In this document: positions 1-41,510 of the stretch, piece by piece | Position numbering within the stretch: position 1 is the first letter of the stretch | Layout of the letters: each line of letters begins with the position of its first letter | Assembly (NCBI GenBank): GCA_019429365.1 | Contig: JAHYJD010000021.1 | Location: 1 to 41,510 of the forward strand | Reading direction: 5' to 3' | DNA length: 41,510 bases | Source: Bacteroidales bacterium | GTDB taxonomy: Bacteria; Bacteroidota; Bacteroidia; Bacteroidales; UBA7960 | Position numbers and translations under genes: made by a program | The notes under the pieces: model-generated | Database searches by the model: none | The model's input: only the letters and a program-made list of their open reading frames with translations | Told to the model about the DNA's origin: nothing

Positions 1-23
1 TTTGATTTGAGATTCACGATTTA

Positions 24-57
24 ATCCGTGATTATCCGTTGCATCCGTTTCATCTGT
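24..57. repeat. Short tandem ATCCGT repeat
   Basis: Three ATCCGT copies and one ATCTGT copy begin at about 24, 34, 43 and 52, a period of 9-10 bases. They lie in the non-coding leader before the fructosamine-kinase-like gene. The tract is too short and imperfect to be a CRISPR or a VNTR of note. Similar strings occur, as I recall, between genes in many Bacteroidota genomes. No function can be assigned. Confidence 0.5.
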
Positions 58-133
58 GTTCCATTCTTAATAAAGATTTTCCAAAAAATTCGGGTTCAAC
101 AAATTCAATCATTTTTTACTAATAGTTTTTTGA

Positions 134-1012
134 ATGTTGCCTGACGCATTACACCTGGAAATAGAAACAGTCCTCAGGGAAAACACCTTTCTGCACCACA
201 CCATTACCAAGTTTACACCGGTAGGTGGCGGATGCATCAATGATGCGCATGTGGTGACTACTGACCGGGGAAGTTTTTTTGTTAAATACAACCACGCACG
301 CCGCTATCCGGGTATGTTTGAAGCTGAGGCACGAGGACTTGAGGTGCTAAAAAATGCAGCAGAACTTTCTGTTCCGGAGGTCGTTGGCACTGGCCAGGCA
401 GACGATCGGGCTTTCCTGATTTTGGATTATATCGACAGCCGGCCACAGGAAAAGAATTTCTGGGAAAATTTTGGGCGGGGACTGGCCAGGTTACATAAAC
501 ATTCAAACCAGCATTTCGGGCTCGAACATTCTAATTATATTGGCAGCCTGCCGCAGCGCAATGCTTTCAGAGAAAGCTGGACCGAGTTCTTTGTCAACGA
601 ACGCATCCGCCCGCAATTGCACTTTTCCCGCGAAAGCGGAAAAACGGACAAAGACCTTGAAAAGAAATTCGAACGCCTCTTTGCCCGCCTGGGCGAGTTT
701 TTCCCTGCAGAGCCCCCTGCCCTGCTGCATGGCGACCTCTGGAGCGGCAACTATATGACCGGCAGCCATGGCGAAGCGGTGATCATCGATCCGGCCGTGT
801 ATTTTGGCCACCGCTACATGGACCTGGGCATGTCGAAGCTGTTTGGCGGCTTTGCGCCGGAATTTTACAGGGCTTACCATGATGAGTATCCGCTGGATCC
901 CAACTGGCAGCAAGGCATTGAAATTGCCAACCTCTACCCGTTGATGGTGCACGTTAACCTTTTTGGCGGCGGCTACCTGGGGAGTGTGAACAGTATCCTG
1001 GGAGGTTTCTGA
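134..1012 (+). CDS. Fructosamine kinase family protein
   Basis: This 292-residue protein is a likely cytosolic kinase of the fructosamine/ketosamine-3-kinase family, a branch of the aminoglycoside-phosphotransferase fold. Such enzymes phosphorylate sugar adducts on amines so that they fall off (deglycation). Visible motifs are a GGGCIND nucleotide-binding turn (residues 31-37), a lysine at 51 in the FFVKYN strand, the catalytic HGD loop (199-201, in LLHGDLWSGNY) and the metal-binding IIDP at 217-220, followed by the GHRYMDLGMSKLFGGF stretch typical of this family. Length is normal (about 290). The gene runs towards the AlbA_2 gene and the two stops are 2 bases apart. The exact substrate cannot be read from the sequence; a ribulosamine or erythrulosamine kinase is equally possible. 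Confidence 0.9.
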   Translation: MLPDALHLEIETVLRENTFLHHTITKFTPVGGGCINDAHVVTTDRGSFFVKYNHARRYPGMFEAEARGLEVLKNAAELSVPEVVGTGQADDRAFLILDYIDSRPQEKNFWENFGRGLARLHKHSNQHFGLEHSNYIGSLPQRNAFRESWTEFFVNERIRPQLHFSRESGKTDKDLEKKFERLFARLGEFFPAEPPALLHGDLWSGNYMTGSHGEAVIIDPAVYFGHRYMDLGMSKLFGGFAPEFYRAYHDEYPLDPNWQQGIEIANLYPLMVHVNLFGGGYLGSVNSILGGF

Positions 1013-1014
1013 AT

Positions 1015-1668
1015 TTACCTGCGGCCTTCCTCCTGCCCTGCTTCGCTCAGGCGAAACCACACATGATGCTCGTTCTGGCCCATCTCCACCAGTCCGGCGC
1101 TCATAAGGTTCACTAAAATGTTTTCGGCCTTGTAGCGCGGCAGGTCGGCCAGGCGTGAGAATTGGCTTAAGGTTATGAAAGGGTGGGTGTTGAGATAGGA
1201 TAGTAATATTCTTTCGCTGTCGGAGTATTTGATTATGGTGCCCTGCTCGCTGTTCTGCCGCTTCCAGAGTTTGATTTGCAGGGGAGTGGCCAGGATGTTT
1301 TGGTCGCCCACGCGCACATAAGCCATCCAGCGGTCTTCCTCGGTAAGGACAAAGGCCGGTTTTACCTTTAATGCCGGCACATCGATTTCGAGCACCTGCT
1401 TGCCGTCGATGTTCCAGGGGCGAAAAGCAAAGTGGATCTCCGGCTTGCAATACATGCCGGCTGCCGCTTCTATCATGTGGTATTCCTCTTCGGTGCGCAC
1501 CCCGGCAATCACGCCATTGTCCTTCACGCCAATAAGCAGCTTGCCGCCATCGGTATTGGCAAAAGCCACCAGCGTGCGCGCAATCTTGCGGCTGTCGTTT
1601 ACCTGGAACTTAAAATCGAGCTGCTGATGCTCGCCCTGGGTTATGAGGTTGTGTATGTAACGGGACAT
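1015..1668 (-). CDS. AlbA_2 (Schlafen-type) domain protein with C-terminal winged helix
   Basis: The protein has 217 residues if it starts at MSRYIHNL. The frame stays open 60 bases further up, to an ATG at 1728, but that start would run into the end of the four-helix-bundle gene and gives an unconvincing N-terminus. The N-terminal half is an AlbA_2/Schlafen-like domain: E13 and D18 in GEHQQLDFKF, then FANTDGGKLLIGVKDNG at about 36-52. The rest looks like a winged-helix DNA-binding region (about 150-210). COG2865-type proteins of this kind are called transcriptional regulators or ATP-binding proteins. Some relatives are RNases or defence proteins, so the role here is open. The stop meets the convergent kinase gene. 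Confidence 0.8.
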   Translation of the reverse strand: MSRYIHNLITQGEHQQLDFKFQVNDSRKIARTLVAFANTDGGKLLIGVKDNGVIAGVRTEEEYHMIEAAAGMYCKPEIHFAFRPWNIDGKQVLEIDVPALKVKPAFVLTEEDRWMAYVRVGDQNILATPLQIKLWKRQNSEQGTIIKYSDSERILLSYLNTHPFITLSQFSRLADLPRYKAENILVNLMSAGLVEMGQNEHHVWFRLSEAGQEEGRR

Positions 1669-1674
1669 TTCTGA

Positions 1675-1713
1675 GACTTGAGTGACTTTAGTGAACGTAG
1701 AGAAAGAGGGAAG
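1675..1713. repeat. Left copy of an imperfect inverted repeat around the four-helix-bundle gene
   Basis: The tract contains GACTTGAGTGACTTT followed by a purine-rich tail. A related sequence, GACTTAAGTGATTTA, is present in opposite orientation at about 2132-2146, on the other side of the four-helix-bundle gene. Twelve of 15 positions agree. Both arms continue into AGAGAAAGAG-like purine tracts. Confidence 0.45.
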
Positions 1714-1715
1714 AA

Positions 1716-2090
1716 TTACCAGGACCATTTTTCGGGTTCGATGATCATGTTAACAAGCATTCCTATTATGTAATCGTATTTTTTATCCAAGGTATTGTAT
1801 GTTTCTTGGTTTAAATACTGGCACCTAAAGGCATATTGTAGCCAAACCTGGGTTTCTGCAGCTTCTCCTTCTGCATCAGAAAGTTTTGCAATAAATGATT
1901 TGGGATATCTTCGTTTTCTGAAAGCCTCCGCAATGTTTCCTGAAACAGATCTTGAAGATCGCCAAATCTGGCTGGTTAAAGAATATTCTTCATTCTTTGG
2001 AAATGTTTTGCTGATTTCAAAGATTTCCATGCCCGCTTCAAAAGAAAGTTGAAAAACCCTCAAATCCTTATGCGTTCTGATTTTTTCCAT
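1716..2090 (-). CDS. Four-helix-bundle protein (23S rRNA intervening-sequence / S23 family)
   Basis: This 124-residue, all-helical protein belongs to the family first seen in intervening sequences of 23S rRNA genes and related to the Avd accessory protein of diversity-generating retroelements. Family marks are HKDLRVFQLSFEAGMEIFEISKTFPKNEEY at the start, the SLTSQIWRSSRSVSGNIAEAF centre and a GEAAETQVWLQYA helix. Stand-alone copies are common in Bacteroidota and form pentamers that may bind nucleic acid, but their job is not settled. It sits 48 bases upstream of the AlbA_2 gene and is flanked by imperfect inverted repeats, which suggests that it may be an inserted cassette. Confidence 0.88.
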   Translation of the reverse strand: MEKIRTHKDLRVFQLSFEAGMEIFEISKTFPKNEEYSLTSQIWRSSRSVSGNIAEAFRKRRYPKSFIAKLSDAEGEAAETQVWLQYAFRCQYLNQETYNTLDKKYDYIIGMLVNMIIEPEKWSW

Positions 2091-2131
2091 TATTAATATT
2101 TATTACATTTTCTCTCTTTCACTTTTTCTCT

Positions 2132-2146
2132 TAAATCACTTAAGTC
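2132..2146. repeat. Right copy of the inverted repeat around the four-helix-bundle gene
   Basis: Read on the minus strand this is GACTTAAGTGATTTA, the partner of the tract at 1675-1689. Pyrimidine-rich sequence surrounds it on the plus strand between the four-helix-bundle and thpR genes. Confidence 0.45.
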
Positions 2147-2161
2147 GCCTACCTCTCCCCT

Positions 2162-2734
2162 TCACGCTCTCTGCCCTTCCCCCAGTTTAAATTCTTCCAC
2201 TACGTTGTAAATGGGGCCTTGGGGGCGGAGGAAGCTTTCCATGAGAAAGAAGGATTCGGTGCGGATGGTGGCGAAGGTTTCAGCGCTGTATTCGCTTTCG
2301 AGGGTGCGCAGGGTCAGGGTATCGGAAATGCTTTTAATGCGGCCGATGGTTAAATGAGGGGTAAATAATTTTTTGTCGGGCACATAACCCAGGGGTTCCA
2401 AATGTGTATTGAGGCTATGATAGAGGGCGGTCAGCATTTTTGCATTTCGTATGCCCAGCCAAATCACATTGGGCTGGCGCAGGCTTCCGAAGGTGCCACA
2501 GCCCTCCACGGTGAAGTTGAAGGGCGGCATTTCGAAGGCACTCAGGTGCAGGGCTTCCTGTATGGCCGGAATATCCTGGCTGGGCGTATCGCCAAAAAAT
2601 TTAAGGGTGAGATGCAGGTTCTGGGGCGAAACCCAGCTGATGCGTGCTTCGGCCAGCTCCTGGCGATAAGCGTTGATAACCTCCTCAATAGTTTCATTCA
2701 CAGGTACTTTAACGGCACAGAAAAGTCTTTTCAT
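2162..2734 (-). CDS. thpR: RNA 2',3'-cyclic phosphodiesterase (2H family)
   Basis: This 190-residue enzyme of the 2H phosphoesterase superfamily was formerly annotated as 2'-5' RNA ligase. It opens 2',3'-cyclic phosphates on RNA ends and can act on 2'-5' linkages. Both catalytic HxTx motifs are present: HLTLKFFG at 41-48 and PHLTIGR at 126-132. MKRLFCAV at the N-terminus and the GSLRQPNVIWLG segment are typical of the family, and the length is normal. The gene is divergent from the tRNA-Ala gene, and the two start regions share about 60 bases. It is the first gene of a minus-strand run with the four-helix-bundle protein. Confidence 0.92.
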   Translation of the reverse strand: MKRLFCAVKVPVNETIEEVINAYRQELAEARISWVSPQNLHLTLKFFGDTPSQDIPAIQEALHLSAFEMPPFNFTVEGCGTFGSLRQPNVIWLGIRNAKMLTALYHSLNTHLEPLGYVPDKKLFTPHLTIGRIKSISDTLTLRTLESEYSAETFATIRTESFFLMESFLRPQGPIYNVVEEFKLGEGQRA

Positions 2735-2750
2735 GTTAGAAAAAATTTAT

Positions 2751-2781
2751 TTTGTCATTTCAGGAAAAGCTGTTAATTTTG
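2751..2781 (+). promoter_or_regulatory. Bacteroidota-type promoter of tRNA-Ala
   Basis: TTTG at 2751-2754, a spacer of 19 bases and TAATTTTG at 2774-2781 exactly match the -33/-7 consensus of the primary sigma factor of this phylum (TTTG, N19-21, TAnnTTTG). Transcription would begin a few bases before the tRNA at 2794. Confidence 0.8.
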
Positions 2782-2793
2782 CAAACTACAAAC

Positions 2794-2867
2794 GGGGAAT
2801 TAGCTCAGTTGGCTAGAGCGTTTGGCTGGCAGCCAAGAGGTCATCGGTTCGAGCCCGATATTCTCCA
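2794..2867 (+). tRNA. tRNA-Ala (anticodon GGC)
   Basis: A full 74-base cloverleaf can be drawn. The acceptor stem is GGGGAAT/ATTCTCC, the D stem GCTC/GAGC, and the anticodon stem TTTGG/CCAAG holds the loop CTGGCAG with anticodon GGC. The T arm is ATCGG-TTCGAGC-CCGAT, and the discriminator base is A. The G3-U70 wobble pair, the main identity mark for alanine, is present. The 3' CCA is not encoded (the sequence continues CCC), so it must be added after transcription. Confidence 0.97.
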
Positions 2868-2874
2868 CCCGAAG

Positions 2875-2905
2875 CCCGGCTTTTTAAAAAGAGCCGGGTT
2901 TTTTT
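2875..2905 (+). terminator. Intrinsic terminator after tRNA-Ala
   Basis: CCCGGCT and AGCCGGG form a 7-bp GC-rich stem around a short A/T loop and are followed by a run of seven T. The last two T and the following A (2904-2906) also form the stop codon of the minus-strand lutB gene, so the tRNA transcript ends at the 3' end of lutB. Confidence 0.9.
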
Positions 2906-4277
2906 ATTGGTTTTCCTTCCAGCGTTCTCCGAACGACTTTGGCGCCACCCTGGGCAGTTCGCGCCGGGGACCCCACAACTTTCCGAAGAACAGCCGCATG
3001 CCAAAGTTTTTCACGCCGGCGCCAGGCATATCGAGCCACTGGCGTTTGCTCATGAACCTCTTATATCCCTTCATACCCCATTTTTCCCATTTGGAAACCA
3101 GGCCCTGGCGTACGCTCAGATTGCGGTTTTGAAGCAGCTGGTGGTGCAGGTCAATATTTACGGGACACACTTCGGTGCATTTGCCGCACAGGCTCGAAGC
3201 ATAGGAGAGGTGCTTGTAGTCATCAAGTCCACGCATATGGGGGGTGATCACCGCGCCAATGGGTCCCGAATAAACTGTGCCGTAGGTATGCCCGCCAATG
3301 TTACGGTAAACCGGGCAGGCGTTGAGGCAGGCCCCGCATCGTATACATGCCAGCGCGCGTCGCTGCGGAATTCGTGAAAGCAGCTCACTGCGGCCATTGT
3401 CGATCAGCACCACATACATCTGGGCGGGACCGTCGGCTTCATCGCGCTTGCGGGGGCCGCTCACCAGGGTGTTGTAAACGCTGAGCTGCTGCCCGGTGCC
3501 ATGGGTGGCCAACAGGGGCCAGAAAAGGTCCAGGTCGTCGATGGTGGGTAATATCTTTTCGATACCGGTTACAACAATGTGAATGGGGGGCATGCTCATC
3601 GACAACACCCCGTTGCCCTCGTTTTCGGTCAGGGCCACCGCACCCGTGCTGGAAATCAAAAAATTAGCGCCTGTAATGCCCGCCTGGGCTTTCTGAAACT
3701 TCTCGCGCAGGGTGGTGCGCACAAAATCAGTGATTTCGGCCGGGGTCGAATCTTCGGGCAGGCCAAACTTTTCGTGAAAGATCCGGGCCACATCGCGGGC
3801 CGACTTGTGCATTACCGGTGTTACAATGTGGTAGGGCTTTTCGTTGCAAAGCTGCACTATGTATTCGCCCAGATCGGTTTCCAGGGTTTCAATGCCGTTT
3901 TTTTCGAGAAATCCTGTCAGGTCGATCTCTTCGGTGACCATGGATTTTGACTTGACCACCAGCTTCACATAATTCTTTTCGAGTATTTCGAGCACGGCCC
4001 GCCGTGCCTCGTCCACATCCTGTGCCCACAGCACCTTACCACCATTTCGGATAAAATGATATTCAAAATCCTTCAGGTGGTCCTCCAGGTTTTCTATGAC
4101 ACGGTGCTTGCGTATGGCCGCACGCCGCCGCGCCAGGGCCAGGTTGGCGTATTGCAATTTTCCCTTTACCACAGCTTCATCATACCGGCCAATGTTAAAG
4201 GCAATGGTAGCCCGGTGGTCCAGGTCAAAGGCCTTGGTTTCGCTATCTGTTAAAAACTGTGTTTGCGTCTGTGTCAT
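2904..4277 (-). CDS. lutB: LutB-type lactate-utilisation iron-sulfur protein
   Basis: This 457-residue protein is of the LutB/LldF family, a subunit of the LutABC complex that oxidises L-lactate to pyruvate. The N-terminal LUD domain is at about 60-300 (TGANFLISSTGAVALTENEGN at about 203). It is followed by two 4Fe-4S motifs: C311, C314, C317 and C321 in CIRCGACLNACP, and C364, C367 and C371 in CGKCTEVCP. Length agrees with the family (about 470). It lies 30 bases downstream of rpiB and is probably cotranscribed with it. No lutA or lutC is next to it, so partner subunits must be elsewhere or the protein works alone. The short C-terminal region after 390 is basic. Confidence 0.9.
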   Translation of the reverse strand: MTQTQTQFLTDSETKAFDLDHRATIAFNIGRYDEAVVKGKLQYANLALARRRAAIRKHRVIENLEDHLKDFEYHFIRNGGKVLWAQDVDEARRAVLEILEKNYVKLVVKSKSMVTEEIDLTGFLEKNGIETLETDLGEYIVQLCNEKPYHIVTPVMHKSARDVARIFHEKFGLPEDSTPAEITDFVRTTLREKFQKAQAGITGANFLISSTGAVALTENEGNGVLSMSMPPIHIVVTGIEKILPTIDDLDLFWPLLATHGTGQQLSVYNTLVSGPRKRDEADGPAQMYVVLIDNGRSELLSRIPQRRALACIRCGACLNACPVYRNIGGHTYGTVYSGPIGAVITPHMRGLDDYKHLSYASSLCGKCTEVCPVNIDLHHQLLQNRNLSVRQGLVSKWEKWGMKGYKRFMSKRQWLDMPGAGVKNFGMRLFFGKLWGPRRELPRVAPKSFGERWKENQ

Positions 4278-4307
4278 TAATGCTAATTTTGCTCAAAGCG
4301 CAAGGCG

Positions 4308-4817
4308 CTAAAGCTCTTCATCAGGCATATCTTCCATGCCTTCAATATCCTGGTCGAAGTCGTCGTTTTCGTCTTTCCAGGCAATTTTGCCTATGCGGCG
4401 AGTATGGCGGCCGCCATCGAAATCGGTTTTCAGGAACATATCTGTAATTTGCAGGGCTACATCTTCAGAAATAAAACGTGCGGGCAGGGCCAGCACATTG
4501 GCATTGTTGTGGGCGCGGGCCAGGCGTCCCAGCTCCACTTTCCAGCACAGGGCCGAGCGAATTCCCTGATGTTTGTTGGCAGTCATGTTTACGCCATTTC
4601 CACTGCCGCAGATTACTATTCCAAAATCGTGCTTACCCTCCTCAATGGCAGAGGCAAGCGGATGTACCGCATCGGCATAGTCGGCACTTTCTTCCGAATG
4701 TGTGCCGTAATCCTTTATTTTACAGCCCTTTTCAACCAAAAAAGGAATGAGGCGCTGTTTCAGCATAAAACCCGCATGGTCGCAACCAAGGGCAACCCGT
4801 AAGCCGTTTGTTACCAT
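4308..4817 (-). CDS. rpiB: Ribose-5-phosphate isomerase B
   Basis: This 169-residue RpiB/LacAB-family isomerase interconverts ribose 5-phosphate and ribulose 5-phosphate in the non-oxidative pentose phosphate pathway. GCDHAGF at 11-17 binds the substrate. C70 in VICGSGNGVNM is the expected catalytic base, H103 is in RAHNNANVLALPAR, and the HTRRIGKI segment at 138-145 binds phosphate. The enzyme is usually about 145-150 residues. The last 20 or so residues here form an extra acidic tail (DENDDFDQDIEGMEDMPDEE). It is the first gene of a likely rpiB-lutB pair, and the long AT-rich gap lies upstream. Confidence 0.95.
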   Translation of the reverse strand: MVTNGLRVALGCDHAGFMLKQRLIPFLVEKGCKIKDYGTHSEESADYADAVHPLASAIEEGKHDFGIVICGSGNGVNMTANKHQGIRSALCWKVELGRLARAHNNANVLALPARFISEDVALQITDMFLKTDFDGGRHTRRIGKIAWKDENDDFDQDIEGMEDMPDEEL

Positions 4818-4849
4818 TGTTAATAATATTTTTTGAAGTGTATTATAAG

Positions 4850-4857
4850 CAAAGCTA
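4850..4857 (-). promoter_or_regulatory. Possible -7 element for rpiB-lutB
   Basis: On the minus strand TAGCTTTG fits the TAnnTTTG consensus, 33 bases before the rpiB start. A second match, TAATTTTG, lies at 4871-4878. Neither has a clear TTTG at the right distance upstream. Confidence 0.35.
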
Positions 4858-5125
4858 CAAAGAAATTGTACAAAATTAGTTTTTAATTACTTATGCCATA
4901 TCCGCTTAAATGAGAATGAAAAACGCGCAAGGCTTACCTATTCATTTTCAACAAACTGCTGTTTTCAACAGGGCATTGTTAATAAATAAGGGTATGCCTA
5001 CTGATTCTTTCTCATAAAAAAACTTGCAAAATTTAAAACCCTTTATCGATGAAAATTTCCATGAAAAAACAAAACAATTTATGGGGTAATTTTTGAAAAC
5101 ATCTTCACAATTTTTTAACAAAAAC

Positions 5126-5142
5126 CACCCGGAAAACGGGTG
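5126..5142. other. Small GC-rich hairpin in the AT-rich gap
   Basis: CACCCG and CGGGTG are perfectly paired around a GAAAA loop. It is the only GC-rich structure in the 765-base gap. A T-run (CCCTTTTTTA) starts only 9 bases later, so it is a weak terminator candidate, or part of the putative origin. Confidence 0.4.
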
Positions 5143-5443
5143 TTAATAAACCCTTTTTTATAAGCATGAGATCGTTTTAACAAAGTGTGAATAACTCTGT
5201 AAAAAACTGATAACGAGCATTGTAAAACCATTCAGGCTGTTAATAGTCTGTTAAATAATTTTGAAAACCAGCTTTGTCAAGTTTTTTGGCAAAATTTTAT
5301 TCACTTTATCAACAGCATAAATAACAACAATATTTATTAAAAAAATTAATATCAATAATATTTATGTTGATGGGGAAATTCGTTAAAAAATTGGAAAAAA
5401 GTACATTTTTACTTTTATACTGCAGGGCTTCGCAATATTGGCG

Positions 5444-5474
5444 ATTGGATAATTAAAAAAAAATAGTAAATTTG
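5444..5474 (+). promoter_or_regulatory. Possible promoter of the LytTR regulator
   Basis: TAAATTTG at 5467-5474 is a perfect -7 element. ATTG at 5444-5447 is a three-of-four match to the -33 element with a 19-base spacer. The start codon lies 109 bases further down, leaving a long AT-rich leader. Confidence 0.5.
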
Positions 5475-5582
5475 AAAATTCTTAGAATTCAAGTTTTTTT
5501 AAACCTTTAAACAAGTAATAACTGACTTAAACGTATTGGGTTTTAAGCAGTGGCATTGTTTTAATTTTTTAAACGAAGAGAC

Positions 5583-6335
5583 ATGGCAAAAATTAAAATT
5601 CTGGTTGTTGAAGACGAAAGTATTGTAGCCAAGGATATTCAGAATAGTCTGAAAAAACTGGGTTATCAGGTACCTACCACTGTTAACAGTGGAGAAAAAG
5701 CCATAGAAGAGATTGAGGATAATCGTCCTGACCTGGTGCTTATGGATATTATGCTTAAAGGCCAGATGACCGGTATTGATGCTGCCAATTTGATCAAGGA
5801 GCGTTTCGGAATTCCGGTTATTTTCCTCACTGCCTATGCCGACGACAATACGTTAAGCAAAGCTAAGATTACCGAACCTTATGGCTACATTATCAAGCCC
5901 TTTAAGGAAAAAGAGCTGCAGACCACCATTGAAATGGCGATCTTTAAGCACGAAAAAGACGAGACGGTGAAGAAAGAGCGCGATCTCTATCATTCTATCA
6001 TTGAGAATAAGGAGTCGAAAGACAGCATTTTTGTTCGTGCCGATTATCGCCTCAACAAGATTAATTTCGACGATATTTTCTATGTGGAAGCTTTGAAAGA
6101 CTATGTTGTGATCAACACTTCCGACAACAGCTACACCACGCATACCACCATGAAGGAAATGGTGCGTATTTTGCCCACTAAAGATTTTGTCCGCATTCAT
6201 CGTTCGTTTATTGTGAATATGAACAAGATCTTTTCCATCAAATATCCTGACCTGGTAATTGAAGGTAAGATGAAGGTTCTGCCCATTGGCGGTTTATACC
6301 GCAAAGAGCTTTATAGCAGGCTGAACCTGATTTAG
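5583..6335 (+). CDS. LytTR-family response regulator
   Basis: This 250-residue two-domain regulator has a receiver domain at 1-120 with the acidic pair E10/D11, phospho-acceptor D55 (LVLMDIML), switch T83 and K105 before P106. The C-terminal LytTR DNA-binding domain (about 145-245) shows the typical FDDIFYVEALKDYVVI, MVRILPTKDFVRIHRSFIVNMNKI and LPIGGLYRKEL strings. Proteins of this build usually pair with a membrane histidine kinase of the His_kinase family; none is adjacent, so it is an orphan here. A helical linker rich in K and E joins the domains. The gene stands alone and ends at a strong terminator. Confidence 0.95.
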   Translation: MAKIKILVVEDESIVAKDIQNSLKKLGYQVPTTVNSGEKAIEEIEDNRPDLVLMDIMLKGQMTGIDAANLIKERFGIPVIFLTAYADDNTLSKAKITEPYGYIIKPFKEKELQTTIEMAIFKHEKDETVKKERDLYHSIIENKESKDSIFVRADYRLNKINFDDIFYVEALKDYVVINTSDNSYTTHTTMKEMVRILPTKDFVRIHRSFIVNMNKIFSIKYPDLVIEGKMKVLPIGGLYRKELYSRLNLI

Positions 6336-6359
6336 GTTAATACTTACTTATATTTATGA

Positions 6360-6394
6360 CCCCTTCTCTGGTAAAACGGAAAAGGGGTTTTTTT
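6360..6394. terminator. Terminator between the LytTR gene and rnr
   Basis: CCCCTT and AAGGGG pair around a 16-base loop and are followed by a seven-T run on the plus strand. It ends the LytTR gene transcript. The rnr stop codon overlaps the T-run, so rnr transcripts end in the same place. Confidence 0.85.
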
Positions 6395-8540
6395 ATTCGG
6401 CCAGTTCCAGGTTAAGTTCTTTTCTGACCAGGTCGGTGCTTTTTATCCGGATTTTTACCGGGCTGCCCAGCTTGTAAACCTTTCGTTTGTTGTGGCCAAT
6501 TACCTGGAAGTTATCTTCGTCTAGGTAGTAGTAATCGTCGGCCATATCGCTCAGGCGTACCATCCCTTCCACTTTGTTTTCCTTAATTTCCACAAAAATG
6601 CCCCATTTGCTCACGCCGGAAATCAGTCCTTCGAACACCTGGCCTATCTTGTCGGCCATAAATTCTACCTGCTTCAGTTTTATGGAATCGCGTTCTGCAT
6701 CCTGCGCTTTCTTTTCCATGTCAGACGAATGTTTGCACAGCTCTTCAAAATGTTCGGCAGGGGCACTGGGCTTTCCATTGGCGTAGTCGAACAGCAGGCG
6801 GTGGGCCATCATATCGGGATAGCGCCTGATAGGGGAGGTGAAGTGACTGTAATAGTCGAATCCTAGTCCATAGTGGCCAATATTATGGGTAGAATATATT
6901 GCCTTTGCCATAGAGCGGATGGCCAGGGTTTCGATGAGGTTTTCTTCGCCTTTGCCCTGGGCATCTTCGAGGAGTTTATTGAACGACTGGGAAATGTTTT
7001 TTCGGGTGTCGGTTTTTAACCTGTAGCCCAGCTTGGATACAAATTCTGAAAGAGTGGTGAGTTTTTCCAGATTAGGCAGGTCATGGATGCGATACACAAA
7101 GGTTTTCGCCTTTTTATTTACCCTTGGTTTTCCAATCCGTTCGGCAACGGTGCGGTTGGCCAGCAGCATAAACTCTTCAATGAGCTTATGGGCCTCCTTT
7201 TGCTCCTTAAAATACACCTCAATGGGCTTGCCTTTTTCATCGAGATTAAATTTTACTTCCTTCTTGTCGAAAGAAATGGCGCCATCTTTCATACGGCGGT
7301 CGCGAATAATTTTTGCCAGTTGGTTTAGGCTTAGAATGGCCTCGCTGTGTTTTCCTTTTTCTTCTTCAATAATTTGTTGGGCCTCCTCATAACTGAAGCG
7401 TGCATCGCAATTGATAATGGTTTTGGCAATGCGCGATTTTAGCACCCGGCCTTTTTCGTTTATGTTAAAAATAACAGAATAACAGAGCTTATCAGTGTTA
7501 GGATTTAATGAACAAAGCTGGTTTGAGAGTTTTTCGGGCAGCATAGGAATGGTGCGGTCCACCAGGTAAATACTGGTGGCGCGGTTTATGGCTTCTTTTT
7601 CAATAATGCCTCCCGGGCGCACGTAATGGGTTACGTCGGCAATATGTACCCCAATTTCCCAGAGATTGTCTTCCAGGGGTTTCCACGAAAGTGCGTCATC
7701 AAGGTCTTTGGCGTCATGCGGGTCGATGGTAAACGTAAGCACCTGGCGAAAATCTTCGCGCTTATCAATTTCCTGCTGGGTAATTTCGCCGGGAATTTTC
7801 TCCGCAGCCATTTCTACCTCCTTTTCGAAGCGTGCTGGTAAGCCATACTGGGCAAGGATGGCATGCATTTCCACTTCATTTTCGCCTGGTTCGCCAAGCA
7901 CCTCAATGACTTTTCCGAAAGGGTTTTTGGCCGGAGGAGCCCAATCGGTGATTTCTGCAATAACTTTTTGTCCGTTTTTTGCCCCATTTAAATGCTCGAG
8001 CGGAATAAAAATATCTACCGGCATGGTTTTACTGTCAGGCAAAAGAAAGGCAAACTGCTTGCTCAACTGAATAACTCCCACCCAATTCTTGTTGGTTCGC
8101 TCCAGCACTTCAATAATTTCACCTTCGGTTTTATGGTTTTTCCTTTTAGGAAAAAGGCGCACTTTTACAATATCGTCGTGTAGTGCATATCCCGTATTGT
8201 TCGATGGAATTAAAATGTCTTCAAGCATTTCATCGCTTATGATATAGGCCTTTCCGGTTTGTTTCATATCTACCCGGCCCGTAATAAAGGGACCCATTTT
8301 TTTCTGCTTATCTGCATATAACGGACTCAGTTTAAACTTTCCCTGATATGCTTCAATCAGAATGTTTTCCTTGGCAAGGTTATATAAAACCCCGGAAATA
8401 AATTTTCGGTTCTCCTGTCCTTCGTTGCCAAGGGCTTTGGCTACTTGCTTATAGTTATATAATGAATCGCTGTTTTTGTTAAAAAGGGCAATAATTTGAT
8501 CCTTTAAACCGGCCTTAATGCTTTCTTTTTTCTTCTTCAT
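6393..8540 (-). CDS. rnr: Ribonuclease R
   Basis: This 715-residue 3'-to-5' exoribonuclease of the RNase II/RNB family degrades structured RNA and takes part in rRNA and mRNA quality control. Order of domains: a basic helical winged-helix start (1-75), cold-shock OB domains (about 80-225), the RNB catalytic domain with IDPHDAKDLDDALS at 272-285 (the aspartates that bind Mg), FTSPIRRYPDMMAHR near 570, and a C-terminal S1 domain (about 630-712, GLISGVSKWGIFVEI). Length is normal for Bacteroidota. It is a single gene that converges with the LytTR gene and diverges from the DUF4175 gene. Confidence 0.97.
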   Translation of the reverse strand: MKKKKESIKAGLKDQIIALFNKNSDSLYNYKQVAKALGNEGQENRKFISGVLYNLAKENILIEAYQGKFKLSPLYADKQKKMGPFITGRVDMKQTGKAYIISDEMLEDILIPSNNTGYALHDDIVKVRLFPKRKNHKTEGEIIEVLERTNKNWVGVIQLSKQFAFLLPDSKTMPVDIFIPLEHLNGAKNGQKVIAEITDWAPPAKNPFGKVIEVLGEPGENEVEMHAILAQYGLPARFEKEVEMAAEKIPGEITQQEIDKREDFRQVLTFTIDPHDAKDLDDALSWKPLEDNLWEIGVHIADVTHYVRPGGIIEKEAINRATSIYLVDRTIPMLPEKLSNQLCSLNPNTDKLCYSVIFNINEKGRVLKSRIAKTIINCDARFSYEEAQQIIEEEKGKHSEAILSLNQLAKIIRDRRMKDGAISFDKKEVKFNLDEKGKPIEVYFKEQKEAHKLIEEFMLLANRTVAERIGKPRVNKKAKTFVYRIHDLPNLEKLTTLSEFVSKLGYRLKTDTRKNISQSFNKLLEDAQGKGEENLIETLAIRSMAKAIYSTHNIGHYGLGFDYYSHFTSPIRRYPDMMAHRLLFDYANGKPSAPAEHFEELCKHSSDMEKKAQDAERDSIKLKQVEFMADKIGQVFEGLISGVSKWGIFVEIKENKVEGMVRLSDMADDYYYLDEDNFQVIGHNKRKVYKLGSPVKIRIKSTDLVRKELNLELAE

Positions 8541-8614
8541 TGTATTTTGGCTTGAAAATGGTTTTGTATCATTTTAAAGTTTTGAGCGTTATTACTTCAA
8601 ACCAACGAAGTCAA

Positions 8615-8622
8615 TAACTTTG
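8615..8622 (+). promoter_or_regulatory. Possible -7 element for the DUF4175 operon
   Basis: TAACTTTG fits TAnnTTTG exactly, 80 bases before the start codon. No good -33 element is seen at the right distance. It would drive the run of plus-strand genes that begins at 8702. Confidence 0.45.
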
Positions 8623-8701
8623 CAATTTAAGGTTTTTTGGGCTGAAAGCCCCTTAAAATTTTGTAAATTTAGGATTCTGATCAATATGGAGTTAGATTTT
8701 T

Positions 8702-11700
8702 ATGGCTGGAAATTTTGATATTCTTCTTGAAAAACTCGACCGGTTTATCAGGCGATATTACCTTAATTTGTTGATTAAGGGGAGTTTGCTTTTTGGAGCA
8801 GGGTTTTTGCTTTTGTTTCTTGGTTTTTCGCTGCTCGAATATTTTGGCTATTTCGGCACCGGGGTGCGTTTTGTGCTTTTTTACGGATTTTTGCTTTTCA
8901 ATGTCCTTGTTTTAATTCGTTATGTGGCGAGGCCACTGGCTGGTTTTCTTAAAATCGGGAATAGAATAGATACGACTGACGCCGCACAAATTATTGGTAA
9001 GCATTTTAAGCATGAAATACGCGATAAAATTACCAATGCCCTGCAGCTCAGGCATTATATGGAAGAAAATGCCGAAAGCCGTGAACTGATAATGGCTGGT
9101 ATCGATCAAAAATCTTCTTTTGCCCTGAAGGTACCTTTTGCCGATGCCATTGACTTAAAAGGAAATAAAAAGTACCTGCCTTTTTTCCTGTTTCCGCTGG
9201 TTTTGATATTCGGTATTTTGCTTGTTAGGCCGGCTTTTGTGGTTGAACCCGCCAGTCGCATTGCCCGTTACGAAATGCATTTTGAGAAACCTGCTCCTTT
9301 TTCTTTTGCTTTTGAAGGCGATCTGCAGGGTTTTCAGGGTGAAAACCTGACCATCCTTGCGCGCAGTCAGGGTGCTATTTTACCTGCACAGGCAAATATT
9401 CGTTTTGGTGGGGCCGAATTTGCCATGGCTCCCGATGGCAAAGGGTTGTTTTCTTACCAAGCGCGTAATCTGCAGGAAGCATTTTCCTTTTTCATTGAAT
9501 CACAAGGATTTGTGTTTGGACCATTTGATGTGAAAGTATTACAAAAACCTGCTTTTAGCCATTTTTCTGTTAATGTGGAAAATCCTGGATATACACGCCT
9601 GGGCGAGCAGCAGTTCAGCAATATAGGTGATCTGATGGTGGCAGAAGGTTCAAATATTTTGTGGGAGTTTAATACCAGGGGTAGCGGTAAGGTAAGTTTT
9701 GGTTTGGAAGATCGGAATGCCGAAGTATCTGAAATCCGTCCTGGTGTTTTTCAGGTAAAGCAACGTGCATCTAAATCTTTTTCCTATCATGTTTTTGCGT
9801 GGAATGAAGAAGTTGGAAACGGCGATTCGCTTAATTATTTCGTACAGGTTAAACCAGATGCCTTTCCGCAAATTCAGATTGAGGAGCAACAGGATTCCGT
9901 GCTGATCTCTCATTTGTTCTTCCGCGGGCTAATCCAGGACGATTACGGCTTTAGTCTTCTTGAATTCAGGTATCGTATTGTAAATGAGCGTCAAAGGCGG
10001 TCAGGGGAGGAGGGTGACTTTCTTTCTGAGAAACTGGTTTTCGATCCCAATTCGCTCAACCAAACCTTTTATCATCACTTCGACCTTAATTCGGTCTATG
10101 TGAGCCCCGGCGAAACAGTTGAGTACTTCTTTATGGTTGCCGACAATGATGGCGTCAACGGGCCTAAAACAAGCCGTAGCAGGCTTTTTTCACTGTATAT
10201 CCCAAGTCAGGAAGAATTGCTTGCCCAGTCAAGGGAAAGCAATGAGCAGATGAAAGAAGAGATCAGCGCCGGTATTTCTGATGTAAGGCAATCGAGAAGA
10301 GAAATTGAGGAGATTCGTCGTCAGATGCTCGAATCGGAACGCATGGACTGGCAACAACGCGATGCCCTCGAAAATCTGCTTGAAAAGCAGCAGGAGGTTC
10401 AGCAAAATTTTGAACAACTCAATGAAATGAGGCAAAGAAACGAGCTGCGCGATGAACAATTTATGGAACAAAACGAAAGGATTCGGGAGAAACAGGAAGA
10501 ATTAAATCGCCTTTATGAAGAGGTTGTATCTGATGAACTTCGTGAACTTATGGAAAAGATTCGCGAGGAACTGGATAAAATGGATCGCGAACAAGTATAT
10601 GATATGCTGAACCAAATGGAATTTGAAATGGGGCAGCTTGAAAATCAAATGGATAGGGCGCTGGAATTCTTTAAACAACTGGAACTGGAACGTTTGCTTC
10701 AGCAAAGCATGGATATGCTTGATCAGGCCAAACTAGAGCAAGATGAAGTTATGGAAGATACTGGTTCCGGGAGCACTGATAATAATCAACTAATTGAAGA
10801 TCAGGAAGATATTAATAAAAAACTGGAAACCCTTAGTGATTTGCTTGAAGAATTCCGGGATAAGAATGAACAGCTTCAACGACCGCATCGTATCGACGAT
10901 ACAAGTGATATTGAAAACGCTATGAAGCAAGACCTTCAAAAGGCACTGGAGCAACTTCAGGAAGGACAACTGCAGCGATCACTTCAGAACCAGGAAGGTG
11001 GAAGGCAAAAAATGGATCAGCTCAGCATGCGCCTGCAAAGTATGCAGGAAAGAATGGGAGAGGAGCAGCTCGCTGAAGATGCCAGGGCTTTGCGAACCAT
11101 ACTTGAAAACCTGCTGAAAAGTAGTTTTTCGCAGGAAGAGCTGTTACTTGAAGTGCGCACCATCAACGTGAATGATCCGCGTTACGTTGAACTGATTCAG
11201 GAACAGCGTAAGATTCAGGAAGACCTGAAAATGATTGAAGATTCGCTAGTGGCCCTTAGCAAAAGGCAAATGGCCATTGGTTCATTTGTTAACCGCGAGA
11301 TTGGCGAAATTAACATGAACCTTGAAAGGGGTATGTTCGAACTGGTAAACCGCAGGCGTTTTCAAGGGGCCAGCCGACAACAATTTGTTATGACTCATAT
11401 TAACAATTTGGCACTTTTGCTTAATGAAAGCCTGCAAAATATGCAGATGCAAATGGCGGCCAATGCTGCCGGTGATCCGCAAAGCGATGGGCAATGCCAA
11501 TCGGGATTCCCTGGACTGAGGGAAATGCAGGAGCAACTCAATCAAATGCTTGAACAGTTGCAGCAAGGCCACCAACCCTTGCCTGGAGAATCCGGTCAGC
11601 CCATGTCAGTTAGTGAGCAACTTGCCCGCATGGCTGCTGAACAGGAAGCCATTCGCAACCAACTGAAAAGGCTAGCCGATGAGCTGAAGCAGGGCGGGGT

Positions 11701-12028
11701 GGATGGTAGTGGGCTCGATCAGCTTCAGCGCGACATGGAGCGCACAGAACTTGATATTGTTACCCGTAACATTACCCGGCAAACCATTCAGCGGCAGCAA
11801 CGAATTCTTACGCGCTTGCTCGAGCATGAGCAGGCGCAGCTGCAACGTGAGCAAGAAGAACGGCGCGAGGGTACTACTGCAAAAAATTACGAATTAAGTA
11901 ACCCTGCCGATGTTTTTGAGTATAATAGGATAAGAAACCGCGAATTGGAAATGCTCCGCAGTCTGCCTCCGGGCATGAAGCCTTTCTACCGGTCGCTTGT
12001 AGAAACCTATTTCCTTAACGTAGAATAA
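8702..12028 (+). CDS. DUF4175-family membrane protein with long coiled coil
   Basis: This 1108-residue protein is a common but uncharacterised Bacteroidota family. Three hydrophobic segments are visible at about 20-48, 54-76 and 153-175. Next comes a beta-rich extracytoplasmic part (about 180-490). From about 500 onwards there are long heptad-like helices very rich in Q, E, M, R and L, with blocks such as EQMKEEISAG and QLNQMLEQLQQ, and few charged breaks. The C-terminus returns to a short globular end (LPPGMKPFYRSLVETYF). The next gene starts 7 bases downstream, so it heads an operon with the HATPase-like gene, ybeY and mnmG. A structural or stress role at the membrane is possible, but I cannot assign one. 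Confidence 0.85.
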   Translation: MAGNFDILLEKLDRFIRRYYLNLLIKGSLLFGAGFLLLFLGFSLLEYFGYFGTGVRFVLFYGFLLFNVLVLIRYVARPLAGFLKIGNRIDTTDAAQIIGKHFKHEIRDKITNALQLRHYMEENAESRELIMAGIDQKSSFALKVPFADAIDLKGNKKYLPFFLFPLVLIFGILLVRPAFVVEPASRIARYEMHFEKPAPFSFAFEGDLQGFQGENLTILARSQGAILPAQANIRFGGAEFAMAPDGKGLFSYQARNLQEAFSFFIESQGFVFGPFDVKVLQKPAFSHFSVNVENPGYTRLGEQQFSNIGDLMVAEGSNILWEFNTRGSGKVSFGLEDRNAEVSEIRPGVFQVKQRASKSFSYHVFAWNEEVGNGDSLNYFVQVKPDAFPQIQIEEQQDSVLISHLFFRGLIQDDYGFSLLEFRYRIVNERQRRSGEEGDFLSEKLVFDPNSLNQTFYHHFDLNSVYVSPGETVEYFFMVADNDGVNGPKTSRSRLFSLYIPSQEELLAQSRESNEQMKEEISAGISDVRQSRREIEEIRRQMLESERMDWQQRDALENLLEKQQEVQQNFEQLNEMRQRNELRDEQFMEQNERIREKQEELNRLYEEVVSDELRELMEKIREELDKMDREQVYDMLNQMEFEMGQLENQMDRALEFFKQLELERLLQQSMDMLDQAKLEQDEVMEDTGSGSTDNNQLIEDQEDINKKLETLSDLLEEFRDKNEQLQRPHRIDDTSDIENAMKQDLQKALEQLQEGQLQRSLQNQEGGRQKMDQLSMRLQSMQERMGEEQLAEDARALRTILENLLKSSFSQEELLLEVRTINVNDPRYVELIQEQRKIQEDLKMIEDSLVALSKRQMAIGSFVNREIGEINMNLERGMFELVNRRRFQGASRQQFVMTHINNLALLLNESLQNMQMQMAANAAGDPQSDGQCQSGFPGLREMQEQLNQMLEQLQQGHQPLPGESGQPMSVSEQLARMAAEQEAIRNQLKRLADELKQGGVDGSGLDQLQRDMERTELDIVTRNITRQTIQRQQRILTRLLEHEQAQLQREQEERREGTTAKNYELSNPADVFEYNRIRNRELEMLRSLPPGMKPFYRSLVETYFLNVE

Positions 12029-12035
12029 AACCACC

Positions 12036-12530
12036 ATGGTTGAACTCGAAAAACATCTCAGGCTTAAGGCCCGGAAAGAAGAAATCCATAAACTGGAAGC
12101 CTTTGTTGAAAAAGTGTGCGATCAATACAACATTTTTCATTCTTATTTCGGAAACATTCTGTTTTCTGTGTCAGAAGCCTTTGAGTTCGCGGTAAACGAA
12201 AAAGGCAACAAGCTGAAGTATGTAGATATTTATTTTGAATCAAGACCCAATGGGCTTGTTTTTAAGGTTTCGCTTTCCGATCGTTTTCTTGAAATTGCGG
12301 CTTTGTTTCAGGAAGAAACCGATACCGCCCTGGAAGCCGAAGAAATGACTGATGGTGAACGCAGCATGGTGATGATACGAATGCTCAGCGACGAGGTTAA
12401 CTTCGATGCCCAGGCCGAACTTATGGAAATGGTTTTTTATATTACCAGCATTAACCAACATCTTACCCGTGAACGGATCAGGCTGCTTGATGAATACTTT
12501 GAGAAAATCAACGTAAAAAAAACGGTTTGA
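12036..12530 (+). CDS. Degenerate anti-sigma-factor-like HATPase protein
   Basis: This 164-residue protein has the size and pattern of RsbW/SpoIIAB-type serine kinases (anti-sigma factors). The central helix VSEAFEFAVNEKGN (45-58) lines up with the N box, but the usual Asn that holds Mg is replaced by Phe51. The lid region reads GERSMVMIRMLSDEVNF (107-123), where active kinases have a GRG-like loop. I therefore infer a protein of that fold that probably does not hydrolyse ATP. It starts 7 bases after the DUF4175 gene and its stop abuts the ybeY start, so all are translated from one message. The partner sigma or anti-anti-sigma factor is not in the window. Confidence 0.7.
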   Translation: MVELEKHLRLKARKEEIHKLEAFVEKVCDQYNIFHSYFGNILFSVSEAFEFAVNEKGNKLKYVDIYFESRPNGLVFKVSLSDRFLEIAALFQEETDTALEAEEMTDGERSMVMIRMLSDEVNFDAQAELMEMVFYITSINQHLTRERIRLLDEYFEKINVKKTV

Positions 12531-12959
12531 TTGAAAAAAGCCAATATTGATTTTTATTTTGAAGGGGTGGACATCGGGGATTTTCCTGAAAAGGAAATCC
12601 GTGATTGGGTAGTGCGCGTGATTTTAAGCGAAGGTGGCAAACCTGGCGATATTTCGTATATCTTTTGTGATGATGAATACCTGCTGCAATTGAACTTACA
12701 GTATTTGCAGCATGATACCCTTACCGATATTATTACCTTCGATTATGGGGAGGAAACTGGCCTGGTTTCCGGCGATGTTTTTATCAGCCTTGATCGCGTT
12801 AAGGATAACGCAGCCGAATTGAACTTTTCCTTTGATGAGGAGTTAAAAAGAGTAATCATTCACGGCGTGCTTCATCTTTTGGGCTATAAAGACAAAGCGC
12901 CCGCCGATGAGGAGCTCATGCGCCAAAAAGAGAATTATTACTTAACTTTGCAGGCTTAA
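12531..12959 (+). CDS. ybeY: rRNA maturation RNase YbeY
   Basis: This 142-residue metal-dependent endoribonuclease is needed for 16S rRNA 3'-end maturation and ribosome quality control. The motif HGVLHLLGYKD (111-121) supplies H111 and H115. The third ligand, a histidine in most bacteria, is Asp121, as I recall for other Bacteroidota. TDIITFDY and SGDVFISLD (65-88) are conserved. The start is a TTG directly behind the TGA of the preceding gene, without a gap, which points to coupled translation. Downstream, mnmG begins after 15 bases. Confidence 0.93.
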   Translation: MKKANIDFYFEGVDIGDFPEKEIRDWVVRVILSEGGKPGDISYIFCDDEYLLQLNLQYLQHDTLTDIITFDYGEETGLVSGDVFISLDRVKDNAAELNFSFDEELKRVIIHGVLHLLGYKDKAPADEELMRQKENYYLTLQA

Positions 12960-12974
12960 TTTTCTTGTAATTAG

Positions 12975-14852
12975 ATGTTTGAACACTACGATATTATTGT
13001 GGTGGGAGGAGGGCATGCAGGCAGTGAAGCTGCGGCAGCCGGAGCCCGTATGGGTTCTAAAGTACTCCTTGTAACCATGAATCTTGCTGGCATTGCCCAA
13101 ATGTCGTGTAACCCAGCCATGGGAGGCATTGCCAAAGGGCAAATCGTGCGCGAGATCGACGCCTTGGGTGGCTATTCTGGCATTGTGACCGATCATACCA
13201 TGGTGCAGTTTCGCATGCTTAACCGAAGCAAAGGACCAGCCATGTGGAGTCCAAGGGCCCAAAGCGACCGCATTTTGTTTTCACAGAAATGGCGCGAAAT
13301 GCTTGAGAAGATTCCCAATGTGCATTTCTGGCAGGATACGGTTACTGAAATAATTTCCGAAAAAGGCAAAGCAATAGGGGTAAGGACTGGCTTTGGAGGC
13401 GAGTTATTTGCCAAAACTATTATTATTACCAGCGGTACTTTTCTAAATGGCAAAATTCATATCGGACAGAAAAACTTTAGTGGAGGAAGGCTTGGAGATG
13501 CCAATGCCACGGGTTTGACTGAGAATCTTCTCAGTTTTGGTATTGAAAGCGAAAGGCTTAAAACCGGCACACCGGTGAGGGTAGATGGACGCACCATCGA
13601 CTTTTCAAAAATGATCGAACAAAAAGGGGATGATGAACCGGGTCGTTTTTCCTTCCTTGATACGCCGAAATTGGAACGACAACTGAGTTGTTATCTGACC
13701 TACACCAGCGATGAGGTGCATGATATACTGCGCACTGGTTTTGATTTTTCGCCAATGTTTGCAGGCCGTATCCAGGGAACTGGCCCACGCTATTGCCCTT
13801 CTATTGAAGACAAGATCGATCGTTTTTCTGAGAAGGATCGTCACCAGTTGTTTATCGAACCCGAAGGCTGGACCAGCAATGAATATTATGTGAACGGTTT
13901 TTCAAGCAGTTTGCCCGAGGAAGTGCAGTTTAAAGCGCTTCGGAAGATCGCTGGTTTTGAACAGGCTCGCATTCTTAAGCCAGGGTATGCCATTGAATAC
14001 GATTATTTTCCGCCGACACAGCTGCAGTTTTCCCTGGAGTCGCGTAAACTTGAAAACCTTTTCTTTGCCGGTCAGGTAAATGGAACCACGGGGTACGAAG
14101 AAGCTGCCGGTCAGGGGCTAATGGCCGGCATTAATGCGCATCTGAAAATTAGGGGTCAAGAACCTTTTGTCTTGAAAAGGTCGGAAGCATACATTGGCGT
14201 ATTGATTGACGACCTGGTTACGAAGGGCACCAACGAACCTTACCGAATGTTTACCAGCCGTGCCGAGTTTCGAATTTTGCTCCGGCAGGACAATGCCGAT
14301 CAGCGACTTACCCGAAAAGGGGTGGAGCTTGGCCTTGCCGAGCCCGAACGCCTGGAGCGCCTGGAAAGAAAAGAAACCATTATTTCTGATGTTGTTGGTT
14401 TCATGGCTAAAGAAAATGCAGATCCTGCTATGGTGAACCCTTACCTTGATTCCGTTTCTTCGGCTCCTATAAAAATTAAAAACAGGTTGGCCAATATATT
14501 GTTAAGGCCGCAGGTTTCGCTCAATGGGCTAATGGAGTGCGATAAAAACCTTCAATCCTTTATTCACGGTTTTTCTGGTGAACCTGTTTTTGAAGAGGCC
14601 ATCGAATCTGCCGAGATACAGGTTAAGTATGCTGGCTACCTTGAAAAGGAAAAGGAAGTGGCCGAAAAGATTTCGAGACTGGAAAGTATCAGGCTTGGCG
14701 AAAACATCCATTATATGGAATTTAAAGCCCTCAGCATGGAAGCCCGGGAAAAGTTGCAAAAAGTAAAACCGCAGAATATTGGTCAGGCCAGTCGCATTAG
14801 CGGAATTACGCCATCCGACATTTCCGTGCTTTTGGTTCATCTTGGCCGGTGA
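12975..14852 (+). CDS. mnmG: tRNA uridine-5-carboxymethylaminomethyl modification enzyme MnmG (GidA)
   Basis: This 625-residue FAD protein works with MnmE (GTPase) to build the cmnm5 group on U34 of tRNAs for NNA/NNG codons. The FAD-binding GGGHAGSEAA at 11-20 follows the first strand IIVV. CNPAMGGIAKGQIVREIDALGG (46-67), TSGTFLNGKIHIGQ (about 152-165), the PRYCPSIEDKI loop and the GQVNGTTGYEEAAGQG segment are all present, and length is normal. It is fourth in the run DUF4175-HATPase-ybeY-mnmG. Two parS palindromes follow directly on its stop. In many bacteria gidA lies at the origin of replication. Confidence 0.98.
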   Translation: MFEHYDIIVVGGGHAGSEAAAAGARMGSKVLLVTMNLAGIAQMSCNPAMGGIAKGQIVREIDALGGYSGIVTDHTMVQFRMLNRSKGPAMWSPRAQSDRILFSQKWREMLEKIPNVHFWQDTVTEIISEKGKAIGVRTGFGGELFAKTIIITSGTFLNGKIHIGQKNFSGGRLGDANATGLTENLLSFGIESERLKTGTPVRVDGRTIDFSKMIEQKGDDEPGRFSFLDTPKLERQLSCYLTYTSDEVHDILRTGFDFSPMFAGRIQGTGPRYCPSIEDKIDRFSEKDRHQLFIEPEGWTSNEYYVNGFSSSLPEEVQFKALRKIAGFEQARILKPGYAIEYDYFPPTQLQFSLESRKLENLFFAGQVNGTTGYEEAAGQGLMAGINAHLKIRGQEPFVLKRSEAYIGVLIDDLVTKGTNEPYRMFTSRAEFRILLRQDNADQRLTRKGVELGLAEPERLERLERKETIISDVVGFMAKENADPAMVNPYLDSVSSAPIKIKNRLANILLRPQVSLNGLMECDKNLQSFIHGFSGEPVFEEAIESAEIQVKYAGYLEKEKEVAEKISRLESIRLGENIHYMEFKALSMEAREKLQKVKPQNIGQASRISGITPSDISVLLVHLGR

Positions 14853-14868
14853 TGTTTCACGTGAAACA
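14853..14868. promoter_or_regulatory. parS centromere site 1
   Basis: TGTTTCACGTGAAACA is a perfect 16-base palindrome identical to the bacterial parS consensus to which ParB/Spo0J binds for chromosome segregation. It abuts the mnmG stop codon. No parA or parB gene is in the window. Confidence 0.92.
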
Positions 14869-14897
14869 ATTTTTCTTTTTTATTTATTAACCTCGAA

Positions 14898-14913
14898 TGT
14901 TCCACGTGGAACA
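14898..14913. promoter_or_regulatory. parS centromere site 2
   Basis: TGTTCCACGTGGAACA is a perfect palindrome that keeps the CACGTG core and TGTT/AACA ends of parS. Its centre is 45 bases from that of the first site, and both fall between mnmG and the methyltransferase gene, outside coding sequence. Confidence 0.88.
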
Positions 14914-14921
14914 ATTTTAAA

Positions 14922-15821
14922 ATGGAAAATTTAAACCGGTGTCCGTTGTGTGGAGGAGAGGATATGAGCAGGCCTTTATTAAGCGCCCCCGATCATATGC
15001 TGACGACCGGCAACTATACCGTGGTGCGATGCCTTTCCTGCGAATTGTTGTATACCAACCCTCGGCCACACGAAAAAGACCTGGGTGCTTTTTACCAAAG
15101 CGAAAAATATATTTCGCATACAGAGCGTAAGAAAAACCTGCGAGAAAAAATTTATTTCAAGGTGCAATCCCTGATGCTTGCGCGAAAGGCTAGCCTCATA
15201 AATAAGCTGGAGAAAAACCAACAAAGACTGCTCGATGTGGGTTGTGGTACAGGTGCCTTCGCAAAGCACATGCAAGACATTGGTTATCAGGTTGTTGCCG
15301 TTGAACCCCAGGGTGCTGCAAGAGAAAAGGCCAATGAAAAAGGCTTGCAAGTGTATGAAAATCAGGAAGAAATACAAAAAAGCCATCATCTGGGCCTGGA
15401 TGTCATTACCCTTTGGCATGTGCTGGAACACCATGCCCGTTTTAAGGAAAGCCTGCAGCTATACTATGAAATGCTTGCCCCCGGAGGATGGCTGGTAGTG
15501 GCTGTGCCCCAATACCTGAGCTTTGATGCGCGCTTTTACAAATCGTGGTGGGCTGCCTGGGATCTGCCACGGCATCTGTTTCACTTCAGTGAGAAAACCT
15601 TGAAATTGGCCGCCTCACAGACAGGGTTCGAACTTAAGGCTGTAAAAGGAATGCCTTTCGATGCGTTTTATGTTTCCCTGCTCAGCGAACAATATCGCCA
15701 AACCCCGATGGGCCCCTTGCGTGCCATCATTATTGGTGCCTTTTCGAACCTGTTGGCCTTCTTCAGAATTAAGCCATGGTCGAGCCAGATCTTCGTTTTT
15801 CGAAAAACCGTAGAAAAATAA
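14922..15821 (+). CDS. Class I SAM-dependent methyltransferase with N-terminal zinc finger
   Basis: This 299-residue protein opens with a probable zinc ribbon, C7/C10 (CPLCGG) and C37/C40 (CLSC). The SAM-binding motif LLDVGCGTGAF follows at 103-113, then EPQGAAREKA and a methyltransferase core ending near 210 (LWHVLEHHARFKESL, LAPGGWLVVAVPQ). Sugar- and lipid-type methyltransferases of the Methyltransf_23 class have this build; the substrate cannot be told. It starts 8 bases after parS site 2 and is followed by a 103-base gap before the histidine kinase. Confidence 0.87.
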   Translation: MENLNRCPLCGGEDMSRPLLSAPDHMLTTGNYTVVRCLSCELLYTNPRPHEKDLGAFYQSEKYISHTERKKNLREKIYFKVQSLMLARKASLINKLEKNQQRLLDVGCGTGAFAKHMQDIGYQVVAVEPQGAAREKANEKGLQVYENQEEIQKSHHLGLDVITLWHVLEHHARFKESLQLYYEMLAPGGWLVVAVPQYLSFDARFYKSWWAAWDLPRHLFHFSEKTLKLAASQTGFELKAVKGMPFDAFYVSLLSEQYRQTPMGPLRAIIIGAFSNLLAFFRIKPWSSQIFVFRKTVEK

Positions 15822-15924
15822 TTCCTGAATTTACTTTGTGGAACGTTGTTTGAGGCATATTTGCCCTGTTGCCTTATTGCGCCTCAGTGATAGGCAAAAA
15901 ATTGTAAATTAGCAGTTATCTGGT

Positions 15925-18900
15925 GTGGACCTTTCCCGCCAAAAAATCTATCAAATGCAAGACTCCAGGCTCAGGATGGTTTACGGGCTGCTTTTGCTGG
16001 CACTGGTGGCACTGTTGCTGTCGGAGGTGACCTTTTACTTCCGTGGAAAAAAGATAGATACGGCCGCTGTAGCCTCAGATTTTCAGACCTCTTTTATCCA
16101 AAAGGAAATCCGGCTGAAGGAGTCGCTGCAGTGGTTGGTGTCGATAGCTTCCTCAAATGGTCCCGAACGCCTTACGGAAATTAACCTGGTGAACCTGCTC
16201 GAACCAAGGTTTGAGCGCGATGGACTTACCTATTATATTTTTTCTGCCGATTCACTCCTCTTCTGGTCGCACAATGCCATTCCCATTGGTGACAGCTGGC
16301 GTTGGCTGGAAACCAAAGGTTTGCTTCAGCTGCGCAACGGATGGTACTTCTATCGCACTGCGCAAGCCGGCGAGCTGAACATTGCCGTGTTTGCCACCAT
16401 CAAAACCAGCTTTAAATACCAGAACCGATTTCTGGTGAACGATTACCAACGGGATTTGCCCGTTTCCGGGAATATCTTTTTTATTTCTGACAAGGGTGGG
16501 CGGGGCTATGCCATCCTGGATAAAGACGACGATTTTGCTTTTTCGCTGGTGCCAAGGCGCGAAACCGGGCTTGTTGAGAGCCGTGCATGGATGTGGACGC
16601 TGGCCCTGGCCCTGGCATGTGCTGCCCTTATATTGTTTGTGTATTCGCTGTTCAGGCATTTTTCAAAGCGATTTCACGAGGGTAAGCGCTTGCTGGCACT
16701 GATGGCATTCCCTGCTGCAATGATTGGCCTCAGAGCCTTGCTTTTTTTGTCGGGCTTGCCCTCAGTGTTTTATTATGGCGAACTTTTTTCTCCGGCCCTT
16801 TACGCCACGTCTGCCATGCTTCCCTCACTGGGCGACCTGTTATTTAATGTACTGTTTTTCAGCATTATTGCCTACTTTCTGTTTACCCACCTTAAAGATT
16901 TTAAACTCAGCATTCAACAGAAAAAGCGAAGCCTTTTTGCCGCTTTTCTGCTGCTCTCGCTCATTGTGCTTCTTTGTTTGATGGCCATACAATTGATCCG
17001 TGGCCTGGTGATCGACTCCCGCCTTAATCTGGATGTGAATTTTATTTTCAGCCTCGATATTTACAGCATGGTGGGATTTCTGATCATTGCCAGCATCTTC
17101 TTCTCCTTCTTTTTTCTTGGAATGGTGCTTTTCCGGCTTATTTATCACCTGCTGCAAGGCAAAACAGACTTCTGGAAGCTCTACGTCGCTTCACTCGTGC
17201 TGTTTTTGCTGGCCGATATTTTCCTGGGAGGCTTTAATCTCCTGTTGTGGATGCTCTTTGGGGCGGCAACCCTGGTGTTTGAGCTGGAGCGCAGCCAGCC
17301 ACTCGCCCGCATGGGGTTTACTCCGCTGGTGATTGCCCTGTTTTTGTTCAGTATCATTTCTACTTTTGCCCTTTACCGCTTTAATGGCATAAAAGATAAG
17401 GAGAAGCGCAAAACCTTTGCCCTGAAGCTGGCCTCAGAGCAGGACCCGGTGGCCGAATATCTTTTTCTTGAAATAGAAGAAGCCCTTTATAACGATAATC
17501 AGCTCAAGAACCTGGTATTGCGCGATCCGTACAACGAAGCCGCCATTTACCAATACCTGCAGCACCATTATTTTTATGATTTCTGGGGAAAATACGACCT
17601 GCAGGTCACCGTTTGCGAGCCCGATGAAATACGGCTGATCCTTCCTGCGAACATCGAAATGGCTTGTTCTTGGATTTTCGACGACTATATCCGGTCCTTT
17701 GGAAAACCTACCATCAGCAAAAACCTCATTTACCTGGATAATAACACCGGGCGTAACAGCTATTTTGCCCGCATTATTGTGGAGGGTACTGAAACACACG
17801 ATCAGCAAGTGCTTTACCACGTTAACCTTGAATTTGATGCCAAGTTTGTGGCCCGCGACACTGGATTCCCCGAGCTGCTGATAGACGACAGGGTGGACAT
17901 CAACCGCGAGCTCGTTAACTATTCATACGCTACTTATAAAAGCGGAGAGCTGATCAATAAATTCGGACCCTATATTTACAGCATCGACCTTTCGGTCTAC
18001 GGGGAGTTCAACGAACAGTTCGTGTTTTTTGATTTCGACGATTATCAGCACATGGTGTATTCCAAGGACCAAGACACTCAGCTGATTATCAGCCGCCCGC
18101 GGCAAACTTTCCTGGAGGGCATTGCACCCTTTTCCTACCTGTTTTTGCTTTTCTTTTTGCTGATGGTGATATTTTCACTCCTGGCCAGCCGCCATGACCT
18201 GATGGAGTGGTTCCACCTCAATTTCAAACGGCGTGTACAGGTGTTTATGATCGGACTGGTAATCCTTTCAGTAATTACCATTGGCGGGGCTTCCACCTGG
18301 TTTATGGTCAATATTTACCAGAACAAAAACCTGTCGATCATTAACGAAAAATCGCACAGCGTACTGGTTGAAATGGAGCATTACCTGGCAGGGGAGGAGC
18401 ATCTGGGCGATATTTATGAATACTATTTGTCGGATTTGCTGCTGAAACTTTCCAATGTTTTCTTTACCGATATTAATCTTTACAATCCCGAAGGCGCCCT
18501 GATTGCCTCGAGCCGCCCCAGGGTGTTTGAGGAAGGCCTGGTGGGTTCGCAAATGAACCCTATTGCCTTTTCGCACTTGCGCACCCAGCAAAAAGGCCAG
18601 TTTGTGCATACCGAAAAAATCGGTAATCTCGAATATATTTCGGCTTATGTACCCCTGCGCAACAACAATCACGACTTGCTGGCTTATATTAACCTGCCCT
18701 ATTTTGCCAAGCAAAATGAACTGCGTAACGAGATTTCCTATTTTATGCTGGCCTTCGTCAACATCAACCTGTTGTTGCTGGTGTTTGCCGTGGTGCTGGC
18801 CTTGTTTATTTCCAATCACGTTACCCAGCCCCTGCAGCTAATCCGCGACAGCATTTCCAAGCTGCAGCTGGGCAAAACCGATCATAAGATTCAGTGGACC

Positions 18901-19674
18901 CGCAACGACGAGATCGGGCAGATGGTGAAGGAATACAACCGCATGATTGATGAACTTGCGGTGAGTGCCGACTTACTGGCACGAAGCGAACGTGAGTCGG
19001 CCTGGCGCGAAATGGCCAAACAGGTTGCACATGAAATTAAAAACCCGCTGACACCTATGCGCCTGAGTGTGCAGCACCTCGAAAAGGCCTGGAAAGAACA
19101 GGTGCCTGACTGGGACCAGCGCCTGCAGCGATTTACCAAAACCATGGTGGAACAAATCGACAGTCTATCGCTTATCGCCGGCGAATTTTCTGACTTTGCC
19201 AAGCTGCCGGCCGGAAAAAATGGCCCCATCAACCTGCGTGACTTTGTCCCTGAGGTACTTGACCTGTATACTGACCTTGAAAAAGTGGATGTGAAGCTGA
19301 AAATGCCCGATGGCGAGGAACCCCTGCTGGTATTTGCCGACAGAAACCAGCTGCTGAGGGTGTTCAACAATTTGTTGCGAAACTCAATTCAGGCCTACTC
19401 CAAAGACACTGTTGCCCGCATCCAGATCATTTGTGAAAGCGATGGACGGCTGATTACCTGCCACGTGAAAGACTTTGGCTGCGGCATCCCCAATGAGCTT
19501 AAATCGAACATCTTCAACCCCTATTTTACTACAAAAACCGGCGGCATGGGGCTGGGCCTTTCCATGGTGAAGAACATTATTGAAAACAACAAGGGGCAGG
19601 TGTTTTTCCGCTCGGAAGAAGGCAAAGGCACTACCTTTTCGTTCTTTCTGCCAGCCTTCCAACCCGAAGATTAA
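15925..19674 (+). CDS. Large membrane sensor histidine kinase (HAMP, NtrY-like)
   Basis: The protein has 1249 residues from a GTG start; an ATG 30 bases on (15955, MQDSRLRMVY) is a fair alternative. It has one N-terminal membrane helix with a sensor domain (about 40-210) and then a block of about seven or eight membrane helices (to about 480). A second extracytoplasmic region is followed by two further helices near 740-800, a further sensor region, a final helix (about 945-965), HAMP (about 967-1015), and the kinase with phospho-acceptor H1036 in QVAHEIKNPLTPMR. The ATP-binding part has NNLLRNSIQAY, DFGCGIP and TKTGGMGLGLSMV. No response regulator is adjacent. The septoil-knot-like gene follows 15 bases later. 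Confidence 0.92.
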   Translation: MDLSRQKIYQMQDSRLRMVYGLLLLALVALLLSEVTFYFRGKKIDTAAVASDFQTSFIQKEIRLKESLQWLVSIASSNGPERLTEINLVNLLEPRFERDGLTYYIFSADSLLFWSHNAIPIGDSWRWLETKGLLQLRNGWYFYRTAQAGELNIAVFATIKTSFKYQNRFLVNDYQRDLPVSGNIFFISDKGGRGYAILDKDDDFAFSLVPRRETGLVESRAWMWTLALALACAALILFVYSLFRHFSKRFHEGKRLLALMAFPAAMIGLRALLFLSGLPSVFYYGELFSPALYATSAMLPSLGDLLFNVLFFSIIAYFLFTHLKDFKLSIQQKKRSLFAAFLLLSLIVLLCLMAIQLIRGLVIDSRLNLDVNFIFSLDIYSMVGFLIIASIFFSFFFLGMVLFRLIYHLLQGKTDFWKLYVASLVLFLLADIFLGGFNLLLWMLFGAATLVFELERSQPLARMGFTPLVIALFLFSIISTFALYRFNGIKDKEKRKTFALKLASEQDPVAEYLFLEIEEALYNDNQLKNLVLRDPYNEAAIYQYLQHHYFYDFWGKYDLQVTVCEPDEIRLILPANIEMACSWIFDDYIRSFGKPTISKNLIYLDNNTGRNSYFARIIVEGTETHDQQVLYHVNLEFDAKFVARDTGFPELLIDDRVDINRELVNYSYATYKSGELINKFGPYIYSIDLSVYGEFNEQFVFFDFDDYQHMVYSKDQDTQLIISRPRQTFLEGIAPFSYLFLLFFLLMVIFSLLASRHDLMEWFHLNFKRRVQVFMIGLVILSVITIGGASTWFMVNIYQNKNLSIINEKSHSVLVEMEHYLAGEEHLGDIYEYYLSDLLLKLSNVFFTDINLYNPEGALIASSRPRVFEEGLVGSQMNPIAFSHLRTQQKGQFVHTEKIGNLEYISAYVPLRNNNHDLLAYINLPYFAKQNELRNEISYFMLAFVNINLLLLVFAVVLALFISNHVTQPLQLIRDSISKLQLGKTDHKIQWTRNDEIGQMVKEYNRMIDELAVSADLLARSERESAWREMAKQVAHEIKNPLTPMRLSVQHLEKAWKEQVPDWDQRLQRFTKTMVEQIDSLSLIAGEFSDFAKLPAGKNGPINLRDFVPEVLDLYTDLEKVDVKLKMPDGEEPLLVFADRNQLLRVFNNLLRNSIQAYSKDTVARIQIICESDGRLITCHVKDFGCGIPNELKSNIFNPYFTTKTGGMGLGLSMVKNIIENNKGQVFFRSEEGKGTTFSFFLPAFQPED

Positions 19675-19689
19675 AAGAAAGGAGGTTTT

Positions 19690-20019
19690 GTGAAAAAACT
19701 ACTGCTTTTAGGCTGTTTGCTCCTGCTGTACTGCCTGCCGGTGAGGGCGCAGAAGGTGTATGTGACCAAGTGGAAAAGCGAAGCCACCCATAAGGTGTAT
19801 GTCACCGAATGGAAGAGCGAGGCCAATGTGCTTGCTTACATAACTGAATGGAAGTCAGAAGCCAAGCCAAAATCTGGGCTTTGGTACTTTACCGAATGGA
19901 AAAGCGAAGCCGACATCATTATCTATTATACAGAATGGAAGAGTGAGGCTGACCTCCTGGTGTTCTTCACCCAATGGAAATCAGAAGCATCCTGGAAAAA
20001 AGATACCGGTAAAAAGTAA
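19690..20019 (+). CDS. Secreted six-repeat protein, septoil-knot (DUF6150)-like
   Basis: This 109-residue protein has a clear signal peptide (MKKLLLLGCLLLLYCLPVRA) and then six repeats that end in TEWKSEA (or TKWKSEA, TQWKSEA). Tryptophans lie at 28, 41, 54, 70, 83 and 96, a period of 13 residues with one 16-residue unit. A lysine-rich tail closes it. This pattern fits the family I remember as DUF6150 / 7(1) septoil knot, small domains with a deeply knotted fold; I could not check it. Function is unknown. A strong AAAGGAGG ribosome site 4 bases before the GTG start and the 15-base gap from the kinase gene suggest coexpression with it. Confidence 0.7.
   Translation: MKKLLLLGCLLLLYCLPVRAQKVYVTKWKSEATHKVYVTEWKSEANVLAYITEWKSEAKPKSGLWYFTEWKSEADIIIYYTEWKSEADLLVFFTQWKSEASWKKDTGKK
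19753..19989 (+). repeat. Six in-frame 13-residue WKSEA repeats
   Basis: Each unit codes for an aromatic/aliphatic strand followed by T-E/K/Q-WKSEA. The codons for KSEA differ between most units (AAA/AAG, AGC/TCA/AGT, GAA/GAG, GCC/GCT/GCA), so the repeats are old and conserved as protein, not recent DNA copies. Confidence 0.85.
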
Positions 20020-20039
20020 TCAAATTTAGCTGGTTTGCT

Positions 20040-21116
20040 CTATTGATAAATTCGGGGCTCTACTTCGCCATTGTGAACCATCAGGCCGTTCATGGCCAGG
20101 GCACGCATTTCGTCTTCGCCCGGATACACAAATATAGGCGCAATGTGCTTCACCCTTTCCGAAACGGTTTCCACAAAAGGCTTTCCGTAGGCAATGCCGC
20201 CGGTAAGCAGTATGGCATCCACTTCGCCTTTTAGCACCGTGGACATGGCCCCGATTTCCTTGGCCACCTGGTAGGCCATGGCGTCTTGTATGAGTTGAGC
20301 CTTTTCGTCTCCCGCCTTTCCCATTTTTTCAACATTGTAGGCATCGTTGGTGCCCAGGTAGGCCACATAACCCCCTCTTCCGGTAATCATTTTTCTGATT
20401 TCCTCCTCGGTGTATTTTCCGCTAAAGCACAGTTTCACCAGGCTTCCCACTGGCAGGGTGCCGCTGCGTTCGGGCGAGAATGGGCCTTCGCCGTCAAGGG
20501 CCTGGTTCACATCAATTACGCGGCCTTTGTAGTGGGCTCCAACGCTGATTCCCCCGCCCAAATGCGCAATGATGAGGTTCAGCTCTTCGTAGTGCCGCGA
20601 AGTGGACTTGGCATGCTGCCGGGCAATGGCTTTTTGGTTCAGGGCATGAAAAATAGAGATACGCTCGAGCAATGGGTGCCCCGAGATGCGGGCAATGTGC
20701 TCCAGCTCATCGACTACCACCGGATCGGTAATATAGGCTTTCGCCGAGGGCAACGAATTGGCGATATCGTGGGCAATCAGTCCGCCCAGGTTGGAAGCGT
20801 GCTGCCCAAGGATACCAATTTTCAGGTCGTTTATCATCGCCTCGTTGATCTCGTAAACACCCGATGGAATGGGTTTAACCAATCCTCCCCGGCCAACCAC
20901 CAACACGATTTGGTTAATTTTTATTCCGGCTTCTTCCAGCTCTTTCAGGATGATGGCCTTGCGAAACTCGTACTGGTCGGTAATTTTTTTAAACCCGGCC
21001 AGGTCGTTACAAGAGTGTTTGATGTTTTTCAGGAAGATCTCTTTGGTGCTTCGGAAAACGGCAATTTTGGTGGATGTGGATCCGGGGTTAATGGCAAGAA
21101 TAAGTTCTCGGTCCAT
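20040..21116 (-). CDS. buk: Butyrate kinase
   Basis: This 358-residue enzyme of the acetate/butyrate kinase (ASKHA) family converts butyryl-phosphate plus ADP to butyrate plus ATP, the energy-yielding last step of butyrate or branched acid fermentation. ILAINPGSTSTKIAVF at 5-20 binds the phosphate, and IIAHLGGGISVGAHYKGRVID (about 187) and the ILLTGGIAYGKPFVE segment (about 305) are typical. Length is normal. It lies 23 bases after ptb in the same direction. Branched-chain carboxylates may also be substrates. Its stop is 20 bases from the end of the convergent repeat-protein gene. Confidence 0.94.
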   Translation of the reverse strand: MDRELILAINPGSTSTKIAVFRSTKEIFLKNIKHSCNDLAGFKKITDQYEFRKAIILKELEEAGIKINQIVLVVGRGGLVKPIPSGVYEINEAMINDLKIGILGQHASNLGGLIAHDIANSLPSAKAYITDPVVVDELEHIARISGHPLLERISIFHALNQKAIARQHAKSTSRHYEELNLIIAHLGGGISVGAHYKGRVIDVNQALDGEGPFSPERSGTLPVGSLVKLCFSGKYTEEEIRKMITGRGGYVAYLGTNDAYNVEKMGKAGDEKAQLIQDAMAYQVAKEIGAMSTVLKGEVDAILLTGGIAYGKPFVETVSERVKHIAPIFVYPGEDEMRALAMNGLMVHNGEVEPRIYQ

Positions 21117-21139
21117 GGAAGGGTTTGTGTTTTATGGGA

Positions 21140-22036
21140 TTAATTAATAGCCGCCGCCAGGGCAATGCTGTTGAGTTTGGTTTCGTCGGAGTCGGCCCTT
21201 GAAGTAAGCACAATGGGCGCAGAAGCCCCAAGGATAATGGCGGCGCATTTTGCCTTTGCAAAGTAGATAAAGGCTTTGTAGAGGGCGTTGGCAGCGTCGA
21301 GGTCGGAAGCCACCAGCAGGTCGGCATCGCCAGCCACTGGGCTGATTATGCCTTTATGCTCGGCGCTTTTTTTGCTGATAGCATTGTCGAAAGCCAGGGG
21401 CCCGTCGATGATACAGCCTTTGATCTGTCCGCGGTCGGCCATCTTGGCCAGGGCGCTGGCATCGAGGGTGCTTTTCATATCGGGGTTAACGGTTTCAACG
21501 GCGCTGAGCACGGCCACTTTGGGCGTTTCAATGCCCAGCTTGCGCATATAAGCGGTTGAACTCTTAATAAGGGAAGCTTTTCCGTTGAGGTCGGGGGCGA
21601 TGTTCATGGCGGCATCGGTCAGGCCAATGATCTTGTGATAGGTGGGCAACTCGAAAAGGGCCAGGTGCGAAATCAACTCTCCGGTGCGCAAGCCCCATTC
21701 CTTGTTCAACACCGCGCGCAGCAGGCTGGAGGTGGCCAGGTTGCCCTTCATCAATATGTCGGCCTCTTTGTCTTTTACCAGCTTTACGGCAATGGCGGCT
21801 GCCTTTTCGTTGTCGGGCTCGTCGATGATGCGAAACCCCTCCAGGCTGAACCCCTGCCGATGTGCAATTTCTTCGATTTTTGCCTTATTACCCACCATTA
21901 TGGCTTCTACAATTCCTTTTTTGCTGGCATTAACCACGGCTTCCAGGGCGTTTTCATCGTGGGCGGCGGCCAGTACCAGGCGCTTGGTGGCATGTGCATG
22001 GGCCATGTCCTGCAGTTCCGAAAGCTTCTTTAGCAT
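21140..22036 (-). CDS. ptb: Phosphate butyryltransferase
   Basis: This 298-residue phosphate acetyl/butyryl-transferase swaps CoA of butyryl-CoA for phosphate and hands butyryl-phosphate to Buk. Recognisable parts are KRLVLAAAHDENALEAV (about 18), the NKAKIEEIAHRQGF stretch, LMKGNLATSSLLRAVLNKEWGLR (about 95-118) and ISPVAGDADLLVASDLDAANALYKA (about 225-250). Length is right for Ptb and too short for a bifunctional enoyl-CoA hydratase fusion. It is the first gene of the ptb-buk pair. A TAATTTTG element lies about 40 bases before the start. Confidence 0.93.
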   Translation of the reverse strand: MLKKLSELQDMAHAHATKRLVLAAAHDENALEAVVNASKKGIVEAIMVGNKAKIEEIAHRQGFSLEGFRIIDEPDNEKAAAIAVKLVKDKEADILMKGNLATSSLLRAVLNKEWGLRTGELISHLALFELPTYHKIIGLTDAAMNIAPDLNGKASLIKSSTAYMRKLGIETPKVAVLSAVETVNPDMKSTLDASALAKMADRGQIKGCIIDGPLAFDNAISKKSAEHKGIISPVAGDADLLVASDLDAANALYKAFIYFAKAKCAAIILGASAPIVLTSRADSDETKLNSIALAAAIN

Positions 22037-22076
22037 ATTGATTCTTGAATTGAAAAATGAATGTTTCTTAACGGTT

Positions 22077-22084
22077 CAAAATTA
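22077..22084 (-). promoter_or_regulatory. Possible -7 element for ptb-buk
   Basis: On the minus strand TAATTTTG is a perfect TAnnTTTG match 40 bases before the ptb start. No convincing -33 element is seen. Confidence 0.4.
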
Positions 22085-22140
22085 GTAAATTCTTTTTATT
22101 GAGACTTCATAAATGGCTTATTTGGCGCGCAAAAGCCAAA

Positions 22141-22172
22141 AAAAAGAGGCCCTTGCGGGGCCTCTTTTTTTT
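22141..22172. terminator. Strong terminator between ptb and hsp20
   Basis: AAAAGAGGCCC and GGGCCTCTTTT form a perfect 11-bp stem around a TTGCG loop, with further T on the plus-strand side and A on the other. Because it is a palindrome it can end transcripts in either direction; on the minus strand it ends the hsp20 message. Confidence 0.88.
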
Positions 22173-22188
22173 TAGTTGGGTTTTATGC

Positions 22189-22614
22189 TTAGGCAATCTC
22201 GATGCTGCGGCTCAGGCGGGCCTTTTCGGGCTCAAGCTTGGGAACGCTAACGAAAAGAATGCCATTTTCATAACGCGCGCTGATCTGCTCGGCATTGGTG
22301 GTTTTCGGAATGGTGAATGAACGGGTGAAGTTATCCAGCCCAAACTCGCGGCGAAGGTAGTGGTCTTCCTGCTTGTCTTCTTCCTTCTTTTCAAATGAAA
22401 CCGAAAGTACGCTGTTTTCTACCTGAAGACTGAAATCCTCTTTCTTCATGCCGGGGGCGGCCAGTTGAATCTCGAATTGCTTTTCGTCTTCGCGAATGTT
22501 GGTTGCGGGAGCGCAGCCACAGTTTTTCTCAAAACCGGTTGAATAATTACGCTCCAGCATTTCGTCGAGCATGCTCGAAAACATGGGGCGATTTTGCCAT
22601 CTGATAATTGTCAT
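22189..22614 (-). CDS. Hsp20/alpha-crystallin small heat-shock protein
   Basis: This 141-residue ATP-independent chaperone holds unfolding proteins. The alpha-crystallin domain covers about 43-141 and includes FEIQLAAPGMKKEDFSLQVENSVL and the conserved YENGILFVSVPKLE. The N-terminus (MTIIRWQNRPMFSSMLDEML) is typical of Bacteroidota members. It has an unusually good ribosome site for this phylum, AAGGAGG some 6 bases before the ATG. It stands alone, with its own terminator and a 274-base upstream region carrying inverted repeats. Confidence 0.95.
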   Translation of the reverse strand: MTIIRWQNRPMFSSMLDEMLERNYSTGFEKNCGCAPATNIREDEKQFEIQLAAPGMKKEDFSLQVENSVLSVSFEKKEEDKQEDHYLRREFGLDNFTRSFTIPKTTNAEQISARYENGILFVSVPKLEPEKARLSRSIEIA

Positions 22615-22719
22615 GGGATTTTCCTCCTTATTTTTTGTGAATATTTTAAAATTGAAACTTGTTTTCCTGTGGTGGTCAAATCTTGTTCCTTTTGAAAAAC
22701 GGATAAAAAATCATCACGC

Positions 22720-22793
22720 ATTGCGCCATAATGGCCGAAATTAACCAATTAAGAGGTTTGTATCGTGCCATTTTGGCGCAATCAAATTTCGGC
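22720..22793. repeat. Interlocking inverted repeats upstream of hsp20
   Basis: ATTGCGCCA (22720-22728) pairs with TGGCGCAAT (22774-22782), and GCCGAAATT (22734-22742) pairs with AATTTCGGC (22785-22793). The order is A-B-A'-B', not nested. The tract also holds two similar small palindromes, GCCATAATGGC (22725-22735) and GCCATTTTGGC (22767-22777), 42 bases apart. It could be a tandem operator for the divergent genes, hsp20 and the flippase-like gene. Confidence 0.45.
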
Positions 22794-22835
22794 AAGGGCA
22801 TTACAAACAATTGCCAGCGGGGCGGGTTTAGTATT

Positions 22836-22843
22836 TATCTTTG
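22836..22843 (+). promoter_or_regulatory. Possible -7 element for the flippase-like gene
   Basis: TATCTTTG fits TAnnTTTG exactly, 45 bases before the start codon. TTG at 22811 would be a loose -33 element with a long spacer. Confidence 0.4.
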
Positions 22844-22888
22844 CCTATCAAAGGAAGTTTTTAAAATAATTTTTCGGGACCATACCCA

Positions 22889-23980
22889 ATGGACAGCCAG
22901 CACAAGAAAATCCGAGATTTTTTCCGCTTCAGGCGCATTATTGTGCCCATGGTGCTGGGTTTGGGTGTGGCTACTTTTCTGTTGGTGCGCAATTTCGATG
23001 CCGACGCCTTTCGCGATGTAAACTGGGGTCCGCGCTCGTATTTTTATATTTTCATGTCGCTGCTGCTCATGGTGGTGCGCGATGCGGCCTATATGTACCG
23101 CCTGCGGGTGCTAACCGACGGGCAGCTTTCGTGGCGGCGAAGCTTCGACGTGATCATGCTCTGGGAGTTTGCCTCGGCCGTAACTCCTTCAATTATAGGC
23201 GGTTCGGCTATTGCCCTGTTTATCATTCACCGCGAAGGCGTTAGCATGGGGCGCACCACAGCCATAGTGCTGGTAACGGCCTTTCTCGATGAGCTTTTTT
23301 ACATCCTCATGGTACCGGCCATATTTTTGATCGTAGGTACCCAAGACCTCTTTACGTCGGGAGGCGAGTATGTGCTTATGGACACCCGCTTCGGCACCCA
23401 GGGCATTTTTGCCCTTGGTTATATTTTTATCCTGGTGCTCACCACCATTATCGTTTACGGCGTTTTCGTGAACCCCCGGGGCACCAAATGGATATTGCTG
23501 AGCATTTTCAGGCTTCCTTTCCTGAGGCGGTGGCGCCCCAAAGCGGCCGAAACGGGCAACGAGATCATTATCACCTCGCGCGAGATGAAAGGCAAGCCCT
23601 TTATCTTTTGGATAAAGGCCTTTGCGGGCACCTTTGCCTCATGGACGGCCCGTTTCTGGGTGGTAAACATGCTTATTATGGCTTTTGTGGGCTCGGGCGA
23701 TCACCTGCTCATTTACGGGCGACAATTGGTAATGTGGGTAATTTTGCTAATTAGCCCCACACCCGGAGGCAGCGGCGTGGCCGAAATTGTGTTTAGCGGC
23801 TTCCTGGGCGACTTTATCCCGGCTGGCCTTACCCCAGCCATGGGGCTGATGTGGAGAACCATTAGTTATTATCCTTATCTCTTTATCGGCGCCATCATTT
23901 TGCCTGCCTGGCTCAAGCGGGTGTACACCCCAAAACCCAAACCCGAAACCACCATTGAACCGCCTTTGAAATCTTCTTAA
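22889..23980 (+). CDS. UPF0104/LPG-synthase-type membrane protein, probable lipid flippase
   Basis: This 363-residue polytopic protein of the AglD/MprF-type transmembrane family (lysylphosphatidylglycerol synthase TM region, UPF0104) has about seven or eight hydrophobic helices: near 15-35, 45-65, 90-115, 130-155, 175-200, 245-270, 280-300 and 320-345. Family strings are LWEFASAVTPSIIGGSAIALFIIHREG (about 91-117), the TTAIVLVTAFLDEL helix and LISPTPGGSGVAEIVFSGF (about 290). It lacks the soluble C-terminal synthase domain of MprF. The cardiolipin-synthase-like gene follows after 70 bases. Moving a lipid or isoprenoid-linked sugar across the membrane is a reasonable guess. Confidence 0.85.
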   Translation: MDSQHKKIRDFFRFRRIIVPMVLGLGVATFLLVRNFDADAFRDVNWGPRSYFYIFMSLLLMVVRDAAYMYRLRVLTDGQLSWRRSFDVIMLWEFASAVTPSIIGGSAIALFIIHREGVSMGRTTAIVLVTAFLDELFYILMVPAIFLIVGTQDLFTSGGEYVLMDTRFGTQGIFALGYIFILVLTTIIVYGVFVNPRGTKWILLSIFRLPFLRRWRPKAAETGNEIIITSREMKGKPFIFWIKAFAGTFASWTARFWVVNMLIMAFVGSGDHLLIYGRQLVMWVILLISPTPGGSGVAEIVFSGFLGDFIPAGLTPAMGLMWRTISYYPYLFIGAIILPAWLKRVYTPKPKPETTIEPPLKSS

Positions 23981-24012
23981 AGAGGGCGTTCGTTTTAATC
24001 GGCATATTTATA

Positions 24013-24020
24013 TAAATTTG
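24013..24020 (+). promoter_or_regulatory. Possible -7 element for the phospholipase-D-like gene
   Basis: TAAATTTG fits TAnnTTTG exactly and is 31 bases before the start, in the 70-base gap after the flippase-like gene. A separate promoter is therefore possible, although the two genes may also be read together. Confidence 0.35.
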
Positions 24021-24050
24021 AAGCGCGGTTTAGACCTTCAGATTTAAGGT

Positions 24051-25130
24051 ATGGGCACCCCTGCTTCTGACATACAGATAAAGATGTTTTCCGATCCGTT
24101 GCAGTATTTTACTGCGATGCTCAACGATATTGAAGCCGCTACACAATATGTTTTTCTGGAGATTTACCGTTTTCGCAACGACCCGGTGGGGGTTCGTTTT
24201 CGCGACAAGCTGCTGAAGAAACGCCGCGAAGGGGTAAAAATAAAACTGCTTATCGACTCCTGGGCTGCCGCCTCAAACCAGGCTTTTTTCCAGGAATTGA
24301 TTGATGCCGGGGGTGAGGTGAAATTTTTTAAAAAGGTGCGCCTGAGCTGGGATGGCTTCACCAAGGGCCACCGCCGCAACCACCGCAAAATACTGGTGAT
24401 CGACGATCAAATAACTTACATTGGCTCGGCCAACATTACAGGTTACTCCTTTAACTGGCGCGAGTCGATGTTTCGCATAAAAGGGAGTATTGCCAAGAAA
24501 TTCAAGAATATTATCCTTGAGAATTTTCGTATTTACAACAAGTATTTTTACGAAAAACAGCTTTATACCCGCAATATCAAATATGATGATTTTGAGATAG
24601 TAAGAGATGTGCCTTCGCTGGCTTACCAGCCTGTAAAGAAGAAATTTCTGGAGTTGATTTATGCCGCCAAACGCGAGATTTTTATTGAAACGCCCTATTT
24701 TTTGCCTGGCAGCAGCCTGCGCAAAGCACTCATGGATGCCGCCAACCGTGGCATTAAGGTTAATGTGATTATTCCGAAAAAGTCGGACGTGGGGGCCCTT
24801 GACCTGCTTACATCAAAATACATTGGAGAATTGGCGCGTCAGGGCGTAAATTTCTTCTTTTTCCTTCCGCAAAACCTGCATGCCAAACTATTTCTGGCCG
24901 ACCGTGAAACCTTTTTGGTGGGCTCTTCCAATTTCGATTATCGCAGTTTTCGTTATATGCATGAGATTGGCCTTACCGGCAAACACAAGAGCCTGGTGCG
25001 GCAAATGGTCAACCATTTTAACGAAACCCTGAAGGATTCGGAGCCTTTTAACTTCGACCACTGGTTGAGACGCCCCATAATGCAGCGATTTTTCGAGTGG
25101 CTGCTGGTGCCCGTCCGCCACCTGTTTTAA
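24051..25130 (+). CDS. Phospholipase D-like / cardiolipin synthase-like protein
   Basis: This 359-residue PLD-superfamily protein has both HKD motifs: H111, K113 and D118 in NHRKILVIDD, and H277, K279 and D284 in LHAKLFLADRE, each followed by a GS(A/S)N box (IGSANITG, VGSSNFDYRS). The spacing matches cardiolipin synthase ClsA/B catalytic cores. No N-terminal membrane helices are present, which resembles ClsB/ClsC-type or general phospholipase-D enzymes. The likely reaction is transfer of a phosphatidyl group between phosphatidylglycerol molecules. The gene lies next to a lipid-flippase-like gene, and its stop is 13 bases from the NlpC/P60 stop. Confidence 0.88.
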   Translation: MGTPASDIQIKMFSDPLQYFTAMLNDIEAATQYVFLEIYRFRNDPVGVRFRDKLLKKRREGVKIKLLIDSWAAASNQAFFQELIDAGGEVKFFKKVRLSWDGFTKGHRRNHRKILVIDDQITYIGSANITGYSFNWRESMFRIKGSIAKKFKNIILENFRIYNKYFYEKQLYTRNIKYDDFEIVRDVPSLAYQPVKKKFLELIYAAKREIFIETPYFLPGSSLRKALMDAANRGIKVNVIIPKKSDVGALDLLTSKYIGELARQGVNFFFFLPQNLHAKLFLADRETFLVGSSNFDYRSFRYMHEIGLTGKHKSLVRQMVNHFNETLKDSEPFNFDHWLRRPIMQRFFEWLLVPVRHLF

Positions 25131-25143
25131 GCTGTTTCTTTGG

Positions 25144-25716
25144 TTATCTTACCCTGCCTGCTTTGGCAAAAGTGCGCACGAAATAGGGCTCGTCGAGGTC
25201 GCTTACCATCACCCCGCGGGTGGAGGAAACGTGAATAAATTTGTTGTTGCTCAGGTAAATACCCACATGCGACACCTTTCGTCCGCCAGAGGTACGGAAA
25301 AACACCAGGTCGCCCTCGCGAAGCTGCGCCTTGCTGATATTCCTCGTGTGCGAGGCCATGTCGGAGCTGCTGCGTGGCAGGCTGGTCTGGTAAACCGCCC
25401 TGAACACTTCAATAACAAAGCCCGAGCAGTCGGCACCTTGCCTGGTGTTGCCAGCGTAGCGATGGGGCGTGCCCAGCCAGCTGCTCACCTCGCGAATGAG
25501 GATCGGGTCTTCGGTGCCATTGAGCTGGTATCCAAGCTTTTGCGAATGCTCCTGGTAAAAAGCCCTGTCGGCCGTCGGGGAGGCAGTGGGGCGACTGGTC
25601 TCGCGCTGGCTCCGGCAGGCAGGTAGCGACAGCATCAGCAGAAAAATTAAAGGCAGCAGGGATTTTTTCCCCGAAAGGGACACCTGCAAGATATCAGATA
25701 TGTTCGTTGGCTTCAT
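25144..25716 (-). CDS. NlpC/P60-family lipoprotein (cell-wall peptidase)
   Basis: The protein has 190 residues from MKPTNISDIL; an upstream ATG at 25782 would add 22 residues before a second hydrophobic stretch and is less likely. It begins with a lipoprotein signal whose lipobox is LPAC (C34). The NlpC/P60 domain at about 70-190 has catalytic C97 (GADCSGFV), H150 (SHVGIYL) and H162 (FIHVSS). Such enzymes cut peptide bonds in peptidoglycan stems, usually between D-glutamate and the third residue. The gene stands alone, convergent with the phospholipase-D-like gene and divergent from glutamine synthetase. Confidence 0.9.
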   Translation of the reverse strand: MKPTNISDILQVSLSGKKSLLPLIFLLMLSLPACRSQRETSRPTASPTADRAFYQEHSQKLGYQLNGTEDPILIREVSSWLGTPHRYAGNTRQGADCSGFVIEVFRAVYQTSLPRSSSDMASHTRNISKAQLREGDLVFFRTSGGRKVSHVGIYLSNNKFIHVSSTRGVMVSDLDEPYFVRTFAKAGRVR

Positions 25717-25844
25717 TAAAACAAAAATAATAATAAATACGGGCATTTGATGGTAAAAAAGCATTTCATGGGCACCAGCCATCTTGCAATTTTTGTTTAA
25801 TTTGGCCGAAAATATTAACCATCATACCATTAACCCTATTTTTT

Positions 25845-27350
25845 ATGAAAGAAAATCAATATATCTTAAATCCCAACCCCCTGGTGAGGCATCTACGCAA
25901 ACTGCCCCACGAATTTACTAAAGAAGATATTATCCGGTATATTGAGGATAACGAGATTGAAATGGTGAACTTCCGCTATGTGGGTGGCGATGGCCGCCTG
26001 AAGGCGCTGAACTTTGTGATTCAGAACCGCGAGCACCTGGAAAGTATACTGTCGACCGGTGAGCGCGTGGACGGCAGCAGCCTGTTTACGTTCCTGGAAG
26101 CCGGCTCGAGCGATCTCTATGTGGTGCCGCGCTTCAAGACGGCCTTTCTGAATCCTTTTTCTGATATTCCGGCTGTGGACATTCTTTGCTCGTATTACGA
26201 CAAGGACGGCAACCCCCTGGCCAGCGCTCCCGAAAACATCATGCGCAAAGCACACCAGGCCCTGTTCGAAAAAACCGGCTACGACCTGGAGGTGATGGGT
26301 GAGATAGAATATTATGTGATCAGCGATAAAGATGAACTTTACAAAGCCACCGACCAGAAGGGCTACCACGAATCGGCTCCCTTTGTGAAGTGGGAGCAGC
26401 TGCGCAACGAGGCCATGCTGGCCATTGCCCAAACCGGTGCCCAGATCAAATACGGGCACTCGGAAGTGGGCAACTTTTCGGACGAGGAACATGAATACGA
26501 ACAGAACGAAATTGAGTTTTTGCCCACCAATATTGAAGAGGCCGCCGACCAGCTGGTTATTGCCAAGTGGATACTGCGTCAGGTGGGCTACCGCTATGGC
26601 GTTACCATCAGTTACGCACCCAAAATCACAGCAGGTAAGGCCGGCAGCGGATTGCACATACACATGCGCCCCATGAAGGACGGCAAAAACGTGACCCTCG
26701 ACAATGGCCGCATCAGCGAAGTGTCGAAAAAAGTCATTGCCGGTATTCTCGACCTGGCGCCTTCTCTTTCGGCCTTTGGAAACACTATCCCCACCTCGTA
26801 TTTCCGTTTGGTGCCGCACCAGGAGGCTCCTACCAACGTGTGCTGGGGCGAGCGCAACCGCTCTACCCTGATCCGCGTACCCCTGGGATGGATCGGCGCC
26901 AGCGACATGGTGAAGAAGGAAAACCCCCTGGAAGAAACCCAGCTGGCCGACTTCAGCGACAAGCAGACCTTTGAGTTTCGCTGCCCCGACGGCTCGGCCG
27001 ATATTTACCTGCTCATTGCCGGACTGTGCGTGGGTGCCCGCCATGGCTTCGAGATGTCCGACGCCCTCGAGTTTGCCCAAAAGACCTACGTAGATGTGAA
27101 CATCTTTGACGACAAGCATAAGCACCGTACCGCCGAGCTGGCACAACTGCCCGTTTCATGCAAACAGGCGGCAGAATACCTGCGCAAGCAATCGACAATT
27201 TATTTGCATCATGGCGTTTTTACCCAAAGCTTGCTCGACGGCACCGCCAAAAGACTTGAAGAGTTTCGTGACGAAAACCTGCGCGAAAAGATCAGCTGCA
27301 ACCGCGAAGAAACCATGAAGCTTGTGCGGCGGTTTTTGCACTGCGGATAA
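25845..27350 (+). CDS. Glutamine synthetase (type I fold)
   Basis: This 501-residue protein has the glutamine synthetase beta-grasp and catalytic domains. Recognisable features are the NFRYVGGDGRLKALNF start, metal-binding EIEYYV and HEYEQNEIEFLPT (about 220-235), the GSGLHIHM histidine loop and the ATP/substrate part IPTSYFRLVPHQEAPTNVCWGERNRSTLIRVP. The usual NLYDLPP adenylylation tyrosine is not seen near the C-terminus, so GlnE-type control is unlikely. I leave the symbol empty because the type-I subfamily is not certain. It stands as a single gene, diverging from the NlpC/P60 gene and facing deoC. Confidence 0.93.
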   Translation: MKENQYILNPNPLVRHLRKLPHEFTKEDIIRYIEDNEIEMVNFRYVGGDGRLKALNFVIQNREHLESILSTGERVDGSSLFTFLEAGSSDLYVVPRFKTAFLNPFSDIPAVDILCSYYDKDGNPLASAPENIMRKAHQALFEKTGYDLEVMGEIEYYVISDKDELYKATDQKGYHESAPFVKWEQLRNEAMLAIAQTGAQIKYGHSEVGNFSDEEHEYEQNEIEFLPTNIEEAADQLVIAKWILRQVGYRYGVTISYAPKITAGKAGSGLHIHMRPMKDGKNVTLDNGRISEVSKKVIAGILDLAPSLSAFGNTIPTSYFRLVPHQEAPTNVCWGERNRSTLIRVPLGWIGASDMVKKENPLEETQLADFSDKQTFEFRCPDGSADIYLLIAGLCVGARHGFEMSDALEFAQKTYVDVNIFDDKHKHRTAELAQLPVSCKQAAEYLRKQSTIYLHHGVFTQSLLDGTAKRLEEFRDENLREKISCNREETMKLVRRFLHCG

Positions 27351-27354
27351 GCTT

Positions 27355-27410
27355 CGCAGAGGGGGAGAAGGTGAGAAGATGGGAAAATGAGGGGGTGAGA
27401 AGTGAGAGGA
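27355..27410. repeat. Purine-rich low-complexity tract
   Basis: The gap between glutamine synthetase and deoC is almost entirely G/A with GGTGAGAAG repeated, for instance at about 27370 and 27394. It contains no gene. Similar decayed strings are common between genes in Bacteroidota, as I recall, and I see no other function. Confidence 0.5.
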
Positions 27411-27416
27411 ATAGCG

Positions 27417-28271
27417 TTATTTCAGCTGCTTCACTGCTTCTACCAAAGTATCGGTGAGGCGGCTGGCCCCGAAGCGCAACCAATCCTTGTTCATCCATTC
27501 TGAGCCCAATATCTGATCGGTGAGCACATAGTATTGCATGGCAGTTTCGGGATCGGAAATACCGCCGGCGGGCTTTATCCCCACCATTTTTCCGGTATGG
27601 TCGTAATGGTCTCTGATGGCCTCGAGCATAATAAGCATGGCCTCGAGGGTAGCCGCCGGCTGTATCTTGCCGGTGGAGGTTTTCAGGAAGTGGCCGCCGG
27701 CCTGCAGGGCTATCTCGCTGGCGCGACGTATGTTGGTGGCCGACTTCAGCTCACCGGTTTCGAGGATCACCTTCAGATGGGCATCACCGCAGGCCTCGCG
27801 TATGGCTGCAATCTCATCGAACACCAGGTTGTATTCGCCTTCAAGGAACTTGCCCCGCGAAATGACCATGTCGATCTCGTCGGCACCTTCTTCCACGGCA
27901 TATTTTACCTCGGCCACCTTGATGTGGATGGGCGATTGCCCTGCAGGGAAAGCCCCCGCCACGGAAGCCACCTGTATGCGGGCGCCCTCCAGCGCTTTGC
28001 GTGCGGTGCCAATCAGCGTGGGGTACACACACACCGCCGCCACATTAGGCAATCCCAGCCCCAGGCGGTCGAACGAACGGGCCTTCTCGCACATCTTTAT
28101 TACCTTCTCATTGGTGTCGGCCCCCTCGAGGGTGGTCAGGTCGACCATGCCAAGTATGGCGCCATAGGCCGCGCGCAGCTTATAGTCGGTAAGGTGCTGG
28201 TTCAGTATGGTGTTTACCTGGCTGGTAATGTCTTCGTCGCGAAGCTCTGGTGTCTGGCTGAAATCGGTCAT
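27417..28271 (-). CDS. deoC: Deoxyribose-phosphate aldolase
   Basis: This 284-residue class I aldolase cleaves 2-deoxyribose 5-phosphate to acetaldehyde and glyceraldehyde 3-phosphate in deoxynucleoside breakdown. The Schiff-base lysine is K197 in HFLKTSTGK. K233 in GIKPAGGISD and D134 in DEIDMVISRG complete the catalytic set, and the LKVILETGEL strand precedes them. It is about 30 residues longer than the E. coli enzyme because of an N-terminal extension, which is usual in Bacteroidota. It stands alone, convergent with glutamine synthetase and divergent from tRNA-Arg. Confidence 0.95.
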   Translation of the reverse strand: MTDFSQTPELRDEDITSQVNTILNQHLTDYKLRAAYGAILGMVDLTTLEGADTNEKVIKMCEKARSFDRLGLGLPNVAAVCVYPTLIGTARKALEGARIQVASVAGAFPAGQSPIHIKVAEVKYAVEEGADEIDMVISRGKFLEGEYNLVFDEIAAIREACGDAHLKVILETGELKSATNIRRASEIALQAGGHFLKTSTGKIQPAATLEAMLIMLEAIRDHYDHTGKMVGIKPAGGISDPETAMQYYVLTDQILGSEWMNKDWLRFGASRLTDTLVEAVKQLK

Positions 28272-28417
28272 GGTATTGTTTTTTAAAAAAGTAAAGATAA
28301 GGCAAAACAGGCATTCATAAAAAACCGAACGAAAATGAACCGGGAGCTATTGCCCAAAGCCCGCCAAAGGCGCGTTTGCAGCACAACAAAAATCAGCACA
28401 AATAAACCAATATTGCT

Positions 28418-28425
28418 TATCTTTG
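28418..28425 (+). promoter_or_regulatory. Possible -7 element of tRNA-Arg
   Basis: TATCTTTG is a perfect TAnnTTTG match ending 13 bases before the tRNA. The position 19 bases upstream (TCAG) does not fit the -33 consensus. Confidence 0.55.
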
Positions 28426-28437
28426 CACCTGAAAAAC

Positions 28438-28511
28438 GGCTCCGTAGTTCAATTGGATAGAATAGCAGATTCCGGTTCTGTCGGTTGGGGGTTCGAGTCC
28501 CTCCGGAGTCA
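28438..28511 (+). tRNA. tRNA-Arg (anticodon CCG)
   Basis: The 74-base cloverleaf has acceptor stem GGCTCCG/CGGAGTC, D stem GTTC/GAAT, anticodon stem GCAGA/TCTGT around the loop TTCCGGT with anticodon CCG, and T arm GGGGG-TTCGAGT-CCCTC. The discriminator base is A. CCA is not encoded. The anticodon reads the CGG codon. Confidence 0.96.
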
Positions 28512-28525
28512 CGGATATAATATAT

Positions 28526-28568
28526 AGCTTGTTGTAAATCAATTATTTACAACAAGCTTTTTCTTTTT
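28526..28568 (+). terminator. Terminator after tRNA-Arg
   Basis: AGCTTGTTGTAAAT and ATTTACAACAAGCT form a perfect 14-bp stem around CAATT, followed by TTTTCTTTTT. The stem is AT-rich but long, with a good T-run. Confidence 0.85.
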
Positions 28569-28734
28569 ACATACAATTATTAATGTTTTTAATGGTTTTT
28601 TCCACCTACTTGCAATTAAGTTTCACGATATGCCTTGAGTTAAGATTAAGGATTTAAGGATTGATCAATACAGGATTATAGAGTCAAGTTTGTTTCAATA
28701 GAATAACGAAAATTGCCTTGTTTGTGAACCGTAA

Positions 28735-28752
28735 TTGTTCGTTTTTGAACAA
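28735..28752. promoter_or_regulatory. Inverted repeat, possible operator before the sigma gene
   Basis: TTGTTC and GAACAA are perfect arms around a GTTTTT spacer, about 180 bases before the start codon. This is the size of a dimer-binding operator, but chance in AT-rich DNA is also likely. Confidence 0.3.
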
Positions 28753-28887
28753 AATATTGCACTGGATTGGTGAGGGTGTGCTGTTTACCAGATGCAAGGT
28801 GTTTAAGAATAATGGAACCAGATAGTTATTCAATCTGCAGGGGAATGGATAATTGCTTCACAAACAAAAGAAAACCCGGAAATATCT

Positions 28888-28895
28888 TATTTTTG
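28888..28895 (+). promoter_or_regulatory. Possible -7 element of the PUL sigma factor
   Basis: TATTTTTG fits TAnnTTTG exactly and lies 36 bases before the chosen start codon at 28932. It is one reason to reject the longer reading of the gene. A -33 element is not clear. Confidence 0.45.
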
Positions 28896-28931
28896 ATAGT
28901 TGAAATACAAACTTACTGGAATCTGAAATCA

Positions 28932-29519
28932 ATGGATAAGTATAATGACAATAAAATTTTGATTGCCGACCTGAAGGAAGGCGACAAAATTGCATACGAG
29001 TTTCTTTTCCGGAAATACTATGCTGCCATGTGTCATTATGCCGAAAGATTTATAAAAGATCAGGCACTTGCAGAAGATGTGGTTTCACAGGTGTTTTTCA
29101 ATTTGTTTATTAAACGCAAGGAGTTGGTTATCCAGTCAATACAGCCCTATTTGTTTTTTAGTGTAAGAAATACTGCACTGAACCAGTTAAGATCACGAAA
29201 AAACCTATCCGATATTGATGATTTATCTGAAAATGATGTATTATCGGTAAATGCACTGTCAGACTATAATTTTTCAAGCCCAATGCTTCACCGGGAAGCT
29301 GAGAAGCTTTTGGATGATGCAATCAATACGCTTCCACCACAATGCCGGGAGATATTTTTGCTTAGCAGAAATGAAAGACTATCACACAAGGAAATTGCAA
29401 AAAAGCTCGGAATTTCAGTAAATACAGTTGAAACACAAATGTCAAGGGCTATAAAAAAACTAAGCAAACTCCTGGGTGGATACATCAGGCTTTTCTTGCT
29501 GCTGATTACCTTGTTTTAA
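28932..29519 (+). CDS. ECF-type RNA polymerase sigma-70 factor of the PUL
   Basis: The protein has 195 residues from MDKYNDNKIL. The frame stays open for 55 more codons, but that part has no sigma-like sequence and contains a promoter element. Region 2 is at about 15-80 (AYEFLFRKYYAAMCHYAERF, LAEDVVSQVFFNLF), and the region 4 helix-turn-helix is at about 130-180 (LPPQCREIFLLSRNERLSHKEIAKKLGISVNTVETQMSRA). It matches the Bacteroidota sigma factors paired with FecR and SusC. The C-terminus ends in a hydrophobic stretch (GGYIRLFLLLITLF), unusual for a soluble factor. FecR follows after 215 bases. Confidence 0.93.
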   Translation: MDKYNDNKILIADLKEGDKIAYEFLFRKYYAAMCHYAERFIKDQALAEDVVSQVFFNLFIKRKELVIQSIQPYLFFSVRNTALNQLRSRKNLSDIDDLSENDVLSVNALSDYNFSSPMLHREAEKLLDDAINTLPPQCREIFLLSRNERLSHKEIAKKLGISVNTVETQMSRAIKKLSKLLGGYIRLFLLLITLF

Positions 29520-29734
29520 AAGCGTTTTCAGGAACAGTTTGAATCATATAAGAGTTATTAATAAGTTAAAAATTGATTTGCTTGTGGTGGCAGATGGTAA
29601 AATTGGTGTCTTTACTATAAAGCACAGCGAAACAAAGGGTTTTACTTTCCTGAAATAAGTTTGATTATGAATTCCGACCGGATTTTGCTTTCAGTTAAAA
29701 TCCCGTCAAGTTTTAAAAATTCATTCGTAATACT

Positions 29735-30742
29735 ATGAATTTATCAGAAAATAGCTGGAACAGATTGCAGAAATATTTTGCAGGTGAGTTACCGGCTGCC
29801 GAGATGGAAGAGGTTGAAAAATGGGCTCATGAATCATCAGCCAACAGTGATGTTTTTGCAGAGGCAAAGAGTATTTTTGAAGCTTTCAAAGATGCTGAAC
29901 TCCAAATAGGAAAATACAATGTTGACGCAGCCTGGGAGAGATTTAATCAATGGATGGAGGCTGAGAATACGAAACAACGTTCTTTAAAAATCCGCCGGCT
30001 TGCCTTTGATGTATTGAAATATGCAGCCATAATTATCCTTGCAGTTTCCATTGGGTTTGGCATTTCCAATTTTATCAGCGGCAGGCAGGAGTTTGCAGAA
30101 TTTACTATTGATGTTCCCAAAGGCCATCGCAGTAATGTTGTTCTTGACGATGGAACACAGGTAATGCTTAATTCGGGTAGCGAATTACAGGTTTTATTTC
30201 ATCAAAAGCATGGACGAAAAGTAAAACTGACAGGAGAAGGATGGTTTAATGTGGCGCATGACCCCCGAAGGCCTTTTATGGTAGAAACAGAAAGGTTTTC
30301 AGTTGAAGTGTTTGGTACTTCATTCAATGTGAAGAGCTACCCTGATGATGATGTAAGACACTTATATCTTTCAAAAGGTAGTGTACAGCTAAAAAATAAA
30401 AAGGGTGAAAACCTGATCCTAACTCCCGAACAATATGTTGCCATTACTAATGATGACGCATTTTCTATAGAAGTCAACCCCGGAGAACAAACCCTTTTGT
30501 CATGGATGGATGGAAAATATTACTTCAGAAATGAATCCCTGTCAGAAATTGCCAAACTCATTGAACGTGCCTATGCCCTGGAAGTCGTTTTTTCAACCGG
30601 GGAAATAGCAAACGAAAAGTATACAGGAAGCCTGAATGTGGATGAACATGTATCTGATCTGATGAATAAGCTGGTGATTACATCAGGATTCCCCATGACC
30701 TATAAACTTCAGGATCGCAAATTAATTATTTCATCAAATTAG
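29735..30742 (+). CDS. FecR-family anti-sigma factor
   Basis: This 335-residue inner-membrane protein has a cytoplasmic N-terminal part of about 90 residues that should bind the sigma factor, one membrane helix at about 95-114, a periplasmic FecR domain (about 120-220, with FTIDVPKGHRSNVVLDDGTQVMLNSGSEL) and a C-terminal DUF4974-like domain (about 255-333, which includes YYFRNESLSEIAKLIERAYALEVVF). It holds the sigma factor until the STN domain of SusC reports that glycan is present. SusC begins 142 bases on. Confidence 0.93.
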   Translation: MNLSENSWNRLQKYFAGELPAAEMEEVEKWAHESSANSDVFAEAKSIFEAFKDAELQIGKYNVDAAWERFNQWMEAENTKQRSLKIRRLAFDVLKYAAIIILAVSIGFGISNFISGRQEFAEFTIDVPKGHRSNVVLDDGTQVMLNSGSELQVLFHQKHGRKVKLTGEGWFNVAHDPRRPFMVETERFSVEVFGTSFNVKSYPDDDVRHLYLSKGSVQLKNKKGENLILTPEQYVAITNDDAFSIEVNPGEQTLLSWMDGKYYFRNESLSEIAKLIERAYALEVVFSTGEIANEKYTGSLNVDEHVSDLMNKLVITSGFPMTYKLQDRKLIISSN

Positions 30743-30884
30743 AAACCAAGTACTAACTTATTCATAAACTAAAAACGACCTAAAACCCAATTCTGATTTT
30801 CTGAACTATTTTTTCATTGTCAGGTATCCCTGAGGATATGTACGCCCTTTTAAAAAACATTATTAATACATCAATCAAATACGC

Positions 30885-33800
30885 ATGAAAAAGAAAAAAC
30901 AAAGTTATTATTTGTCAAACATTCTGACATCCGGACCGCAAAGATTAAATGGTATGCTGTCAGGACTCATACTATTATTGATGGTATGTGTACTTCATAC
31001 CGGTGTTATGGCACAAGTCCCAAAGGTTAGTCTGGAAGCAAATGATGAATCAATGGAAAAGATTTTTCAGATGATTGAGAAATCTACCGGATATGAATTC
31101 TTCTTCCATCACGATCGACTTGATGTTTCCCGAAAAATGAACATTAAAGTAGTTAATCAGAATGTTGATGTGGTATTAAACCAGTTACTGCAAGATACAG
31201 GTAACAGCTTTCGTATCGTTGGCAATTATATATTAATTACCGCAAACGATGAAGTAAATAATAGCAGTAATTCTTTTGCCCAAACCAGAACCATAACCGG
31301 CCGGATAATTGATATATACGGTGATCCCTTACCGGGTGTAACCATAGTGATAAAAGGTACAACACAAGGTACAGTAACCAACTTTGATGGTTTTTACAGT
31401 TTGAGTGGAGTAACCGACGAAACTGTCCTTGTGATCTCGTTTATCGGAATGCTAACAGAAGAGGTAAAAGTTGGAAACCAATCCAGAATTGATATCTCAT
31501 TGAATTACGATTTACTTGGGCTTGATGAGGTAGTTGTAATTGGATACGGAACCCAGCGAAGAGGTAATATTACCAGTGCAGTAGCTGTAATTTCGGAGGA
31601 TGCCTTTACTTCAAGACCCAACTCGCAGTTTGGTAACCTGATTCAGGGAAAAGCCGCCGGTGTGCAGGTGCTTGCACCTTCGGGCAAGCCTTCGGCAGGC
31701 TTTAATATCAGGATAAGAGGAACCAGCTCAATATCAGCAGGGAGCGAACCATTGTATGTGGTAGACGGAATGCCTACCACCGATACCAGGGCTATTAACC
31801 CGGCTGATATCGAAAACATTACAATACTCAAGGATGCTGCTTCAGCCGCCATTTATGGCGCGCAGGGAGCCAATGGTGTGGTGCTTATTACTACACGCAG
31901 AGGCAAGGAAGGTGCTCCAAGGTTTGAACTCAGCTCCTATGTGGGTTTCTCTTCTGTATGGAGAACACTTGAGGTACTTAACAGCGAGCAATACCGGGAT
32001 CTGATGACAGAGCTTGGTCGCAACACGAACTGGAGTCTTTATAACGCAAATACCGACTGGCAGAATGAAATATTTAAAATGGGAATGTCGCAGAACTATC
32101 AATTCTCCGTTTCGGGAAGAAATGACCAAACCGGTTATTACCTGTCTGCAGGCTGGGTGGAGCAGGAAGGAGCTGTACGTAGCTCCAGTATGGATCGCTT
32201 TAACTTCAAGATGAATCTTGATCAGAAGGTCAATGAATGGCTGACATTTGGTTCCAACATCAGCTATTCCGATTACTTCGATGTGGATGTAAACGATAAC
32301 CAAGCTGTAAATCAGGGAGGTGTGATCCTTGGAATGTTATCTACACCCCCAAATATTGGTATTTACAACGAAGACGGAACATTTACCAGTAATCCGTTTC
32401 AGGATTGGGAGAACCCCGTTTCTTCAACCGATGGTTCGGAAAGAGGGTATAAAAGCCGGCGCCTGCTGGGAAATATTTTTTCTGAAGTAAACCTGTTTCC
32501 CGATCTGCAATGGCGTACCAACCTGGGGATTGAACATTCCAATTCAGCCTACAGCTATTTTCTGGATCCCTTCCGCACCAGCTATGGCCGTGCCAGGCAG
32601 GGCATAAGCCAGTACAATACCGATAATTATAACTTCTGGATACTGGAAAACCTGCTCACATACAGCCGGACTTTTAACGAACACTCTTTTTCCGCAATGG
32701 GAGGTGCCGTATTGCAAAAAAGCCAGTGGGAGAACAGTGCGATAGAAAGGATCGGATTTGCCAGCGATGCTATTATCACACCCAATGCAGGTGCTACCAT
32801 ACAGAATGCAACTGCATCGAAAGCAGAAAAAGCCAATGCATCTTTAATCAGCCGGTTTAATTACGACTATGCAAGCCGATATTTGTTAACAGCAAATTTT
32901 CGGGTTGATGGCTCATCATCCTTCGGACCAGGGAACCGATGGGGATATTTCCCCTCCTTTTCTGCCGGATGGCGTATTTCTGATGAAGAATTCATGCCCG
33001 AGTGGGACTTTCTGACCGACCTGAAGATTCGTGCCGGTTGGGGTATGGTGGGTAACGACAATATTCCCGGGTATGCATTCCTTGGAAGAGTGGGTGTGGG
33101 AGCCAACTACCCCATTGGAGGTGTTATCTTGCCAGGAACTTATCCCGCATCGATTGAAAACCGAAACCTTAAATGGGAGGCTACCGAGCAAACCAATATC
33201 GGTATGGACTTTACCTTCTTTGAGGCCAGATTGTTGTTTTCTGCTGATGCCTACATTAAAAACACTTCAGACTTATTGCTGTTTATTAATCTGCCGCATC
33301 TTACCGGTTTTTCAAACGGATTGCTCAACGTGGGTAAACTAGAAAACCGCGGTATTGAGTTTGAGATTTCTTCACGCAATTTTACACGCGATTTTATTTG
33401 GAATACTGACTTCAACATTTCCTTTAACCGCAATAAGGTAATTGATGTAGTAGGCCAGGAGATCATTGGTGGCAGTGTGGCCGGCAGAGGCGATGTGAGC
33501 TATTCAAGAGAGGGAGAGCCCCTGGGCCTGTTTTATGGTTACATAGCAGGTGGTGTTGATCCTGCAACCGGCATGATGTATTACATAAACCAAGACGGCG
33601 AAAGTGTATTTAACCCAACCCCGGAAGACAGAACCATCATTGGAGACCCTAATCCTGACTTTCTGTTTGGTTTGTCAAACAGTTTTGCCTACAGAAACTT
33701 CGATTTGTCTGTTTTTGTGCAAGGTTCTTACGGAAATGATATCTTTAACGCAACCCGCATAGAAACGGAAGGAATGTTAGATGCTAAAAACCAGAGTCGC

Positions 33801-34151
33801 ACAGTGCTCAACAGGTGGAGGGCGCCCGGTCAGGAAACAGACATACCCAGGGCTGTGGCAGATAATACAGACAATTCAATCCTTTCCACACGGTTTGTGG
33901 AAGATGGTTCTTATTTGCGGGTGAAATCAATTACCCTGGGCTATGAATTGCCCTCATCGGTAATACAAAAATTGAATATCAAAAACCTGAGATTCCATGT
34001 TTCGGCTGAGAACCTGCTGACATTTACCAACTATTCCGGTTATGATCCCGAGGTAAATGCCTTCGGCACCAGCAATATTGCCCTGGGTGTTGATTATGGT
34101 ACCTATCCGCATACGCGCAACCTCATCTTCGGTGTCAATGTTTCTTTCTAA
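30885..34151 (+). CDS. SusC/RagA-family TonB-linked outer-membrane protein with STN domain
   Basis: This 1088-residue glycan importer has a signal peptide to about residue 44 (VMAQ), an STN domain at 47-120 for signalling to FecR, a carboxypeptidase-regulatory-like domain at about 136-210, the DEVVVIGYGTQ motif at 214-224 at the TonB-box/plug junction, the plug (to about 345, ending with GVVLITTRRGK), and a 22-strand barrel ending in phenylalanine as outer-membrane proteins do. The STN domain is the mark of SusC proteins that work with an ECF sigma/anti-sigma pair, as here. SusD begins 40 bases downstream. Confidence 0.97.
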   Translation: MKKKKQSYYLSNILTSGPQRLNGMLSGLILLLMVCVLHTGVMAQVPKVSLEANDESMEKIFQMIEKSTGYEFFFHHDRLDVSRKMNIKVVNQNVDVVLNQLLQDTGNSFRIVGNYILITANDEVNNSSNSFAQTRTITGRIIDIYGDPLPGVTIVIKGTTQGTVTNFDGFYSLSGVTDETVLVISFIGMLTEEVKVGNQSRIDISLNYDLLGLDEVVVIGYGTQRRGNITSAVAVISEDAFTSRPNSQFGNLIQGKAAGVQVLAPSGKPSAGFNIRIRGTSSISAGSEPLYVVDGMPTTDTRAINPADIENITILKDAASAAIYGAQGANGVVLITTRRGKEGAPRFELSSYVGFSSVWRTLEVLNSEQYRDLMTELGRNTNWSLYNANTDWQNEIFKMGMSQNYQFSVSGRNDQTGYYLSAGWVEQEGAVRSSSMDRFNFKMNLDQKVNEWLTFGSNISYSDYFDVDVNDNQAVNQGGVILGMLSTPPNIGIYNEDGTFTSNPFQDWENPVSSTDGSERGYKSRRLLGNIFSEVNLFPDLQWRTNLGIEHSNSAYSYFLDPFRTSYGRARQGISQYNTDNYNFWILENLLTYSRTFNEHSFSAMGGAVLQKSQWENSAIERIGFASDAIITPNAGATIQNATASKAEKANASLISRFNYDYASRYLLTANFRVDGSSSFGPGNRWGYFPSFSAGWRISDEEFMPEWDFLTDLKIRAGWGMVGNDNIPGYAFLGRVGVGANYPIGGVILPGTYPASIENRNLKWEATEQTNIGMDFTFFEARLLFSADAYIKNTSDLLLFINLPHLTGFSNGLLNVGKLENRGIEFEISSRNFTRDFIWNTDFNISFNRNKVIDVVGQEIIGGSVAGRGDVSYSREGEPLGLFYGYIAGGVDPATGMMYYINQDGESVFNPTPEDRTIIGDPNPDFLFGLSNSFAYRNFDLSVFVQGSYGNDIFNATRIETEGMLDAKNQSRTVLNRWRAPGQETDIPRAVADNTDNSILSTRFVEDGSYLRVKSITLGYELPSSVIQKLNIKNLRFHVSAENLLTFTNYSGYDPEVNAFGTSNIALGVDYGTYPHTRNLIFGVNVSF

Positions 34152-34191
34152 TACCTGAAAGCCAGATATAAAAACTTTTAATATTATTGTT

Positions 34192-35676
34192 ATGCAAAAA
34201 GACAGAATATTCCAATTTATAGTCGCCATGAGCTTGGTAGTCTCATTCAGCTCCTGTGAAGACTTTTTGGATCTGAAACCCATATCAGAAGCTACTACAG
34301 CTAACGCCTACAGCACTGCCAATGATGCTGAAGCAGCACTTACAGGGCTGTACGACTCGTTCCAGTCAGAATATTACATTTGGGACAACATTATTTTCAA
34401 TGATGTGATATCCGATAATTATTATGCGGGGGGTGATAACCCTGAAATATTTGCCATTGCCGGCCTGAACCTATCGCCCACCAACAGCAGGTTATTCAAC
34501 AACTGGTCGCAGATATACAATGCCATAGCCAAGGCAAACACGGTTCTGGAAAAGGTACCTCAAATTGAAGACCCCAGGCTTGATTTGAATAACCGGAGAG
34601 AGCAGATACTGGCAGAAGCCGCTTTTTTAAGGGCATTCCATTATTATCAGCTTGTTAAAATGTGGGGTGGAGTGCCACTCGTAACCCGACCCATTAACTC
34701 ACTTGATCCTTCAGAAACCCATTTGCCGCGTAATACAGAAGATGAAGTATACCAGCAGATCATCACCGATCTCGAGTTTGCTCTTGAATGGCTCCCCGAT
34801 ACCTACAACAACAATGCAAGCCTGAATAAGGCCAGGGCCACGGCTGGTGCAGCCAATGCGCTCATGGCAACAGTTTATGCACAAAAGCCCGACAGGGACT
34901 ATACACAGGTTTTGCATTATTGCATACAAGTGGAAGAAAGTAGCGCCAATTACACATTATTATCCAACTTTGCCCACCTTTTTGATGGCAACCATTACAA
35001 CAATGCTGAATCCATAATGGAAGTGCAGTTTACCGGCGATACTGAAGCAAACTGGGGCCCCCAGCTCTTGCTTCCGCCTTCACTTACCGGTGACTCATGG
35101 AGAAAATTTGTTGTTCCCTCGGTTAACCTTGTCAATGCCTTTGATTCCGAAGGTGATGTTATCCGTAAAAATGCGAGCATTTTATGGGAAAGTGCACCAT
35201 GGGCCGATGAGTTCTGGCATAACACTGTGGGTAGCACTATTCCCTTTGCTTACAGATGGAAAAGTGCCAATGGATGGGCAAGCACTAACCGCCAGTATAT
35301 TTTCCGATTGGCCGATATCATTTTGCTGAAAGCCGAAGCCCTGAATGAACTGGGGCAGGTGGAGCAGGCTCGTGTAGAAATAAACAGGATTAGATCAAGG
35401 GTTAATCTTGGTCCTACTCCGGCAACAAACCAGCAGGAAATGAGAATGGCTATTTTGAATGAACGCAGACTTGAATTGTGCCAGGAAGCCAGAAGGTGGG
35501 ATGACCTCAGGAGAATGGATATGGCAGTTGATGTTATGAACAACCTTCAGGAGATCGATCTTCGCACCAATACAGTTGTAGACTTCAACATGACAGATTA
35601 CAAGAAGCTGCTTCCCATACCCCAGCAGGAACGAAACAGAAATCCCAACCTGTCGCAAAATCCAGGGTACAATTAA
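34192..35676 (+). CDS. SusD/RagB-family surface glycan-binding lipoprotein
   Basis: This 494-residue lipoprotein has lipobox FSSC (C22). It covers the mouth of the SusC barrel and gives it ligand. Family strings are FLDLKPISEATTANAYSTANDAEAALTGLYDSF near the start, the TPR-like AEAAFLRAFHYYQLVKMWGGVPLVTRPI (about 143-170), and the C-terminal NEIRLELCQEARRWDDLRR-like segment (NERRLELCQEARRWDDL, about 424-440). The end has LLPIPQQERNRNPNLSQNPGY. It is part of the SusC-SusD-GH30 operon, and the GH30 gene begins 21 bases on. Confidence 0.97.
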   Translation: MQKDRIFQFIVAMSLVVSFSSCEDFLDLKPISEATTANAYSTANDAEAALTGLYDSFQSEYYIWDNIIFNDVISDNYYAGGDNPEIFAIAGLNLSPTNSRLFNNWSQIYNAIAKANTVLEKVPQIEDPRLDLNNRREQILAEAAFLRAFHYYQLVKMWGGVPLVTRPINSLDPSETHLPRNTEDEVYQQIITDLEFALEWLPDTYNNNASLNKARATAGAANALMATVYAQKPDRDYTQVLHYCIQVEESSANYTLLSNFAHLFDGNHYNNAESIMEVQFTGDTEANWGPQLLLPPSLTGDSWRKFVVPSVNLVNAFDSEGDVIRKNASILWESAPWADEFWHNTVGSTIPFAYRWKSANGWASTNRQYIFRLADIILLKAEALNELGQVEQARVEINRIRSRVNLGPTPATNQQEMRMAILNERRLELCQEARRWDDLRRMDMAVDVMNNLQEIDLRTNTVVDFNMTDYKKLLPIPQQERNRNPNLSQNPGYN

Positions 35677-35697
35677 TACCGGTTAGTAAACTTTATT

Positions 35698-37179
35698 GTG
35701 TCGAAAAAACAGCAAATTAAAACCATGATTTGCAAGGGTTTATATAGTATAATTATTCTGATGGCATTAATTCTTACCAGTTGCTCAGATGACGAACCGG
35801 TATATATGCCACCAAAACCTCCGGTCACTGGTGTGGGGGAGGCTAAGGCATGGGTTACTACTGGAAATCGCAACCGTCTTTTACATCAGGAAGGTGATAT
35901 CATCATTTATGAAGGGCAGCAAACGGATCTGCCTTCCACCAGCATTGATTTTGATGAACTTTTCCAGGAAATGGAAGGATTCGGGGCTGCATTGACAGGC
36001 TCATCGGCCTGGCTTATTAACAGGCAAATGAGCAACGCGCAAAGCCAGCAGTTGCTCACCGATTTGTTTCATCCAGACAATGGAATAGGTGTGAGTTACC
36101 TGAGATTACCCATGGGGTCTTCTGATTTTTCTCTGTCCAATTACACCTACAACGACCTTTTACCCGGACAAAGTGACCCTGACCTTGAATTCTTTTCCAT
36201 TGCCCCTGACCGGCAGGATATAATTCCTGTTTTAAAAAGAATTCTGGAAATAAACCCGGAAATCAAAATTATGGGGAGCCCCTGGAGTGCACCCGCATGG
36301 ATGAAAACCAGCGGATCGCTCATGGGTGGAAAACTTAAAGAAGAATGGTATGAAACCTATGCTCTTTACTTTGTAAAGTTTATCCAGGCCTATGCCCTGG
36401 AAGGAATACCCATTGATGCTATTACACCTCAGAATGAGCCTTTACATGAAAGCTCAGGTTATCCAACCATGCGAATGGAGGCCCATGAGCAGAATGTTTT
36501 TATCAGAGATCATCTGGGGCCTCTTTTCATTGAGCATGGCATTACCACCAAAATCATTATTTATGATCACAACTGGGACAGGTTTGACTATCCCATTGAG
36601 ATACTGAATGACCCTGTTACACGTGATTACGTCGAAGGTTCTGCCTTTCATGCATATGGAGGAAGTGTAAGTGCTATGTCGCAGGTTCATGCAACACATC
36701 CCGACAAGGGGCTCTATTTTACAGAGATATCGGGAGGAGGATGGGCAACCGATTTTTCCGATAATCTTAAATGGAATATGTCGAACATTTTTATTGGTAC
36801 AGCAAATCATTGGTCGAAAAATGCCTTGCTGTGGAACCTTGCCCTTGATCAAAACGATGGCCCCACCAACGGTGGTTGCCAGAATTGCCGGGGTGTGGTA
36901 ACCATATTGCCCGGAGGCAATGTTGAACGAAACGAAGAATATTATGCCCTGGGCCATATGTCGAAATTTATAAAACCAGGAGCACGCCGGGCCGCATCAA
37001 CGGGTTTCCCATCTTCCGAAAATCTGGAAAGCGTGGCATTTGTTAATCCTGACGATTCAAAAGTGTTGGTGGTGCTTAACAGCAACACCAGCCCAAAATC
37101 TTTTGCCGTAAATTTTGATGATAAAATTTTTGAATACAGAATTGACGGTAATGCCGTTGCCACAATTGTATGGGAGTAA
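35698..37179 (+). CDS. GH30 glycoside hydrolase lipoprotein, first copy
   Basis: The protein has 493 residues from a GTG start, or 484 from the ATG at 35725. A lipoprotein signal is visible with lipobox LTSC (C29). The GH30 TIM barrel has EGFGAALTGSSAWLI near the start, MGSPWSAPAWMKT, acid/base E247 in TPQNEPLH and nucleophile E343 in YFTEISGG; a beta-sandwich follows. GH30 enzymes include endo-beta-1,6-glucanases (GH30_3), beta-glucosidases and glucosylceramidases; the locus favours beta-1,6-glucan. It has 21 bases to SusD. The second GH30 in the locus is a clear paralogue. Confidence 0.9.
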   Translation: MSKKQQIKTMICKGLYSIIILMALILTSCSDDEPVYMPPKPPVTGVGEAKAWVTTGNRNRLLHQEGDIIIYEGQQTDLPSTSIDFDELFQEMEGFGAALTGSSAWLINRQMSNAQSQQLLTDLFHPDNGIGVSYLRLPMGSSDFSLSNYTYNDLLPGQSDPDLEFFSIAPDRQDIIPVLKRILEINPEIKIMGSPWSAPAWMKTSGSLMGGKLKEEWYETYALYFVKFIQAYALEGIPIDAITPQNEPLHESSGYPTMRMEAHEQNVFIRDHLGPLFIEHGITTKIIIYDHNWDRFDYPIEILNDPVTRDYVEGSAFHAYGGSVSAMSQVHATHPDKGLYFTEISGGGWATDFSDNLKWNMSNIFIGTANHWSKNALLWNLALDQNDGPTNGGCQNCRGVVTILPGGNVERNEEYYALGHMSKFIKPGARRAASTGFPSSENLESVAFVNPDDSKVLVVLNSNTSPKSFAVNFDDKIFEYRIDGNAVATIVWE

Positions 37180-37300
37180 TACATTAACCCTTTAATCTAT
37201 GATTTTAATAAACCAATTTTAAATTAATTTTTAATATTAACCCCGGGCACTTCTGATCCATTAGCTATTAGCAGGTGTCCTGTCAAAACAACAATCACAT

Positions 37301-39037
37301 ATGAAAAAAAGAAAAATTTCGCTTGTTCTCATTTCTGTGTTTGCCTTTTTTTTATGGGCATGCAGTGACAAAGACAACATTGACCCCGTTGGTGAATGGG
37401 AGCTTTTTGCTCCTGAACTGACTTCTCCGGCAGATAATGCCACAATTGATCTTGATCAGGACAACCCCCTGGATGAGCTGCAATTCTCCTGGTCTGCTGC
37501 CGAGTCTGAAGCAGACTACCAGATCAGGTATTCACTGGTAATTGACGTTCGTGGAGCTACCAGTTTTGAAAGTCCGGTTTTAAAGGTTGATTCTGACGAT
37601 AATGGTGCTTCAACAAACGTGTCAATCACCCATCAAACTGTTGACCAGGCGCTTTCAGCAGCTGGCTATGAAGCCGGTGAAACAGCTGAACTGCTTTGGG
37701 GTGTTATCGCAACATCAATGGACAAAGAGGCTCATTCCACACGCAACATTACCTTTAAGCGATTTGATGAAGAAACCCTGCCAACAGCCCTTTATCTTTC
37801 AGGAAGTGCCACTGAAGCCGGTACTGTGGTAGGCGATGCTTTACCCCTTAGGACTTTGCTGGATGCCGAAGGAAATCTATCCAATGTATACGAGATTTAC
37901 ACATCTTTTGAAGCCACAGGAACATTCACCCTTTTAACATCTCAGTCAGATCAGGCGATTTCTTATGGTGGTGCTGAGGGTAACCTGGTGAAAAACGGAA
38001 ACCCGATTGCATCACCCGGTGAAGGTACCTACAGATTAACAGCAGATTTTAACAATAACACCTACGAATTCCTGGAGATTGAAAAATGGAGTCTTGTTGG
38101 AAACGGTGTGCCCGGTGGATGGGGCGGTGATAATCCGCTGGAGTATGTTGGCAATGGAGTTTGGGAAGGTAAAGTTGCTTTCATGGATGATGAAAATGAG
38201 GACCCCCGTTTTATTTTCCGTGCCAATGGAAGTTGGGACTACATCATGAAAAAAATCGTGGGAACGCCCAATCATATTTACATGGAATCGCAGGCCCCGG
38301 ATGCAGGATATGATGTTGAGGATATCGTGGTCTCTGAATTTGGACCTCATATCGTAACCATGGATCTTAGCAGTAATCCTTACGTGTTCTCCTGGGAGTT
38401 TGATGACAGTGTGGAGCCCCCCGGGGAAACACCCAATGCTTTATTCCTGTTTGCCAATGGCGTTATGATTGCCGAGCTTAATAAAAACGGTAATGTGTTT
38501 GAAAGCCAGGTGCATCATGCACTTCAGACATCTGTAAATTACTCCCTCAATAGTGAGGCTGACGGTTCGGGTACCGCCTACAGTCTTGAACAAGCACTTG
38601 GCACAACAGATAACCCGGGTGCGGACAAACCTTCCGGTGTTATAAACTTTGGATTGGGTGGCGCAGAATTTACTGTAGCTTACGATCAGGCATTCAAATT
38701 CAGCATTAATTTTGAAACTGCATTGGTTAGCTGGCATTGTTACAATATAAAGCTGTTCCACTGGGACAACTGGGATGATCGGGATGAGTTCGTAATGACT
38801 TATGAGCATCCGTTTATTTATAAGGTAACTGCTCCGCTTTCTGCCGGATATGATTTGAAATTTATTTCACCCTGGGATGTGGATATGGGTAGTGAAGAAC
38901 CTGAAGAGCTTTCTTCAACGCTCATTAACGGCGGCGGACAAAACCTGGTTTGCATTACCGAGAGTGGAACATATGATGTAACCATTGAGGTAGCTAATGA
39001 TTTTGCCACCGGAACCTATGAGTTTGTAAAACAATAA
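37301..39037 (+). CDS. SusE/SusF-like surface glycan-binding lipoprotein
   Basis: This 578-residue lipoprotein has lipobox LWAC (C21). It begins with an Ig-like SusE domain (about 35-145, LTSPADNATIDLDQDNPLDELQFSWSAAESEADYQIRYSL). After it come beta modules related to SusE/F starch-binding domains: ALYLSGSATEAG (about 165), WSLVGNGVPGGWGGDNPLEYVGNGVWEGKVAF (about 260) and a tryptophan-rich last part (about 480, WHCYNIKLFHWDNWDD). Exposed Trp/Tyr probably hold glycan. It lies between the two GH30 genes, and an RNA structure lies after it. SusE/F-type proteins vary widely, so ligand specificity cannot be told from sequence. Confidence 0.85.
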   Translation: MKKRKISLVLISVFAFFLWACSDKDNIDPVGEWELFAPELTSPADNATIDLDQDNPLDELQFSWSAAESEADYQIRYSLVIDVRGATSFESPVLKVDSDDNGASTNVSITHQTVDQALSAAGYEAGETAELLWGVIATSMDKEAHSTRNITFKRFDEETLPTALYLSGSATEAGTVVGDALPLRTLLDAEGNLSNVYEIYTSFEATGTFTLLTSQSDQAISYGGAEGNLVKNGNPIASPGEGTYRLTADFNNNTYEFLEIEKWSLVGNGVPGGWGGDNPLEYVGNGVWEGKVAFMDDENEDPRFIFRANGSWDYIMKKIVGTPNHIYMESQAPDAGYDVEDIVVSEFGPHIVTMDLSSNPYVFSWEFDDSVEPPGETPNALFLFANGVMIAELNKNGNVFESQVHHALQTSVNYSLNSEADGSGTAYSLEQALGTTDNPGADKPSGVINFGLGGAEFTVAYDQAFKFSINFETALVSWHCYNIKLFHWDNWDDRDEFVMTYEHPFIYKVTAPLSAGYDLKFISPWDVDMGSEEPEELSSTLINGGGQNLVCITESGTYDVTIEVANDFATGTYEFVKQ

Positions 39038-39079
39038 TGGTTTTTGCCGGGCTGTAAGCTCAGCTAGTGAAAGTTAAGG

Positions 39080-39166
39080 ACCAGGGCTATCATTTGATAT
39101 AACAGTTTTTCTCCACGTGTAAAAGAGGAGAAATGTGATCTCTCAGGATTGCCCTGGTTATTTTTT
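39080..39166 (+). terminator. Nested hairpins between the SusE-like and second GH30 genes
   Basis: Outer arms ACCAGGGC (39080-39087) and GCCCTGGT (39151-39158) enclose a second stem, TTTCTCC (39108-39114) with GGAGAAA (39127-39133). TTATTTTTT follows the outer arm. The structure resembles an intrinsic terminator with a large loop, or a site that sets the amount of downstream message. The next gene starts 22 bases later, so full stop of transcription is unlikely unless a separate promoter lies in this gap. Confidence 0.5.
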
Positions 39167-39187
39167 GACTCAGAAATTCAAAACAAC

Positions 39188-40600
39188 ATGGAAATTCGCA
39201 CCAGAATCATCGTTTTAATCAGCTTTACCCTGATTGCATTAAACGCTTGTGGCACAGGCACAGGTCAAAGCACCGCGGAAGTATGGCTCACCACTTCCGA
39301 TCAAAGAATTCTCTTTGAGCAACAGCAATCCATCCTGATCGAAACATTACCTGAAGATTATTCCGGGACGATCATCCGGATCCAACCGGAAAACACCTTC
39401 CAGACCATAGATGGGTTTGGATATACCCTAACTGGTGGAAGTGCCCGCTTATTAAATGAAATGGACCCCGATGCAAGGCGTGTTGTTCTTGAAGAACTGT
39501 TTGGTACAAAAGGCAACTCCATAGGCGTTAGTTATCTCAGGTTGAGTATAGGTGCATCCGATCTAAGTGATAGCGTATTCACCTACAGTGATTTACCAGT
39601 TGGAGAAACTGACCCTGACATGACCCATTTTTCCATTGAGATGGAGAAAGTACATCTGGTGCCGGTTTTGAAAGAGATTCTTGAAATCTTTCCCGAAATG
39701 AAGATCATGGGCTCACCCTGGACACCACCCCTTTGGATGAAAACCAACAATCACTCCATTGGTGGCAGCCTGAAGCCTGAATTCTATGATGCATACGCCC
39801 TGTATTTCGTAAAATATATCCAGGCAATGCAGCAGGAAGGAATTGCCATTGATGCTATAACGGTACAGAATGAACCTCTTCATTTGGGCAACAATCCAAG
39901 CTTGCTCATGAAGGCGTACGAACAGGCTGCCTTTATCAGGCAAAGTCTTGGGCCCGCTTTTCGCGAACATCAGATCAACACCCGCATTGTTATTTACGAC
40001 CATAATGCCGACAGGATCGATTATCCTCTGGAAGTCCTTGCAGACGAAGAGGCCAGGCAATATATAGATGGAACAGCTTTTCACCTTTACGGGGGCAGGG
40101 TTGATGATATCAGCAAAGTTCATGAAGCCTACCCGGATAAGAATCTCTATTTTACAGAACAGTGGGTGGGTCATCCGCAGGATTTTCCCAATGATATGGC
40201 ATGGCATGTAAGGGAACTGATCGTAGGTGCCACACGCAACTGGTGCCGCAATATACTGGAATGGAATCTTGCTGCCGACCCCGAACAGAAACCCCACACT
40301 CCCGGCGGATGCACGCGTTGTCTGGGAGCAATTACCATTGACGGTAACGAAATTGAGAGAAATGTGGCCTATTATACCATTGCTCATGCTTCCAGATTTG
40401 TGAGGCCGGGTTCGGTTCGTATCGACTCCGATGTAGTAAGGGGTCTGCCCAACGTGGCCTTTATCACACCCGACAACCAAGCAGTACTTATTGTTCTTAA
40501 CGATACACGAAGAACGAGGGAGTTTGGCATTGCAATGGGGCAGGATTTTATACCGGCGCAACTTTCGCCGGGAGCTTTAGCCACATATATACTGAAATAA
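39188..40600 (+). CDS. GH30 glycoside hydrolase lipoprotein, second copy
   Basis: The protein has 470 residues from MEIRTRIIV; a TTG further up (39149) is open but would break the signal peptide. Lipobox LNAC (C21). The GH30 barrel has DGFGYTLTGGSARLL, MGSPWTPPLWMKT, acid/base E229 in TVQNEPLH and nucleophile E324 in YFTEQWVG. It is similar over the full length to the first GH30 but differs after the nucleophile (EQWVGHPQDF against EISGGGWATDF), in loops that usually shape the substrate cleft. Probably one enzyme is endo- and the other exo-acting, or they cut different branch lengths. Confidence 0.9.
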   Translation: MEIRTRIIVLISFTLIALNACGTGTGQSTAEVWLTTSDQRILFEQQQSILIETLPEDYSGTIIRIQPENTFQTIDGFGYTLTGGSARLLNEMDPDARRVVLEELFGTKGNSIGVSYLRLSIGASDLSDSVFTYSDLPVGETDPDMTHFSIEMEKVHLVPVLKEILEIFPEMKIMGSPWTPPLWMKTNNHSIGGSLKPEFYDAYALYFVKYIQAMQQEGIAIDAITVQNEPLHLGNNPSLLMKAYEQAAFIRQSLGPAFREHQINTRIVIYDHNADRIDYPLEVLADEEARQYIDGTAFHLYGGRVDDISKVHEAYPDKNLYFTEQWVGHPQDFPNDMAWHVRELIVGATRNWCRNILEWNLAADPEQKPHTPGGCTRCLGAITIDGNEIERNVAYYTIAHASRFVRPGSVRIDSDVVRGLPNVAFITPDNQAVLIVLNDTRRTREFGIAMGQDFIPAQLSPGALATYILK

Positions 40601-40744
40601 TTTATTTATCCGATCCGTAGAATCATTTCCATTGATCACTAAAATAAACTGATTTGCAAAAACGTGCTGACAAACTTTTTTGTATTTGAAATAAAAAACA
40701 ACTGCAGAAAGGCTTTCAGCCAATTAATCCAATATCTCTGAATT

Positions 40745-41510
40745 ATGAATAGATTCTTAATAATTGCCTTAATTGTAATTACCTTTTTTACCGCCTGTAA
40801 AGATTCAGGGAAGAAAGACCCTGCTTCAAGAGTTGAGAGAATTCCTTTTGTTGAAGAACTACTGAGCCGGATGACCCTGGAAGAGAAAGTGGGTCAGATG
40901 GCCCAGATAACACTTGATGTAATCACCATCGGTGAAGATGAAACCGTTTCCGATGAACCTGTTGCACTGGATATGGACCTTGTAAGGTGGGCAGTGGCAG
41001 AATATGGAGTGGGTTCCGTGCTCAACACTGCCAATAACCGGGCACGTACCCGTGAGAAATGGCACACAATAGTCAGTCAGATCCAGGAAGTGGCCCTTAA
41101 TGAAACCCGTTTGGGTATTCCTGTACTCTATGGTATTGATGCTATACACGGAACTACTTATACAGCAGGGGCAACATTCTTTCCTCAGCAAATAGGCCAG
41201 GCGGCTACCTTTAATCCTGACCTGGTTCGTAAAGCTGCGGAGATCACTGCTTATGAAACCCGGGCTTCTGCCATTCCATGGACCTTCTCCCCGGTATTGG
41301 ATATGGGACGCGACCCACGCTTCCCGAGGATGTGGGAAACTTTTGGCGAAGATGTTTACCTTACCAAAGTTTTGGGTGTGGAAATGATAAAAGGATATGA
41401 AGGTGAAGATAATGATGTATCCGATCCTTTCAGGATAGCATCATGTGCCAAGCATTATCTGGGTTACAGTGTACCGGTTTCAGGGAAAGACCGCACTCCC
41501 GCCCTGATAC
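40745..41510 (+). CDS. GH3 beta-glucosidase lipoprotein (3' end beyond window)
   Basis: The gene starts with MNRFLIIALI and a lipobox TAC (C18), and 255 codons are in the window; it runs off the right edge. The GH3 N-terminal barrel is clear: FVEELLSRMTLEEKVGQMAQIT, LGIPVLYGIDAIHGTTYTAGATFFPQQIG, FSPVLDMGRDPRFPRMWETFGED, and the KH pair at 236-237 in CAKHYLGY followed by PVSGKDRTPA as in BglX-type enzymes. The nucleophile region (SDW) is not reached. GH3 beta-glucosidases trim beta-linked gluco-oligosaccharides from the non-reducing end, which fits the end of this locus. Confidence 0.93.
   Translation, partial: MNRFLIIALIVITFFTACKDSGKKDPASRVERIPFVEELLSRMTLEEKVGQMAQITLDVITIGEDETVSDEPVALDMDLVRWAVAEYGVGSVLNTANNRARTREKWHTIVSQIQEVALNETRLGIPVLYGIDAIHGTTYTAGATFFPQQIGQAATFNPDLVRKAAEITAYETRASAIPWTFSPVLDMGRDPRFPRMWETFGEDVYLTKVLGVEMIKGYEGEDNDVSDPFRIASCAKHYLGYSVPVSGKDRTPALI

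What the first reader, a model, noticed from the sequence alone, without database searches (positions are those of the whole stretch)
19690..20019. Six-repeat WKSEA secreted protein beside a giant histidine kinase
The 109-residue protein is a signal peptide plus six 13-residue units ending in T-E/K/Q-WKSEA. The codons differ between units, so selection keeps the amino acids. It resembles, as I recall, the DUF6150/7(1) septoil-knot family, whose biological role is unknown. It follows the 1249-residue kinase after 15 bases with its own strong ribosome site, which hints that it may be a ligand or cofactor of that sensor.
Basis: partly seen in the sequence, partly recalled or inferred. Interest (0 to 1): 0.66.

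Follow-up and report, generated by a model that had tools for sequence, protein, structure and literature searches.

The report
Secreted six-repeat protein, knotted-fold family
This is a small exported bacterial protein from a family related by sequence to the most complex knotted protein solved so far; each family member repeats one short motif six times and has changed all six copies together during evolution, while the neighbouring sensor kinase does not need it.

Summary
In detail: a 109-residue ORF (GTG 19690-20019) with a signal peptide and six perfect WKSEA units whose codons differ. It is a DUF6150 member (PF19647, 55 bits, cut-off 27). I found a sequence bridge to the solved 7_1 knot: L273 matches both DUF6150 (2.2e-9) and PDB 8IWA (2.2e-9). 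The knot itself was not tested; AlphaFold2 failed twice on shallow alignments. The kinase-ligand idea is not supported: the kinase occurs in 119 of 147 relatives, DUF6150 in 50; in 12 genomes of the same family the kinase abuts buk-ptb without DUF6150, and the pairing was gained or lost at least four times. The unexpected result is at family level. In 126 members, signature positions (-4,-2,-1) are 86-93% identical among the six repeats of one protein but 28-36% between proteins, while neighbouring residues show the reverse. Thirty regular signatures occur (WKSE, YESQ, SKYD, ADYK, TESW and others). Codons are nearly randomised, so selection rather than recent DNA homogenisation keeps the copies alike. 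Best reading: signature residues of successive repeats pack against each other in a closed knotted ring and must change together. A six-site ligand binder remains a strong rival. New member of a known kind.

The parts
19690..20019 (+). DUF6150 gene, 109 aa, GTG start
   Evidence: ORF; PF19647 6.8e-15, 55.3 bits, cut-off 27; only copy in the genome
19678..19685 (+). ribosome-binding site AAAGGAGG, 4 bases before GTG
   Evidence: sequence; same in L032
19690..19749 (+). signal peptide MKKLLLLGCLLLLYCLPVRA, predicted SPase I cleavage before Q21 (Bacteroidetes Q-rule)
   Evidence: sequence; Q invariant in a 22-member family alignment; Q-rule PMC5837995, PMC10653852; cleavage inferred
19771..19785 (+). 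signature unit 1 WKSEA
19810..19824 (+). signature unit 2 WKSEA
19849..19863 (+). signature unit 3 WKSEA (followed by a linker 3 residues longer, with GLWYF)
19897..19911 (+). signature unit 4 WKSEA
19936..19950 (+). signature unit 5 WKSEA
19975..19989 (+). signature unit 6 WKSEA
15925..19674 (+). 1249-aa histidine kinase (HAMP 961-1011, HisKA 1027-1097, HATPase_c 1139-1244); conserved neighbour, not a required partner
20040..21116 (-). butyrate kinase (buk), convergent downstream neighbour
   Evidence: TIGR02707 3.7e-160
21140..22036 (-). phosphate butyryltransferase (ptb)
   Evidence: synteny

Best explanation
The gene encodes a DUF6150 protein, exported through Sec/signal peptidase I and probably capped with pyroglutamate at Q21, homologous to the 7_1-knotted UU089.1 (8IWA). 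Each repeat is one strand ending in a signature corner (WKSE-A). I propose that side chains of the signature in one repeat pack against those of the next (aromatic against small residue; charge against opposite charge or amide), closing a stiff, protease-resistant knotted ring. A change in one repeat then only works if the others follow, so all six change together and each protein settles on one signature. The mature protein works in the cell envelope as a very stable small scaffold or binder. Its position behind the kinase is an inherited slot that has been lost repeatedly without the kinase, not a sensor-ligand pair. Shown: family membership, sequence link to 8IWA, signal-peptide pattern, concerted signatures with randomised codons, dispensability of the gene for keeping the kinase. 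Inferred: fold and knot of this member, inter-repeat packing, stability, envelope role.
For: DUF6150 match. Bridge L273: DUF6150 37.6 bits and 8IWA 2.2e-9; hhalign of the WKSEA alignment with L273 gives 96% probability and lines up the WKSEA-D corners with the SFPD corners, and the stretches of 8IWA shown hold several SFPD units. Concerted signatures in 126 proteins: positions -4/-2/-1 within-protein identity .86/.93/.89, between-protein .28/.36/.28; flanks -7/+1/+2 reversed.19/.32/.08 within against .62/.59/.54 between, so whole-unit re-amplification is excluded. Aligned-codon identity .543 against .513 shuffled. 40 signature changes on a tree built without those columns (23 in the 54-protein set). 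All 30 regular signatures hold an aromatic (F, W, Y or H); none has like charges at -3/-1 (4.8 expected, P=0.0009). Envelope: signal peptide and Q-rule; relatives fused to an OmpA domain (PF00691 1e-15).
Against: No structure for this branch: AlphaFold2 pLDDT 42 and 32. Charge complementarity loses significance when signatures are pooled into 12 chemical classes (P=0.11). Packing and ligand binding both predict concerted change. A small excess of identical codons (.03) leaves room for some very short or old conversion. Some relatives lack a signal peptide (L072, L273), so an envelope role is not family-wide.
Confidence: 0.45

Rival explanations
1. Multivalent binder: six equal surface sites, each an aromatic plus charged or polar tetrad, bind a repetitive envelope ligand (glycan, peptidoglycan, capsule). 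Lineages and paralogs retune all sites together when the ligand changes.
For: Every regular signature has an aromatic residue plus polar or charged ones; 27 of 29 paralog pairs within 20 genomes differ in signature, for example WKSE, ADYK and SKYD in G800; export; fusions to OmpA, weak SH3_3 and weak SPOR.
Against: Paralogs are no more different than random pairs (2 of 29 same, background 0.076). The size and charge pairing inside the signature is expected for packing. No conserved partner gene.
Confidence: 0.3
2. Ligand or cofactor of the adjacent 1249-residue histidine kinase.
For: Same strand, short gap and own ribosome site; next to the kinase in all 12 genomes of its family that have the copy in this slot, and in the syntenic loci L032-L039.
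Against: The same kinase sits directly against buk without DUF6150 in 12 genomes of the family; at least 4 gains or losses on the kinase tree; never adjacent in other families though both genes occur; WKSEA types in Ignavibacteria and Chitinophagales lie in other neighbourhoods. The whole block is syntenic, so adjacency adds little.
Confidence: 0.08
3. Concerted evolution by DNA exchange (gene conversion or slippage) among the repeats, without functional coupling.
For: Slight excess of identical codons at aligned signature positions (.543 against .513).
Against: Flanking residues 1-3 positions away stay repeat-specific across the family, so tracts would have to be about 12 bases; codons near random; Ser AGY and TCN codons mixed in 15 of 31 proteins; pN 0 at WKSEA with pS 0.67-0.90 against the orthologs L033, L034 and L037.
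Confidence: 0.1

Closest known systems
DUF6150 (Pfam PF19647)
   Same: Near full-length match, 55 bits, cut-off 27; six repeats, W after repeat 3, signal peptide
   Different: WKSE signature branch lacks the C-terminal SKxHLLY tail common in other members
UU089.1 / Q9PR55 of Ureaplasma, PDB 8IWA, the 7_1 (septafoil torus) knot (PMC9278004, PMC13352647)
   Same: Homologous through bridging sequence L273; repeated corner motif SFPD lines up with WKSE-A; similar repeat-domain size
   Different: No direct detectable match to the window protein or to DUF6150 profiles A1-A3; its SFPD repeats have an 11-residue spacing, not 13; knot of this member not tested; homolog P73136 is predicted 5_1, so topology can differ within the family (PMC9278004)
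Paired sensor kinase and periplasmic accessory protein
   Same: Adjacent, same strand, exported
   Different: Partner dispensable and absent in most kinase-bearing genomes

Membership tests
DUF6150 (PF19647) | Pfam model score above the gathering cut-off | tested here: met
   55.3 bits against 27, residues 15-104, model 3-91/98
DUF6150 (PF19647) | six repeats with a common motif ending in conserved A | tested here: met
7_1 septafoil-knot family (8IWA) | sequence homology to 8IWA | tested here: met
   indirect, by bridge L273; direct search negative
7_1 septafoil-knot family (8IWA) | knotted backbone with seven crossings | tested here: inconclusive
   AlphaFold2 gave no usable model, pLDDT 42 and 32; no fold search made on them
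Bacteroidetes Q-rule SPase I substrate | signal peptide with Q as first mature residue | tested here: met
   VRA|Q at 20/21, Q invariant in A2; cleavage itself not tested
Ligand/cofactor of the adjacent histidine kinase | co-occurrence and retained adjacency across genomes | tested here: not met
Ligand/cofactor of the adjacent histidine kinase | physical binding or effect on kinase output | not testable with these tools
   needs experiment

The most novel reading that the evidence does not exclude
DUF6150/septafoil-knot proteins carry an interchangeable code: a 4-residue signature that is kept alike in all six repeats and has been swapped as a set dozens of times, giving at least 30 distinct versions, several coexisting in one cell. 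The code either locks successive repeats of a knotted ring together or sets the specificity of six identical binding sites. Either would be a clear case of within-protein concerted evolution driven by selection rather than DNA exchange.
Probability: 0.4. Interest if true: 0.75.

Novelty: new member of a known kind. Interest (0 to 1): 0.55.

Why it matters
The most complex protein knot known has, as far as I know, no assigned function. The signature code ties that fold to a mostly exported Bacteroidota family with a measurable, testable rule (all repeats change together), offers natural variants for folding and binding tests, and shows that the kinase next door is a false lead. It would also be a clean model for selection-driven concerted change inside one protein.

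Tried and rejected
AlphaFold2 on 16 and 17 relatives gave no usable model, so no fold search was made. PDB searches with the window protein, with an ad hoc consensus-like sequence of my own and with profiles A1-A3 found nothing, nor did two other relatives; only divergent relatives reached 8IWA. Plasmid and phage records: no real match. Viral contigs: one member. Neighbour survey of 68 loci found no recurrent partner; the most frequent gene family is histidine kinase-like, in 11 loci at varied positions, not compared with a background rate. Paralog signatures are not more different than chance. The JBC 2024 paper on 8IWA is not held. PHROGs: no match for the window protein; NCBIfam: none for it.

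Full report
Observation. The ORF at 19690-20019 (+) is real: 109 residues, GTG start, AAAGGAGG at 19678-19685, 15 bases after the kinase stop. Six WKSEA units are spaced 13, 13, 16, 13, 13. Codons vary (K AAA/AAG, S AGC/AGT/TCA, E GAA/GAG, A GCC/GCT/GCA). Against the orthologs L033, L034 and L037 the WKSEA codons show pS 0.67-0.90 and pN 0.00, against pN 0.17-0.19 in the rest of the mature protein; more distant relatives show pN 0.06-0.15 at these codons. The N-terminus reads MKKLLLLGCLLLLYCLPVRA|Q. Q is invariant across a 22-member family alignment and fits the Bacteroidetes Q-rule, by which signal peptidase I exposes a Q that is turned into pyroglutamate (PMC5837995, PMC10653852).

Identity. 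Pfam gives DUF6150 at 55 bits. The genome holds one copy. The family occurs in 50 of 147 relatives, 105 of 393 genomes of the order and 20 of 395 across the phylum.

Knot link. Direct PDB searches with the window protein and with three profiles failed. Two divergent relatives connect the families. L273 (87 aa) is over the DUF6150 cut-off (37.6 bits) and hits 8IWA, UU089.1, at 2.2e-9. L266:396-737, which itself has no Pfam match, has 8IWA as its best PDB match, at 0.017. hhalign of the WKSEA alignment with L273 gives 96% probability over 62 columns and lines up SFPD corners with WKSEAD corners, each two residues shorter. 8IWA is the experimentally confirmed 7_1 knot (PMC13352647; PMC11223836), first predicted in PMC9278004, where a homolog is predicted 5_1. 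The knot of this member was not testable: AlphaFold2 gave pLDDT 42 and 32.

Kinase. The upstream protein is a 1249-aa HAMP-HisKA-HATPase kinase whose sensor part is found in 119 of 147 relatives. Within the window's family the order kinase - (DUF6150) - buk - ptb is syntenic. Twelve members (the window's genome included) have DUF6150 in the slot and twelve others have kinase and buk tail to tail with nothing between. The kinase tree needs 5 changes of state, at least 4 forced by starred branches. In 15 genomes of other families the sequence after the kinase has neither buk nor DUF6150. Elsewhere DUF6150 neighbourhoods are mixed. The sensor-ligand reading is therefore not supported.

Concerted signatures. 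Aligning the six units of 126 family members: positions -4, -2 and -1 before the conserved alanine are 86, 93 and 89% identical among repeats of the same protein, but 28, 36 and 28% between proteins at the same repeat. Positions -7, +1 and +2 are the reverse (19, 32, 8% within; 62, 59, 54% between). So the six repeats kept their own identities since the common ancestor while the signature was changed in all six. 98 of 126 proteins have all three positions alike in at least 5 of 6 repeats; these show 30 signatures. On a tree built without the signature columns, 40 changes are needed (23 in the first set of 54). Many forks are unresolved, so the exact number is soft, but YKSE nested inside the WKSE clade (starred 99/92) and YDYQ beside YESQ (98/88) are supported. 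Aligned synonymous codons are 54.3% identical against 51.3% when shuffled within genes, and serine AGY and TCN codons are mixed in 15 of 31 proteins, so recent DNA homogenisation is not the cause. Paralogs in one genome carry different signatures in 27 of 29 pairs, for example WKSE, ADYK and SKYD in G800 and YKSD beside SKYD in tandem in G694; this is no more than the background.

Mechanism (inference). In a strand, -4, -2 and 0 would face one side. The aromatic sits at -4 with a small or polar residue at -2, or at -2 with a non-aromatic at -4, or at -1 with both small; seven signatures have Y or H at both -4 and -2. -3 and -1 never carry like charges (0 against 4.8 expected, P=0.0009 on distinct signatures; P=0.11 on pooled classes). 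This looks like packing between neighbouring repeats of a closed ring, which would force joint change. A six-site binder fits nearly as well; fusions to an OmpA domain (PF00691) and, below cut-off, SH3_3 and SPOR point to the envelope.

Verdict. Known family, real and well conserved protein; sequence kinship to the 7_1 knot supported; kinase link not supported; an unexpected family-wide signature code that I did not find described in the held literature (the key paper on 8IWA is not held).

Noticed in passing
L076 4974-5300 (IMGVR_UViG_3300036774_000066, 156.6 kb): A contig of the viral collection carries a signal-peptide DUF6150 gene directly before a DnaX-like clamp-loader gene, so the family may also travel in phages; its repeats are less uniform.
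   Followed up: partly
L263 981-2174 and L264 804-2027: A divergent DUF6150 branch (TVIEMTHPxDA type) is fused to a C-terminal OmpA domain, with a tandem neighbour that has a weak SPOR-like C-terminus.
   Followed up: partly
L072 982-1701: Member without signal peptide from another order of the class: five AYEA-type repeats, serine-rich linker, a likely transmembrane helix and an SH3_3-like domain.
   Followed up: no
L211 1495-2321: Tandem DUF6150 paralogs with different uniform signatures (YKSD x6 next to SKYD x6).
   Followed up: partly
window 20040-22036: ptb-buk pair (phosphate butyryltransferase, butyrate kinase), convergent with the kinase through most of the family, next to an Hsp20 gene (22189-22614).
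   Followed up: no
window 30885-37179: SusC/SusD-like pair followed by a GH30 glycosidase: a small polysaccharide-utilisation locus.
   Followed up: no
window 8702-12028: 1108-aa protein without any Pfam match (E up to 1e-6), upstream of ybeY and gidA/mnmG and conserved in L032 and L034.
   Followed up: no
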